From contig NZ_AFWV01000007.1 of assembly GCF_000223985.1 (NCBI RefSeq), positions 62,001 to 126,000 of the forward strand: a DNA stretch of 64,000 bases. The letters are read 5' to 3'. How positions within the stretch are numbered: the first letter of the stretch is position 1; the number at the start of each line of letters is the position of its first letter. Made by a program: the position numbers and the translations under genes. Shown piece after piece: positions 1 through 64,000 of this stretch. The notes beneath the pieces were generated by a model. That model had not been told where the DNA came from. It did not search any database and saw only the letters and a list, made by a program, of their open reading frames with translations. This DNA is from Thiocapsa marina 5811. GTDB taxonomy: Bacteria; Pseudomonadota; Gammaproteobacteria; Chromatiales; Chromatiaceae.

Positions 1-77
1 GGCTCGTCGGCTCTTTGGATGCGGAACGCAGCATAGACAGGTCGGCACGGGAGCTCGTTTGGCACAGCCGACGAGCC
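1..77. repeat. 12-bp inverted repeat upstream of fixH
   Basis: Positions 1-12 (GGCTCGTCGGCT) are the exact reverse complement of 66-77, with 53 bp between them. The pair lies just before the fixH start and could be a hairpin in the ccoG-fixH spacer or the edge of a longer repeat. No coding sequence is visible in 1-113. The upstream gene, expected to be ccoG or ccoP, ends before the window. Confidence 0.5.
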
Positions 78-113
78 GTTGCTCGAACGGTATCGAAATC
101 GAGGTAAACGAGT

Positions 114-629
114 ATGCAGGCAACTAGCGAATCTTCTTCCAAACCGACCCCGGCGTTCCGCAGCCCCTGGGTTCTGGCATGGATCGGCTTAATCGTCACG
201 GTACTGGCCGTGAATCTGACCTTTGTCTTTCTCGCGATCCGCACCAATCCGGGGTTGGTCAACGCGAACTACTATGAACGGGGCCAGGATTACGAGCGAA
301 CGATGGTCTCGCGTCTCGCCCGCGATCCCGGTTGGCTGATGCGTGCGGATATCCCGAAGCCCCTCACGGCCGGTGCGCAAGAGTCGATTCGTTTGGTCCT
401 TGTCGACAAGGCCGGTCAGCCCGTGGATGTCGACGACGCGACCTTTTACGCATACCGGCCGTCCGATGTCTCGCGCGACTTCGCTTTGCCGATGATTCGG
501 GAGACCAAGGGACGCTATCTGGTCGAGACGTCTTTTCCGCTGGTCGGCGTTTGGGACATCCTGATCGCCGCGAAGACAGGCGAGGACGAATACAGCGTCG
601 GCGAGCGTGTCAACGTCGCTCGCCCCTGA
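114..629 (+). CDS. fixH: FixH family cbb3 oxidase assembly protein
   Basis: This is a 171-residue protein with one N-terminal membrane segment at about residues 19-42, followed by a periplasmic domain with the FixH pattern ([14 protein letters not shown] after the helix, then a beta-rich region). FixH/CcoH is needed for assembly of the cbb3-type cytochrome oxidase. The next gene, ccoI, starts inside the fixH 3' end (23 nt overlap), and ccoS follows, giving the usual ccoG-H-I-S order. The start at 114 has a weak GAGG upstream. Identification rests on architecture and on the two downstream partners. Confidence 0.9.
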
Positions 630-3207
630 GGTCCGAACGCCTCCGGTTTCGAGCCCCGAAGCTGGTTCGGCATCGGCGGCGGGTGTACATCCGGAGGCGG
701 CCTCGGCCCGAACGCGCTGCTTCCACTGCGGTCTGCCGGTCGCCGAATCCGCGCGCGAGACGGCCGTGGTGGCCGGTCGCGAACGAGCCTTCTGCTGCAC
801 CGGCTGCAAGTCGGTCTGCGAAGCGATCTTCGCGGCCGGATTGGAGGGCTTCTACAAGCGCACCCCCGAGGGCGAGATCTTCGGGCCACCCCCCGAGCCA
901 CCGAAGGATCTGGCTGTCTTCGACCTCGATGCCGTGCAGGAGGAGTTCACCGACACCGCCGGCGAGTCCCGCGAGATCAACCTTTTGGTCGAAGGTATCC
1001 ACTGCGCGGCTTGTGTCTGGCTGATCGAGAAGGGGCTTTGCGCCATGCCGGGGGTGGAGGAGGCCCGCGTCAACCTGACCGGGCGGCGGCTGCGCGTGCG
1101 CTGGGACAACGGTCGCCTGAAGCTTTCTCGGATCCTGCGCCGACTCGCCGATCTCGGCTATGCCGCCGCGCCCTTCGATCCCGAGTCCGCCGAGGGTGCG
1201 GTCGGGCGCGAGAACCGCAACATGCTCTACCGCATGGCGTGGGCCGGTTTCGCGATGATGAATCTCATGTGGATCTCCATCGCGCTTTACGCGGGCGCCG
1301 ATGAGGGCGAGTTCCGCGGCTTGTTTCAGTGGCTCGGCTTTGTGATTGCCACGCCGACCCTCCTGTATTCGGGCGCGCCCTTCTTCCGCGGAGCCTGGTC
1401 CGGTCTGCGTTCGGGCCATCTCAGCATGGACCTGCCGATCGCGATCGGCGTGACCACGACCTATAGCTATTCGCTCTACGTCACACTCGGCATCTCGCGC
1501 ATCGGAGATGTCTATTGGGATACCGTCGTCAACTTTCTCTTCGTCATCCTCGTCGGGCGCTATCTCGAGGCGATCTCGCGGCGCAAGGCGGTGGCCTCGA
1601 CGCAACGGCTGCTCGACCTTCAACCGAAGGTCGCGACTCGACTGGACGGGGAGGGCGGCGAGGCCGAGTCGGTCGTTCCGGTTCGCGCATTGAAACTTGG
1701 CGAGCGTGTGCTGGTGCGTCCGGGCGAGCGGATCCCCGTGGACGGCGAAGTGATCTCGGGCGGCAGCGGGGTGGACGAATCCATGCTCACCGGCGAGTCG
1801 CGAGCGGTCGCGAAGACGATCGGCGATCAGGTCGTTGCGGGTACCATCAACGGTGCGGGTGTCCTGACCGTGCGGATCGGTGCGCTGCTGCGCGAGACCG
1901 CGCTGGGTCGCATCATCCGTCTGGTCGAGGACGCGCAAGCGAGCAAGGCCCCGATTCAGCGGCTTGCCGACCGGATCGTGCCCTGGTTCGTCGCGGGAAC
2001 GCTCGGTCTGGCGACCTTGACCTTCCTGATCTGGATGCGGGTGGATGTCGAGGTCGCGGTCATGGCGGCGACGGCCGTGCTCATCATCACCTGTCCCTGC
2101 GCCTTCGGAATGGCCACGCCGATGGCAGTGGCCGTGGCGACGGGTCTGGCCGCCTCGCGGGGTATCCTCGTGAAGAACGGTGCCGTGCTCGAGCGCCTCT
2201 CCTCGATCGATCATTTCGTCTTCGACAAGACCGGGACGCTGACCGTCGGGCGGCCGACCGTGACCGGGCTCGCGAGCGCGCCCGGCCATTGGCGCCCGAT
2301 CGACGGACCGCATGATTTGACGTGCGAGGAGCGCGATGTCCTCACTGGGCTTCAGGCGCTCGAGCGGCTCTCGGAGCATCCGATCGCCGCAGCCATCCTG
2401 GACCTCTGCGCACGTGCCGAGATCGACCGCGTGGCTTCCCGGGTCGATGCGGTCGAGGTCGCGCCCGGTCTCGGAATCAAGGGTCGCGTCGATGGCGTGG
2501 AGATCCTCGCCGGCTCGTGCGAGTGGTTGATCCGCAACGGCGTGCAACCCTGGTCCGAGGTTGGTGAGCAGTCCGCCGCGGCTTCGGGGCTGGTTCATTG
2601 CGCGCGAGCCGGTGAAGAGGTGCTGCGGCTCGGCGTCGCCGATCCGCTGCGTCCCGATGCCGCGCGCGTGATCGGGCGGATGCGCGAGCGGGGGATCCGG
2701 GTGACGCTCCTGAGCGGTGATCGCCGCGAGACGGCCGAGGCGATCGCAGCGCAGCTCGGAGGCGGGATCGATGTTATCGCCGAGGTCATGCCCGAGGACA
2801 AGGATCGTGTGATCGCCGAGCTGCAGCGTGGCGGCCACCGGGTCGCCATGGTGGGCGACGGGGTGAACGACGCGCCTGCATTGGTGCGTGCCGATGTGGG
2901 GATCGCCATGGGGAGCGGGACCGATGTCTCGATCGCCAGCGCCGACATCGTCCTCATGTCCAGTGAGCTCGGGCGTGTCGAGGAGGCCGCGCGACTGTCT
3001 CGCAGCACCCTAAGGACCATCCGCCAGAACATCGGCATCTCGGTGGTTTACAATCTCGTCATGGTCCCGCTTGCGATGGCTGCGGTCGTCACACCTCTGA
3101 TCGCAGCCGTCTCGATGCCGCTCAGCTCCCTGGCGGTCATCGGCAACTCGGCGCGGATTCGCGCGGTCTTCAAGCCCGGAGACGGCGGCGCTCCGCGCGA
3201 GCCGTGA
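607..3207 (+). CDS. ccoI: Copper-translocating P-type ATPase, cbb3 oxidase maturation
   Basis: This 866-residue P1B-type ATPase is of the CcoI/FixI subclass, which exports copper for maturation of the cbb3 oxidase. The N-terminus carries a Cys-rich element (C38, C41, C63, C64, C67, C71) typical of this subclass, then a heavy-metal domain with HCAAC (C133, C136). Further on are TGES (395-398), the membrane CPC motif (496-498), the phosphorylation motif DKTGT (540-544) and GDGVNDAP in the hinge region. All catalytic motifs are intact. The assigned start is a GTG overlapping fixH, so translational coupling is likely. A slightly later start is possible, because the first 35 residues are low complexity. 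Confidence 0.95.
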
Positions 3208-3251
3208 CCCGAGCGGTTGCTTGATTCTGTCGAGCGGAGGTTCGATCGACG

Positions 3252-3470
3252 ATGGACGTGATCTACGGCCTGATCCCCGGCATGCTGGTCCTTGGACTCG
3301 CTGCGGTCGCCGTGCTCTTCTGGGCGACCCGAACCGGTCAATACGACGATCTGGACGGCGACGGCCGGCGCATCCTCATGGACGAAGACGCGGAGGATGG
3401 CGACCCGCGGCGTGCGCCGCCCATGGACGCCGATCCCGAGCTGAATCCAACTGAATCCCGTCGCGAGTGA
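3252..3470 (+). CDS. ccoS: CcoS, cbb3 oxidase maturation protein
   Basis: This is a 72-residue protein with one membrane helix (about residues 3-25) followed by the family signature RTGQYDDLDGDGRRIL and a short acidic tail. CcoS is needed for cofactor insertion in the cbb3 oxidase. It lies 44 bp after ccoI and is the last gene of the cco assembly cluster. Its length and the GQYDDL block match the family well. Confidence 0.93.
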   Translation: MDVIYGLIPGMLVLGLAAVAVLFWATRTGQYDDLDGDGRRILMDEDAEDGDPRRAPPMDADPELNPTESRRE

Positions 3471-3557
3471 TCCGCCAGGTGAGACGCGCTATCGACGCCG
3501 CACCAATTAAAGACCTCGGTAGACGACGGGATTCAGGAGATAAAAAAAATAATGACT

Positions 3558-3643
3558 TAAACTTCGGCATCCACCGGCGATCCAGGGGGCTCCGACATCA
3601 CCGGAGCCTACCCACATCTCAAACCCCAAAGGGCCGAAGTTTA
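3558..3643. repeat. Type B palindromic element, copy B0 (86 bp)
   Basis: The termini TAAACTTCGGC (3558-3568) and GCCGAAGTTTA (3633-3643) are perfect 11-bp inverted repeats. The inside shares blocks with copy B2 (49376), for example CCGGAGCC followed by a CCCA-ATC-AAA pattern, and the total length is nearly identical. The element lies between ccoS and the convergent carbonic anhydrase gene, whose stop codon is 2 bp away. It is a diverged member of the family. Confidence 0.6.
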
Positions 3644-3645
3644 AT

Positions 3646-4206
3646 TTAGAACTCGTTTTGGAGGCGTTTGTATCCCCGCACCAAGTCAACATTGGCGCGG
3701 ATCACGTCCTCCGAGAACTCGCTCGCTTGCGGCGTGACCCGCCGGATGGAGTCCAGATCGGTCGAGGGACCGATGCGCGTCGTGGAGGGGACGTAGAACT
3801 CGGGTGGAAGATCGCAACCGTCGACGACGGCATTGTGGCGGACGACGCAGCCGTCCCCGACGCGACAGTTGAAGAGCACGCTGTTGAAGCCGATGAAGAC
3901 CCGATCTCCGACGGAGCAGGGGCCGTGGACGATCGAGCGATGTGCGATCGAGGTGTTGGTCCCAATGGTGACCGCCGCGCCGGACTTGGAATGGATAACG
4001 ACGCCGTCCTGGATGTTCGAGTTGGCACCGATCACCACCGGGTCCATGTCGCCCTGCGCATCGACCTCGTCGGCTCGGATGACCGCATAGGGTCCAACGA
4101 AGACGTTGGCGTGAATCACGACCTTCCCGCAGATGATCGCAGTCTTATCGATGTAAGCGGATTCGTCGATCACCGGCAGATCGCCGGAAGGGTTCTTGCG
4201 GATCAT
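3646..4206 (-). CDS. Gamma-class carbonic anhydrase-like hexapeptide protein
   Basis: This 186-residue left-handed beta-helix protein is predicted to interconvert CO2 and bicarbonate. The expected metal ligands of the Cam fold are visible as H72, H89 and H94, with the last two spaced by five residues as in Cam. An RADE motif (R44, D46, E47) matches the catalytic Arg-Asp-Glu region. The stretch HGPCSVGDRVFIGFNSVLFN resembles Cam and the CcmM N-terminal domain more than the YrdA/PaaY proteins. No carboxysome or transport gene is adjacent. The neighbours are a repeat (B0) and pgm. Activity is inferred from the residues and not certain. Confidence 0.82.
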   Translation of the reverse strand: MIRKNPSGDLPVIDESAYIDKTAIICGKVVIHANVFVGPYAVIRADEVDAQGDMDPVVIGANSNIQDGVVIHSKSGAAVTIGTNTSIAHRSIVHGPCSVGDRVFIGFNSVLFNCRVGDGCVVRHNAVVDGCDLPPEFYVPSTTRIGPSTDLDSIRRVTPQASEFSEDVIRANVDLVRGYKRLQNEF

Positions 4207-4278
4207 TCGGAATGCCTGTCTGGATAAGTCCTTCGCTGGAGTCGGCGCGGCTTAAGATTTCAAAGAACGAGGTCATTC

Positions 4279-4359
4279 TAGAGCGCGTCTCCGCTGAGTG
4301 TTTTGGATGCATCGAACGTCGAGCTCACTCGAAAACCAGCATCTCGCTCTGGACGCGCT

Positions 4360-4362
<3 letters not shown>
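4279..4362. repeat. Type A palindromic element, copy A1 (84 bp)
   Basis: The termini TAGAGCGCGTC and GACGCGCTTTA are inverted repeats. The core contains GGATGCA, CGAGCTCACTCGAA and AGCATCTCGC, which recur in copies A2 (50945) and A3 (49269). The last three bases (4360-4362) are the complement of the pgm stop codon, so the element ends exactly on the end of the coding sequence. Confidence 0.85.
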
Positions 4363-6036
<1,674 letters not shown>

Positions 6037-6287
6037 TCACATGTCCGGATGCGGAGCGCCCGGGCTTGCTTGAAAAGGCTCCCGAAGGCGCGGGATGCGG
6101 ATGCTCGGTCACGCGATCGGCCGCTGCGCTCGTGCGGCATTGTATCCCCGCAAGCCCATGCGACAATACCGGATCGGCCCGGGGCTGCTCCGGCCGTGCA
6201 CCGCGCGTGATGTCGGACGGCCGCTGTGCCCTCGGGCCACCCCCCAATTTCAAGTTGAATCGAAGCACGATTGAGGTATTCCAAGCA

Positions 6288-8207
6288 ATGACAGTCGAAG
6301 CGCACAAAGAAACACTGGAGTTCAAGGCGGAGGTCAGCCAGGTGCTGGATCTCGTCATCCGGTCGCTGTACTCGAACAAGGAGATCTTTCTGCGCGAGCT
6401 GGTCTCCAACGCCTCCGACGCGGCCGAGAAGCTGCGCTTCGAGGCACTCAGCGACGACGGGCTCTACGAAGGCGAGAGCGAGCTGCGCATCCGGGTCGAG
6501 ATCGACAAAGAGGCCGGCACGCTGACGGTATCGGACAACGGGATCGGGCTGAGCCGCCAAGAGGTGATCGACACCATCGGTAGTATCGCCAGCTCCGGCA
6601 CGCGCCGATTCGTCGAGGCGCTTTCGGGCGATCAGGCGAAAGACAGCAAGCTGATCGGCCAGTTCGGTGTCGGTTTCTATTCGGCCTTCATCGTCGCGGA
6701 CAAGGTGACGTTGATCTCGCGTCGTGCCGGACTCGGTGCCGAGCACGGGGTGCGTTGGGAGTCCGACGGCCGCGGCAGCTTTACCCTGGAGACGCTCGAG
6801 AAGTCCGGTCGCGGCACCGACGTTATCCTGCACCTGAAGGAGGACGAGAAGGAGTTCCTGGATGCCTGGCGTCTGCGCAGCATCATCGGCAAGTTCTCCG
6901 ACCATCTCGCCCTGCCGGTGGAGATGCGCAAGGAGCTTTACGGCGAGGAGGCCGAGAAGGCCAAGGACGCACCGCCCGAGTACGAGCAGGTCAACCGCGG
7001 CACCGCACTCTGGATGCGCAACAAGTCGGAGATCACGGAGGAGGAATATCACGACTTCTACAAACACGTGTCGCACGACTTCGATGTCCCGCTCGCCTAT
7101 GCCCACAACCGGGTCGAGGGGACGAACGAGTACACCACGCTGCTCTTCGTGCCCAAACGTGCGCCCTGGGATCTGTGGGAGCGCGACGCCAAGCACGGCG
7201 TGAAGCTCTATGTGCGCCGCGTCTTCATCATGGACGAGGCCGACAAGCTGATGCCGCACTATCTGCGCTTCGTGAAGGGCGTAGTCGACTCCGACGACAT
7301 GCCCTTGAACGTCTCGCGCGAGATTCTCCAGCACAACCGTAAGATCGACACCATCCGCCAGGCCAACACCAAGCGAATCCTCGGACTCCTCGAGACCCTG
7401 GCGAAGGACGAGCCCGAGAGGTACGGCGAATTCTGGGACGAGTTTGGCCGGGTGCTCAAGGAAGGTCCGGCCGAGGACTTCGCGAACAAAGAGCGCATCG
7501 CCGGTCTGCTGCGCTTCGCCAGCACTCACAGCGAGAGCGATGCGCAGCGCGAGTCCCTCGACGGCTACCTGGAGCGGATGAAGGACGGCCAGGAGAAGAT
7601 CTACTACATCACCGCCGACAGCGCAGCGGCGGCGCGTCACAGCCCGCATCTCGAGGTCTTCCGCAAGAAGGGCATCGAGGTGCTGCTCTTGTCCGACCGC
7701 GTCGACGAGTGGTTGGTCAGTCATCTCACCGAGTACAAAGGCAAGACGCTGCACTCGGTCGCCAAGGGCGATCTGGATCTCGGCGGGTTGGCCGATGCCG
7801 AAGAAAAAGAGGCCAAGGAGAAGGCCGCGGCGGAGCACGGCGGTCTGCTCGAGCGGCTCAAATCCACCTTGGGCGAGCGGGTCGACTCGGTCCGGCCGAG
7901 CACCCGCTTGGTCGACTCCCCGGCCTGTCTGGTCGTCGGCGAGCACGACATGAGCGCCAATCTGGCGCGCGTGCTCAAGGCGGTCGGTCAGAGTGCGCCC
8001 GAGAGCAAGCCGATCCTGGAGGTCAACATCGGCCATCCCTTGGTCAAGCGCCTGGAGTCCGAGAGCCAAGACGATCGTTTTGCGGACCTCGCGCTCATCC
8101 TGCTGGACCAGGCGCAGCTCGCCGAAGGCGGACAGCTCGAGGATCCCGCGGCGTTCGTCGGGCGTCTGAACAAGTTGATGCTCGGCATGCTGATGTCCGG
8201 GCGCTGA
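6288..8207 (+). CDS. htpG: Molecular chaperone HtpG (Hsp90)
   Basis: This 639-residue cytosolic ATP-dependent chaperone shows the GHKL ATPase motifs: ELVSNASDA, the DNGIGLS ADP-binding loop and [11 protein letters not shown]. The middle domain carries the Hsp90 signature-type sequence [13 protein letters not shown]. The reading frame stays open upstream, but homology begins at the ATG at 6288 ([16 protein letters not shown]), with a purine-rich TTGAGGT about 10 nt before it. It is a single gene with its own 5' region. No clear heat-shock promoter could be assigned by eye. Confidence 0.96.
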
Positions 8208-8408
8208 GGGCGAACCCCGCGGCAGTGCCTCGTCGATTGCGCGCGCCCGTCGAATCTCGGCGGGCGCGACGCTGCCGGGCGGTCCTCGGAGCGGCTTTCG
8301 GCCATAAATCCGCCCGATCCCGCGATGGATTAGTTCTGTGGTTCTCTTGAATCGGACTGTGGCACACTCGGGCGTACCCTAAGAGAAACATCACTGAGAG
8401 GAAGCGAA

Positions 8409-9068
8409 ATGCGCGTCATCCTATTGGGCGGCCCGGGCGCGGGAAAAGGTACGCAGGCGGGATTCATCAAGGAGCACTTCAAGATCCCGCAGGTCTCGAC
8501 CGGCGATATGCTGCGCGCGCACGTCAAGAACGGGACCGATCTGGGCAAGGCGGCCAAGAAGATCATGGACGAAGGCGGTCTCATCTCCGACGACATCATC
8601 ATGGGCATGGTGAAGACCAGGATCACCGATGAGGACTGCAAGAACGGATATCTGTTCGACGGTTTTCCGCGCACCCTGGGGCAGGCCGATGCCCTGAAGG
8701 CGGCGGGCGTCGGCATCGATGTCGTGGTCGAGATCGACGTGCCGGACGAGGAGATCATCCGCCGCATGTCGGGTCGTCGAGTCCACCCCGGCTCGGGCCG
8801 GACCTACCATGTCGTCTTCAACCCGCCCAAAGAGGCCGATAAGGACGACGAGACCGGCGAGCCGCTGATCCAGCGCGACGACGACCGCGAGGAGACCGTG
8901 AAGGAACGGCTGCGCGTCTATCACGACCAAACCGAGCCGCTTATCGACTACTACTCGACCTGGGCCGAGCAGGGCGGCGATGACGCCCCTCGTTACGTCA
9001 AGGTGATCGGGATCGGTTCGGTCGAGGGGATTCGCGACGAGATCATCGCGAAACTCTCCGCCGGCTGA
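8409..9068 (+). CDS. adk: Adenylate kinase
   Basis: This 219-residue enzyme converts ATP plus AMP to two ADP. The P-loop [10 protein letters not shown] lies at residues 7-16, followed by the AMP-binding block STGDMLRA and the DGFPRT motif. The LID region ([13 protein letters not shown] onward) lacks the four zinc cysteines, as in Gram-negative long-form enzymes. A good ribosome site (GAGAGGAAGC) precedes the ATG. It is monocistronic, between htpG and a thioredoxin gene. Confidence 0.97.
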
Positions 9069-9315
9069 GGCCCTCTCGAGCGCCTGCGGGCGACACCCGG
9101 TACTCGATGTCGGGTCCGGCCCTGTCGGCCCGATCGGGGCGTGCCCATCCGCAAGGTACCGAGCGCACGCGTTTTTTTCGCCGCACGCTGCTTTCCGAGA
9201 AACCCGCGCGCGCTCGGTATATCCCTGTTTCGAGTCCGTGAAACTGCCGAGGGGCCCGGATTCTGATACCATCGACGGCAATGTTTCATCGCCGAATTGA
9301 TCGCAGGATATCCTT

Positions 9316-9699
9316 ATGGCCGTAATCGAGCTCGACGGGACCAATTTCGAACAAACGATTCAAGGCAATGCCTTCGTCGTCGTGGACTTCTGGGCGCCCT
9401 GGTGCGGTCCCTGCCGATCCTTTGCGCCGGTCTACGACAAGGTGTCCGAGGACTTGACCGATATCGTCTTCGCCAAGATCAACACCGAAGAGCAGCAAGA
9501 GATCGCCGCTCACTTTCAGATCCGTTCGATTCCGACGCTCATGATCTTTCGCGAGCAGATCATCATCTACTCGCAGCCGGGCGCGCTCCCGGAGAGTCAG
9601 TTCCGAGATCTCCTGGCCAAAGCCGGGGATCTCGATATGGTCGACGTCAAGCGTCAGATCGCAGAGCAGGCCCAGGCTCCGGCCTCCGGAAACGCATAG
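9316..9699 (+). CDS. Thioredoxin
   Basis: This 127-residue protein is a single thioredoxin fold with the redox motif WCGPC (C30, C33) and the cis-proline region RSIPTLMIF. It lacks a signal peptide and is presumably a cytoplasmic disulfide reductase. It is about 20 residues longer than E. coli TrxA because of a C-terminal Ala/Gln tail (IAEQAQAPASGNA), and it lacks the N-terminal zinc domain of TrxC. It is probably a second thioredoxin of the cell, not the main TrxA. Confidence 0.92.
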   Translation: MAVIELDGTNFEQTIQGNAFVVVDFWAPWCGPCRSFAPVYDKVSEDLTDIVFAKINTEEQQEIAAHFQIRSIPTLMIFREQIIIYSQPGALPESQFRDLLAKAGDLDMVDVKRQIAEQAQAPASGNA

Positions 9700-9806
9700 C
9701 GCGTCAGTCGCGCACCGCTCCCTCGGTTCCGGTCTCGATGCAGCGCGCTTGCCACCCTTGGGCGACTGCCTGCGTCCTGTCGGGTCGCCCCAACGTCGGG
9801 GCACTC

Positions 9807-10241
9807 ATGAGTCTCTGCGAAGAAAACTTCGCGCGGCTCGCTCGCTTGGTTCCGGAGCTGGGCGCGCGGCCGCCGGGCGTTTACGGATCGCGTTGCCCCG
9901 AAGGGGTCGATCTCTATCTCGAGATCGAAGAGCAGGCGCGCTTCACGACCATCCTTCGTCTCACCTATGTCTTCGCCGTTCAGGGCGCTGCGCTTCCCGA
10001 CCCGGATGCCCGCTTGAGGGTGTATCACGACGCCGGTCAAGTGGAGGTGATCGACCTGCGCCAAACGGTCCTGCCGCTGCGTGCCGACTATCGTGCACCT
10101 GCGCTCGCCGAGAAATGGCAAGCGAATCTCTTCGTCGGCAAGTGGCTGACATATTGCCTGCGGCAGGGGCGCGTCTTCGCGGATGCGCCGGTCACTCCCC
10201 CGACGTGCGCGTCCGGCGCTCGCGTCACCCTCTGCCCTTAG
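9807..10241 (+). CDS. DUF1249 family protein (YqiB-like)
   Basis: This 144-residue soluble protein begins MSLCEENFARLARLVPEL and contains the RLRVYHDAGQVEVI block typical of the DUF1249/YqiB family. The family's function is not known. In E. coli its member lies between the ADP-sugar pyrophosphatase and cpdA genes, but here it follows a thioredoxin gene. The frame is open further upstream, and the ATG at 9807 was chosen because family similarity begins there. Confidence 0.8.
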   Translation: MSLCEENFARLARLVPELGARPPGVYGSRCPEGVDLYLEIEEQARFTTILRLTYVFAVQGAALPDPDARLRVYHDAGQVEVIDLRQTVLPLRADYRAPALAEKWQANLFVGKWLTYCLRQGRVFADAPVTPPTCASGARVTLCP

Positions 10242-10358
10242 CGCGCCGTTGGCCCGGGCCGGTCTGGTCCGGATCCACGCCGGCGGCAGACGCGCGCTCT
10301 TCCCCTCGAGACCCGTTCTCCGACGACCGATCACGCGGTTGCGCATTGAAATGTCGAA

Positions 10359-10383
10359 ATTGTTGACTACTTAACTGGGGGAC
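10359..10383 (+). promoter_or_regulatory. Candidate type 1 IscR operator
   Basis: The sequence GTTGACTACTTAACTGGGGG resembles the type 1 site bound by [2Fe-2S]-IscR (a left half like GTTGACT, a right half like ACTGGG). It lies about 60-85 bp before the iscR-like gene and overlaps a TTGACT that could be a -35 element. Negative autoregulation is inferred from the family. Confidence 0.5.
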
Positions 10384-10443
10384 ATTGGGCGCCGTCGCTT
10401 CGACCCGCGCGTCCATCGGCTCACTCACTCCAGGCATCCTACG

Positions 10444-10914
10444 ATGAGACTATCGACGAAAGGCAGATACGCGGTGACCGCTATGCTCGACCTCGCGCTG
10501 CATTCCGGCAGCGGGCCGGTGACGCTGGCGGACGTCTCGGTAAATCAAGGGATCTCGTTGTCGTACCTCGAGCAACTGTTTGCCGCGCTGCGAAGCAAAA
10601 AACTCGTGCGGGGCGTGCGCGGACCGGGAGGAGGCTACTATCTCGGTCGATCGGCCGAGGACATCTCGATCGCCGACATCATCTGCGCCGTGGACGAGTG
10701 GGTGGAGTTCACGCGATGCGGCGGCCGCGAGAACTGTCGCGACGGTCAGCGTTGCTTGACGCATCATCTATGGGATCAGCTCAGCGACGAAATCTTTCGC
10801 TTCCTCAAAGATATCTCGTTGCAAGATCTGGTCGACCGCGGCCGCGGCCGATCCGATGCACCGAAGGTCGGGATCGAGACGCTCGAGGACGACGCCAAAC
10901 GACGCGCGGCCTGA
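10444..10914 (+). CDS. Rrf2 family regulator, IscR-type with cluster cysteines
   Basis: This 156-residue regulator has an N-terminal winged helix ([30 protein letters not shown]) and the cluster-binding segment [16 protein letters not shown]. Its cysteines C92, C98 and C104 and H107 fall at the same positions as in E. coli IscR. It therefore probably senses Fe-S status through a [2Fe-2S] cluster. Unlike in the standard isc operon, no iscS or iscU follows; the next gene is prmB, 143 bp away. It may be a solitary IscR controlling isc or suf genes elsewhere. A candidate operator lies in its upstream region. Confidence 0.88.
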
Positions 10915-11057
10915 TCGGCGGTTCGGTTCGGGACCCGCGCTCGAAGCCCCTGTCGGCTTGCTCTTCGTTGCTGACCCGCAACGGGGCTGAACAGGGGCGC
11001 GCGGTAGTGGTATCCTGCGGCGCTGGATTCACTGACGCGTTCTCTTCGAAATTTCGT

Positions 11058-11984
11058 ATGGCCGAGCAGCCGGATGGTTTGATCACGATACAAGACTTCG
11101 TGCGGTGGGGGGCAAGCCGCTTCAACGCCGCCGGACTTTACTTCGGTCACGGGACCGACAACGCTGTCGACGAGGCCGCTCACCTGGTCCTCGGAACCCT
11201 GAGCTTGGACCCCGGACTCCCTGCCGGTTTTCGCGATTGCCGGTTGACGCCGTCCGAGCGCGTGCAGGTGTGCGACATCCTCGAGCGTCGGGTCGTGGAG
11301 CGCCTACCGGCGGCCTATCTGACCGGGCGGACCTGGTTCGCCGGTCTTGAAATGATCGTGACACCGGACGTTCTGGTGCCGCGATCGCCGATCGCAGAGC
11401 TGGTCGAGGCCGGTTTCGAGCCCTGGATCGACGGCGAGATCGTCGGCCGCGTGCTGGATCTGTGCTGCGGGAGCGGTTGCATCGGCGTTGCCGCAGCCGT
11501 CCACCTGCCCGATGTGGATGTCGATTTGGTCGACATCTCGACCGAGGCGTTGGATGTGGCGAGGCGCAACGTCGCGCGACACGGGGTCGAGGATCGAGTG
11601 CGCGTCTTCGCCTCGGATCTGTTCGCGTCGGTTCCGACCGACCGTTACGATGTCATCGTTTCCAACCCTCCCTATGTGTCTCGCTCCGAGCTGGACGCCC
11701 TGCCCCTCGAATACCGCAATGAGCCCGAGTTAGGCCTTCTGGGTGGCGAGGATGGTCTTGATCTCGTCGTCAGGATCCTCGCCGATGCCGCAAGCCATCT
11801 AACGGACGAGGGTATTTTGATCGTCGAGGTCGGCACTGCGGCGCCCGAGCTGGAACGTCGCTTGCCGGGCGTGCCCTTCACTTGGATCGAGTTCGAGCGC
11901 GGCGGGGAGGGCGTCTTCCTGCTGACGCGCGAGCAGCTCGATCGCCATCAGCTCGAGCTACTCGAAGAGGCCACGACCCGATGA
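11058..11984 (+). CDS. prmB: 50S ribosomal protein L3 N5-glutamine methyltransferase
   Basis: This 308-residue SAM-dependent methyltransferase belongs to the PrmB/HemK family. It contains the SAM-binding LDLCCGSGCIGVAAA and the catalytic NPPY motif (VSNPPYVSRSEL), which binds the target glutamine. The N-terminal domain (QDFVRWGASRFNAAGLYFGHGTDNA) is the form typical of PrmB, not PrmC. The start at 11058 was chosen because similarity begins at MAEQPDGLITIQDF. Its stop overlaps the start of the next small gene (ATGA). Confidence 0.92.
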   Translation: MAEQPDGLITIQDFVRWGASRFNAAGLYFGHGTDNAVDEAAHLVLGTLSLDPGLPAGFRDCRLTPSERVQVCDILERRVVERLPAAYLTGRTWFAGLEMIVTPDVLVPRSPIAELVEAGFEPWIDGEIVGRVLDLCCGSGCIGVAAAVHLPDVDVDLVDISTEALDVARRNVARHGVEDRVRVFASDLFASVPTDRYDVIVSNPPYVSRSELDALPLEYRNEPELGLLGGEDGLDLVVRILADAASHLTDEGILIVEVGTAAPELERRLPGVPFTWIEFERGGEGVFLLTREQLDRHQLELLEEATTR

Positions 11985-12304
11985 GCTTGTCCCGGGTCAA
12001 GAACATCGACGACCATGTCGAGCGCACACGCAGGGCGATCTTCGCGGACGCCGGTCTGCTCGACTGTCTCGAGCTCGAGATGGAGGGCTCGGTCCGGTCC
12101 TCGGCCGTTCTCGATCCCCTTCAAAAGGGTTTTCGGGCGCTGGAAGACGCCGGGAAGGATCGGAGCGACACCTTCCGGCGCACGGATCTGCCGCTCATGG
12201 ACCTGGTCGGCACGTACGCGGAAGAGATTCCATTCCATACCCTGCTCGAACAGATCAACGAGACGCGCCGTCGCGGCCTCGATGTCGGCGGGGATGATGC
12301 CTGA
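11981..12304 (+). CDS. Small conserved-looking protein of unknown function
   Basis: This 107-residue hydrophilic protein (MSLSRVKNIDDHVERTRRAI...) has no signal peptide or membrane segment and is rich in Arg, Asp and Leu. I do not recognise a domain. Its start overlaps the prmB stop codon by 4 nt, so it is likely translationally coupled to prmB. It ends 64 bp before hemN. Codon use is like its neighbours, which supports a real gene. It is probably cytoplasmic and helical. Confidence 0.65.
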   Translation: MSLSRVKNIDDHVERTRRAIFADAGLLDCLELEMEGSVRSSAVLDPLQKGFRALEDAGKDRSDTFRRTDLPLMDLVGTYAEEIPFHTLLEQINETRRRGLDVGGDDA

Positions 12305-12368
12305 GACAGGCGTTACGAACATGGCCGAACGGGTGTCGCGGCAGGCACCACGGCCGGAGGGTTGAACG

Positions 12369-13754
12369 GTGGAACAAGGTATTTCTTTCGATCTGGATCT
12401 GATCCGTCGCTACGACCAAAGCGGCCCGCGGTATACGTCGTATCCGACCGCGGTGGAGTTCGACGAATCCTTCGACGTCGCCGCCTATCGCGCGGCCTGC
12501 GAGCGCAGCAATCACAGCGGCCGCCCGCTCTCGCTCTATTTTCACATCCCCTTTTGCGACACCGTCTGCTTCTATTGCGCCTGCAATAAGATCGCGACGA
12601 AGGATCGCTCCCTTGCCCCGCCCTATCTCGAGCGTGTCTACAAGGAGCTTGCCCTGCAAGCGGAGCTGTTCGACAAGACGCGCGTCGTGGAGCAGCTGCA
12701 CTGGGGCGGCGGTACACCGACCTTCCTCAGTCACGCTCAGATGACCGAGCTGATGGATACGACGCGCCGGCACTTCAACCTGGCCGGGGACGATGTCGGC
12801 GAGTACTCGATCGAGATCGATCCGCGCGAGGCCGATGCCGCCGGTGTGGCGCTGCTGCGCCGTCTGGGTTTCAACCGGATGAGTCTGGGCGTGCAGGACT
12901 TCGACCCGCGGGTTCAGCAGGCGGTGAACCGCATCCAGACCGAGGCCGAGACCATGGCCGTGCTCGAGGCGGCACGCTCCGAGGGTTTTCGCTCGATCAG
13001 CATCGACCTCATCTACGGCCTGCCGTTCCAGACCCCCGAGAGCTTCGCACGGACCTTGGAGCGCATCATCGCGGTCGATCCGGAGCGCCTGTCGGTCTTC
13101 AACTACGCCCATCTGCCCGAGCGTTTCAAGCCGCAACGGCGGATCAACGAGGCCGATCTGCCGGCGCCCGAGGCGAAGCTCGACATCCTTCAGTCCACGA
13201 TCGAGCGCCTGACCGAGGCCGGCTATGTCTATATCGGCATGGACCATTTCGCCCGTCCCGACGACGAGCTGGCCCGCGCCCAGCAGGCCGGGACCCTGTA
13301 TCGCAACTTCCAGGGCTACTCCACTCACGCCGACTGCGATCTAATCGGGATCGGGGTGACCTCCATCGGCAAGATCGACAACACCTACGGCCAGAATCGG
13401 CGCGGACTGGAGGAGTATTACGCGGATCTCGACGCCGGACGTCTGCCGGTCTTCCGCGGTATCGAGCTGACCCGCGACGACCTGATCCGTCGCGACATGA
13501 TCACCCGTCTGATTTGTCACTTCGAGCTCGACATCCCCTCCGCCGAGGCGGCTTGGGATATCCGCTTCGACGAGTATTTCGCCGACGCCCTGATGAAGCT
13601 GCGCGACATGGCCGGAGACGGGCTGCTGGAGGTCGACGCGCACAAGATCCGCATCCTCCCGCGCGGGCGCCTTCTGGTGCGCAACATCTGTATGGCCTTC
13701 GACGCCTATCTGGCCACCAAGACCGGGCCGATCGGCTTCTCGAAGGTGATCTGA
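12369..13754 (+). CDS. hemN: Oxygen-independent coproporphyrinogen III oxidase
   Basis: This 461-residue radical SAM enzyme decarboxylates coproporphyrinogen III without oxygen, for haem and, in a phototroph, bacteriochlorophyll synthesis. The [4Fe-4S] motif CX3CX2CXC is C63, C67, C70 and C72 (FCDTVCFYCACNK), and the SAM-binding GGGTPT follows. The full length and the C-terminal domain indicate true HemN and not the shorter HemW. The start is GTG at 12369, giving the family N-terminus with the RYDQSGPRYTSYPTA block. No FNR box is visible directly upstream. Confidence 0.95.
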   Translation: MEQGISFDLDLIRRYDQSGPRYTSYPTAVEFDESFDVAAYRAACERSNHSGRPLSLYFHIPFCDTVCFYCACNKIATKDRSLAPPYLERVYKELALQAELFDKTRVVEQLHWGGGTPTFLSHAQMTELMDTTRRHFNLAGDDVGEYSIEIDPREADAAGVALLRRLGFNRMSLGVQDFDPRVQQAVNRIQTEAETMAVLEAARSEGFRSISIDLIYGLPFQTPESFARTLERIIAVDPERLSVFNYAHLPERFKPQRRINEADLPAPEAKLDILQSTIERLTEAGYVYIGMDHFARPDDELARAQQAGTLYRNFQGYSTHADCDLIGIGVTSIGKIDNTYGQNRRGLEEYYADLDAGRLPVFRGIELTRDDLIRRDMITRLICHFELDIPSAEAAWDIRFDEYFADALMKLRDMAGDGLLEVDAHKIRILPRGRLLVRNICMAFDAYLATKTGPIGFSKVI

Positions 13755-13768
13755 CGGCTTTCTCGCTG

Positions 13769-15340
13769 GTGGGTACGAGCGTCGCGCCGGACATTCCCGG
13801 GCGCTTTCGGGCGACGGCGGCAAGGTTCGGCGCGTCGATCGGCATCTGCTCGGATCGGGGCGATTGGAGCTATGCCGCGCTCGATCGGGCCTCCGACGGG
13901 GTCGCCGGGGCGCTGGCTGCGGCCGGTATCGGGGAGGGCGATCGCCTGGGACTGCTCTGCGGCAACGGCCCGGAGCTCGTCATCGCCTACCTCGCAACGC
14001 TCAAGGCCGGCGCGACCTTGGTGCCGCTCAACCTTCTGCTCAACCCCAAAGAGATGGCCTACATCCTGGCCGACAGCGGGGCCGTGGGTCTGATCCATCA
14101 GGAGGCGTTCGATGCGGCCGCAGCCGCCGCCCTCGACGGCCTGACCGACATAGCCGTGCGGGTGCGGATCGGCGCGAGCCCCGCGGTCGATCCGGCCATC
14201 CTGGATTTCGCCGCCATGATGCGCAGCGCCGAGCCTGCGCCTGTCCGGGCGTGCGATCCGCAACACGCGATCGCCGCGATCCTCTACACCTCCGGCACGA
14301 CCGGTCGTCCCAAGGGCGCGATGCTGTCCCACGCCAATCTGATCGCGAACGCCGATGCCGTCGCGCAGGCGCTTGCGCTCGCCCCGGCCGACCGCATCCT
14401 GGTCGTGCTCCCGATGTTTCACGCCTTTGCCGCGACCGTCGGCGTGCTGACACCGCTGCTGCATGGTCTCGGGATCGTGCCTGTCGCGAAGTTCGATCCG
14501 GGGGCGATCTCGACGGCCATCGCTCGTCACGGCGCCAGCGTCTTCCTCGGCGTGCCGAGCCTCTACGGTGTGCTGTTGCGGCTCGATGCCGAGCAGCTCG
14601 CGCACTGGCGCAGCGTGCGTGTCTGCGTGAGCGGAGGTGCGGCCATGCCCGCCGCACTGATGGCGGCGTTTCAGGAGCGCTTCGGGATCCCCGTCCTCGA
14701 AGGTGACGGCCCGACCGAATGCGGTCCCGTCACCTGTGTCAATCCGATCGCGGGCGTGCGCAAGCCCGGCTCGATCGGGTTGCCGATCCCCACGGTCGAG
14801 ACCCGGATCCTCGACCCGGAGGGTCGCGAGGTGCCGGACGGGACCTACGGCGAGGTCTGTGTGCGTGGGCCGAGCGTGATGCAGGGCTATCACAACCAAC
14901 CCGAGGCGACCCGCGAGAGCTTCTTCGGCGACTGGTTCCGTACCGGCGATCTCGGTTATCGCGATGCGGACGGCTATATCTTTCTGGTCGACCGCATCAA
15001 GGATCTCATCATCACCAACGGCATGAACGTCTATCCGCGGGTGATCGAGGAGGCGCTTTTCGCGCATCCGGAGGTTGCTGAGGCGGCGGTCGTCGGCGAT
15101 CCGGACGCACGCCACGGCGAGATCCCGGTTGCACACGTCGTCCTGCGCACCGGTTCGTCGGCCACCGAGGCGAATCTGCGTGCTTGGTGCCGCGAGCACT
15201 TGGGACGGCATGAAGTCCCGCGCCGTCTGATCATCCGGGACGTCTTGCCGAAGAACGCGGCGGGCAAGATCCTCAAGCGCGAGCTGCGACGCTGCGGCGA
15301 GCATGAGCGAGGGGTCGGCGAGGCGTCGGCGCCCGGGTGA
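13769..15340 (+). CDS. AMP-forming acyl-CoA synthetase (long-chain fatty acid-CoA ligase-like)
   Basis: This roughly 523-residue ANL-superfamily enzyme activates a carboxylic acid with ATP and transfers it to CoA. The AMP-binding motif YTSGTTGRPKGAM, the GDGPTECGP block, the WFRTGDLGY motif and the C-terminal catalytic lysine region KNAAGKILKREL are all present. It resembles long-chain fatty acid-CoA ligases, but the substrate cannot be read from the sequence. No ATG is available near the beginning of homology. The GTG at 13769, just after the hemN stop, is the best start, giving MGTSVAPDIPGRF. The gene appears to be co-transcribed with hemN. Confidence 0.85.
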   Translation: MGTSVAPDIPGRFRATAARFGASIGICSDRGDWSYAALDRASDGVAGALAAAGIGEGDRLGLLCGNGPELVIAYLATLKAGATLVPLNLLLNPKEMAYILADSGAVGLIHQEAFDAAAAAALDGLTDIAVRVRIGASPAVDPAILDFAAMMRSAEPAPVRACDPQHAIAAILYTSGTTGRPKGAMLSHANLIANADAVAQALALAPADRILVVLPMFHAFAATVGVLTPLLHGLGIVPVAKFDPGAISTAIARHGASVFLGVPSLYGVLLRLDAEQLAHWRSVRVCVSGGAAMPAALMAAFQERFGIPVLEGDGPTECGPVTCVNPIAGVRKPGSIGLPIPTVETRILDPEGREVPDGTYGEVCVRGPSVMQGYHNQPEATRESFFGDWFRTGDLGYRDADGYIFLVDRIKDLIITNGMNVYPRVIEEALFAHPEVAEAAVVGDPDARHGEIPVAHVVLRTGSSATEANLRAWCREHLGRHEVPRRLIIRDVLPKNAAGKILKRELRRCGEHERGVGEASAPG

Positions 15341-15357
15341 TCGGGTGATCGGGTGAT
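15334..15357. repeat. Three tandem CGGGTGAT octamers
   Basis: Three exact direct copies of CGGGTGAT run through the end of the acyl-CoA ligase gene. The ligase stop codon TGA lies in the first copy. Slippage here could change the distance to downstream sequence but not the protein. Confidence 0.6.
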
Positions 15358-15483
15358 CCGATAGCGTTCGCGACGGACGGCCCGTGCGCTATACTGGACA
15401 GCTTTTATGCGGTTTGGGCGTCTCTGCCCGATCCAAGATTCAACAACCTACGGACCCTCTCGGCGAGGGCCGAGCGGAGAGAC

Positions 15484-16788
15484 ATGATGCAGGTTTCGGT
15501 TGAGACGGGCGAGGGGCTCGAGCGACGGATGAAGATCGATCTGCCTTTCGAGGAGATCGCGGTCGAAGTGGATAAGCGCTTGCAGAAGCTCGCCCGAAGC
15601 GCTCGTCTGCCCGGTTTTCGGCCGGGCAAGGTGCCGATGAAGGTGCTGAGGAAGCGTTACGGCGACGCCGTGAACCAAGAGGTTTTCGGCGAGCTCGTCG
15701 AGTCCAGCTTCTCCGAGGCGCTCATGCAGCAATCGCTGCGCCCCGCGGGGATGCCGCGGATCGAGCCGGAGATCGATCCGGCCGAGCAGCGTTTCGGCTA
15801 TACGGCGATCTTCGAGGTCTTGCCGCAGGTCGAGATCGTATCCCTGTCCGGGCGCGCCGTGAAATCGCCGGTCGCCGAGATTACCGACGAGGATATCGAT
15901 GCGATGGTCGAGCGGCTGCGCCGGCAGCACGCGACCCGGGCGCCGGTGGAGCGAGCAGCCGCGACGGGTGATCTTTTGACCATCTCCTTCAACGGGACGC
16001 TCGACGGCGAGCCCTTCGAGGGTGGCTCCGCGTCCGGCGTCAAGCTCGAGCTGGGCACGGGTCGCATGATCCCGGGGTTCGAGGACGGCTTGATCGGCGC
16101 CTCGGCCGGCGAGGAGCGCACGCTTGATCTGGTGTTTCCCGATTCCTATCAGGCCGAGCATCTCGCCGGCAAGCCCGCGCGTTTCGAGGTGAGCGTCGAG
16201 GCGGTGGAGGAGTCCGTTCTGCCCGAGATCGATGCGACCTTCATCGAGAAATTCGGTGTCGCCGACGGGGATGTCGCGCGTTTTAGGGCGGAGGTGCGTC
16301 AAAATATGGAGCGGGAGATGAAACAGCGGCTCGACGCCCGCAGGAAGGAAGCGGTGATGGAGCTGCTCCTCGGGGCTCACGAGATCGAGCTGCCGGGGGT
16401 CTTGGTTCAGGAGGAGATCCGCGCGATGAAGGCGCAGATGCTCGAGACGCTCGGCTCCGCGGATGTGGCGCTCCCCGACGGGCTGTTCGAGGAAGGAGCG
16501 AAGCGGCGCGTCGCGCTGGGACTCATCATCGGCGAGATCGTGAAGCAGCAGGGGCTCCGCCCCGACCCGCAGCGGGTCCGCGCGGCGGTCGAGGACAGCG
16601 CCTCGACCTACGAGCAACCGCAGGCGGTCATCGATTATTTCTACTCCGATCCCAAGCATCTCGCCTCGGTCGAGAGCCTCGTGCTCGAGGAGCAGGTCGT
16701 CGAATGGGTGTTGGGGCAGGTCGAGGTCGAGGAAGAGGCGCTGACGTTCGACCAATTGTCCGAGTCGAGCGCTCGCCCCGGCCTCTGA
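15484..16788 (+). CDS. tig: Trigger factor
   Basis: This 434-residue ribosome-associated chaperone and peptidyl-prolyl isomerase has three recognisable parts. The N-terminal ribosome-binding domain contains the signature PGFRPGKVPM. The FKBP-type PPIase domain is at about 150-245 (GDLLTISFNGTLDGEPFEGG). The helical C-terminal substrate cradle follows. Its position before clpP, clpX and lon is the conserved gammaproteobacterial quality-control cluster. A possible -10 element (TATACT, 15391-15396) lies upstream. The start could also be the second Met, one codon later. Confidence 0.97.
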   Translation: MMQVSVETGEGLERRMKIDLPFEEIAVEVDKRLQKLARSARLPGFRPGKVPMKVLRKRYGDAVNQEVFGELVESSFSEALMQQSLRPAGMPRIEPEIDPAEQRFGYTAIFEVLPQVEIVSLSGRAVKSPVAEITDEDIDAMVERLRRQHATRAPVERAAATGDLLTISFNGTLDGEPFEGGSASGVKLELGTGRMIPGFEDGLIGASAGEERTLDLVFPDSYQAEHLAGKPARFEVSVEAVEESVLPEIDATFIEKFGVADGDVARFRAEVRQNMEREMKQRLDARRKEAVMELLLGAHEIELPGVLVQEEIRAMKAQMLETLGSADVALPDGLFEEGAKRRVALGLIIGEIVKQQGLRPDPQRVRAAVEDSASTYEQPQAVIDYFYSDPKHLASVESLVLEEQVVEWVLGQVEVEEEALTFDQLSESSARPGL

Positions 16789-16921
16789 GGGCAGTGAGGG
16801 CAGCGGATCCGACGTCCGGTTTGCGTGCGCCGGTCCGGTACACATCCGTGCGCGGCGATCGGTCGCGGGCGGATGTCGGTTTTGTTCATGCTGAACGCGA
16901 TTTAAGGCGATGAGACATCCT

Positions 16922-17566
16922 ATGAGCTATTCTTCGAGCCGTTCGGATTGGCAGCCCTCCGGTCTGGGGCTGGTGCCCATCGTCGTCGAGCAGACGGCGC
17001 GCGGCGAGCGTTCCTTCGACATCTACTCCCGGCTTCTCAAAGAGCGCGTCATCTTCCTGGTCGGTCCGGTCGAGGACCACATGGCAAACCTGGTGGTGGC
17101 GCAACTGCTGTTTCTGGAGTCGGAAAACCCCGACAAGGACATTCACCTCTACATCAACTCTCCGGGCGGCTCGGTGACGGCGGGTCTGGCGATCTACGAC
17201 ACCATGCGGTTCATCAGGCCCGACGTCAGTACCATGTGCATCGGGCAGGCGGCCAGCATGGGCGCCTTGCTGTTGGCGGGCGGTGCGGCCGGCAAGCGTG
17301 TCTGCCTGCCCCATTCGCGGATGATGATCCACCAGCCGTTGGGCGGTTTCCAGGGCCAGGCCACGGATATCGACATCCACGCGCGCGAGATTCTCTATAT
17401 TCGCGATCGACTCAACCACATCCTCGCCCACCATACGGGCCAGCCGATCGAGAAGATCGCGGACGACACCGAGCGAGATCGCTTCATGAGCGGCGAGGAA
17501 TCCGTGGCATACGGCCTGATCGACAAGGTCATCGACGAGCGCGGTCCGGCGCCGAAGAAGGCCTGA
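16922..17566 (+). CDS. clpP: ATP-dependent Clp protease proteolytic subunit
   Basis: This 214-residue serine protease forms the tetradecameric barrel used by ClpX and ClpA. The catalytic Ser is in [11 protein letters not shown] (S112) and the His in [11 protein letters not shown] (H137). The Asp lies in the conserved [13 protein letters not shown] region. An ATG four codons earlier (16910) is also in frame. The start at 16922 is preferred because it gives [10 protein letters not shown], which parallels the E. coli pro-peptide MSYSGERDN. clpX follows after about 200 bp. Confidence 0.96.
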
Positions 17567-17766
17567 TTTCAATGTCCGGCGCAGTTGCCGGGCCGCGCTG
17601 CGCACGCCGCTTGCCCCCGATACGGCCGATCGAATGATGGATCCCGTGGAGATGCGCGGGATTCGTCACCATCTTGCCATCCAACAGCAAACCGTTATGA
17701 TTGAGTTTGCGCCCTCAGAGACCCTCTCAACTTGACCCCAACCGACCGCACGGAGACTCAACCGCG

Positions 17767-19041
17767 ATGAGTGGAAACAGCCACGGCAAGAGCGACGACG
17801 GCAAGCTACTCTACTGCTCCTTCTGCGGCAAGAGTCAACACGAGGTCCGCAAGCTGATCGCCGGCCCGTCCGTATTCATCTGCGACGAGTGCGTCGAGCT
17901 CTGCAACGACATCATCCGCGAGGAGATGCAGGACGGCGTGGGCGAGGCGACCAACAACCTTCCCAAGCCGCGCGAGATCAACGCGCGACTCGACGAGTTC
18001 GTGATCGGCCAGGAGCAAGCCAAGAAGGTCCTGTCGGTCGCGGTCTACAACCATTACAAACGTCTCGAGGTCGCCGAGGCCAAGGAAGACATCGAGATCG
18101 CCAAGAGCAACATCCTGCTGATCGGCCCGACGGGCTCGGGCAAGACACTGCTCGCCGAAACACTCGCGCGACTGCTGAACGTCCCCTTCACGATTGCGGA
18201 TGCGACGACCTTGACCGAGGCCGGTTATGTCGGCGAGGACGTCGAGAACATCATCCAAAAGCTGCTTCAAAAGTGCGATTACGACGTCGAGAAGGCGCAG
18301 ACCGGCATCGTTTATATCGACGAGATCGATAAGATCTCGCGCAAATCGGATAATCCATCCATCACCCGCGATGTCTCCGGCGAGGGGGTACAGCAAGCCC
18401 TGCTCAAGCTGATCGAAGGCACCGTCGCCTCGGTTCCTCCGCAGGGCGGGCGCAAACATCCGCAGCAAGAGTTTCTGCAGGTCGATACCTCCAATATCCT
18501 CTTCATCGTCGGCGGGGCCTTCGCGGGTCTGGACAAGGTGATTCAGAACCGCTCGCGCAAGACGGGTATCGGCTTCTCGGCCGAGGTCCACAGCCAGGAC
18601 GACAGACGGCAGATCGGCGAGCTCTTCAGTGCGGTGGAGCCCGAAGATCTCATCCGCTACGGCCTGATCCCCGAGTTCGTCGGCCGACTCCCGGTGATGG
18701 CGACCTTGGAAGAGCTCGACGAGCCGGCGCTGATGCGGATCCTGACCGAGCCCAAGCATGCCCTGGTCAAGCAGTATCAACGTCTCTTCGAGATGGAGGG
18801 CGTGGAGCTCGAGCTGCGCGACGATGCCCTGCTCGGGATCTCGCGCAAGGCCATGGAGCGCAAGACCGGAGCACGCGGACTGCGAACCATCATGGAGCAG
18901 GTGCTTCTGGATACCATGTACGATCTCCCGTCGATGGAGCATGTCGGCAAGGTCGTGATCGATGCGTCGGTCATCTCGGGCGAAAACAAGCCGTTCCTGA
19001 TCTACGAAGGTTTGGAGAAGCAGGCCGTCGCAGCCGACTGA
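17767..19041 (+). CDS. clpX: ATP-dependent Clp protease ATP-binding subunit ClpX
   Basis: This 424-residue AAA+ unfoldase feeds substrates to ClpP. The N-terminal zinc-binding domain has four cysteines (C17, C20, C39, C42). Walker A is GPTGSGKT, Walker B is [11 protein letters not shown], and the pore loop GYVGEDVE and the ClpP-contacting IGF loop (KTGIGFSAE) are intact. The frame is open 66 bp upstream, but the ATG at 17767 gives the canonical N-terminus. Confidence 0.97.
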
Positions 19042-19237
19042 TCCTCGTTCGTCTCCCTCGTGCCCCGCGCACGTCGCGGGCACCCGCCGCGCCGGGTTTC
19101 TGTTGAAGTCGGCTCGGCGCGCCCTGATCCTTACCCCAGACCAGAACTCAACCGACGCCCCGAGCCGACGCGCGCTCGCGAGCAGCAGTGACGACAACTG
19201 TCGGCGCGGGTCGTCCACTTCACGAGAACGGATCCAC

Positions 19238-21697
<2,460 letters not shown>

Positions 21698-22046
21698 AGC
21701 GACCCGGGCAGGGAAGAGGCCGGGGCGCGCTTCCCCGATAAGCCTCTCCCGGCTGCCGCGCTGCACTCGCCTCCCGAGACGGAAAACGGCCCGAACGGTC
21801 CTGCACCGCAGGATCGGGACGCCCCGTGTGCGATTCGTTCTCATTTCGTTGACTAAACGCCGTTTTGTGCGGCTCAATCGCAAAAAGCCAGTTGCCCTCG
21901 TCCGGACTCCGTTTTAGCATGCAGCGCAGGTCGGTCGAGCCGTTGATGCGGTGTTGATGTCCTGCTCATCGGCGGGAAGCCGGTTTCGGCTTCCTCAGCG
22001 TCGGGGCGCCCTTCGGCGCAAATTGAACGAATCAACAGGGGGAGCG
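21698..22046. other. lon-hupB intergenic region
   Basis: This 349-bp stretch has no convincing gene. Just after lon, GGGAAGAGGC and GCCTCTCCC can pair around a GC-rich centre, which may be a weak terminator. A TTGACT at about 21850 could be the -35 of a hupB promoter, but I cannot identify a good -10. Confidence 0.4.
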
Positions 22047-22319
22047 ATGAATAAGTCGGAACTTATCGAAAAAATGGCGGACGCTGCGGATATCTCGAAG
22101 GCCGCAGCAGGAAAGGCGTTGGATGCCTTCACGGATGGCGTTGCCGGTGCGCTCAAGGAGGGCGACACGGTCTCCCTGATCGGTTTCGGAACCTTCGCAG
22201 TGAAGGAGCGTGCAGCACGCACCGGTCGTAATCCCCAAACGGGTGCGGCGATCGAGATCAAGGCAAGCAAAACACCTTCATTCAAGGCTGGTAAAGCCTT
22301 CAAGGACGCAGTACAATAG
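22047..22319 (+). CDS. hupB: DNA-binding protein HU-beta
   Basis: This 90-residue nucleoid protein is in the classical place after lon. The DNA-binding arm contains the signature [21 protein letters not shown], and the N-terminus [21 protein letters not shown] is typical. It bends DNA nonspecifically as a homodimer or with HU-alpha. The ribosome site AGGGGGAGCG is strong. Two tRNA genes follow directly and may be read from the same transcript. Confidence 0.97.
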
Positions 22320-22332
22320 TCGTTCGTCTCAA

Positions 22333-22408
22333 GGGTGCTTAGCTCAGCTGGGAGAGCATCGCCCTTACAAGGCGAGGGTCGCAGGTTCGATCCCTGCAGC
22401 ACCCACCA
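22333..22408 (+). tRNA. tRNA-Val (anticodon TAC)
   Basis: The 76-nt cloverleaf has acceptor stem GGGTGCT/AGCACCC, discriminator A and encoded CCA (22406-22408). The anticodon loop CTTACAA gives anticodon TAC. It lies 13 bp after hupB. Confidence 0.98.
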
Positions 22409-22465
22409 AGCTCTACAGAGGAAAAGGCTTGCACAAGCCGTGTCTTCTCGGAGCAAATGTTTTTC

Positions 22466-22542
22466 GGAGCGGTAGTTCAGTTGGTTAGAATACCGGCCTG
22501 TCACGCCGGGGGTCGCGGGTTCGAGCCCCGTCCGCTCCGCCA
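22466..22542 (+). tRNA. tRNA-Asp (anticodon GTC)
   Basis: The 77-nt cloverleaf has acceptor stem GGAGCGG/CCGCTCC, discriminator G and encoded CCA (22540-22542). The anticodon loop CTGTCAC gives GTC. It lies 57 bp after tRNA-Val, in the hupB-tRNA-ppiD arrangement common in gammaproteobacteria. Confidence 0.98.
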
Positions 22543-22550
22543 CTGCAGTC

Positions 22551-22582
22551 AATCGGGGATACCGCAATCGGTATCCCCGATT
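22551..22582 (+). terminator. Strong hairpin after tRNA-Asp
   Basis: A perfect 13-bp stem (AATCGGGGATACC with GGTATCCCCGATT) closes a 6-nt loop. It is followed by TCCTCTCCC and not a pure T-run, so it is a probable 3' end or processing hairpin of the hupB-tRNA transcript. Confidence 0.6.
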
Positions 22583-22631
22583 CCTCTCCCGGATCCGTCC
22601 TCCACCGTCCCAATCAGCAGTTGAGCGCCTC

Positions 22632-24554
22632 ATGCTTCAAGCCATTCGGGAACGTGCCCAGGGCTGGCTCGCCTGGGTCATCGTCGCACTCATCAGTATT
22701 CCTTTTGCCCTTTGGGGTATTCAGTCTTACCTCGGTGTCGGCGGCGAGCCGGTCGTCGCGACCGTCAACGGCGTCGAAATCACGGACCGTGACCTGAGTC
22801 GGCGTGCACAACAGGCCCGCCTTGAGCTGCGCGAGCGTCTCGGCGCAGCGTACGACCCGGCGCTCTTCGAGGAAGGACGCCTGCGTGCCGAGGTCCTCGA
22901 CGACATGATTCGGCAAACGCTCCTTCTCGACGTGTCCAACCGTATCGGCATGCGCGTGTCCGACGAGGAGGTTCGCATGCAGATACTTGCCGAGTCGGCC
23001 TTTCAGCGCGATGGTCGGTTCGATCGCGAGGCTTACGAAAGACTGCTGAGCATGCAAGGGCTTTCTCCCGCGCAATTCGAAGAGCAGCTGCGTCAGCAAT
23101 TGATCGGTAACCAGTTGCTGCGGGCCGTCGTCGGAAGCGAGCTCATCACGAGCCGGGAGCTCGACGATTATCGGCGACTCGTTGGTCAGACCCGAGAACT
23201 GTCGTATGCCGTGATGCCCGTCGCGGATTTCCGAAGCGATGCACCGATCGGCGAGGAGGAGATCCAGGCCTTCTACGACGCGAATGCGGCGCGGTTTCAA
23301 AGCCCGGAAACGGTCAAGCTGGATTATCTGGTGCTCGATGTCGCGGAGCTCGCGAAGGGCGCGGAGATCGGCGACGACGAGCTTCGGCGCGTCTACGAGG
23401 AGGATCGGTCGCGCTTCGGTCAGCCCGAACAGCGCAGCGTTCGCCATCTTCTTCTCACGGTTCCGCCAGACGCCGACGAGGCCGCTGCGCAGGCCGTCGA
23501 GTCTCGGTTGCAGGCGATTCGGGATCGGATCCTCGCGGGCGAGGCGTTCGAGGAGGTTGCGCGGTCCGAGTCGCAGGATCCGGGGAGCGCGAGCGAGGGT
23601 GGCTCGTTGGGGACGATCGAGCAGGGTCTCATGGACCCCGTCTTCGATACGGTCGCCTTCGGCCTCCCGGCAGGCGAGCTCAGCGAGCCTGTCCGCACGC
23701 GCTTCGGCTATCATCTGATCGAGGTGACCGAGATCGTTCCAGCGGCGGTGAAATCATTCGACGAGGTCAAGGACGAGCTGCGTGCCGAGGTCTCGCGCCA
23801 GCGCGCGGAATCGCTTTTCTACGACCTCGGCGAGCGGCTCGCGAACGTCGCTTACGAATCGCCGGATAGCCTCGAGCCGGCAGCCGACGAGCTCGGCCTG
23901 GCGCTTCAGCAAAGCGATTGGCTCGGGCGCGAAGGCGGGGAGGGCGTCTTTGCGTATCCGCGTGTCATGGGTGCGGCGTTCAGCGACGAGGTTCTCGGCG
24001 GTCGCAACAACAGCGATCTGATCGAGCCCGAGCGCGATGTCCTTCGAGCCGTTGTCCTGCGCGTTGCCGATCACCGCGTGGCGGCGGTGAAGCCGCTCGA
24101 GGAGGTGCGCGACGAGATCGTCGAGGCGCTGCGTTCGGAGCGCGCCCGCGAGGCGGCACTGCAGGCGGCCGAGAGCGCTGCCGAGCGGCTTCGGCAAGGT
24201 ACGAGCTGGTCCGAGGCGATCCCGTCGGCGGTGCTCGAGACTCCCGGGGCGGTGGGTCGGGATCTGCAGAGCGTCCCGGCACCGATTCGCGGGTTGGCCT
24301 TCACGCTGGCCGCGCCCGGCGACGGCGTGCCGAGTGTCGGCACGGCGGTGCTGGAGGATGGAGACGTGGCGGTCGTCGGCGTTACGCAGATCAAGGATGG
24401 CGAGGTGACGCCGCCGGAGGGGCCGTCATCCGCATCCGAGGCCGAGATGCTCGTCCAATTGCTCGGGCGCCACGTCTACGACGCGATGCTCGCGGATATG
24501 GAAATGCGTGCCAAGGTGGAACGCAATCCGCTCAAGACGACGTCCGACCTCTGA
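22632..24554 (+). CDS. ppiD: Peptidyl-prolyl isomerase/periplasmic chaperone PpiD
   Basis: This 640-residue membrane-anchored protein has an N-terminal cytoplasmic stub and one membrane helix at about residues 14-36 (WLAWVIVALISIPFALWGIQ). A SurA-like chaperone region follows, then a parvulin domain (SVRHLLLTV..., GSLGTIEQGLMDPVFD) and a C-terminal chaperone segment. It assists folding of outer-membrane and periplasmic proteins near the Sec translocon. Its position after hupB and the tRNAs is conserved. Confidence 0.95.
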   Translation: MLQAIRERAQGWLAWVIVALISIPFALWGIQSYLGVGGEPVVATVNGVEITDRDLSRRAQQARLELRERLGAAYDPALFEEGRLRAEVLDDMIRQTLLLDVSNRIGMRVSDEEVRMQILAESAFQRDGRFDREAYERLLSMQGLSPAQFEEQLRQQLIGNQLLRAVVGSELITSRELDDYRRLVGQTRELSYAVMPVADFRSDAPIGEEEIQAFYDANAARFQSPETVKLDYLVLDVAELAKGAEIGDDELRRVYEEDRSRFGQPEQRSVRHLLLTVPPDADEAAAQAVESRLQAIRDRILAGEAFEEVARSESQDPGSASEGGSLGTIEQGLMDPVFDTVAFGLPAGELSEPVRTRFGYHLIEVTEIVPAAVKSFDEVKDELRAEVSRQRAESLFYDLGERLANVAYESPDSLEPAADELGLALQQSDWLGREGGEGVFAYPRVMGAAFSDEVLGGRNNSDLIEPERDVLRAVVLRVADHRVAAVKPLEEVRDEIVEALRSERAREAALQAAESAAERLRQGTSWSEAIPSAVLETPGAVGRDLQSVPAPIRGLAFTLAAPGDGVPSVGTAVLEDGDVAVVGVTQIKDGEVTPPEGPSSASEAEMLVQLLGRHVYDAMLADMEMRAKVERNPLKTTSDL

Positions 24555-24565
24555 TTCCGGCTTCA

Positions 24566-24590
24566 CACCCGCGCCCCGGCGGCGCGGGTG
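24566..24590. terminator. Hairpin between convergent ppiD and fabI
   Basis: A perfect 10-bp stem, CACCCGCGCC with GGCGCGGGTG, encloses a 5-nt loop in the 49-bp gap between two convergent genes. It has no T-run on either side. A bidirectional transcription barrier is plausible but not proven. Confidence 0.45.
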
Positions 24591-24603
24591 ACCCGACGTG
24601 ACC

Positions 24604-25380
24604 TCAGCCTAGGCCCAGGATGTGGTACCCGGTGTCGACGTACACGACGTCACCCGTGATGCCGCTCGCCAGATCCGAGCAGAGAAAGGCGGCGGCATTA
24701 CCGACCTCCTCGATCGTGACGTTGCGCCGCAGCGGCGTGCGTTCCTCGACCTTCTTCAGCATGTCGCGAAAATCCGAGATCCCGGCCGCGGCAAGCGTGC
24801 GGATGGGACCGGCGGAGACGGCATTCACGCGCGTACCGTGCGGCCCGAGCGATGCCGCGAGATAGCGCATGTTCGCCTCCAGGCTCGCCTTCGCGACGCC
24901 CATGACGTTGTAGTTGGGAACCGCGCGCACGGCGCCCAAATAGGTCATGGTCACGAGTGCGCCGTTGCGGCCCTCCATCATGCTGCGACTCGCCTTGGCG
25001 AGTGCCGCGAAGCTATAGGAGCTGATGTCGTGGGCGGTCCCGAAGCCCTCGCGCGTGACCGCGTCGACGTAGTCCCCCTCGAGCTGATCGCGCGGTGCGA
25101 AGGCCACCGAATGCACGATGCCGTCCAAGCCGTCCCAACGCTCGGATAGCGCAGCGAAAAGCGCATCGATCTCGGTGTCGCTGCCGACGTCGAGCGGAAA
25201 GGTCAGATCAGAGCCGCACTTCGCCGCCATGTCTTCGACGCGGGACTTGAGCTTGTCGTTCTGGTAGGTCAAGGCGATCTCGGCACCCTCGCGGTGCATC
25301 GCCTCGGCACAACCCCAGGCGATGGATCGGTTGCTGGCGACCCCGGTGACGAGGATCTTCTTTCCGCTTAGGAATCCCAT
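24604..25380 (-). CDS. fabI: Enoyl-[acyl-carrier-protein] reductase (NADH)
   Basis: This 258-residue short-chain dehydrogenase catalyses the last step of fatty acid elongation. The modified nucleotide motif [11 protein letters not shown] at the N-terminus is specific to FabI. The active-site Tyr-X6-Lys is present as YNVMGVAK, and the region LAAAGISDF matches the substrate-binding loop. The gene is transcribed toward ppiD and diverges from the peptide transporter operon. Confidence 0.96.
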
Positions 25381-25642
25381 AATTCGATATCTCTTCCGTT
25401 CTGTGTGCGTTCAGTGGGCGGCGCCGGATGGCGCGCAGGTCGGTCGGGGAGGGTCGGTCGGGCAGGGTTCGATCCGCCCTCGGAAGAGATGTGCACGGTC
25501 ATTGCGATCGACGCCGTCGCAGTCCCGACGCGCGACGCATCCGCCTCGGTGCGATGACCTAAAGCCCGGTGCAATCTCTCGTCTTACCCCCATTTGCGGG
25601 GCTAACATTACAGAAACTCGGTTATCGGTGAAAGGGTCTGGC

Positions 25643-27811
25643 GTGCGGTCAAGCGAGCGGTTCGACGTCCGGGGAGGTCTCCTGTTTGGCTTGGCCGCCT
25701 TGCTGTTGGCGGGCTGCGGCGAGGTACCCTGGAACGATCCCTATCCAGCGGGCGATGCGACCGGTAATCGGGTCTACAGCTCGTTCGCCGAGCGGCCCAA
25801 GCACCTTGATCCGGCGCGCTCCTACAGTGCCGACGAGTATGCCTTCCTCGCGCAGATCTACGAGCCGCCGCTGCAGTACCATTTTCTGCTGCGCCCCTAC
25901 CGTCTGGTGCCGCTTACGGCGCTCGAAGTACCCGAGCCGGCCTACTTCGACATCGACGGGAATCCGCTTCCTCGGGATGCACCGGCCGAGTCGATCCATC
26001 GCAGCGACTACCTGATCCGCATCCAGTCCGGGATTCGCTATCAGCCACATCCGGCCTTTGCAGCGGACGAGGCGGGCGAGGATCGCGCACCGACCGCGCG
26101 CGATTTACGCGGCATCAACCAGCTCGGAGACTTCGAGCGGACCGGAACACGCGAGCTGACCGCGGCGGACTATGTTCATCAGATCAAGCGACTTGCCGCG
26201 CCCTGGACGCATTCGCCGATCGCCGCGGTAATGCGAAAGCATATCATCGGGTTCGATGCGTATGCGGATGGTCTCGCGCAGATGGCGGAAACGGATCCAG
26301 CGGGGCGTGTGGCCCGACTCCGGGCATCCGAGATCGCCGGTGTCGAGGTCGTCGATCCCTACAGTTACCGTATCAGTGTCAAGGGAAAGTATCCGCAGTT
26401 CGCCTACTGGCTCGCCATGCCCTTCTTCGCCCCCATGCCGTGGGAGGCGGAGGTCTTCTACGCTCAGCCGGGGCTGCGCGAGCGCAACATCATGCTGGAC
26501 TGGTATCCGGTCGGCACCGGTCCCTTCATGCTCGGCGAGAACAATCCAAACCTGCGGATGGTGCTCGAGCGTAATCCGAATTTCCGCGGCGAACCTTATC
26601 CGAGCGAGGGCATGCCGGAGGATACGGCATCCGGGATCCTCGCCGATGCCGGCCGGCCGATGCCCTTCATCGACGAGGCCATCTATAGCCTCGAGAAGGA
26701 AAGCATCCCGCGCTGGAACAAGTTCCTGCAGGGCTTCTACGACAGCTCCGGGATCGCCTCCGACGCCTTCGATCAAGCCGTTCAGATCGATGCCGGGGGC
26801 GAGCCGGTACTCACCGATGCGATGCGCGAGCGCGGGATCAGCCTGCTGACATCGGTCGAGCCATCCGTCATGTACATGGGATTCAACATGCTCGATCCCG
26901 TGATCGGCGGGGACTCGGAGAGGGCGCGCCTCCTGCGCCGGGCCATCGCCATCGCGGTGGACTTCGAGGAGTTCATCTCCATCTTCACCAACGGTCGCGG
27001 CCTGGTCGCGCAAGGCCCGATCCCGCCCGGGATCTTCGGCTACCGCGAGGGAGAGGCGGGGATCAATCCGTTCGTCTACGAATGGGTCGATGGCCGGGCC
27101 GTGCGTCGGAGTCTCGACGAGGCCCGCGTCCTGATGGAGCAGGCCGGGTATCCAGGCGGTCGCGACCAAGCGACCGGGCGGGCACTCACGATCAACTACG
27201 AGGCGATCGCGACCGGCCCGGACGACCGCGCCCGTCTGAACTGGATCCGCAAGCAGTTCGCCAAGCTCGGTATCGAGCTTGTGATCCGTTCGACCGACTA
27301 CAACCGTTTTCAGGAGAAGATCCGCAACGGGACCGGGCAGGTCTTCATGTGGGGTTGGAACGCGGACTATCCCGACCCGGAGAACTTCCTCTTCCTGCTC
27401 TACGGGCCGAACGGCAAGGTCGAGCATCAAGGCGAGAACGCGTCGAACTATGTCAATCCGGAATTCGATCGTCTCTTCAATGCGATGCGCTTCATGGACG
27501 ACGGCCCGGAGCGTCAGGCCGCGATCGATCGCATGGTCGAGATCGCCCGCACCGACGCGCCCTGGCTCTGGGGTTTCAATCCCAAGGCGTTCAGTCTGCA
27601 TCATCGATGGATGTACAACGCCAGTCCGAACCAGATGGCGAACAACACGCTCAAGTACCGCCGGGTCGACCCCGAGCTGCGGGCGCAGCTGCGCCGTGAC
27701 TGGAATCCGCCGATCCTTTGGCCGCTGTGGGCGGTCGGGGGGCTCCTCGTGGTGATTGTCCTCCCGGCACTCTGGTTGGTATGGCGGCGCGAGCGGAGCA
27801 CCGCACTGTGA
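25643..27811 (+). CDS. Peptide-type ABC transporter solute-binding lipoprotein with C-terminal membrane anchor
   Basis: This roughly 722-residue family 5 extracellular solute-binding protein is related to the DppA/YejA group. The lipobox LLAGC puts the lipidated cysteine at about residue 25. The mature part carries family features such as FAERPKHLDPARS near the start and NPEFDRLFNAM near the end. Unusually, the C-terminus ends in a hydrophobic helix (about residues 693-714) followed by RRERSTAL, so the protein would be tethered at both ends. The GTG at 25643 is preferred over the GTG at 25628 because AAAGGG lies 6 nt before it. It is the first gene of a four-gene importer operon, and its stop overlaps the permease start (GTGA). 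Confidence 0.88.
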   Translation: MRSSERFDVRGGLLFGLAALLLAGCGEVPWNDPYPAGDATGNRVYSSFAERPKHLDPARSYSADEYAFLAQIYEPPLQYHFLLRPYRLVPLTALEVPEPAYFDIDGNPLPRDAPAESIHRSDYLIRIQSGIRYQPHPAFAADEAGEDRAPTARDLRGINQLGDFERTGTRELTAADYVHQIKRLAAPWTHSPIAAVMRKHIIGFDAYADGLAQMAETDPAGRVARLRASEIAGVEVVDPYSYRISVKGKYPQFAYWLAMPFFAPMPWEAEVFYAQPGLRERNIMLDWYPVGTGPFMLGENNPNLRMVLERNPNFRGEPYPSEGMPEDTASGILADAGRPMPFIDEAIYSLEKESIPRWNKFLQGFYDSSGIASDAFDQAVQIDAGGEPVLTDAMRERGISLLTSVEPSVMYMGFNMLDPVIGGDSERARLLRRAIAIAVDFEEFISIFTNGRGLVAQGPIPPGIFGYREGEAGINPFVYEWVDGRAVRRSLDEARVLMEQAGYPGGRDQATGRALTINYEAIATGPDDRARLNWIRKQFAKLGIELVIRSTDYNRFQEKIRNGTGQVFMWGWNADYPDPENFLFLLYGPNGKVEHQGENASNYVNPEFDRLFNAMRFMDDGPERQAAIDRMVEIARTDAPWLWGFNPKAFSLHHRWMYNASPNQMANNTLKYRRVDPELRAQLRRDWNPPILWPLWAVGGLLVVIVLPALWLVWRRERSTAL

Positions 27812-28788
27812 CGGCCTACATCATCCGACGGTTGATCTATGCGATCCCGATCCTGATCGGGGTGAACCTCATCACCTTCGTGCTCTTCTTCGTGGTCAAC
27901 GCCCCCGACGACATGGCACGGATGCATCTCGGCGAGAAACGGGTCACGGAGGAGGCGATCCAGACCTGGAAGCAAGAGCACGGCTACGACCGGCCGCTGC
28001 TCTACAACCCGGATGCCTCCGGCCTCGGGCGCTTCACCGAGACCATCTTTTTCGAGAAATCGATACGCTTGTTCGTCTTCGACTTCGGCTCCTCCGACAA
28101 CGGTCGCGACATCGGCTACGACATCTCCCGACGCATGTGGCCGAGTCTGGCCATCGCCGTGCCGGTGCTGCTGGTCGGACTCGCCTTCAATATCTCCTAC
28201 GCCCTCTTCATCGTCTTCTTTCGCGCGACCTATCTGGATATCGGCAGCGTCGTCCTGTTGGTGGCTATGATGTCGATCTCGGGCCTCTTCTACATCATCG
28301 GCGGACAGTTTCTGCTCGGTAAGCTCTTCCACCTGGTCCCCATCTCCGGATACGACACGGGTATCGAGGCTTGGAAGTTCCTGATCCTTCCTGTGATCGT
28401 GGGCGTGATCGGCGGGATCGGGGCCGGCACACGCTGGTATCGCACCCTCTTTCTGGAGGAGATCTCCAAAGACTACGTGCGCACCGCCAGGGCCAAGGGT
28501 CTCGGCGAGCGGCGCGTGCTCTTCCGCCATGTCCTGCAGAACGCACTGATCCCCATTCTGACCGGCGTCGTGGTCGTGCTGCCGCTGCTCTTCATGGGCA
28601 GTCTGATCACCGAATCCTTCTTCGGGATTCCGGGGCTGGGCAGCTACACGATCGACGCCATCAACAGCCAGGATTTCGCGATCGTGCGCTCGATGGTCTT
28701 CCTCGGGGCCGTGCTCTATATCCTCGGGCTGATCCTGACGGATATCTCGTACACCTTGGTGGATCCGCGGGTCAGATTACAGCCATGA
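27808..28788 (+). CDS. Peptide ABC transporter permease (DppB/YejB-like)
   Basis: This 326-residue inner-membrane permease starts with the helix TAYIIRRLIYAIPILIGVNL. It has six predicted helices and the EAA loop (YVRTARAKGLGERRVLFRHV) that contacts the ATPase. The GTG at 27808 overlaps the upstream stop codon. An in-frame ATG at 27781 would add nine residues but disrupts the usual N-terminus. Together with the second permease it would form the membrane channel. The substrate is probably a peptide or oligopeptide, inferred from the family. Confidence 0.92.
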   Translation: MTAYIIRRLIYAIPILIGVNLITFVLFFVVNAPDDMARMHLGEKRVTEEAIQTWKQEHGYDRPLLYNPDASGLGRFTETIFFEKSIRLFVFDFGSSDNGRDIGYDISRRMWPSLAIAVPVLLVGLAFNISYALFIVFFRATYLDIGSVVLLVAMMSISGLFYIIGGQFLLGKLFHLVPISGYDTGIEAWKFLILPVIVGVIGGIGAGTRWYRTLFLEEISKDYVRTARAKGLGERRVLFRHVLQNALIPILTGVVVVLPLLFMGSLITESFFGIPGLGSYTIDAINSQDFAIVRSMVFLGAVLYILGLILTDISYTLVDPRVRLQP

Positions 28789-28796
28789 TCAAGAGC

Positions 28797-28886
28797 GCCT
28801 CCAGCCGCCTGCCTCCGGCCTCCTGCTGCCGGCTTCCCGCACGATCGACATCCGCAGGCGGCTGGCGGCTGGCGGCTGGAGGCTGG
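28797..28886. repeat. GC-rich palindromic repeat (GGAGGCTGG type) inside operon
   Basis: The left arm (GCCTCCAGCCGCCTGCCTCC) can pair with the right arm built from tandem GGCGGCTGGC units ending GGCTGGAGGCTGGAG. It fills the 139-bp spacer between the two permease genes. A related palindrome lies between ispD and ispF (47617-47708). In translation such elements give meaningless Pro/Ala/Ser-rich ORFs, so they are not coding. Confidence 0.75.
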
Positions 28887-28927
28887 AGTCGAATCGCTGA
28901 CCTGTCCGGTGGCTTGGGAAGCCAGCC

Positions 28928-30346
28928 ATGAGCGTGATGCCGGTCGTGCTCTGGACCGATGCTTTGGTGTTTCTGCTGCTGACGTTGATCGCGGCCTTCG
29001 TGCTCTATGCCTCGCGGTACGAGCACATGCGCGCACCTTGGCGGCGGGTGGTGCGTTCCAGGGTAGGCGTGGCGACCCTCGTCGTGCTCGGCTTCTATGT
29101 CGTTGTCGGGCTGCTCGATACGGTGCATTTTCGGCTTGCACTCGACCCGCAAGGCGACGACAGCGCCGAGACCCGCTATTCGCCCGAGGTCTTGAGTCTG
29201 CTCGACCTGGCGTTGAGCGGGCTGCGCGAGCGTCAGGAAAAGACCTATTCGGCGCCGTTCGCCACCCATCTCTTCGTGAAGGAGGCGATCGAGCAGCCGG
29301 ACGGAACCCTCGTGCGTGACTTTCCGAGGCTGGAGTACGGCGGTGCGCACCTGGAGGATCCAGCGCGACAGCGCGGCTTCGACATCGCCTGGCGCGCCGC
29401 GTGGGGTGCGCTGCAAGGCCTGGTGATCTGGGCGCTGCTGGCGACGGGTATCCTTTGGCTGATTGCCCGTTCGCGCGGGGAGACATCGGCGGCGACCCGC
29501 GCGGCGATCCTTGCCGGACGCACGCCGATCCCTTGGCGGATCGCGCTTGCGATGCTCGGGATCATGCTGGTGCTGAGCGCCGTTGCCGGCGAGCTGGCGC
29601 TTGCGTACCACATCCTGGGGACGGACAAGGTCGGCGAGGACGTCTTCTATCAGACGCTGAAGAGCATCCGCACCGGGCTTCTGATCGGAACACTCACCAC
29701 CCTGGTGATGCTGCCCGCCGCGGTCTTGCTCGGCATCATGGCCGGTTATTTCAGGGGCTGGGTCGACGACCTCATCCAGTATCTCTATACCACGCTGAAT
29801 TCCATCCCGGGCGTGCTCCTGATCGCCGCGGCGATCCTCTTGCTGCAGGTCTACATGAGCAACCACGCCGACGACTTCGCGAGCCTGGTCGAGCGCGCCG
29901 ATCTGCGCCTGCTGTTTCTGGTGCTGATCCTGGGCGTGACCAGTTGGACCGGGCTCTGCCGACTGCTGCGCGGGGAGGCGCTGAAGTTGCGCGAGGTCGA
30001 CTATGTGCAGGCCTCCACGGCCCTCGGCGTCGGTCACTTTACCCTGATCGGCCGGCATATCCTGCCCAATGTCATGCATATCGTGCTGATCACGCTGGTG
30101 CTGGACTTCAGCGGCCTGGTGCTCGCCGAGGCCGTGCTTTCCTACATCAACATCGGTGTCGATCCGACCATGAACTCATGGGGCAACATGATCAACAGCG
30201 CGCGGCTCGAGCTGGCCCGTGATCCGGTCGTTTGGTGGTCCCTGGCCGCCGCGTTCGTCTTCATGTTCGCGCTGGTGCTCGCGGCGAACCTCTTCGCGGA
30301 CGTGGTGCGCGATGCCTTCGACCCGAGGCTCAAGGGTGCACGCTGA
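28928..30346 (+). CDS. Peptide ABC transporter permease with long N-terminal extension (DppC/YejE-like)
   Basis: This 472-residue permease has its C-terminal 270 residues in the usual BPD_transp_1 domain, including the EAA loop (VDYVQASTALGVGHFTLIGRHILPN). The first 200 residues hold three further helices (near residues 8-26, 46-64 and 160-180) around a soluble loop that is probably periplasmic. This is longer than DppC (about 300 residues) and closer to the extended YejE type. It is separated from the first permease by the GC-rich palindrome. Confidence 0.9.
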   Translation: MSVMPVVLWTDALVFLLLTLIAAFVLYASRYEHMRAPWRRVVRSRVGVATLVVLGFYVVVGLLDTVHFRLALDPQGDDSAETRYSPEVLSLLDLALSGLRERQEKTYSAPFATHLFVKEAIEQPDGTLVRDFPRLEYGGAHLEDPARQRGFDIAWRAAWGALQGLVIWALLATGILWLIARSRGETSAATRAAILAGRTPIPWRIALAMLGIMLVLSAVAGELALAYHILGTDKVGEDVFYQTLKSIRTGLLIGTLTTLVMLPAAVLLGIMAGYFRGWVDDLIQYLYTTLNSIPGVLLIAAAILLLQVYMSNHADDFASLVERADLRLLFLVLILGVTSWTGLCRLLRGEALKLREVDYVQASTALGVGHFTLIGRHILPNVMHIVLITLVLDFSGLVLAEAVLSYINIGVDPTMNSWGNMINSARLELARDPVVWWSLAAAFVFMFALVLAANLFADVVRDAFDPRLKGAR

Positions 30347-30424
30347 TCGCGTTGACGAGCCCGCCGCGTGCCTGCGCGCGAGCGGCTCGATCGCGTATTC
30401 CCGAAACGAGAGGGTGAGTGTCTG

Positions 30425-32455
30425 ATGGCGTCCGATGTGCTGCTTGAGGTCTCCGGACTGACGACGCTGCTCGGAGATGCCGCGCGGCCCGTTCGGGTCG
30501 TCGACGGGATCGATCTCGAGATTCGCCGTGGCGAGACCTTCGTGCTGCTCGGTGAGTCCGGATGCGGCAAGTCCATGACGGCACTCTCGCTGATGCGGCT
30601 TCTACCGCCGTCCGGACGGGTCACGGCAGGCGCGGTGCGGTTGGCCGGAACCGACCTGCTGCGCCTGACCGAGGCCGAGATGCGCCAAGTCCGCGGCGGG
30701 CGCGTGGCCATGATCTTCCAGGAGCCGCAAACCTCGCTCAACCCGGTCATGAGCGTCGGCGATCAAATCGCCGAGGCGGTCCGGGTTCACGAGGGTGGAT
30801 CGCGCGATCGGATCCCGGCGCGTGTCGTGGAGCTCATGCGCGCGGTGGGTATCCCGGATCCGGCCCGGCGAGTCGACGAGTACCCGCACCAGCTCTCGGG
30901 CGGCATGAAGCAGCGCATCATGATTGCGATGGCCTTGGCCGGCGACCCGCAGCTCCTGATTGCCGACGAGCCGACCACCGCGCTGGACGTCACCATCCAG
31001 GCCCAGGTCCTTCGGCTGCTGAAGGACCTCCAGGCGAAGACCGGAATGGCGGTGCTCCTGATCACCCACGATCTCGGCGTGGTCGCCGAGACAGCGGATC
31101 GCTTGGCCGTGATGTACGCAGGCCAGATCCTGGAGACCGCGACGACCGATGCCTTCTTCGCCGCGCCGGCGCATCCTTATAGCCGCAAGCTGATGGAGAG
31201 CATGCCCGGCGCGGACAAACGCAGCGCGCGTCTGGCCGTGATCCCGGGGCGGGTCCCGCACCTGGATCAGGCGTTCGTCGGCTGTCGGTTTGCCGAGCGT
31301 TGTTATGCGGTCATGCCGCGGTGTCGTGACCAAGCGCCCATCTGGCGCGAGCTCGACACCGGGCAAGGGGTGCGCTGTCATCTCTGGGAGCACGGTGGCG
31401 TTCTGCCCGACGGTTTGCAGCGCGAGACCGGCGATCCGGCGGCTGCGACGTCATTCGTCCCCGAGTCCGCGCAGGATCCGGCCGCGGCCCATGCTCCCAT
31501 GCTGCAGGTCCGGGATCTCAAGGTCCACTTCCCGATCCACGACGGTTTTTTTCGGCGTGTCGTCGGACAGGTCCGCGCGGTCGACGGCCTGACCTTCGAT
31601 CTGACCCCGGGCCGCACCCTGGCGTTGGTCGGCGAGTCCGGCTGCGGCAAGACGACCGCCGGCAAAGGCATCCTGCAGCTGACGAGGCCGACCGACGGCT
31701 CGATCCGTTATCGGGGCGAGGAGCTTGTCGGGCTGGGGCATCGTCGCATGCGTGCCTTCCGCAAAGACCTTCAAATCATCTTTCAGGATCCCTACGCGGC
31801 GATGAATCCGCGCATGCTGGTCGGCGATCTGATCGGCGAGGGTCTCCAGGCGCTCGGGATCGAGCGCAGTCGGGCCGGCCGGATGCGGCGTGTCGCCGAG
31901 CTCCTCGATCTGGTCGGTATGGACGCGGACGCCGTCGAGCGCTACCCGCACGAATTCTCCGGCGGCCAGCGTCAGCGCATCTGCATCGCCCGCGCGCTCG
32001 CGGTCGAGCCCAAGCTGATCGTCTGCGACGAGCCGACCAGCGCGCTGGATGTCTCGGTCCAGGCCCAGATCCTCAACCTGTTGAAGGACCTCCAGGATCG
32101 GCTCGGGCTTGCCTATCTCTTCATCACGCACGACATCTCGGTGGTGGCCTATCTGGCGCACGAGGTGGCGGTTATGTATCTCGGACGCGTGGTCGAGCGC
32201 GGGCGGGTCGACGAGGTTCTGGATGACCCGCGCCATCCCTATACCCGCGCGCTCCTCTCGGCCGTGCCTGTGATCGACCGTGAAAAGCGGCGTTCGGTGA
32301 TACGTCTCGAAGGCGACATGCCCTCACCGAGCCACCCGCCCTCGGGCTGCTACTTTCACCCCCGCTGTCCGGATGCGTTCGATGCCTGTTCACGGACGTA
32401 TCCCGAGGAGACGCGTTTGAGCGAGACCCGTCGCGTGCATTGTCTACGGGCCTGA
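30425..32455 (+). CDS. Double ATP-binding subunit of peptide ABC transporter (DppD-DppF/YejF-like)
   Basis: This 676-residue protein has two complete nucleotide-binding domains. The first has Walker A GESGCGKS (43-50), signature LSGGMKQR and Walker [13 protein letters not shown]. The second has [16 protein letters not shown] and [12 protein letters not shown]. Each domain ends in the oligopeptide-transporter C-terminal motif with cysteines ([31 protein letters not shown]). It energises the importer encoded just upstream. The fused form parallels YejF. The start at 30425 is the first Met giving a complete N-terminal domain. Confidence 0.95.
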
Positions 32456-32561
32456 CGCGCGCGTTCGGAACCGTTGCGGCGACGCCTCTTGTCTTGAAGG
32501 CCGGCGCACCGTATGGTTTTGGCACTTCACCACGATCGGTGCGCGGCCCAGTCCAATCGCA

Positions 32562-33905
32562 ATGAGCAAAGCGAAGCAAATCCTCTGCATCGACCCGGAA
32601 CCGTCGGATCTTCGCATCGGAGCGCTCCTGAACCGACGGGGTACGGCAGTCGATCTGACCGAGGTCTCCACGCCAGAAGGTCTCCGCAACGCCTTGGACC
32701 GCGCGGGTTGGTGGGATCTGATCCTGTGCGACGGCGAGAGCGTCGAAGGTCTCGGCGTCGACACTGCAATCCTGCCCTTTCGGGACGATCTGGATGCCTC
32801 TCTGGTCCTGGTGAAGGCGGCCGAGAGTCCTTTGAGTGTGCAGCAGAGCTATCGCCTCGGCGCCGCAGACCTGGTCGTGCGAGACGAGATCGAGCATCTT
32901 TTGATGGTGTGCGAGCGCGAGCTGCGGAGCTGCGCGATTCGAAAGGAGCTGCGCGTTCTTCGCCGCACGGCCGGCATCCTCGACCCGGATGTCCCGCGGC
33001 CGGTCATGCTCGCGACGATCCATGACCTGAGTCGCGCGGCGCGTCCGGGCACGGAGGATGTCCCGGCCGCCGTCGCCGCCCCCGGCGAGAGTCCGGTGTC
33101 CGATCAGGCGCGTATCCGCGCGCTCATCGATGCCGGCGGGCTCACGCTCGAGTTTCAGCCGATCATCTCGCTCAGCACCCATGAAGAGCATCGCAGTATG
33201 TTCGAGACCCTGGTGCGCCTCAAGGACGGTACCGGAAAACTGCTGATGCCCTCCGAGTTTCTGCCCGTCCTGGAGTCTGCCGGCTGGATGACCAAGATCG
33301 ACCTGTGGATCCTGCGCCGCGCCTTGGCGACGCTTCAGGAGATGCAGGAGGGGGGAGCGCAGGACGCGGTGCTGTTCATCAATGTCGCGACCGAAACCTT
33401 GAGCTCCGCGGAGACGGTGAAGGCGCTCGGGGCTTTTATTTCGGCTGCCCGCCTTGCGCGCGGCTCGGTGGTCATCGAGGTGCGCAAGTCCGCCTTTACC
33501 GATGCGCGGGCGGCCTTGGAGCGGTTTGCGCGGTCACTGCAAACGAAGAGTCACGGCCTCTTGATCGAGGATGCCGGTCTGGATGATTGCGCCTTTCTCG
33601 CCGAGCACAGCGACCTCATCACCCATGTGAAACTCGCGCGCACGATGACCCAGGGGTTGGTCGAGCGGCGTGTCCCGCAAGCGGCCGTGAAAGCGCTGGT
33701 GCAGTGTGCGCAGAAGGAGGGCATGCGGGTGATCGCGTTGGCGGTCGACAACGCCGAGCTTCTGCCGATGCTGACCGCCGCGGGTGTGGACGCGATTCAG
33801 GGGCATTTCGTCAGCATGCCTTACCAGAATCTGATGTATCCCAGCATTCAGCGGGTCGAGTCCAGCTCCGGTCCGGCGTGGCAGGGCCCCGAACGCTCCG
33901 ACTGA
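32562..33905 (+). CDS. Degenerate receiver plus EAL-like protein (probable c-di-GMP sensor)
   Basis: This 447-residue cytoplasmic protein has a receiver-like fold at about 1-125. No clear phosphoacceptor Asp pair is visible (LILCDGESVEGL in place of the usual site). An EAL-type domain covers about 183-430. The EAL motif reads ETL (FETLVRL), DDFGTG is replaced by EDAGLDD, and the GVE-type loop reads AVDNAE; the Lys region HVKLAR remains. The losses suggest no phosphodiesterase activity and possible c-di-GMP binding, as in FimX-like proteins. It stands alone between the peptide transporter operon and a cold-shock gene. Confidence 0.8.
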   Translation: MSKAKQILCIDPEPSDLRIGALLNRRGTAVDLTEVSTPEGLRNALDRAGWWDLILCDGESVEGLGVDTAILPFRDDLDASLVLVKAAESPLSVQQSYRLGAADLVVRDEIEHLLMVCERELRSCAIRKELRVLRRTAGILDPDVPRPVMLATIHDLSRAARPGTEDVPAAVAAPGESPVSDQARIRALIDAGGLTLEFQPIISLSTHEEHRSMFETLVRLKDGTGKLLMPSEFLPVLESAGWMTKIDLWILRRALATLQEMQEGGAQDAVLFINVATETLSSAETVKALGAFISAARLARGSVVIEVRKSAFTDARAALERFARSLQTKSHGLLIEDAGLDDCAFLAEHSDLITHVKLARTMTQGLVERRVPQAAVKALVQCAQKEGMRVIALAVDNAELLPMLTAAGVDAIQGHFVSMPYQNLMYPSIQRVESSSGPAWQGPERSD

Positions 33906-34501
33906 GAGGTTCCGTGCTTGCGCAAATTTTTTTACTCCGATGGCCGCAATGGGCGCGCATTTTCCGAATTTCGCGGTACACTAGGAGCAAGTGAAAGCCC
34001 CGCGCAAGGAATTCCGGCCTGCTGCGTCGAATCGAGCCGCACCGTTTGAGGCCTGTCTTGTGCGAGATCAAATCTCGAGATCAGACGATCGACCCCATTC
34101 CGACATCCGCACTTTATTTTTCCCCCTCTTTCATTCCGTGTCGATGAGCATCCGACTTCCATTAGACGTAGTCGCGTCCGGTTCGGCGCATCGGGCGAGA
34201 GGTGCGTTTCGATCTGCCCCGATCGACGGGCTATCGGAACGGGGATGTCCTCGGGTATGGTGCGTTGCTCGGGCTGCACGTTGCTTTAGGTAGAGAACGA
34301 CAAGAAAATCCGGTTAAGGCATGCTGCACGCGAACCATGGACCGCCCTTTGGTGACCGGGATCCGACGCATGATAAAGACTGAGTCAGATGGTCTTGATT
34401 CAGATTCCACTCCAGATCGAGTGGAGGACACACTAGCCTTTCTGCAAGGCTGGGTTTAAGTAAAGCCAACTCCGGTTGGTCCGTTAAGTGATGAGGTTGA
34501 T
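33906..34501. other. Long leader/intergenic region before the cold-shock gene
   Basis: This 596-bp stretch lacks a recognisable gene. A possible -10 (TACACT) lies at about 33977. Short frames are present, for example a GTG-started frame at about 33991-34293 with AGGAG just before it, and an acidic 29-codon frame at 34370-34459 (MIKTESDGLDSDSTPDRV...). Neither resembles a known protein. Long structured leaders are known for cold-shock genes, so part of this may be untranslated mRNA. Confidence 0.4.
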
Positions 34502-34714
34502 ATGCCAGGTGAATTGGTTTCCGGGACGGTCAAGTGGTTCAATGACGAGAAGGGATATGGCTTCATTGAGCGCGAGGGCGGCAAAGACGTCTTTGTCCAT
34601 CATAGTGCCATCAATGGATCGGGTCGTAAGACGTTGCTCGAGGGTCAACGCGTGACCATGGAAGTCACGCAAGGCCCCAAGGGTCCGCAGGCGGAGAACG
34701 TGACCCCCGACTGA
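34502..34714 (+). CDS. Cold-shock domain protein (CspA family)
   Basis: This 70-residue OB-fold nucleic-acid-binding protein has the RNP1 motif KGYGFIE and the RNP2 motif VFVHH, both intact. It probably acts as an RNA chaperone at low temperature or under stress. The ribosome site GAGG is 6 nt from the ATG. A rho-independent terminator follows about 100 bp after the stop, so the gene is monocistronic. The long upstream region suggests leader-mediated control. Confidence 0.96.
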
Positions 34715-34811
34715 GGTTGCGACACCACCCGGAGCCGAGCTGAACGGCTTGATCCGACGAAGCCAAAGGTTTTAATCGGATTCGGTCTGCGGCACCCGGC
34801 CCCCGTCGCAC

Positions 34812-34850
34812 TGCTCTCAATGGGCCTCGGCCCTTGAGAGCATTTTGTTT
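34812..34850 (+). terminator. Rho-independent terminator after csp gene
   Basis: The stem pairs GCTCTCAA-GGG with CCC-TTGAGAGC around a CCTCGG loop and is followed by ATTTTGTTTT. It terminates the cold-shock transcript before the oppositely oriented mobA. Confidence 0.88.
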
Positions 34851-34904
34851 TATCGCGTTTCGCCGGATCTCAACCTCGGCATTGATCCGGCTGTTGTCGC
34901 CGCC

Positions 34905-35519
34905 TCATCTCGAGAGCAGCAATTGCGACTCGAGCCGCGCGACGTCCTCCGCCGAATTCATATTGCAGAACGCCTGCGGTCGATCGCTGAAATCCGCGAG
35001 CGCCGGGCGGTGTCGGGCGATCCAATCCATGACCTTGCGCATGCCTCCCGCGAGATCGGCGGCAAGCGTCTGTTCGAGCGAGACCGGCATGAGCGAATAG
35101 ACCGGGTGGATGCGCTCCCTTTCAATGACCGTCGCCAAAGGGGCATTGCCCGAGCGCAACGCCGTGATGAGACGGTGTGCCAGATCGGGCGGCAGCAGGG
35201 GGCCGTCACAGGGGACGGTCAGAATCCAGTCGGTTCGCGCGGCGCGCATTGCACTCAGCATCCCGGCGAGGGGGCCGTTGAATCCCGAGTCGAGGTCTGC
35301 GATTACCGGGATGCCATACCTCGCATAGGTTTCGCGGTGGCGGTTTGCGTTGATGAGCAGCGTTCCGACCTGCGGTTCGAGTGCATCCAGCGCCCATTCA
35401 ACGAGCGGCCGGCCCGCAAGCTCCGCGAGCCCTTTGTCGATGCCACCCATACGACGCCCGCGGCCTCCGGCCAGGATGACGCCGGTGATATCGCTCGGTT
35501 GCGGCATCGATCGATTCAT
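34905..35519 (-). CDS. mobA: Molybdenum cofactor guanylyltransferase
   Basis: This 204-residue enzyme transfers GMP from GTP to molybdopterin to form the MGD cofactor of DMSO-reductase-family enzymes. The nucleotide-binding N-terminus ITGVILAGGRGRRMGGIDKGL is diagnostic, and the metal-binding PCDGPLLP is present. An open frame extends upstream, but homology starts near MNRSMPQPSDITGV, so the Met at 35519 is used (MPQPSD, four codons later, is also possible). It is the last gene of a minus-strand group with psiE-like, L,D-transpeptidase and DUF2237 genes. Confidence 0.94.
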   Translation of the reverse strand: MNRSMPQPSDITGVILAGGRGRRMGGIDKGLAELAGRPLVEWALDALEPQVGTLLINANRHRETYARYGIPVIADLDSGFNGPLAGMLSAMRAARTDWILTVPCDGPLLPPDLAHRLITALRSGNAPLATVIERERIHPVYSLMPVSLEQTLAADLAGGMRKVMDWIARHRPALADFSDRPQAFCNMNSAEDVARLESQLLLSR

Positions 35520-35571
35520 CCCGGTTAGAATGCGCGTGTATCGAAAAGATGTCGCCCGATCTGACCCGCGA

Positions 35572-36000
35572 TCAGGGTGCGCCTTCGTCCCGGTTGGAGA
35601 GGTGATAGGGAAAGCGGACATGCCCGAAACGAATCAGGAGTACGGCCCCGGCCAGAATCAGGATGGCGGCCGAGGTTGCGATGATCTCGGTCTCGGTGAT
35701 CTCCTTCATGTCGAGGATCAGGTGTCGGGCAAGGGCAACCATCGCGATGTAGAGCGGCATGCGGATCGGCAAGGCGCCTGATTGCAGGTAGATGCCGACC
35801 ATCGTCAGCACCTCGAGATAGATGAAGAGCAAGAGAAGATCGCCGAGGCCGACCTCGCGCCGGCTCACCATCTCGATGATCTCCTGGATACCGGCGACGA
35901 CCGTCGCGATGGCGATCGCGACGAGACCGAGAACCTCGATCCAAGAGAGCATGCGCCCGCCGATCGCAACGACGCGCGATTTCGAAGGTTGAGGGTTCAT
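35572..36000 (-). CDS. PsiE-like membrane protein
   Basis: This 142-residue protein with four predicted membrane helices matches the phosphate-starvation-inducible PsiE family pattern (WIEVLGLVAIAIATVVAG, LLLLFIYLEVLTMVGIY, MPLYIAMVALARHLI). The family's biochemical role is unknown. The start at 36000 overlaps the stop of the L,D-transpeptidase gene (ATGA), indicating coupling. An upstream extension of the frame is Arg-rich and not credible. Confidence 0.82.
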   Translation of the reverse strand: MNPQPSKSRVVAIGGRMLSWIEVLGLVAIAIATVVAGIQEIIEMVSRREVGLGDLLLLFIYLEVLTMVGIYLQSGALPIRMPLYIAMVALARHLILDMKEITETEIIATSAAILILAGAVLLIRFGHVRFPYHLSNRDEGAP

Positions 36001-36599
36001 GGCAGAATCTCGATCGGTGTCCCGTCGACGGTGAGTGACCAAATCTCGTCGATCTCCCGGTCGGAGACCGCGATGCAACCCAGTGTCCAGTCGTCCTCGA
36101 TCCGCGTCGAGCGGCTTTTTCCGTTCGGCTGGCCGTGGATCAGGATCATTCCTCCAGGCGGCTCTCCGCGATGCTCGGCGCGTAGCCGGTCGCCCGGGTT
36201 CGGATAGGAAATGTGCAGTGCTTTGTGGAAACGGCTTCGGTCGTTTCGCCGGTCGATCAGGTACCGTCCCTCCGGAGTACGCCCGTCGCCTTCGCGTGTC
36301 TTGTGCCCGATGGGTTGAAACCCGAGGGCAATCTCGTAGCTCCGCAGCGGCTGGTCATCCCGCATGAGGTAGAGGCGGCGCTCGGCCTTCTTGACGACCA
36401 AGCGATCCGCCGCACCCAGGCCGACGGGATGAGCGCGGGTGCCGGTTTCAGGTCGGCTCGGCTGCGGCAAGGGTAGATACGACATTGCAGTCGCGGGTGC
36501 CGAAACGGCCGAAACGAACGCAGTGATGATCAGGGCGAGACCTGGTGAACCACGTGCCGACCCCGCGCTCGGTCTCTGTTTACGAGAGATCCAAGGCAT
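35997..36599 (-). CDS. L,D-transpeptidase (YkuD/ErfK family)
   Basis: This 200-residue periplasmic enzyme is predicted to form or exchange 3-3 peptidoglycan cross-links or attach lipoproteins. A signal sequence occupies about residues 18-39 (LALIITAFVSAVSAPATAMS). The YkuD domain begins at RLVVKKAERRLYLMRD and carries the catalytic histidine and cysteine (H155 in ILIHGQ, C175 in WTLGCIAVSD). Its coding sequence overlaps both neighbours, 20 nt with the DUF2237 gene and 4 nt with the psiE-like gene. Confidence 0.92.
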   Translation of the reverse strand: MPWISRKQRPSAGSARGSPGLALIITAFVSAVSAPATAMSYLPLPQPSRPETGTRAHPVGLGAADRLVVKKAERRLYLMRDDQPLRSYEIALGFQPIGHKTREGDGRTPEGRYLIDRRNDRSRFHKALHISYPNPGDRLRAEHRGEPPGGMILIHGQPNGKSRSTRIEDDWTLGCIAVSDREIDEIWSLTVDGTPIEILP

Positions 36600-36951
36600 G
36601 TGACTTCAGGTCGGCCAGACTCACGACCTCGAGGGCGCGCTCGTGGGTCGCCCTGAGGGCGACGCGCGGGGCCGCGCCGGCTTCGAGTGCCTCCTGCCAA
36701 CGCGCGGCGCACAGACACCAGCGGTCGCCCGGTTTGAGGCCGGGGAAACCGTACTCGGGTTGGGGTGTCACCAAGTCGTTGCCCCGGGCGAGGCTCAGCT
36801 CGAGGAACTCGCGGGTCATGCGTGCGCAAACCGTATGGGATCCAGGATCCTGTGGGCCGGTCTCGCACTCGCCACTGCGCGTGAAACCTGTCACGGGTTC
36901 GCGCGAGCAGATCTCGAGCGGCTCACCCAAGACGTTCTTGTGATTGTTCAT
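36580..36951 (-). CDS. DUF2237 family protein
   Basis: This 123-residue soluble protein starts MNNHKNVLGEPLEICSREPVTGF and contains the conserved block PGDRWCLCAARWQEALEAG. It matches the DUF2237 family, whose function is unknown. The frame opens 22 codons earlier, but the family N-terminus begins at the Met at 36951. Its 3' end overlaps the L,D-transpeptidase start by 20 nt, so it is the first gene of the minus-strand group. Confidence 0.85.
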   Translation of the reverse strand: MNNHKNVLGEPLEICSREPVTGFTRSGECETGPQDPGSHTVCARMTREFLELSLARGNDLVTPQPEYGFPGLKPGDRWCLCAARWQEALEAGAAPRVALRATHERALEVVSLADLKSHALDLS

Positions 36952-37026
36952 CGGACCTATCCTATCGCGCGCCCCCGGGCGCGGTCGCGCACTTTCGACC
37001 AGTGTATCAGCCGACACGCGCCGGCG

Positions 37027-38472
37027 TCAGGATGTCGGGGCACGCCCCGGCGGATAGATGAGGATCAGATCGCCCGGAGTCAGTCGTGTATCGGCAAGCT
37101 GATTCCAGCGCTTGAGATCCTTGACGCTGACGCCGTAGCGTTTTGCCAACGTCTTGACCGAATCGCCCTTGGTGACCAAGTGTTTGATCAAGGCGGAGTC
37201 ATCGGTCGCTTGGACCTCGAGTGTCTGGCCCGAAAGCAGCGGCTCGCGAACGGAGATGCCGTTGAGCTCGGCAAGCGTGCGCGGCTCGATGCCGTTGGCG
37301 CGCGCGATCGAGGCAATGGTCTCGCCGCCCTTCACGACATGGATCTTGCTGCGCTCGGCGAGTGCGGCCTTCGAGCGCGTGGCGGTCATGGGCCGAGCGG
37401 TACCACCGGAGCGTGCGGCACTGGTGCGGACCACGGAGGCCATGGCCGGCATGATCTGGACTCGGCCCATCTTCTTGCCGATCCGCTGCCCGCTTCCCGA
37501 GGGCACCAGGATATAGCCGGGACCGCCGGGGGCGGTGCGTCCGAGCTTGAGGGCGGGGTTGAGGCGTTGCAGCTCGTAGAGCTGAACACCGGTCGCGGAG
37601 GCGACGCTGCCCAAGTCCAGCGGTTGAAGCGTGCGGATCACCTCCAGTTGCGGGCGATCGGGCACCGGCGGGAGGTTGATGCCGTAGCGCGTCGGCGCGG
37701 CAACCAAGCGAGCGGTGGCTAGAATCTGAGGGACGTATTGCTTGGTTTCGTTCGGCAGGCTCAGCGACCAGTAATCCGTCGGTTTGCCGCTGCGGCGATT
37801 GGCGGCCTGTGCCGCAGCGACGCGACCCGGACCGCAGTTGTACGCGGCCATTGCGAGCGCCCAGTCGCCGTCGAAGCGTCGGTTGAGCTGTTCGAGATAG
37901 TCGAGCGCTGCGCCGGTAGACGCCAGCGGGTCGCGTCGGCCGTCGTACCAGGCGTCTTGTCGCAACCCCATTTCGAGCCCGGTGTAGGGCATGAACTGCC
38001 AGATACCGGCGGCTGCCTTGGGCGATGTGGCAACCGGATTGAACCGGCTTTCCACGTGGGGCAGGAAGGCGAGCTCCATCGGCAGTCCGCGACGCTCGAT
38101 CTCGGTCACGATCATGTGGAGATAGGGCGTCCCTTGGCGGGACAACTTGGAGAGATACTGGGGGTCTCGACGGAAGCGCTCGACCGTACTGTCGATGCGC
38201 GCATCCGCGTAGAGATCGAGGGTCATCCCGGCGCGGACGCGGTTCCAGAGGTCACCGCGCGAATCCCCGCGCCCGGCGGTGCGTCTCTCCATGACGACGA
38301 CATCCGTAGCCGGGCGGACATAGCCATACTCCCGGGCGGATACCATGCCTGAGTAGCCGGAGACTCCGAGGTCGTCCTCGACAACCCGATTCTCCGTCGC
38401 GCAACCGTTCAAGAGCAGCGTCAGTACGCCGAGCGCGCCGAGCGCGCGCGCTAAACGAGCGGCATCAGGCAT
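37027..38472 (-). CDS. mltD: Membrane-bound lytic murein transglycosylase D
   Basis: This 481-residue outer-membrane lipoprotein has a lipobox at LLLNGC (lipidated C24). An SLT domain follows, with catalytic Glu in FLPHVESRFNP and the GIWQFMPYTG and AYNCGPGRV motifs. Two C-terminal LysM domains (HVVKGGETIASIARANGI and HLVTKGDSVKTLAKRYGV) bind peptidoglycan. It cleaves glycan strands to anhydro-muropeptides. It diverges from the methyltransferase-rnhA-dnaQ genes, close to the E. coli arrangement, except that gloB is not here. Confidence 0.96.
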   Translation of the reverse strand: MPDAARLARALGALGVLTLLLNGCATENRVVEDDLGVSGYSGMVSAREYGYVRPATDVVVMERRTAGRGDSRGDLWNRVRAGMTLDLYADARIDSTVERFRRDPQYLSKLSRQGTPYLHMIVTEIERRGLPMELAFLPHVESRFNPVATSPKAAAGIWQFMPYTGLEMGLRQDAWYDGRRDPLASTGAALDYLEQLNRRFDGDWALAMAAYNCGPGRVAAAQAANRRSGKPTDYWSLSLPNETKQYVPQILATARLVAAPTRYGINLPPVPDRPQLEVIRTLQPLDLGSVASATGVQLYELQRLNPALKLGRTAPGGPGYILVPSGSGQRIGKKMGRVQIMPAMASVVRTSAARSGGTARPMTATRSKAALAERSKIHVVKGGETIASIARANGIEPRTLAELNGISVREPLLSGQTLEVQATDDSALIKHLVTKGDSVKTLAKRYGVSVKDLKRWNQLADTRLTPGDLILIYPPGRAPTS

Positions 38473-38651
38473 GTTTTCCCCCTAAAAATCCCTAGTAAGT
38501 GATTGTTTAATTGCGTTTTCTAGGAATTAGGAAAGCATGATACCCAAAGATGGCCGTCAATTCCAGGTCCGGCTACGGGAAATTCGCCTCTACGCCCGCA
38601 CGACAGTACGCGCAATCACGGTTAACATGCGTCTCTCGAAGAGGCATCGGC

Positions 38652-39413
38652 ATGACTGTGCGCAAGGGTCCGGGCTCGCCCCTGGCAAGACTACAAGATT
38701 GGTATCGGTCGCCGCTCGGAGCCGAGGTGGCGGCGCTCGAGAGTGCGTGCGTTCAGCGGCTGCTGAGCGACACCTTCGGCTATTACCTGGTCCAGATCGG
38801 CGTGACCGAGAGCTTTCGAGACGCGATGGCCTCGAGTCGGATCCGCCATCGGATCCTGATGCCCTGCGAGCATCCATCCGGCCACGGGGGGCGCGAGGTC
38901 GTTGGATGGCCGAGCCGGCTGCCGCTCGCCAGCGATTCGGTCGATGCTCTTCTGCTGCCGCATACCCTGGATTTTTCGCCTGACCCGGACGCGGTGTTGC
39001 GCGAGGTCGAGCGGGTTCTGATCCCGGAGGGTCGCGTGATCGTATTGGGGTTCAACGCGCTCAGTGCCTGGGGTCTTTGGTCCCTGCTGAGCGGCTCCGC
39101 TGCGCAGGTGCCCTGGTGCGGGCGCTTCCGCACCGCTCATCAAATCGAGGATTGGTTGTCCGTGTTGGGTTTCGATATCGAGGTTCGAGAGCACATCATG
39201 TTTCGCCCGCCGTTCCGACGTGCCCTCGGGCCGAGCTTTTCCGCCTTCGATACCCTGGGGCGACGCCTCTGGCCGATCTTGGGCGGGGTCTATTCGATTC
39301 GCGCCGTCAAACGCGTCGCGACCTTGACGCCGCTGCGCCCGGCTTGGGGGCGGCGCTCGCTGTTGCGCGGCGGAGCAGCGGAGCCGACGACCCGCCGAGC
39401 CGGTCATGCCTGA
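38652..39413 (+). CDS. SAM-dependent methyltransferase (YafS-like)
   Basis: This 253-residue class I methyltransferase of the type 11 kind contains the late SAM-fold motif [41 protein letters not shown]. The glycine-rich motif I is weak, as in other YafS-like proteins. The target is unknown. It overlaps rnhA by 8 nt. In E. coli yafS has the same rnhA/mltD neighbourhood. The ATG at 38652 was chosen because the upstream part of the frame has no family-like sequence. Confidence 0.85.
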
Positions 39414-39837
39414 TTGCGTGCGTGCCTACACCGACGGTGCCTGCAAGGGCAATCCGGGGCCCGGGGGCTGGGGTGTCCTGTTGCGCTGGGGGGAGGTCGA
39501 GAAGGAGCTGTGCGGCGGCGAGCGCGCGACCACCAACAACCGTATGGAGTTGATGGCGGTCATCATGGCGCTGGAGGCCATGAAACGTCCGACCTTTCTC
39601 GAGATCGTCACCGACTCCCAGTATGTGAAGCGAGGCGTCGAAGAATGGATGCCGCGCTGGAAGCGCAACGGTTGGCGTACCGCCGATCGTAAGCCGGTGA
39701 AGAACCGCGACCTCTGGGAGCGTCTGGATTCCGCAATCGGCGCTCATCAGGTGCGCTGGAAGTGGGTCAAGGGCCATGCCGGGCACGCCGAGAACGAGCG
39801 TGCCGACCGGCTGGCGAATCGAGGGGTCGCGGGCTGA
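39406..39837 (+). CDS. rnhA: Ribonuclease HI
   Basis: This 143-residue enzyme degrades RNA in RNA-DNA hybrids. The four catalytic acids are intact (D10, E48, D70, D134), and the substrate-binding basic protrusion ([19 protein letters not shown]) is present. It is coupled to the upstream methyltransferase by an 8-nt overlap. Its stop codon TGA is the first three bases of repeat copy A4. Confidence 0.97.
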
Positions 39838-39919
39838 ATCGCGTCCGGTAAGACATGCGCAATTTTCGATTCGACTCGGCGTCGCATGACTCGGCTCCCG
39901 TCGGTGCAGACGCGATTCA
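39835..39919. repeat. Type A palindromic element, copy A4 (85 bp, diverged)
   Basis: The termini TGAATCGCGTC and GACGCGATTCA are an exact inverted repeat. Read on the minus strand, the core GACGCCGAGTCGAATCGAAA resembles the A1-A3 core. The first three bases are the rnhA stop codon. Copy B4 follows after only 20 bp. Confidence 0.65.
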
Positions 39920-39939
39920 GATCCTTGAATTTCGCTCTT

Positions 39940-40024
39940 TAAACCGCGTCAGGTACGGGGGATGTGGAGTCCTCGGGGATTCGCTTGCCTGCAACGCAGC
40001 GGTTTACACTAGGGATGCGGTTTA
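39940..40024. repeat. Type B palindromic element, copy B4 (85 bp)
   Basis: The element begins TAAACCGCGTCAGGTACGGG and ends GGATGCGGTTTA. Its left side matches the reverse complement of copies B1 and B2. It ends one base before the dnaQ ATG, so the ribosome-binding region of dnaQ lies within the repeat. Confidence 0.65.
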
Positions 40025-40025
40025 A

Positions 40026-40745
40026 ATGAGGCAGATCGTACTCGATACGGAGACCACAGGTCTCGACCCCCAAGCCGGCCATCGCATCATCGAGATCGGA
40101 TGTGTCGAGCTGATCGACCGCCGCCTGACCGGAAATAACTTCCACCGCTATCTCCAACCGGATCGGCAGATCGATGCCGGTGCCTCCGACGTGCACGGGA
40201 TCACCAACGCCTTTCTCGCCGACAAGCCGCGTTTCCCCGAGATCGCCGAGAGCTTCCTGGACTACGTGAAAGGGGCCGAGCTGATCATCCACAACGCGGC
40301 CTTCGATCTCGGCTTTCTCGATCGCGAGATCGCGGGCTGGAATGCCGAAGCGTCCCGGATCGCAGACCTGTGCGAGGTGACGGACACGTTGATTATGGCG
40401 CGTCGCATGCATCCGGGGCAGCGCAACAGCCTCGATGCCTTGTGCAAGCGCTACGGCGTGGATCATCGCCACCGCGACCTGCACGGCGCTCTGCTCGATG
40501 CCGAGATCCTGGCGGATGTCTATCTCGCCATGACCGGCGGGCAGGTGGCGTTGAGCCTCGGCGAGGAGTTCGCCACGCCCTCTCACGCCGGGTCTGCCGC
40601 GCGGCCGCGCGGCCGGTTGGATCCGAGTCGGCCCCGATTGCGGGTGATTCAGGCCGATCCGGTCGCGCTCGCCGCCCATGCCGAGCGCCTCGCGGCGATC
40701 CAGGCTGCAAGTGCCGATGGGTGTGTTTGGCTTCGCGCCGAGTGA
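40026..40745 (+). CDS. dnaQ: DNA polymerase III epsilon subunit (proofreading exonuclease)
   Basis: This 239-residue 3'-5' exonuclease has Exo I with D7 and E9 (VLDTETTGLD), Exo II in the IIHNAAFDLGFLD region and Exo III with HRDLHGALLDAEILADVYL. The C-terminal tail, which binds the polymerase alpha subunit, is present. The initiation codon directly abuts repeat B4, and the usual promoter region is replaced by repeats A4 and B4. The gene is convergent with fnr. Confidence 0.97.
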   Translation: MRQIVLDTETTGLDPQAGHRIIEIGCVELIDRRLTGNNFHRYLQPDRQIDAGASDVHGITNAFLADKPRFPEIAESFLDYVKGAELIIHNAAFDLGFLDREIAGWNAEASRIADLCEVTDTLIMARRMHPGQRNSLDALCKRYGVDHRHRDLHGALLDAEILADVYLAMTGGQVALSLGEEFATPSHAGSAARPRGRLDPSRPRLRVIQADPVALAAHAERLAAIQAASADGCVWLRAE

Positions 40746-40828
40746 TGACGCCGCCCGCGGTTTCGTCGTGTGTGGCCCCGGAGGTCCACGCAGCCTCGGT
40801 GGAGATGCTTTTTAGGGTTTCAGTCTCC

Positions 40829-40914
40829 TGAACTGCGCCGTCTCCAGGGGCTGTCGATCGCTCCGAGGCGGATCCAACCCTCCGAACATCACATACCGTA
40901 CCGGGCGCAGTTTA
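40829..40914. repeat. Type B palindromic element, copy B1 (86 bp)
   Basis: The termini TGAACTGCGCC and GGGCGCAGTTTA face each other. The inside has CTCCAGGGGCTGTCGATC and a GATCCAACCCTCC block that parallels copy B2. The right end (40912-40914) is the complement of the fnr stop codon. The element lies between convergent dnaQ and fnr and could fold on both transcripts. Confidence 0.85.
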
Positions 40915-41670
40915 GCTCTGCTGCTGTTGGCGGCGATTCTGTCCGGCGCCGCCGACCAGCGACTCCAGCGTGGCTAAATCGAGAAGCTGAATGTGCTTGC
41001 GGTCGACGTTCATCAGGCCGTCGTCCTGAAAGCGCGTAAAGAGTCGGCTGACGGTCTCGACGGCGAGTCCCAGATAATTGCCGATCTCGTGTCGGGACAT
41101 GCTCAGATAGAAGTCGGTCGCGGACAACCCGCGTTTGTGCAGACGCTTGGACAGGCTGAGCAGGAAGGCGGCGAGCCGCTCCTCGGCGTTCTTTTTGCCG
41201 AGAAGCAGGAGCATGTCCGTATCATGCCCGATCTCTTTGCTGAGCAGGCGATACATCTGATGTTGCAGGCTGGGAATCGTCGCCGTGAGCTCTTCGAGTC
41301 GGGTGAAGGGGACCTCGCAGATTGCGGATGTCTCGAGGACCTTTGCCGAGCAGGCATGGATGTCCTTGTCGATCGCATCCAGTCCGATCACCTCGCCGGG
41401 AAGATGGAAACCCAGCACCTGCTCGCCGCCCTCGGGGCTCGGCGCGAACGTCTTCACGGAGCCGGTCTTCACGACATAGAGCGAACGAAAACGGTCCCCG
41501 TCGCGAAACAAGAAGTCGCCCCTATGAAGCGGGCGGGTCCGCTTTACGATCTCGTCCAGTCTCTCGACATCGTCCGGCGCAAGGCCCATGGGCAAGCACA
41601 GCGATGACAGGGAGCAGTTCCTGCAGGCGACGCGAATGGTCTCCAAAGAGATTACTTTGTGCTGGCTCAC
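40912..41670 (-). CDS. fnr: FNR-type oxygen-responsive transcriptional regulator
   Basis: This 252-residue Crp/Fnr family regulator has the oxygen-labile [4Fe-4S] ligands of true FNR: C16, C19 and C25 near the N-terminus and C107 (IHACSAK). The cNMP-like sensor domain and dimerisation helix follow. The DNA-recognition helix contains the FNR-type E-x-x-SR (VETVSRLFTRF), which reads TTGAT half-sites. A perfect FNR box lies 45 bp before the start codon, so autoregulation is likely. It probably controls the switch between aerobic and anaerobic metabolism, including cco, hem and photosynthesis genes. Its stop codon lies in repeat B1. Confidence 0.95.
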   Translation of the reverse strand: MSQHKVISLETIRVACRNCSLSSLCLPMGLAPDDVERLDEIVKRTRPLHRGDFLFRDGDRFRSLYVVKTGSVKTFAPSPEGGEQVLGFHLPGEVIGLDAIDKDIHACSAKVLETSAICEVPFTRLEELTATIPSLQHQMYRLLSKEIGHDTDMLLLLGKKNAEERLAAFLLSLSKRLHKRGLSATDFYLSMSRHEIGNYLGLAVETVSRLFTRFQDDGLMNVDRKHIQLLDLATLESLVGGAGQNRRQQQQS

Positions 41671-41714
41671 GGCATCGCCCCTCGGTCTTCGGTCGTCAGA
41701 TTTTGAACCGCCGC

Positions 41715-41728
41715 TTGATCTGGATCAA
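41715..41728 (-). promoter_or_regulatory. FNR box upstream of fnr
   Basis: TTGATCTGGATCAA is a perfect TTGAT-N4-ATCAA site. Its centre is about 51 bp before the fnr start codon, a spacing compatible with an activator site near -41 of a promoter with a short leader. Function is inferred from the consensus. Confidence 0.8.
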
Positions 41729-41767
41729 GCGAAGATTATCTTCTTGTCATCAGCGCGACCTCAACCC

Positions 41768-41801
41768 GCAAAAAAGGCCGCGCCCTTGCGGGCGCGGCCT
41801 T
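41768..41801 (-). terminator. Terminator of the first sulfur globule gene
   Basis: On the minus strand the stem AAGGCCGCGCCC / GGGCGCGGCCTT with a short loop is followed by a T-run (TTTTT). It lies 30 bp after the stop codon of the sulfur globule gene, in a typical intrinsic terminator arrangement. Confidence 0.92.
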
Positions 41802-41830
41802 GACGCAAGCATGTCGAATCTGCGACCGGT

Positions 41831-42229
41831 CTACTTCGCTTCGCCGGTCGCGGGAGCTGCCGGTGCGGCATAGGGCGCCGCGTAGGGCGCGCCGTAGTAG
41901 GGGGCGCCGTAACCCGGATAGCCATAGCCGTAGCCGGGGTAACCGTAGCCGTAGCCCGGATAGCCGTATCCGTAACCACGTCCGTAGCCGTAGCCGCGAC
42001 CACGCCCGTAGCCGCGACCGCCGCCGCTCATGTTCATATTGAAATCACCCCAGCCGTCGCCGAGCATGTCGCCGAACAGGTCGCCGAGGCCGGAGCCGTA
42101 ACCGGGGCCGTAGCCGCCGTAGCCCGGACCGCCCCAGCCCGGACCCCACCACGCCTGGGCCGGACTCACTGCGAAGGCGGCGGCACCTGCGATTGCGGCT
42201 GCACTCATCAATCTTGCTGTCTGACGCAT
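41831..42229 (-). CDS. Sulfur globule protein (SgpA/SgpB-like)
   Basis: This 132-residue secreted structural protein has a signal peptide with predicted cleavage after SPAQA (about residue 26). The mature protein starts WWGPGW and is built of Gly, Tyr, Trp and Pro repeats ([31 protein letters not shown]). It has no cysteine or charged core. This matches the envelope proteins of periplasmic sulfur globules in Chromatiaceae. It aligns over its first half with the second copy at 53978 ([23 protein letters not shown]). A long minus-strand frame continues upstream through pyrG, but it is only a shadow. The start at 42229 gives the signal peptide. Confidence 0.9.
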
Positions 42230-45030
<2,801 letters not shown>

Positions 45031-45197
45031 GGCGACATTCGGTATGGCCGGCACGCCCGGCGATCCCCGCCTGCACGAGCGGGGCCGCGTTCAGGGCTTC
45101 CCTGCCGGAGCCGGTTTGAATCGAACAACGAGATCGGGCACGCGTCTGCGATGTACCGATCGTCGCGAGAATCCCCGCTGAGGCACAATACACTCAT

Positions 45198-46524
<1,327 letters not shown>

Positions 46525-46585
46525 TGGTTGGCGGGCAGGGGTCGCTCATGTCCACCCCCTGCTGCCGAAACTGAAGACACCTTCG

Positions 46586-46894
46586 ATGCGCCTTCTGATC
46601 CTCGTGCTGATCCTCCTGCTGGCCGGCTTGCAGTTTCGGCTGTGGGTCGGCGAGGGGAGTTTGGCCGAGGTGCATGGGCTCAAGAGCGAGATCGCGGCTC
46701 AGGAAGAGGAGCTGATCCGTCTGCGTGCGCGCAATCAGGAGCTCCAGGCCGAGGTGATGGACCTGCGCGAAGGGGTCGAGGCCTTGGAGGAGCGCGCGCG
46801 CCGCGATCTGGGGATGATCAAGCCGGGCGAGATCTTCATCCAGGTGATCGAGCGTAAGGCACAGCAGACGACGCCTCCGGAGGTGAAACGATGA
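46586..46894 (+). CDS. ftsB: Cell division protein FtsB
   Basis: This 102-residue divisome protein has one membrane helix (residues 3-19, LLILVLILLLAGLQFRLWV). A periplasmic coiled coil rich in Glu and Leu (about 28-72) follows, then the conserved ARRDLGMIKPGEIFIQVI region. It bridges FtsL and FtsQ at the septum. The gene lies between eno and ispD as in E. coli, and its stop overlaps the ispD start (ATGA). Confidence 0.94.
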   Translation: MRLLILVLILLLAGLQFRLWVGEGSLAEVHGLKSEIAAQEEELIRLRARNQELQAEVMDLREGVEALEERARRDLGMIKPGEIFIQVIERKAQQTTPPEVKR

Positions 46895-47601
46895 GCCCTT
46901 CACCGGCCTTGTGGGCGGTGCTTCCCGCCGCGGGTGTGGGGCGGCGCATGGGCAGTACGACGCCGAAGCAATATCTGGATCTCGCCGGTCGCGCGGTGAT
47001 CGATCATGCGTTGGATCTCTTCGTGGCCGACGTGCGGATCCGGGGCGTCGTGGTCGCGCTCGACCCGACCGATCGCTACTGGGGGGCGACGGCCTATGCC
47101 GATCATCCTAAGGTCGTCCGCGCGCACGGCGGTGCCGAGCGTTGCCATTCGGTCCTGAATGCACTCGATGCACTGGGTACCCACGCCCATGCCGAGGATT
47201 GGGTGTTGGTGCATGATGCGGCGCGCCCCTGTTTGCGCCCGGCTGATCTCGATCGGCTGATCGAGGCGCTGATCGAGGACGAGGTCGGCGGCCTGCTCGG
47301 CATCCCGGTGCGCGACACCATGAAACGGGCCGAGCCGGGCGATCGCATCGGCGCAACGGTGGATCGCGCCGCGCTCTGGCACGCCTTTACACCCCAGATG
47401 TTCCGTCTCGGACGATTGCGTGCCGCACTGACCGACGCCCTGGCCGCCAATGATCTGGTTACGGACGACGCCTCGGCCATGGAGCGTATCGGTCAAGCCC
47501 CGCGCCTGATCGAGGGCCATGCCGACAACATCAAGATCACGCGCGCCGAGGATCTCCCGCTCGCCCGCTTCTACCTGCAACAGCAGGGGCGGCTGGGCTA
47601 A
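46891..47601 (+). CDS. ispD: 2-C-methyl-D-erythritol 4-phosphate cytidylyltransferase
   Basis: This 236-residue enzyme adds CMP to methylerythritol phosphate in the non-mevalonate isoprenoid pathway, which supplies carotenoids and quinones. The nucleotide loop [18 protein letters not shown] and the [11 protein letters not shown] block are typical. It is coupled to ftsB and precedes ispF, from which it is separated by a GC-rich palindrome. Confidence 0.95.
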
Positions 47602-47616
47602 TCCAAACTCTCGAGA

Positions 47617-47708
47617 GCCTCCAGCCTCCGGCCTCCAGCCTCCGGCCACCGTTGCGCGAGCGTGCACCTGGTGGAGGCAGGAGGCGGGAGGCCGGAGGCT
47701 GGAGGCTG
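47617..47708. repeat. GC-rich palindromic repeat (GGAGGCTGG type) between ispD and ispF
   Basis: The left arm (47617-47647, tandem GCCTCCAGCCTCCG units) pairs with the right arm (47673-47708, GGAGGCCGGAGGCTGGAGGC). The central 25 bp include GTTGCGCGAGCGTGC. It is related to the element at 28797-28886. The right end stops 7 bp before the ispF start, so ribosome access could be affected. Confidence 0.8.
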
Positions 47709-47714
47709 TTAACC

Positions 47715-48188
47715 ATGCTCATCGGTCAGGGCGTCGACGCCCATCGTTTCGGTCCCGGACGCCCGCTGGTACTCGGCGGCCTGGAGATCCCGCACGATCA
47801 GGGCCTGCTCGCGCATTCCGACGGCGACGTGGCCATTCACGCACTCTGCGATGCCCTGCTCGGCGCGGCCGGGCTCGGCGACATCGGTCGGCACTTTCCG
47901 GATACGGACGCCGCCTACGCCGGCATCGATAGCCGCATCCTGCTGCGGCGCGTGATCGCGAGCCTTGCCGAGCGCGGTCTGCGCGTGCACAACGCCGATC
48001 TCACCATCATCGCCCAGCGCCCCAAGCTGGCGGCCTACATCCCGGAGATGTGTGCCCGCCTCGCCGCGGACATGGGCTGCGACCTGGCACGCGTCAACGT
48101 CAAGGCGACGACGACCGAGCAGATGGGATTTACGGGCAGGGGCGAGGGTATCGCGGCGAGCGCCGTCGTCCTCTTGGCGGATACCTGA
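47715..48188 (+). CDS. ispF: 2-C-methyl-D-erythritol 2,4-cyclodiphosphate synthase
   Basis: This 157-residue trimeric zinc enzyme of the MEP pathway has metal ligands D8 and H10 (QGVDAHRF) near the N-terminus and the HSDGDV block. The FPDTD and [17 protein letters not shown] signatures are present. The ATG at 47715 gives the canonical start. No clear Shine-Dalgarno other than the repeat end (GGAGGCTG) lies upstream. truD starts 2 bp after its stop. Confidence 0.96.
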
Positions 48189-48189
48189 G

Positions 48190-49266
48190 GTGTCGCTGCC
48201 GACCTGGACGCAGGTCCAAGCACTCCCCCGGGCCTACGGCGCGCCGCTTGGTCATGGACGCTTGCGCGCGCGACCCGAAGACTTCCTGGTCGAGGAGCAG
48301 CTCGGGTTTGACCCGGACGGTGAGGGCGATCATCTCCTGCTGCGGGTTCGCAAGACCGGCGCCAATACGGAGTGGGCGGCGCGTCGTCTGGCGCGCATCG
48401 CCGGTGTTCCGGTGTCCACGGTAGGCTATGCCGGCCTGAAGGACCGTCATGCCGTGACCCTCCAGTGGTTCTCGATCCCGCGTCCGCGCGAGGGCATGCC
48501 GGATTGGTCGATCCTCCTCGAGGAGCACATCGAGGTCCTGGACGCGCATCCGCATCGGCGCAAGCTCAAGCGCGGTGCCCTGGTCGGAAATCACTTCGGA
48601 ATCCTGGTACGCGATCTCGAGCCCGAGACCGTGCCCGGGCTCGACGAGCGGCTCGCGAGGATCCGCGCGCACGGAATCCCCAACTACTTCGGCGAGCAGC
48701 GCTTCGGACACGACCATTCCAATCTGGCCCGTGCCCATGCCCTCTTCGCCGGGACGGCCGGTCGCGTTCCCCGCCATCAGTCCGGTCTTTGGCTCTCCGC
48801 CGCACGCTCTCAGATCTTCAACGAGGTCCTGGCCGAGCGGGTCGAGCGCGGGGACTGGGACAGTCCGCTCGAGGGGGACTGTCTCCAGCTCGCAGGATCC
48901 AACTCCTATTTCCTCGCCGAGACCCTCGACGCCTCCACGCGCGCGCGCTGCGAGGGCATGGATGTGCACCCGACGGGGCCTCTCTGGGGCAAGGGCGAGC
49001 TGCCTGCGCGCGGATCGGTCCGGCAGCTCGAAGACGGGGTCGGCATGCGCTTCCCGACCTGGTGCGAGGGGCTGGCCGCCTTCGGTCTGGCGCAGGAGCG
49101 CCGGTCTCTGCGTCTGCCGGTGGCCGATCTTGCCGCGCAACGGGTCGACGGCGGATTGCGGTTGACCTTCTCCCTGCCGGCCGGCGCCTATGCGACGACG
49201 CTTCTGCGCGAGCTCGTCGATGTGACCGAGACCGCGGCGATCGCTGCAACTCCCCGATCCCCTTGA
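48190..49266 (+). CDS. truD: tRNA pseudouridine(13) synthase
   Basis: This 358-residue enzyme makes pseudouridine 13 in tRNA-Glu. The catalytic aspartate is D85 in the motif GYAGLKDRHAVT, and the NYFGEQRFG and TRD insertion-domain sequence (SARSQIFNEVLAERV) are present. The start is a GTG immediately after the ispF stop. A frame open upstream belongs to a shadow of ispF. In E. coli surE and pcm follow, but here two repeats come next. Confidence 0.93.
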   Translation: MSLPTWTQVQALPRAYGAPLGHGRLRARPEDFLVEEQLGFDPDGEGDHLLLRVRKTGANTEWAARRLARIAGVPVSTVGYAGLKDRHAVTLQWFSIPRPREGMPDWSILLEEHIEVLDAHPHRRKLKRGALVGNHFGILVRDLEPETVPGLDERLARIRAHGIPNYFGEQRFGHDHSNLARAHALFAGTAGRVPRHQSGLWLSAARSQIFNEVLAERVERGDWDSPLEGDCLQLAGSNSYFLAETLDASTRARCEGMDVHPTGPLWGKGELPARGSVRQLEDGVGMRFPTWCEGLAAFGLAQERRSLRLPVADLAAQRVDGGLRLTFSLPAGAYATTLLRELVDVTETAAIAATPRSP

Positions 49267-49268
49267 GC

Positions 49269-49352
49269 TAAACCGCGTCCGGGGCGAGATGCTGACGTTC
49301 GGTTGAGCTCGGCGTTCGGTGCATCCACGGCCCTTGGCGGGGACGCGGTTTA
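49269..49352. repeat. Type A palindromic element, copy A3 (84 bp, best conserved)
   Basis: The termini TAAACCGCGTCC and GGACGCGGTTTA are an exact 12-bp inverted repeat. On the minus strand it carries GCCGTGGATGCA, CGAGCTCA and AGCATCTCGCCC in the same order as A1 and A2. It starts 2 bp after the truD stop codon. Confidence 0.88.
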
Positions 49353-49375
49353 AAATAACAACGTTTTTAATCGCT

Positions 49376-49460
49376 TAAACCGCACCATCTCCAGCGGCCG
49401 TCAAATTTGCCGGAGCCGATCCCATCCAAAAACCTCGCATACCGCGCCGGGCGCGGTTTA
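49376..49460. repeat. Type B palindromic element, copy B2 (85 bp)
   Basis: It begins TAAACCGCACCATCTCC and ends CCGGGCGCGGTTTA. It shares interior blocks with B1 and, at its right end, with the short copy at 58394. It lies 23 bp after A3. Confidence 0.85.
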
Positions 49461-49521
49461 AGCTGTCCGAATAGTGTGGACGGGTTCGGGGGACCGGCAT
49501 CACCGTGATCGGAGGGCACTT

Positions 49522-49626
49522 ATGCGTGTGACACGGGCGCCTCGGCGCGGATCGGTGCATGATCTCGGTTACGGCTGGGGACCTCTCGGGGTCTGGTCTT
49601 TGATGGTCGCCCCCGGGCAAGCCTAG
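49522..49626 (+). CDS. Possible 34-codon leader or small ORF before the MgtC/DUF4010 gene
   Basis: An ATG preceded by GGAGGG at a good distance opens a 34-codon frame starting MRVTRAPRRGSVHDLGYG. It ends 18 bp before the next gene. The product is basic at its start and then rich in Gly and Trp. It resembles no protein I know. It could be a regulatory leader or a chance frame, and is reported with low confidence. Confidence 0.25.
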   Translation: MRVTRAPRRGSVHDLGYGWGPLGVWSLMVAPGQA

Positions 49627-49644
49627 CGAAGGCGAGGCGGTCAC

Positions 49645-50910
49645 ATGATGTTCGAGGATCATCAGGTCTTCATCGAGCTGGCTGTCGCTTTGGCCATCGG
49701 TCTTCTGATCGGCGTCGAGCGCGGCTGGAAGGAGCGCGGCGCCGCGGAAGGGCGACGCGTCGCGGGCGTTCGCACCTACGCCTTGATCGGGCTTCTCGGG
49801 GGGATTTCCGGTCTATTGAGCGCACCTTCAGGCGCGTTGACCTTGGGAGTGATCTTCGCGGGGCTTGCAGGAGCCCTGACGGTTGCGCACGTCCTGGACT
49901 ACAGGCGCGACGAGGATGCCGGGATCACCAGCCTGGTCGCCGGCTTGATGACCTTCCTGCTCGGGGCGCTCGCGGTGCTCGGCGAGCTGGCCGTCGCCGC
50001 GGCTGCAGCCGTCGTCACGGCCCTGCTGCTGGGGTCCAAGCCGCTGATCCATCGCTGGATTCATGCCATGGAGCAGAAGGACCTCAAGGCCGGTCTTATC
50101 CTGCTGCTCATCTCCGTGGTGGCGTTGCCGGTGTTGCCGGATCAGGGTTACGGCCCATGGAACGCCGTCAACCCTCGTGAGATCTGGTGGATGGTGGTGC
50201 TGATCGCGAGCATCTCCTTCGTCGGTTATTACGCGATGAGGCTCGTCGGGACGCGGCGCGGAACCTTGTTCACCGGACTCTTCGGTGGTCTTGCATCCTC
50301 GACCGCGCTGACCCTGCATTTCTCGCGGTTGGCACGTGCTCGCAGGGAGATGGCCCCCGTGCTGGCCACGGCCATCCTGGTGGCCTGCGCGACCATGTTC
50401 CCCCGGATGTTCCTGGTGTCGAGCCTGATCCATCCGCCACTGCTGCCGCACTTGATCTGGCCTGCCGCGGCAATGGCCCTGATCGCCTACGGATTCGCGG
50501 CCTTCTACTGGCTGACTCAGCCGCGCGGCGGCGACGACGCGGACGCGCTTCTCGATAACCCGCTGGAGCTGAAATCCGCGGTCGGCTTCGGACTTCTGCT
50601 TGCCCTGGTGATGCTCTTGGCGAGGGGCATCGAGAGCTGGATCGGAGCGACCGGTGTCATGATGCTGGCCGCCGTCTCGGGTATCGCGGATGTGGATGCC
50701 ATCACCCTCACCGTCGCGCGTATGAGTCGGGACGAGCTTGGCGTCGGCATTGCGGTTTGGAGCATCATCATCGCCGCGGCCGTGAACAGCCTCGTCAAGG
50801 GCCTCATTGCGGCCTCGGTCGGTGGCGGCGCGCTGGGTCTGCGCGTCACCTTGCCGCTGCTCGGTGCGGGTCTGGGCGGTCTTGGGGTCGCTTGGTGGAC
50901 GCTTTTTTGA
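49645..50910 (+). CDS. MgtC/SapB domain plus DUF4010 membrane protein
   Basis: This 421-residue protein has about 11-12 predicted membrane helices. The N-terminal 130 residues follow the MgtC/SapB pattern (ALAIGLLIGVERGWKERG, AGVRTYALIGLLGGI). The rest matches DUF4010 (GLFGGLASSTALTLHFSRLAR and the final VDAITLTVARMS region). The function is unknown. MgtC proteins act in magnesium limitation and acid stress, but this long form is a different branch. The ATG at 49645 is followed by a second Met at codon 2. Confidence 0.88.
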   Translation: MMFEDHQVFIELAVALAIGLLIGVERGWKERGAAEGRRVAGVRTYALIGLLGGISGLLSAPSGALTLGVIFAGLAGALTVAHVLDYRRDEDAGITSLVAGLMTFLLGALAVLGELAVAAAAAVVTALLLGSKPLIHRWIHAMEQKDLKAGLILLLISVVALPVLPDQGYGPWNAVNPREIWWMVVLIASISFVGYYAMRLVGTRRGTLFTGLFGGLASSTALTLHFSRLARARREMAPVLATAILVACATMFPRMFLVSSLIHPPLLPHLIWPAAAMALIAYGFAAFYWLTQPRGGDDADALLDNPLELKSAVGFGLLLALVMLLARGIESWIGATGVMMLAAVSGIADVDAITLTVARMSRDELGVGIAVWSIIIAAAVNSLVKGLIAASVGGGALGLRVTLPLLGAGLGGLGVAWWTLF

Positions 50911-50944
50911 TCGGCGTCTTGGTGTTGTTTGTTCTCTTTTCTTC

Positions 50945-51028
50945 TAAATCGCGTTCCCGCTACGCGCCGTGGATGCATAAAACGTCGAGCTCACTCGAAA
51001 GTGAGCATCTCGCCCTGCACGCGGTTTC
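50945..51028. repeat. Type A palindromic element, copy A2 (84 bp)
   Basis: It starts TAAATCGCGTTCCCGC and ends CACGCGGTTTC. The interior GTGGATGCA, ACGTCGAGCTCACTCGAA and GAGCATCTCGCCC match A1 and A3. It ends a few bases before the AAGGAG ribosome site of the next gene. Confidence 0.88.
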
Positions 51029-51044
51029 AAGGAGACGATCGGAC

Positions 51045-53273
51045 ATGAGCACGATGAAACGATCCGGCTTCATGCGCGATCTCGTCGGGGTCGCGGCTTG
51101 CGCTCTGACATCGCTGTCGGCAGCTTCCTGGTCGTCCACCGCGGAGCTCGGCGAGGAGTCGTCGAGCCCCGTCTCGGTGACCGATGCCGTCTACACCGCG
51201 GACGGCAGTGCGCATGCGCTGATGCTTGCGGCCTATCGAGACTGGTCGGAGACTCGGTGGCGCGACTACGACCGAACACAGGATATCTCCCCGCGACAGA
51301 TGCTCGTTCTGCTCGAGGTCGCCGAGCGCACCGGGGCCAACCTCGGGCAGGCGCTGGCCACCGGAGAGATGGAAAGCGCCTACACCTGGAACGATCATGT
51401 TCGGCCCACGATCGCCGACGGTCGGCTGGGCTCGGCGACCGGCGTGTGGCAGTTCATCCCCGCAACCTTCCACGACATCATCAGAAGGTACGGCGCCGAG
51501 CTGCTGAGCGCGACCGAGGCCGCGGCGGGTCGCGCTCCCATGGACTTGGGGAACGGCCCTTTTTCCGATGCGAAGGTGCGTCGCCTGATCCGAGACACGA
51601 TCGAGGGCGTGCGCGATGCGAAGGACGAGGAGCTGCGGCTGCTGCGTCACAACTTCGCGGTGCTTGCCTTTGCCAAGCACTATCTGAGTCTGGATTCGGG
51701 GGCGACGACGCCCGAGGAGGATTATCTCTTTCATTTTCTCGGTGCCCGCGAGGGCCGACGCATCCTGGCGCTGGCGCGCGGCGAGGCGCGCGATACCCTG
51801 TGCGTGAGGCCCGTCGAAGTGCCGACGGCGCCCCCGCGGGATGCTCCGGGTGGCGCGGCATCGCGCACCGAGATTGCGAACCTGCGGGGGGATATCGAGC
51901 GTGAATCCGCGCCGTTGGGCGCCGCGGGCCTGAGCCGAGGCACGCTCCGCGAGCGCTCGGAGCCGCTCGGTCTGCGACGGCCGGATCGGTTGTCCGGGTC
52001 TCGGCAGGCTGCGGATGTGATGATTTACGCGCGCCGACCCTCGGACGATGTCGCCGTGTCCAGTCCCCCGCTCATGGCGGCGGCCTATGCACCTGCGCCC
52101 GACGCCGCGTCTGTCTTCAACGTGCTGCCGGCGGTGTCGTCGCAGTGGGGCCTGCCCGCCGACTCGCCGACGGTCACGGGCAACCTCGGGATGTTTTATC
52201 GCGACGGACGCGGGCAGACGCAGCCCTATACCTGGGGCGAGTTCATGGATCATCTGGCTAGACGCGTACGGGCCGAGAGCCAGCCGTCGATGGTGCGGGC
52301 CAAGTACGGTGTCGGCTTTGCTTTGACCGGCGGCGACATGCCGCAGTGGGCCTTCGATCCGACGAAACCGGTCGAGCCGGAAACCTTCAGTCACGGGCCC
52401 CGCCGGCGCGTGACGGTGCCCGCGGCGTTGGTGACAGGGCCGCTCGATCGAGACGAAACCCGCCACTACAAGGCACTCCTTGCCGCACTGGTGGACCGAG
52501 GTGAGGACCTGCCGGCGGAGACGCTGCCGCCGCGTGCAGCCGCGGCACTGCGTCACCTCGGATTCTTGCCCGCGAATGTCTCGGGGACCGATACGGGCGA
52601 TCCCGCGGTACACGAGGCGCTGCGCGACTTCAGAGAAGCGGTCGGCAAGGCCGAGCCGGACGATCCGCAGCATCGACATCGGCTCATGCCGGCCGAGCGG
52701 GTCGCGCTCGAGATCTACGATCGGCGCATCGCGCGCTATGCCGCGCTGCAGGTCGGCCAGCAGGTGTCCTTGGCCGACGCGCCGGATCTGAGTCGGATCA
52801 AGACACTGCCGAGCGGGTTGCAGCGATTGGCTGCGCCGCACCTGGTTCAGCTGCAAACGGCCTTGGCCGAGCGCGAGCTTCTGAAACAGCCGACACGGAA
52901 ATCCGTTTGGCGCGACAAGAAAAAGAAGAAGCGCGTGTCCTACAAGACGATGCCGTTCGCGGGCAAGGTCGACACCGCGACGCTCGCCGCGCTCGACGCC
53001 TTCCAATGGCGCAATGGTCTGCGTAAAACCGGCGGCGTGTTGGATGCCGCCACACTCGGTCTGCTGGGATTGCCGCCGATGGGTGCGGAGATCTTCCGGC
53101 CCTTATCCGGCCCCATGTGCTCGGTTCAGATCTGGGCGGGCCGACCGCCGATCTGCGGGATTCGCCGAGACATGCAGGGTCCGGCGGACGTCCTGCGCAT
53201 CGCGGGGCTCGCGGACCTCGACCCCGAACCCCGGTTTGCGGACATCTTCGAAGGTCCGGCGCATGTCCGGTGA
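51045..53273 (+). CDS. Putative lytic transglycosylase-like protein with peptidoglycan-binding domain
   Basis: This 742-residue probably exported protein has a weak signal sequence at about residues 10-28. Residues 75-150 contain ALATGEMESAYTW and GVWQFIPATFHDIIRRYG, reminiscent of the SLT catalytic Glu and the GxWQFxP motif. The middle is Ala/Pro/Arg-rich and probably unstructured. A C-terminal peptidoglycan-binding-like fold spans KVDTATLAALDAFQWRNGLRKTGGVLDAATLGLLGL, after a basic patch (RDKKKKKR). The final 50 residues have two cysteines. I do not recognise the full-length family. It overlaps the thioredoxin-like gene downstream by 11 nt. Repeat A2 ends just before its ribosome site. Confidence 0.72.
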   Translation: MSTMKRSGFMRDLVGVAACALTSLSAASWSSTAELGEESSSPVSVTDAVYTADGSAHALMLAAYRDWSETRWRDYDRTQDISPRQMLVLLEVAERTGANLGQALATGEMESAYTWNDHVRPTIADGRLGSATGVWQFIPATFHDIIRRYGAELLSATEAAAGRAPMDLGNGPFSDAKVRRLIRDTIEGVRDAKDEELRLLRHNFAVLAFAKHYLSLDSGATTPEEDYLFHFLGAREGRRILALARGEARDTLCVRPVEVPTAPPRDAPGGAASRTEIANLRGDIERESAPLGAAGLSRGTLRERSEPLGLRRPDRLSGSRQAADVMIYARRPSDDVAVSSPPLMAAAYAPAPDAASVFNVLPAVSSQWGLPADSPTVTGNLGMFYRDGRGQTQPYTWGEFMDHLARRVRAESQPSMVRAKYGVGFALTGGDMPQWAFDPTKPVEPETFSHGPRRRVTVPAALVTGPLDRDETRHYKALLAALVDRGEDLPAETLPPRAAAALRHLGFLPANVSGTDTGDPAVHEALRDFREAVGKAEPDDPQHRHRLMPAERVALEIYDRRIARYAALQVGQQVSLADAPDLSRIKTLPSGLQRLAAPHLVQLQTALAERELLKQPTRKSVWRDKKKKKRVSYKTMPFAGKVDTATLAALDAFQWRNGLRKTGGVLDAATLGLLGLPPMGAEIFRPLSGPMCSVQIWAGRPPICGIRRDMQGPADVLRIAGLADLDPEPRFADIFEGPAHVR

Positions 53274-53841
53274 TCGGACCCCGAGCGTCTCCGCTCGGCG
53301 CGCCAAACACGTGCGCGAGTGGGTCGTCAACATCGCGCTGATCCTGGCGATTGTCGGCGCCGTTCAATGGTGGAAGGCGCGACCCTTGGTCACCGGCACG
53401 GCGCCGCCGCTCGTCGGTGTCACCCTGGATGGACAGGCGTTCGATCTCGCCGCGCTTGCCGGACGGCCGGTGCTGGTGCACTTCTGGGCGAGCTGGTGCC
53501 CGGTCTGCGGCCTGATGGACGGTGCCGTTGCCGCGATCGCCGAGGATTACGCCGTGGTGACCGTCGCGATGCAATCAGGTGGTCCGCAGGAGCTGCGCCG
53601 CTACATGGCGGAGACGGGGCACGCTTTCCCGGTCATCGCCGACCCGACCGGGCAGATTGCGCATCGGTGGGGCGTCGTCGGTGTGCCGGCTACCTTCGTC
53701 GTCGATCCTTCGGGGCGGATCCGCGATGCCGTCGTCGGGATCGCGACCCAGCCCGGTCTGCGTTGGCGTTTGTGGCGCGCCGGCCCGGCATCGTCCGAGA
53801 GCGCACGGGAGCCTACCGCATCTAAACCGCGGCCAGAGTGA
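53263..53841 (+). CDS. TlpA/ScsD-like membrane-anchored thioredoxin
   Basis: This 192-residue protein has one N-terminal helix (about 20-37) and a periplasmic thioredoxin domain with the redox pair WCPVC (C79, C82) and the [12 protein letters not shown] loop. Families of this type reduce or oxidise periplasmic disulfides, as in the Scs system or cytochrome c maturation. It overlaps the transglycosylase-like gene by 11 nt, which suggests the two are coupled, and that protein has cysteines near its C-terminus. The last eight codons (TASKPRPE) come from a fragment of the type A repeat. Confidence 0.88.
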
Positions 53842-53850
53842 GACGCTCGA
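53823..53850. repeat. Fragment of type A element
   Basis: TAAACCGCGGCCAGAGTGAG followed by ACGCTCGAC matches the end of A3 (TAAACCGCGTCCGGGGCGAG, ATGCTGAC) over about 28 bp. No matching opposite end is found. It contributes the C-terminus and stop codon of the TlpA-like gene. Confidence 0.6.
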
Positions 53851-53870
53851 CAAACCGCAATCCGAACATA

Positions 53871-53907
53871 AATTAGCGCTTGCTAATTTAGATATTTCTA
53901 ATATACT
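53871..53907 (+). promoter_or_regulatory. Candidate promoter and operator of the second sulfur globule gene
   Basis: A perfect palindrome AATTAGC-GCTT-GCTAATT (53871-53888) overlaps a TTGCTA -35 (53880-53885). A TATACT -10 follows after 16 bp (53902-53907). The region is AT-rich compared with its surroundings. The inverted repeat could bind a regulator, whose identity cannot be told. Confidence 0.6.
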
Positions 53908-53977
53908 GCTCGTCAGTGGAGGCCGAGACGGACTCCATGCTTGCTGCCAACAACATAAAATCGATTCGGAGAATAGA

Positions 53978-54343
53978 ATGAACAAGCTTGCTACTGCTGC
54001 CGCCATCGCCGCCCTCCTCGGTGCTTCCGCTTCCGCGTCCGCTTGGTGGGGTCCGGGTGCCGGCGGGTACGGCCCGGGCTACGGCTCCGGTCTCGGCGAT
54101 GCCATGGGCGACATGTTCGGCGACGGCTACGGCGACTTCAACTTCGGCATGAGCGGCGGCGGCAGCGGTCGTGGTTACGGCCGCGGTCTGGGTCGCGGCT
54201 ACGGCAACGGCTACGGCTACAACAACCCCTACTACGGCTATGGCGCGCCTTACTACGGTGGCGGCTACCCTTACGCCTACCCCTACGCAGCGCCGGCCGC
54301 CCCGATGGCGCCCGTCGCTCCGGCTCAGCCCCAAGTCAAGTAA
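53978..54343 (+). CDS. Sulfur globule protein (SgpA/SgpB-like), second copy
   Basis: This 121-residue secreted protein has a clean signal peptide ([22 protein letters not shown], cleavage after about residue 22). The mature part begins WWGPG and is rich in Gly and Tyr, with [21 protein letters not shown] and [22 protein letters not shown]. It aligns in order with the protein at 41831 but has fewer YGYPG units. Such proteins form the coat of the sulfur globules that purple sulfur bacteria store in the periplasm during sulfide or thiosulfate oxidation. It has its own promoter and terminator and is probably highly expressed. Confidence 0.93.
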
Positions 54344-54359
54344 GATCCTTTGCTTGACT

Positions 54360-54417
54360 GCCGGTGAGCCTCCGGCTCACCGGCATATGGAAGGCCAGGC
54401 GTCAGCCTGGCCTTTTT
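54360..54417 (+). terminator. Double hairpin terminator after sulfur globule gene
   Basis: The first stem GCCGGTGAGCC/GGCTCACCGGC (54360-54384) is followed by a second, AGGCCAGGC/GCCTGGCCT, with TTTTT (54391-54417). The second is a classic intrinsic terminator. Tandem hairpins fit a strongly expressed monocistronic gene. Confidence 0.92.
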
Positions 54418-54472
54418 CGTTGTGCGCATTCGCGCGCGATGATCGGATCATCGCGTCCGCCGAGACCGACAT

Positions 54473-55831
54473 TCAACTCAACAGCAGCTTGCGGCCGAAC
54501 GGCTGATCCGGTGTCGCGCAGGACTCGGGTACGGCCCAGATCACCGGCCAGCCCGGGCGAAATCGAGCGGGACCGTCCAGGTCCGTCAGGACCACGCCGA
54601 TATCCGGTCCGTACTTGTCGGCCTCTTCGAGCAGGGGCGTGAAGTCGGTCCCGCCGCCGCCGTTGAACTCGATGTCTCGCAGATCCGATCGTCCGGGCTT
54701 GAAATGCGCGACCCGTTGCACCCGACAGTCGCCGATTACGAGGACCAGTGCGGCCTCCAAGCGTCGCGTGATCGCTTCGATCTCGCCGGCGAAGCGTTCC
54801 ATCAGGTCGTCCTCGACCGATCCCGACACGTCGACGATCACCACCAGTCGCGGCACTGACTTCGCCGCGCTGATGCCCGGTTCCCACGGCAGGCGTCTCC
54901 CCGACCCGAGCCGACCCTGATTCGCGATGTAGGATCGGGCCGGTCTGGACCAGGAGAGATTGGGTCGGGTCGAGAGACCGCGTGCCAGCTGGGTGCGCAG
55001 GATCTGCTCCCAAGGCGTGCGGATCTTGGGCAGATCGGCGATCAGGGCGCGCAGCATGGAATGCGCACCGTCTCCGGCATGCGCGCGCAGGATGCGCTCG
55101 CTCCACTCGCGCGCCTGCTCCGCCTCCGATTCGGGTTGCTTCCGTGCATCGGGTTGCGGGAAGAGGTCGGCGTGGGTCTCGGCGCCGAGTGACCTGACGC
55201 GCGCGGACATCGGGCCGTCCTCGCGGACTTCGGCTTGGGACGACGCGTCGATCTCCTCCCGCGACGCGCGGCCCTCCGCACCCGGTTGGCTGTCGCCGAT
55301 GCCGCCGCGGCGACGCCGGCGGGTCATTCGGGATCGGCCATTGTCTGCTGCCCTGCGGTCGTCGATGGCGCGATAGAGGCGCTCGACGTCCCATTCGAGC
55401 AGGGCCTTGTCGACACCGACATCGATACCGAGCGTGGCGAGCAGAAGCGTCTCCAGAAACACCGACGAGACCGGCAGCTCAAGCCAGCTCAAGTGACTCA
55501 AGGCGCTGTTGACGATAGCGTCCGCACAGATGTTGAACAGCTCGAGATCGACATCGCCCAGGAGCTGTTGCAGATCCAGATAGCGCTGCGGATGCCGCAA
55601 TGCGATATGCAGCACCTCGTGCGCGACGAGACCGACCTGCGCGTGCAGCGAAAGCCGCTCGAACGAAGCGCCGTAGTAGACGGTGTCCCCGTCGGTCGCA
55701 ACCGGACCCGGATCGATCTCGGGCGGCAAATCGCGATGCTTGACCCAGAGCGCCAGCCCGCCGGTGGACGGCGCGAATTCCACCATCTGCTGAATCGCGC
55801 GCGTCCCGCGGTGCCTGAAAAGATCATTCAT
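54473..55831 (-). CDS. HExxH and VWA-like domain protein (DUF2201 type)
   Basis: This 452-residue soluble protein combines an N-terminal metallopeptidase-like domain and a C-terminal VWA-like domain. HEVLH (H71-H75, then H80) fits a zinc-binding HExxH motif. The VWA-like part has the MIDAS-type DVSGS (LVVIVDVSGSVEDD) and GGGGTDF. The centre (about 180-265) is charged and probably flexible. Proteins of this DUF2201 type pair with MoxR ATPases, and the MoxR-like gene lies just upstream. Substrates are unknown. The start at 55831 gives MNDLFRHRGTRAIQQMV; the longer frame upstream is repeat sequence. Confidence 0.85.
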   Translation of the reverse strand: MNDLFRHRGTRAIQQMVEFAPSTGGLALWVKHRDLPPEIDPGPVATDGDTVYYGASFERLSLHAQVGLVAHEVLHIALRHPQRYLDLQQLLGDVDLELFNICADAIVNSALSHLSWLELPVSSVFLETLLLATLGIDVGVDKALLEWDVERLYRAIDDRRAADNGRSRMTRRRRRGGIGDSQPGAEGRASREEIDASSQAEVREDGPMSARVRSLGAETHADLFPQPDARKQPESEAEQAREWSERILRAHAGDGAHSMLRALIADLPKIRTPWEQILRTQLARGLSTRPNLSWSRPARSYIANQGRLGSGRRLPWEPGISAAKSVPRLVVIVDVSGSVEDDLMERFAGEIEAITRRLEAALVLVIGDCRVQRVAHFKPGRSDLRDIEFNGGGGTDFTPLLEEADKYGPDIGVVLTDLDGPARFRPGWPVIWAVPESCATPDQPFGRKLLLS

Positions 55832-55850
55832 CCTAAATCCGGCATTCGGA

Positions 55851-56034
55851 ACCGCAAAGGCGCAAAGGACGCGAGGGAAAACAAAGAACTGCAATGCGAA
55901 CAACGTTCACCCCTTGAGTGAATAGCGCCATTGAGGCAATTCATTGAACGCCTTTGCGTGCCTTGTCTTCTTTGCGGCTCAATTTCTCTCTTTAAGCTCA
56001 TCAGGATTCAACTCACCCTTCACCCTTCACCCTT
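55851..56034. repeat. CGCAAAGG inverted repeat and tandem CACCCTT heptamers
   Basis: ACCGCAAAGGCGCAAAGGAC (from 55851) faces CGCCTTTGCGTGCC and TCTTTGCGG (55949-55977), an imperfect inverted repeat. Three exact tandem CACCCTT units follow (56014-56034). Together they fill the 216-bp gap between the VWA-like and MoxR-like genes. No gene is seen. Confidence 0.65.
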
Positions 56035-56047
56035 CACCGCTCTCCAC

Positions 56048-57148
56048 TCACCCCTCGCTCCGACGCTCCTCCAGATAATGCCGGTAGCTTGCGCTGTCCA
56101 AAACCGTCGCCTCCAACCCGACCTCCAACGCCTTCTGCATCAGAAGCTCCATCGCGAGTGTCTGTGACTCTCGAATCGGCAGTGCCACCTCGCTTCGGAT
56201 GTCCGGAAACTGCTCGACGATCTCGAGCGCTCGCGCCATGGTGTCGGCGTCGGTGCTGGCGGCCAGCAGGCCGTAGATCATGCCGTAGAGCCCGTCGAGG
56301 GTCCGGGGAAGCAGGGCGGCGGTTTCCGGACCCGGCCGGCTCGCCAAGAGCTGCATCACGTCGGTGCCGGCCTGGATCTCGCGCAGCACTCCGAAGAACT
56401 CCGCCGCGTTGGCGGCCCCGATGCGTCCCTGCACGAAGACCCGTTTTGCGTTCTCGGAGAGGTTGGACTTCAGGACGTTGGAGATGTCCTCCCACCCGCG
56501 CGGACTGGCGCCGATCAGGTGGTCGTTGGCAAGCTGCGACTGGGTGTCGTCGAGCTTGTCCGGACGGACCTTGAGATAGGCCATCACCTCGGGCGCGAAA
56601 TCCATGGCCAACGCATGCGCCAGGAAGGAATCGATCACGGTCTGCACGTTGAAATGAAACATACGATCGGCGAGGGCCGTGCCCATATCGTGACAGACCG
56701 CGCCGTGGAAGCTGGCGTTGCCCGCGGCCACCACCTGCCAGCCGTCGGGCAACCGATAGTGACCGACCCGACGGTCGAGGATCAGCGAGTAGGCCGAGAT
56801 CTGAAGGCGCTGATCCGCAGCCGTGAGCTCGTCGAGAAAGAGGATGCCGTCCGGCTGGTCGGGCGAGGGCAGGAACTCGGGCGGGAACCAGACCGTCTTG
56901 GCCAGGGCGTCGTCGGCATAGATGGCGCCGCGGATATCGACCGGCTCGATCGTGGTCAGGCGCAGATCCACCAAGGGGACCCCGAAGTGGTCGGCCACCT
57001 GTCGCACGATCGAGGACTTGCCGACACCCCGGGTTCCCCAGAGCATGGATGCGCGCCGGCGCAGGGTCGGATCGGAATACTGCTCCACCAGCGCGGCCTT
57101 GGCTGCGGCGATCGAGACGGGGGGAATGTTCATCGGATTGCCGAGCAT
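56048..57148 (-). CDS. MoxR-like AAA+ ATPase
   Basis: This 366-residue ATPase has Walker A GTRGVGKS (38-45), Walker B GILFLDELTAAD and sensor region VVAAGNASFHG. It belongs to the MoxR-type AAA group that works with VWA proteins, often as a chaperone that remodels or activates enzyme complexes. It lies between a membrane protein gene and the VWA-like gene on the same strand. The start at 57148 (MLGNPMNIPPV) is preferred; the Met five codons later is also possible. Confidence 0.9.
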   Translation of the reverse strand: MLGNPMNIPPVSIAAAKAALVEQYSDPTLRRRASMLWGTRGVGKSSIVRQVADHFGVPLVDLRLTTIEPVDIRGAIYADDALAKTVWFPPEFLPSPDQPDGILFLDELTAADQRLQISAYSLILDRRVGHYRLPDGWQVVAAGNASFHGAVCHDMGTALADRMFHFNVQTVIDSFLAHALAMDFAPEVMAYLKVRPDKLDDTQSQLANDHLIGASPRGWEDISNVLKSNLSENAKRVFVQGRIGAANAAEFFGVLREIQAGTDVMQLLASRPGPETAALLPRTLDGLYGMIYGLLAASTDADTMARALEIVEQFPDIRSEVALPIRESQTLAMELLMQKALEVGLEATVLDSASYRHYLEERRSEG

Positions 57149-57171
57149 CGTGACTGCTGATCTCCCAAAGT

Positions 57172-57200
57172 TAAACCGCGTCCCGTTAGACACGCACCCG
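57172..57200. repeat. Short fragment with type A terminus
   Basis: TAAACCGCGTCCCGTTAGAC matches the left end of type A elements over about 15 bp. It lies just upstream of the MoxR-like gene, and no partner end is found. It is a weak assignment. Confidence 0.35.
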
Positions 57201-57248
57201 TATGAGGTGGCTCGTGATTGTAAGTCAGTTGGTCGGTGAAGGGCGCCG

Positions 57249-58265
57249 TCATGCGTCCTGCGTCGATGTCTTCGGCATCTCGCCGGGCGGGCTCGACGGC
57301 ACGTCTCGCCATGCGGATGCGCTCAAAGGTTTCGGGAAGGGCGGGATCTCGATGCGCGGCATTTCCTTCATCGAGAAGAAGAGGACCATGAGCAGGGGCG
57401 GGGAGTGGAAGATCAGCATGCGGATCAGGGATTCGTCCGAGAGCTCCAGAAACTGGATCGCGGGTGCGCCGAAGATCAGACCCAGACCGATCAGCAAGGG
57501 AAGCGCGCGCCGAAAAACGACATTCCAACGTGCCGCAACCAGTCGCTCATGGTAGCGTGCCGGGGGCTCGCGGAGCGTCTCGGCCAGATGCTCGACGGTC
57601 CGGGTCAGCTTCACCTCGGCGTCGCGGCTGCGGTCGGGCTCCTTCCCGCGCAAGCGCAAGGTACTCTTCCAACAGGCCTTGAGACGATTCAGACGACGCC
57701 AATCCCATCCGATCACCGCCAGCATGTCTTCGGGCAACGCGATCGTATCGCCGTCCTCGGCATGCAGCTCAAGCTCGGCCGGCATGCCGCGCCCGGTTTG
57801 CGCCTTCATCGTCAGGGTCAGACCCTCGACCTGCGCCGCCCCGCGCGTCAGGATCAGACGGGTTGGTGACACGGCGTCGACGGCCCCTCCCGTGCTGGAT
57901 TCCAAACGGTAGCTTCGGGCGATTCGGTAGGTGCGTTTCTCGCGGAAATGACGCCTTGGATCAACCGACTCGAGGTGATCGAGAAGGTCGACGGGGTTGC
58001 TGCCTTCGACAACCAGATCCGCCTCCAAGCCATCGGGACGGCGAAGGGTGCGGGTGAGCCGGAATCGGTCGGGTTTGGGGTTCTCGAGCAGCAGGGTCTC
58101 GCGCACGCCGCTCAGCTCTGCTGCGTCCTCGCCGTGATCGAACGGCTTGAAGAGGAGGCGTCGCTCGAGACGGTCGCTCGCGGCGAGATCGACATGCCGC
58201 GAGCGCCGCGTGAAGGGCTCGACCAGGGTGAAGATCTCGTGATGCGTCAATGGGTGCGAGCTCAT
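57249..58265 (-). CDS. Membrane protein of unknown function linked to MoxR/VWA genes
   Basis: This 338-residue protein has a largely soluble N-terminal 260 residues, rich in charged residues (HLESVDPRRHFREKRTYRIARSY). Two membrane helices follow near the C-terminus (RRALPLLIGLGLIFGAPAI and LIRMLIFHSPPLLMVLFFSM). I do not recognise a domain. It is the first gene of the minus-strand trio with the MoxR-like ATPase and HExxH/VWA-like protein, separated by 100 bp from the ATPase gene. It may anchor the system to the membrane. The start at 58265 gives MSSHPLTHHEIF. Confidence 0.72.
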   Translation of the reverse strand: MSSHPLTHHEIFTLVEPFTRRSRHVDLAASDRLERRLLFKPFDHGEDAAELSGVRETLLLENPKPDRFRLTRTLRRPDGLEADLVVEGSNPVDLLDHLESVDPRRHFREKRTYRIARSYRLESSTGGAVDAVSPTRLILTRGAAQVEGLTLTMKAQTGRGMPAELELHAEDGDTIALPEDMLAVIGWDWRRLNRLKACWKSTLRLRGKEPDRSRDAEVKLTRTVEHLAETLREPPARYHERLVAARWNVVFRRALPLLIGLGLIFGAPAIQFLELSDESLIRMLIFHSPPLLMVLFFSMKEMPRIEIPPFPKPLSASAWRDVPSSPPGEMPKTSTQDA

Positions 58266-58632
58266 AAGCAGTCCTCGCCGGAAACGGATGGGTGAGTCCG
58301 GGACGTCGCCGCGTCCGCATCGAGCCGCGCGTCCGAACCCCAACTGTAACGTCCGGATATCCTTGCGCAACATCAACAATTATCCGGTTATCCTAAACCG
58401 CGCCCGGTGGGGTATGCGTCGTTTGTTGGACTGGCGCGGTCTAGATCCGCACTCCCGGTCGACACCTGTTCAGGCGCGCCCGGACCCGGTTCGTGGGATC
58501 ATAGGCGGGTTGCCGAGACCGCCGTGCGCGTCGCCTCGCGAAGATCGCCACTCGCTGAGTCCTCGCACCGAGACGCCGAGCACGATGGTGCTCGGCGCAG
58601 CCCTCTAGACGATCGAATCCCCGGAGCCGTCC
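58266..58632. other. Divergent region before gloB
   Basis: This 367-bp stretch separates the divergent trio and gloB. It contains the short repeat B3 and a perfect hairpin, CGCCGAGCAC with GTGCTCGGCG (58574-58597), about 36 bp before gloB. The hairpin may regulate or terminate transcription. No gene is visible. Confidence 0.5.
58394..58443. repeat. Short derivative of the type B element, copy B3 (50 bp)
   Basis: It starts TAAACCGCGCCCGG and ends GGCGCGGTCTA, like the two ends of a type B copy. The first 37 bp match the reverse complement of B2, while the internal part is missing. It appears to be an internal deletion derivative. Confidence 0.65.
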
Positions 58633-59409
58633 ATGCTCGAGATCCGCCCCATCCCTGCCTTCGAGGACAATTACATCTGGCTGCTGACCGAGACGCCGGG
58701 AACAGCCGTGGTCGTGGACCCGGGCGATGCCGATCCGGTTCTCGATCGTCTACGCGCCGAGGATCGCATCCTCACCGCCATCCTGGTCACCCACCACCAC
58801 GGCGATCATATCGGCGGATTGAGCGAGCTGCGCTCGGTCTTTCCCGAGGTGCGCATCTATGGCCCCGTCGATCGGCGAATCCGCGACCTGACCGATCCGA
58901 CGGGCGAGGGTGCGGTCGTGCGCCCGCAGGGCCTGAGCATCGATTTTAGAGTGATGGAGGTGCCCGGTCACACCTCCGCACACATCGCCTACCTGGGCGC
59001 CGGCAGCCTGTTCTGCGGCGATACGCTGTTTGCCGGCGGCTGCGGGCGCGTCTTCGACGGCACCTTCGAGCAGCTCTCGGATTCCTTGGATCGCATCGCC
59101 GCGCTGCCGCCCGAGACCCTCGTCTACTGCGCGCACGAATACACGCTCGCCAATCTCGGTTTTGCCGACTGGGTCGAGCCCGGCAGCCCGACCTTGAGCG
59201 CGCGGATGGATTCCGACCGCAGACGACGGGAGATGGATCTGCCCACGGTTCCGTCGCGTCTGGAGCTCGAGCTGGCGACCAACCCCTTCCTGCGCACCCG
59301 CGTGCCGGAGGTCGTCCGGGCCGCCGAGCGTGCCGCGGGACGCCCGCTCGGCTCGCCGCGCGAGGTCTTCAAGGCGTTGCGGCAGTGGAAGGACGATCAC
59401 TACGATTAG
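58633..59409 (+). CDS. gloB: Hydroxyacylglutathione hydrolase (glyoxalase II)
   Basis: This 258-residue metallo-beta-lactamase-fold enzyme hydrolyses S-lactoylglutathione in methylglyoxal detoxification. The dinuclear metal motif THHHGDH (H54, H56, D58, H59) is intact, as are PGHTSAHI, the GDTLFAGGCGRVF loop and CAHEYT. The C-terminal substrate domain ends in KWDDHYD-like WKDDHYD. In E. coli gloB sits beside yafS and rnhA; here it has moved about 19 kb away. Confidence 0.95.
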   Translation: MLEIRPIPAFEDNYIWLLTETPGTAVVVDPGDADPVLDRLRAEDRILTAILVTHHHGDHIGGLSELRSVFPEVRIYGPVDRRIRDLTDPTGEGAVVRPQGLSIDFRVMEVPGHTSAHIAYLGAGSLFCGDTLFAGGCGRVFDGTFEQLSDSLDRIAALPPETLVYCAHEYTLANLGFADWVEPGSPTLSARMDSDRRRREMDLPTVPSRLELELATNPFLRTRVPEVVRAAERAAGRPLGSPREVFKALRQWKDDHYD

Positions 59410-59447
59410 CCGTGATCAGACGGACCAGTCGTGACCGGCACGCCCGG

Positions 59448-59640
59448 GTGCTCGGAGGCGTGCCGGTGTTTCACGGCGTGACGGTCGCGCGCGGCGTGGC
59501 GCAGCGTTTGCCCCGGGCGGCGACCCCACGATGCGCTGACGGGACTGGTGAATCGCCGGGAATTTGAAAGCCGTGTCGAGGAGGTGCTTGCGACCGTCCG
59601 CAATTCCGTTTCCCCCGGCGGGTCAGCCCTCGCCGCGGGC
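59448..59640 (+). pseudogene. Decayed GGDEF (diguanylate cyclase) gene fragment
   Basis: In one frame the sequence reads GGVPVFHGVTVARGVAQRLPRAAT, which looks like the end of a PAS-type sensor. After a one-base frameshift in the C-run at 59524-59527 the next frame continues as HDALTGLVNRREFESRVEEVL, the hallmark start of a GGDEF domain. The active-site half of the domain is missing, and the frame stops at about 59700 without further similarity. It is a frameshifted and truncated remnant, so no functional protein is expected. It lies between gloB and lnt. Confidence 0.8.
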
Positions 59641-59761
59641 GAGAGCTTCCGAGGCGCGTTCCCGCCACGCGCCGGGTGCACCGTCAGAGCCGCTGCGTGT
59701 TGACCAGGATAGCCGCGACTGTTAGAACCGCCGCGCGTTTCCCTAATCCACTGGTCCCTCG

Positions 59762-61297
59762 ATGGTCTCGCCCTCGCCACGTCTCGTCCCCCATTTGCGA
59801 TCCTTGCTTGCCTGCGCGAGCGGTGCCCTCCTGGTGCTCGGATTTGCCCCCTTCGGCTGGTATTGGTTTGTCCTGATCGGACTTCTAGGATTCTTGGCCG
59901 CGCTGAACGGCGCCTCGCCTCGGCTCGGTTTTTTCAGGGGTTGGCTCTTCGGCGTCGGTCTGATGGGCTTCGGCGTCTTCTGGATCCGGATCAGCTTGAA
60001 CGAGTTCGGCAATATGGACACCTGGGTCGCCCATCTGCTGACCGGGGTCTTCGTCGCGACGATGGCGCTCTTTTTCGGGCTCGTGGGTTGGCTGGTTCGG
60101 CGCCTGGATCGGGGCTCGGCCCGGGCGGTCCCGGTCCTGCTGTTCCCCGGCCTCTATCTCCTGGTCGAGTGGCTGCGTGGCTGGTTGTTTACCGGGTTTC
60201 CCTGGCTGAGCTTGGGCTATTCCCAGATCGACGGACCGCTCGGCGGTTTTGCCCCGATCCTCGGCGTCTACGGCGTCGGTCTGCTGATCCTGCTCTCGGC
60301 GGGTTTGCTTTGGGTGCTCTTGCCCTGGTCCGGGCGCGGGTCAGGGCCGGGGCGCGTCGCGGCTGCCGCCGCGCTGGTTCTGATCTGGGGCGGGGGCATG
60401 CTCCTGAAGGAGGTGTCCTGGGGGGCACCGTCCGGGCCGAGCTTTCGTGCCGCGGTGGTGCAAGCGAGTATCCCGCAGGCGATGAAGTGGGATCCGGATC
60501 TGCTCGTCTCGACCATGGAGATCTACTGGGACCTGACCGAGCGGAATCTGGATGCGGATCTGGTGGTTTGGCCCGAAACCGCAATCCCCGATTTTCTGCA
60601 TCATGTCCGCGAGGTTCTGATCGAGCCTATGGCCGCGCGTGCACGGGAGGAGGGAACCGAGATCGTCCTCGGCATCCCGGTGATGGAGTCGGACACCGGG
60701 CGCCACTTCAACGCCTTGTTGAGTGTGGGCAGCCGGGAGGATCTCTACGCCAAGCGCCATCTGGTGCCATTCGGCGAGTTCATGCCATTCAAGGCGTGGC
60801 TCGGACCGTTGGTGGATCTCTTCGAGGTCCCCATGTCCGACTTCAGCCGCGGGAGCGCCGAGCGTCCCTTGCTCGCGGTGGGCGATCGAGTGGCGGGTGT
60901 CTCCATCTGCTACGAGGACGCCTTCCCGACGGAGGTTTCGCAGGCGTTGCCGGAAGCCGAATTCCTGATCAACGTCAGCAACGACGCCTGGTTCGGCGAT
61001 TCGCTGGCGCCCCATCAGCATCTCGAGATGGCGCGGATGCGGGCGCTCGAAAACGCGCGCTATCTTCTGCGTGCCACCAACACCGGGATCTCGGCGATCA
61101 TCGATCAGCGCGGACGGGTGCTCGGGACGGTTCCGGCGTTCGTGCGCGGGGACTTCGCAGCCCGGGTGCGACCCTATGCGGGCGCAACACCCTATGTGCG
61201 GTTCGGCAATGTCCCGACGATCGGACTCGCGACGGTGATGGTGTTGCTCGGTGCGGGCTTTATTCGCCGCGTGTCCGCCGGGGCCCGCGAGGCTTGA
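59762..61297 (+). CDS. lnt: Apolipoprotein N-acyltransferase
   Basis: This 511-residue inner-membrane enzyme adds the third acyl chain to lipoproteins. Several N-terminal helices precede a nitrilase-like domain with the catalytic triad: Glu in WPETAIPDFL, Lys in YAKRHLVPFGEF and Cys in SICYEDAFPTE. A final helix closes the protein. The length matches the E. coli enzyme (about 512). The ATG at 59762 is the first in frame. A small membrane protein and mpl follow. Confidence 0.95.
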   Translation: MVSPSPRLVPHLRSLLACASGALLVLGFAPFGWYWFVLIGLLGFLAALNGASPRLGFFRGWLFGVGLMGFGVFWIRISLNEFGNMDTWVAHLLTGVFVATMALFFGLVGWLVRRLDRGSARAVPVLLFPGLYLLVEWLRGWLFTGFPWLSLGYSQIDGPLGGFAPILGVYGVGLLILLSAGLLWVLLPWSGRGSGPGRVAAAAALVLIWGGGMLLKEVSWGAPSGPSFRAAVVQASIPQAMKWDPDLLVSTMEIYWDLTERNLDADLVVWPETAIPDFLHHVREVLIEPMAARAREEGTEIVLGIPVMESDTGRHFNALLSVGSREDLYAKRHLVPFGEFMPFKAWLGPLVDLFEVPMSDFSRGSAERPLLAVGDRVAGVSICYEDAFPTEVSQALPEAEFLINVSNDAWFGDSLAPHQHLEMARMRALENARYLLRATNTGISAIIDQRGRVLGTVPAFVRGDFAARVRPYAGATPYVRFGNVPTIGLATVMVLLGAGFIRRVSAGAREA

Positions 61298-61369
61298 TCG
61301 CGACGAAGGTTGCCGCAGCAGCGACTCGGGCGGGTATGATTGAGTCAGGTTTCGCCGAAGGATGTGACC

Positions 61370-61885
61370 GTGCAGGCGTTGATCTTATTTTTCGTTGAGC
61401 TGTGTGCATTGCGCAGAAACCCGCAGGATCTCCCCGCCTCCGAGATCCTTCTCGCCGTCGTGGCGGTCGCGAGTCTCTTCGTCGGTGTGATGATCGGCCT
61501 CGTCGCCCATCTGTCGATCGGCGCGAGCCTTGCGCAGACCCTGTTCGAGCTTGCGACGACGCTCGGCGCACTCTTTGTCGCCTTGCGCCTCATGCGCCTG
61601 GATGCGCGCTTCATGCAGTCTGCAACGGCACTTCTCGGCAGCGGTGTCGTGATCGGTGCGATCGCCCTGATTCCGCTCAGCTTCAACCCGACCGGCTCGC
61701 AAGAGACCGATCTGGCCGCACTCGGCGCGCTCCTGCTTCTGGTGGTTTTCGTGTGGAGCGTGGTGGTGACCGGTCACATCCTGCGCCACACCTTTCAGAT
61801 CTCGCTCGGTCAGGGCGCGGCGATCGCCGTGGCCTTTAAGGTCGGCGTGGTCCTGTTGATGGGCATCGCCTTCGGCGGCGCCTGA
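61370..61885 (+). CDS. Small four-helix membrane protein of unknown function
   Basis: This is a protein of about 171 residues with four predicted helices (EILLAVVAVASLFVGVMIGLV, LFELATTLGALFVALRLM, LLGSGVVIGAIALIPL, AALGALLLLVVFVWSVVV). I do not recognise a family. Three starts are possible: TTG 61340, GTG 61364 and GTG 61370. The last has AAGGA at a proper distance and is chosen. It lies between lnt and mpl, with 15 bp before mpl, so it may belong to an envelope-related operon. Confidence 0.7.
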   Translation: MQALILFFVELCALRRNPQDLPASEILLAVVAVASLFVGVMIGLVAHLSIGASLAQTLFELATTLGALFVALRLMRLDARFMQSATALLGSGVVIGAIALIPLSFNPTGSQETDLAALGALLLLVVFVWSVVVTGHILRHTFQISLGQGAAIAVAFKVGVVLLMGIAFGGA

Positions 61886-61900
61886 GGAGCTCCAATACGC

Positions 61901-63259
61901 ATGCATCTGCATATCCTGGGCATCTGCGGTACCTTCATGGGCGGCATCGCCTTGCTGGCGCGCGCGCTCGGTCACCGGGTCACGGGCTCGGACGCCAACG
62001 TCTATCCGCCGATGAGCACCCAGCTCGAGGCGGCCGGTATCGGCTTGATGGAAGACTATGATCCGAGCCACCTCGAGCCGGCGCCGGATGTGGTGGTCGT
62101 CGGCAACGCCATGAAGCGGGGCATCCCTGCCGTCGAGGCCATGCTGGATCGCGGTCTGCGCTATTGCTCGGGCCCGGAGTGGCTGCGCGAGAATCTGTTG
62201 ACCGATCGCTGGGTGCTGGCGGTGGCCGGTACGCACGGCAAGACCACCACCGCGAGCATGCTCGCCTGGGTCCTGGAGGACGCCGGTCTCGCGCCCGGCT
62301 TCCTGATCGGCGGCGTGCCGCTGGATTTCGGGCTGTCCGCGCGGCTGGGCTCCGCACCCTTTTTCGTGGTCGAGGCGGACGAGTACGACACCGCCTTCTT
62401 CGATAAGCGCTCCAAGTTCGTCCACTATCGCCCCAGTACCCTGATTCTCAACAACCTGGAGTTCGACCACGCCGACATCTTCGACGACCTCGGCCAGATC
62501 CAGCGCCAGTTTCATCATCTGGTACGCACCGTCCCGGGTCGCGGTCTGATCCTCCATCCGGGCGCCGAGCCGGCGCTCGATCAGGTGCTGGCGATGGGCT
62601 GTTGGACCCCGCGCGAGTCCTTCGGCGAAGCGGGGCGGTGGACCGCTCGGCTGCTCGTCCCGGACGGATCCCGCTTTGAGGTGATGCTCGATGAGCACCC
62701 GCTGGGCGAGGTCGACTGGGGGCAAACCGGACTGCACAACGTGCACAACGCGCTCGCCGTCTTGGCCGCGGCCCGGCACGCGGGTGTCCCGGTCGCCGCC
62801 GGGATCGCCGCTTTGGGTCGGTTCAAGGGGGTGAAGCGTCGCATGGAGCTGCGCGGCGAGATCGCGGGCGTGCGTGTCTATGACGACTTCGCCCATCACC
62901 CGACGGCGATCGAGACCACGCTGGGAGGCTTGCGTCGTCGTGTCGGCGAGCAGCGCATCCTCGCGGTGCTCGAGCCACGCTCCAACACCATGCGTCTGGG
63001 TGTGCACAATCGCGAGCTCGCCGCCTCGCTCGATGCGGCCGATCGGGTGTTTGTCTTCGCGCCTGCCGATCTGGGGTGGGATGCCGAGGCCGTCTTCGCG
63101 GGGCTTGCGCAGCGTGCGGCGGTGCATGCGGATCTCGATGCGCTTGCCGCTGCTGTAGTGGCCGAGTGCCGTGAGGGCGATCAGGTCTTGGTCATGAGCA
63201 ACGGCGGCTTCGGCGGGATCCACCAGAAGCTCCTGGACGGTCTGGCGCAGGCGCGCTAG
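61901..63259 (+). CDS. mpl: UDP-N-acetylmuramate:L-Ala-gamma-D-Glu-meso-DAP ligase
   Basis: This 452-residue Mur ligase recycles murein tripeptide by attaching it to UDP-MurNAc. The P-loop GTHGKTTTAS (110-119), the ATP/Mg region (EADEYDTAFFDKRSKF) and the Mur ligase C-terminal domain (FKGVKRRMELRGE, DDFAHHPTAI) are present. The N-terminus HLHILGICGTFMGG is specific to Mpl and distinguishes it from MurC. The enzyme fits a cell that also encodes MltD and other murein hydrolases. Confidence 0.96.
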   Translation: MHLHILGICGTFMGGIALLARALGHRVTGSDANVYPPMSTQLEAAGIGLMEDYDPSHLEPAPDVVVVGNAMKRGIPAVEAMLDRGLRYCSGPEWLRENLLTDRWVLAVAGTHGKTTTASMLAWVLEDAGLAPGFLIGGVPLDFGLSARLGSAPFFVVEADEYDTAFFDKRSKFVHYRPSTLILNNLEFDHADIFDDLGQIQRQFHHLVRTVPGRGLILHPGAEPALDQVLAMGCWTPRESFGEAGRWTARLLVPDGSRFEVMLDEHPLGEVDWGQTGLHNVHNALAVLAAARHAGVPVAAGIAALGRFKGVKRRMELRGEIAGVRVYDDFAHHPTAIETTLGGLRRRVGEQRILAVLEPRSNTMRLGVHNRELAASLDAADRVFVFAPADLGWDAEAVFAGLAQRAAVHADLDALAAAVVAECREGDQVLVMSNGGFGGIHQKLLDGLAQAR

Positions 63260-63275
63260 GGAAGAGGGATCGCGC

Positions 63276-63899
63276 ATGTCCGAGCCGCTTCGAGACTGGC
63301 CAAAGACGATCACGGTCGCCGTGACCGGGGCCTCCGGGTCCCAATACGGGCTGCGTCTGGTCGAGTGTCTGCTCGCCGCCGGGATGCGGGTCTATCTGCT
63401 GATCTCCCAAGCCGGGCAGGTCGTGCTGAAGATGGAAGCCGATCTGGAGGTGCCGGCCCGGCCCGCCGAGGCGGAGGCCTTCTTCCTGGATTACTTCAAG
63501 GCGCCACCGGGACAGCTGCGTGTCTTCGGTCGCCAGCAGTGGACGGCACCGGTCGCGAGCGGCAGCAACCCGCCCGACGCCATGGTCATCTGTCCCTGCA
63601 CCACGGGCACGCTCGCGAGCATCGCCGCGGGTGTCTCGACCTCGCTGATCGACCGCGCGGCGGATGTGACCATGAAGGAGTCGCGCAAGCTGATCCTGGT
63701 GATCCGCGAGACGCCCTTCACGGCCATCCATCTCGAAAACATGCTGCGTCTTGCGCGCGCCGGTGCGGTCATCATGCCGGCCAATCCGGGGTTCTACTTC
63801 AAGCCGACGCGCGTCGAGCAGATCGTCGATTTCATGGTCGCCCGGATTCTGGATCACCTGGGCGTTCCGCATCGTCTGATGGCCCGTTGGGGCGAGTAG
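63276..63899 (+). CDS. ubiX: Flavin prenyltransferase UbiX
   Basis: This 207-residue flavoprotein makes the prenylated FMN cofactor used by UbiD decarboxylases in ubiquinone synthesis. The FMN-binding VTGASGSQYGLRLVE lies at about 16-30, and the prenyl-binding blocks CPCTTGTLASIAAGVSTSLIDRAADV and KESRKLILVIRETPF are intact. It starts 16 bp after mpl. A small hairpin (GTAGCGCC/GGCGCTAC, 63896-63916) follows the stop. Confidence 0.95.
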   Translation: MSEPLRDWPKTITVAVTGASGSQYGLRLVECLLAAGMRVYLLISQAGQVVLKMEADLEVPARPAEAEAFFLDYFKAPPGQLRVFGRQQWTAPVASGSNPPDAMVICPCTTGTLASIAAGVSTSLIDRAADVTMKESRKLILVIRETPFTAIHLENMLRLARAGAVIMPANPGFYFKPTRVEQIVDFMVARILDHLGVPHRLMARWGE

Positions 63900-63959
63900 C
63901 GCCGCGTCGGCGCTACGAGCTTGCAGGGCGGCATAGCTCGGTCAGCAGGCTGTTTCGGT

Positions 63960-64000
63960 TTAGATCCTCAGCAGCAACCGCGCCGGATCCTCCAGGGTCT
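63960..64000 (-). CDS. Possible 3' end of a minus-strand gene (truncated by window edge)
   Basis: On the minus strand the frame reads TLEDPARLLLRI and then TAA. The short tail is consistent with a real C-terminus but too short for identification. It would converge with ubiX. Confidence 0.3.
   Translation of the reverse strand, partial: TLEDPARLLLRI

Follow-up and report, generated by a model that had tools for sequence, protein, structure and literature searches.

Introduction

MoxR-VWA machines are widespread, and few of them have a known client. The pair formed by a MoxR ATPase and a VWA/DUF2201 protein is already known, phages included; neither a membrane component of such a pair nor a link with phototrophs was found in the literature searched. 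In jumbo phages and N4-like phages, a MoxR (AAA+) gene is followed by a gene for a metallopeptidase-vWA protein, combining zincin-like and VWA parts in the arrangement seen at the locus described here, and a role in virion assembly is proposed for the jumbo-phage pair (PMC7824862). NorQ/NorD joins a MoxR AAA+ protein to a MIDAS-bearing VWA partner and is reported to insert metal into a membrane enzyme (PMC13036017, PMC9976466). The VMAP-MoxR-vWA ternary systems consist of three genes, the third protein being encoded first and followed by MoxR and vWA, as at the present locus (PMC7159879).

Layout of the locus

The window, by which we mean the whole 64,000-nucleotide stretch of DNA from the purple sulfur bacterium Thiocapsa marina 5811 that was analysed, carries at 54473-58265 three open reading frames, all on the minus strand, which confirms the three-gene system described in an initial annotation of this DNA. 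P0001 (57249..58265, 338 residues) belongs to an orphan family of membrane proteins and has a predicted soluble α/β part (residues ~1-240) followed by a predicted C-terminal membrane hairpin. P0002 (56048..57148) is the MoxR-type AAA+ ATPase, and P0003 (54473..55831, 452 residues) joins a DUF2201_N (zincin-like) domain to a DUF2201 (VWA-like) domain. The P0002 frame opens with a GTG at 57193; because the alignment with most relatives begins only at residue 11-24, the start is probably the ATG at 57148 or 57133. The spacer between P0002 and P0003 is 216 bases long in T. marina and contains an insertion of a dispersed repeat (55833..55997, minus strand), located right before the start codon of P0003 and without counterpart in five Thiocapsa relatives. 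Thirteen matches to the insertion are listed across the genome, itself counted and several of them short. No sigma-70-like promoter pattern was found in 54300-58650.

Gene order and co-inheritance

The order P0001>P0002>P0003 is found in 35/35 examined loci that hold all three genes. It should be mentioned that the script labelled 34 of the 35 in this way and gave the label M>D>F0 to the locus of genome G455, which has the same order plus an extra copy, a second P0001 after P0003; P0001 is often present as two paralogues. In the host's order, a close relative of P0003 occurs in 43 of 45 P0001-positive genomes and in 0 of 165 P0001-negative ones, a 29% match at 9e-21 in the P0001-negative G167 being excluded from the close relatives. 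The two positive genomes lacking a close P0003 relative (G143 and G155) have short contigs and partial P0001 matches. In a betaproteobacterial family, P0001 and a close P0003 relative are found in the identical 11 of 250 genomes. The distance matrices of the three proteins are correlated at 0.79-0.85, values reached in none of 2000 permutations. In three draft genomes (G144, G145 and G148), P0001 and P0003 lie on different contigs; the P0002-P0003 pair is itself split by ~6.5 kb in G144, and P0002 is absent from the stretch read around P0003 in G145. The co-occurrence comparison set beforehand in the initial annotation thus found the membrane protein gene conserved with the other two, and the gene order, co-occurrence and correlated divergence support P0001, as judged from sequence, as a conserved third member beside the MoxR-VWA pair.

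Motif alignments and trees were made from 33 of the 35 loci, L101 and L129 having been removed by a length filter; a larger motif count over 89 loci was redundant and was set aside.

The ATPase P0002 and its partner P0003

P0002 matches PF00004 (AAA+) above the cut-off, with AAA_5 narrowly under its own. The Walker A motif GTRGVGKS (residues 53-60; 57014..57037, minus strand) is invariant at 7 of 8 positions in all 33 aligned members, with T at the second position in 26, and within the Walker B motif ILFLDE (residues 117-122; 56828..56845, minus strand) FLDE is invariant in 33/33. The sensor 1 asparagine lies in an AAGN motif across the 33 members (one V for A). Over 263 residues P0002 shares 35% identity with a plasmid protein annotated as 'MoxR family ATPase', whose gene stands before a 'VWA-like' gene. 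By its Walker A, Walker B and sensor 1 motifs, its VWA-partner neighbour and its kinship to the annotated MoxR protein, P0002 is a MoxR-type AAA+ ATPase, in agreement with the initial annotation. No PDB sequence match was obtained for P0002 or P0003.

P0003 scores 224.2 bits for PF13203 DUF2201_N (cut-off 23.2) and 122.6 bits for PF09967 DUF2201 (cut-off 26.4). Together with H71, E72 and H75, all present in the window copy (HExxH, residues 71-75; 55607..55621, minus strand), these matches bear out the earlier description of a VWA-like partner with a zinc-peptidase motif. The VWA part has D334, S336, S338, T395 and D417. DxSxS is the MIDAS pattern of VWA domains, and its residues D334, S336 and S338 (334-338; 54818..54832, minus strand) are invariant in 33/33 aligned members. 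A structure model of P0003 was poor (pLDDT 54) and was left unused.

The glutamate of HExxH is the catalytic base. The P0003 of the window has retained it. Across the 33 aligned members, residue 72 is E 20 times, Q 12 times and A once. This distribution bears on a rival explanation, in which the trio is an ATP-driven membrane protease whose MoxR ring and VWA part deliver membrane or misassembled proteins to a cutting zincin domain. An intact HExxH in the window P0003 and in 20/33 members would fit such a protease, as would the invariance of the presumed metal ligands H71, H75, H80 and D104 in all 33 and the retention of HExxH in distant relatives, namely those in the sister MoxR-DUF2201 pair, a phage and three plasmids (14 plasmid records carry a distant DUF2201). 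However, position 72 requires three changes under Fitch parsimony, of which one maps to a clade of 11 (support 0.97), and the rest of the system is kept where the glutamate has been lost. We regard the protease as distinctly unlikely. Proteolysis as the shared function of the trio is likewise unlikely on these alignments, because 13/33 members have replaced the catalytic glutamate and all keep the presumed metal ligands. The initial annotation had suggested an activation or proteolysis complex; what stands of this is the chaperone-like MoxR-VWA pair with a conserved membrane member, and what finds no support is proteolysis as the shared function. The natural loss of the glutamate separates a binding role of DUF2201_N from cleavage, and it matters for DUF2201 proteins at large and for their phage versions, which currently carry the label of peptidase or even of HNH endonuclease.

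The membrane protein P0001

Hydropathy indicates two hydrophobic segments in P0001, near residues 254-273 and 279-298, which would form a transmembrane hairpin (57372..57506, minus strand); both segments are kept in all 33 aligned members, the window copy included. No match to P0001 was found in Pfam (E up to 1), NCBIfam, PHROGs, PADLOC or PDB sequences. Among 22 relatives, Pfam and NCBIfam each give weak matches only, and to a single member, and the P0001 profile finds a single PDB chain at E 0.82. By these searches P0001 is an orphan family, previously unclassified, and the first gene does encode an unrecognised membrane protein, as first noted. Profile comparison of P0001 with DUF2201 found nothing.

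The structure model of P0001 has a pLDDT of 80. Its best Foldseek match has an E of 0.03, and its best VIA match reaches Z 5.6, with 106 residues superposed at an rmsd of 4.0; type III secretion chaperones stand near Z 5. We claim no fold, since these Z scores fall below the level that the tool gives as typical for unrelated models.

P0001 is the fastest-diverging member of the trio, with median distances of 1.00 for P0001, 0.24 for P0002 and 0.55 for P0003. Fast divergence of the first gene would be compatible with a defence (conflict) system of the same general kind as the VMAP-MoxR-vWA ternary systems, with which the trio shares an identical 5'-3' order of third protein, MoxR and vWA (PMC7159879). 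PADLOC, however, gives nothing for P0001 and P0003 and weak matches for P0002 (PDC-S01 0.006, IetA 0.029, BrxF 0.031), and P0001 differs from the VMAP systems in lacking a Pfam match at E up to 1, with the caveat that Pfam may not hold every VMAP domain. Neighbouring genes are also common to loci L063, L064, L067 and L078 and the window, those of T. imhoffii (L066) being different. A defence role is highly improbable. Neither a pattern scan of IMG/VR nor the plasmids yielded a P0001, and no relative was confirmed in viral contigs scanned with the P0003 and P0001 alignments.

Association with anoxygenic phototrophy

A link with phototrophy is a point that the initial annotation had missed. The reaction centre (PF00124) is over the cut-off in 53 of 56 P0001-positive genomes, the other three being G148, G845 (79% complete) and G054 (a match at an edge, below the cut-off). 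It is present in 31 of 239 P0001-negative genomes of the betaproteobacterial family, apparently from the same genome draw, and in 20 of the 69 P0001-negative genomes of the host's order that were tested. At the genus level, 7/7 P0001-positive genera compare with 31/141 genera in the beta family (p 1.4e-5) and 9/9 with 7/37 on the host's side (p 1.0e-5); neither p value is corrected for phylogeny, and both overstate the association because the genomes are related. P0001 is lacking in 31 of 41 reaction-centre-positive beta genomes. Outside the class, 0 of 9 genomes with a reaction centre carry it; their numbering suggests that these nine belong to the surveyed draw. The trio is dispensable for phototrophy; many phototrophs are without it.

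The trio adjoins bch genes in one genus only: it is divergent from bchI-bchD-bchO in G704, and a DUF3422 gene lies between the two groups in G799. The bch, puf, trx and rho names are those that we take to apply, with bchI, bchD and bchO checked in Pfam to the domain level only. A tblastn search with 12 queries found no photosynthesis genes flanking the trio on either side in the window. Crude ORF calling over stretches reaching up to 40 kb around pufLM, those of G052 and G806 left out, gave no gene that separates 22 trio-positive from 21 trio-negative phototrophs; the lowest p was 0.02, uncorrected. The PpsR consensus is TGT-N12-ACA, and such a site occurs upstream of P0001 in 0 of 56 cases (1.7 expected). 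These three negative results, like the many phototrophs without the trio, would be consistent with an indirect link, in which the trio serves another co-occurring trait such as intracytoplasmic membranes, sulfur or carbon metabolism, or large genomes. The enrichment in two families, with 7/7 and 9/9 genera, and the adjacency to bch genes in one genus argue against this explanation, which we consider rather unlikely.

Proposed role

We propose that the trio is a membrane-tethered MoxR-VWA remodelling or chaperone system for a phototrophy-linked client, like NorQD, and we put the chances of this reading at about even. As a best explanation it draws on the observed gene order, co-occurrence, correlated divergence, motif conservation, catalytic glutamate loss and phototroph enrichment, from which we infer complex formation, membrane recruitment, metal binding and a client. 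The hairpin segments kept in 33/33 members, the bch adjacency and the NorQD precedent also speak for it. Against it stand the many phototrophs without the trio, the negative results near pufLM and for PpsR-type sites, the restriction of the bch adjacency to one genus, the relatedness of the genomes, the lack of a confident fold match for P0001 and the split loci of G144, G145 and G148. P0002 would assemble into an AAA+ ring, as expected of its family, and P0003 would be its VWA adaptor, the zincin-like domain of which may hold a metal and bind the client, cutting not being its general role. P0001 would act as the membrane receptor, with a cytosolic N-terminal domain and a hairpin predicted to sit in the inner or intracytoplasmic membrane. 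The trio would then probably help a membrane complex tied to anoxygenic phototrophy in its assembly, cofactor loading or repair, comparable to the action of NorQD on nitric oxide reductase.

More specifically, and only tentatively, the trio may be an assembly machine dedicated to photosynthesis in purple gamma- and betaproteobacteria, in which a new hairpin membrane receptor recruits a MoxR ring with its VWA/pseudo-zincin adaptor to the intracytoplasmic membrane. There the machine would assemble, metallate or repair a photosynthetic or bacteriochlorophyll-synthesis complex. The strict co-inheritance of the membrane partner and the narrow link with phototrophs make the client testable. Thiocapsa roseopersicina, a relative that also carries the trio (L064), is genetically tractable.

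Comparison with known systems

BchI/BchD is the magnesium chelatase motor, and it has in common with the trio its AAA+ and VWA parts and phototrophy, and it adjoins the trio in one genus. However, BchI aligns with P0002 over short stretches only (best 23.9 bits), and both systems coexist side by side. The pair of Roseobacter phage RD-1410W1-01 is 22-24% identical to P0003 and 29% identical to P0002; the phage pairs differ from the trio in that the 50,697 phage records searched gave no P0001 match at E 1e-5. A second MoxR-DUF2201 pair in the T. marina genome (contig G000:C61, locus L073; also L099) has both families in the order of the trio, at 35% and 26% identity. It differs in that the stretch examined gave no match to P0001, and an M48 peptidase-TPR gene comes next in L073. 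NorQ/NorD is likened to the trio by description rather than by sequence, the sources depicting a MoxR protein, a VWA partner with a MIDAS and a membrane target (PMC13036017, PMC9976466).

Gene Organization and Protein Families

P0001 (57249-58265), P0002 (56048 to about 57148) and P0003 (54473-55831) lie successively on the minus strand of the window, forming the three-gene row described in the initial annotation. P0003 scores above the Pfam cut-offs for both DUF2201_N and DUF2201, in keeping with the HExxH/VWA-like protein proposed for this position, and P0002, taken to be a MoxR-like ATPase, is indeed an AAA+ ATPase related in sequence to a protein annotated as MoxR. The first protein, P0001, has no family match in Pfam, NCBIfam, PHROGs or PADLOC; it is found at 85-90% identity in four named Thiocapsa records and at 71% in T. 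imhoffii. In its predicted model (pLDDT 80), a soluble part rich in beta structure is followed by C-terminal helices of lower confidence, and two hydrophobic segments are present in all 33 aligned members. The position of R252 and R253 before the first segment and of a charged tail after the second suggests that the N and C ends are both cytosolic.

A repeat that is dispersed in the genome, here about 165 bases long (55828-56002), lies immediately before the P0003 start codon; five Thiocapsa relatives lack it. GATGA borders it on both sides and may represent a target duplication. The matches listed in the genome number 13, the repeat itself included, several of them short.

Conservation of the Three Genes as a Unit

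A search of the 210 genomes of the order found P0001 in 45. The search with P0003 (E 1e-20) matched 44 genomes, 43 of them through close relatives whose listed pieces are 52-100% identical, and all 43 also carry P0001; the remaining match, in G167, is 29% identical. G143 and G155 have P0001 but no close P0003 relative. The two genes occur in the same 11 of 250 genomes of the betaproteobacterial family of G455, and in an even draw of 398 genomes of the phylum P0001 turned up in 2, the genome of the window and G455. Among the 61 loci examined, all 35 with three genes have the order P0001>P0002>P0003, with median gaps between matched ends of about 94 and 41 bases (34 of the 35 loci). In these loci the membrane-protein gene is conserved with the other two and precedes them. 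In G455, an extra P0001 copy follows P0003, so that two copies flank the pair. P0001 is on a separate contig from P0003 in G144, G145 and G148, and in G144 the P0002-P0003 pair is also split. Pairwise distances of the three proteins at 33 loci correlate at 0.79-0.85, values that none of 2000 permutations reached and that common ancestry alone could yield.

PF13203 is present in 177 of the 210 genomes of the order, so at least 134 genomes with this domain have no close relative of P0003. P0001 is missing from the fetched stretches of two such second-type loci, L073 in the window's own genome and L099 in G151; thus, on the two loci examined, P0001 belongs with one lineage of the MoxR-DUF2201 pair. 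At L073 an M48 peptidase-TPR gene (L073:7695-9404) follows the second pair. Lone extra P0001 paralogues are common, for example after a rho-like gene in Thiocapsa, where a 42% identical copy (L072:7594-8589; G000:C59:132593-133573) is downstream of thioredoxin-like and rho-like genes, both named by eye.

Zincin-like and VWA Motifs of P0003

H71, H75, H80, D104 and N108, as well as D334, S336, S338 and T395, are invariant in the 33 aligned trios, and D417 is present in 32, the remaining one having a gap. At position 72, which we take to be the catalytic base of HExxH, 20 trios have E, 12 have Q and 1 has A. Under parsimony this pattern takes three changes, all from E: one in a gamma clade with 11 members (support 0.97), one at L139, whose tree placement is weakly supported, and one at L141. 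E is found in relatives from the sister pair, a phage and plasmids. Retention of the metal site without the catalytic Glu points to a binding or structural role of the zincin-like domain. Proteolysis, offered earlier as a function of the complex, is unlikely to be common to all trios; the window P0003 retains E72, so that cleavage by this copy is possible.

Link with Phototrophy

The reaction-centre family Photo_RC (PF00124) is above cut-off in 53 of 56 genomes with P0001. In the beta family it is found in 41 of 250 genomes, including 10 of the 11 with P0001 (Fisher p 5e-8), and by genus in 7/7 with P0001 vs 31/141 overall. In the order, 9/9 genera with P0001 have it vs 7/37 tested genera without; the P0001-negative genomes, 69 hand-picked from 165, include 20 with Photo_RC. 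In the midpoint-rooted tree, beta and gamma trios are interleaved and Thiocapsa falls among the betas. The trio may therefore have been transferred between beta and gamma lineages, and the two tests may be partly dependent on each other.

Two genomes of the same genus have the trio beside bch genes: in G704 the trio and bchI-bchD-bchO are divergently transcribed, and in G799 P0001 is separated from bchI by a DUF3422 gene (L148:12108-13415). Other results speak against the link. P0001 is absent from 31 beta phototrophs and 20 tested phototrophs of the order, and the 9 genomes outside the class that have a reaction centre all lack it. The search for PpsR-type sites upstream of P0001 gave none, and no gene near pufLM tells carriers from non-carriers. 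Some phototrophs have the trio as an accessory; it is no core part of photosynthesis.

Proposed Mechanism and Comparison with Known Systems

MoxR rings remodel their targets together with VWA partners; NorQ and NorD drive the insertion of iron into cNOR, a membrane enzyme, the NorD MIDAS being required for active cNOR and dispensable for NorQ binding (PMC9976466, PMC13036017). By analogy, P0001 would recruit P0002 and P0003 to the membrane, where P0003, by means of its MIDAS and metal domain, would connect the P0002 ring with a client. Given the link with phototrophs, a photosynthetic or pigment-synthesis complex is the first candidate client to test.

Among the open-access papers listed on DUF2201 or on MoxR in phototrophs, no title or abstract opening deals with the trio or the phototroph link. 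PHROGs and several phage records give phage relatives of P0003 (L235:3273-4553, phrog_1314) the label 'HNH endonuclease'; this label looks wrong, since related records name them metallopeptidases and the alignment has zincin-like and VWA motifs. A MoxR pair with a metallopeptidase fusion has already been described for jumbo phages (PMC7824862), and the annotation of an N4-like phage contains the same pair. The VMAP ternary systems (PMC7159879) have a three-gene order like that of the trio.
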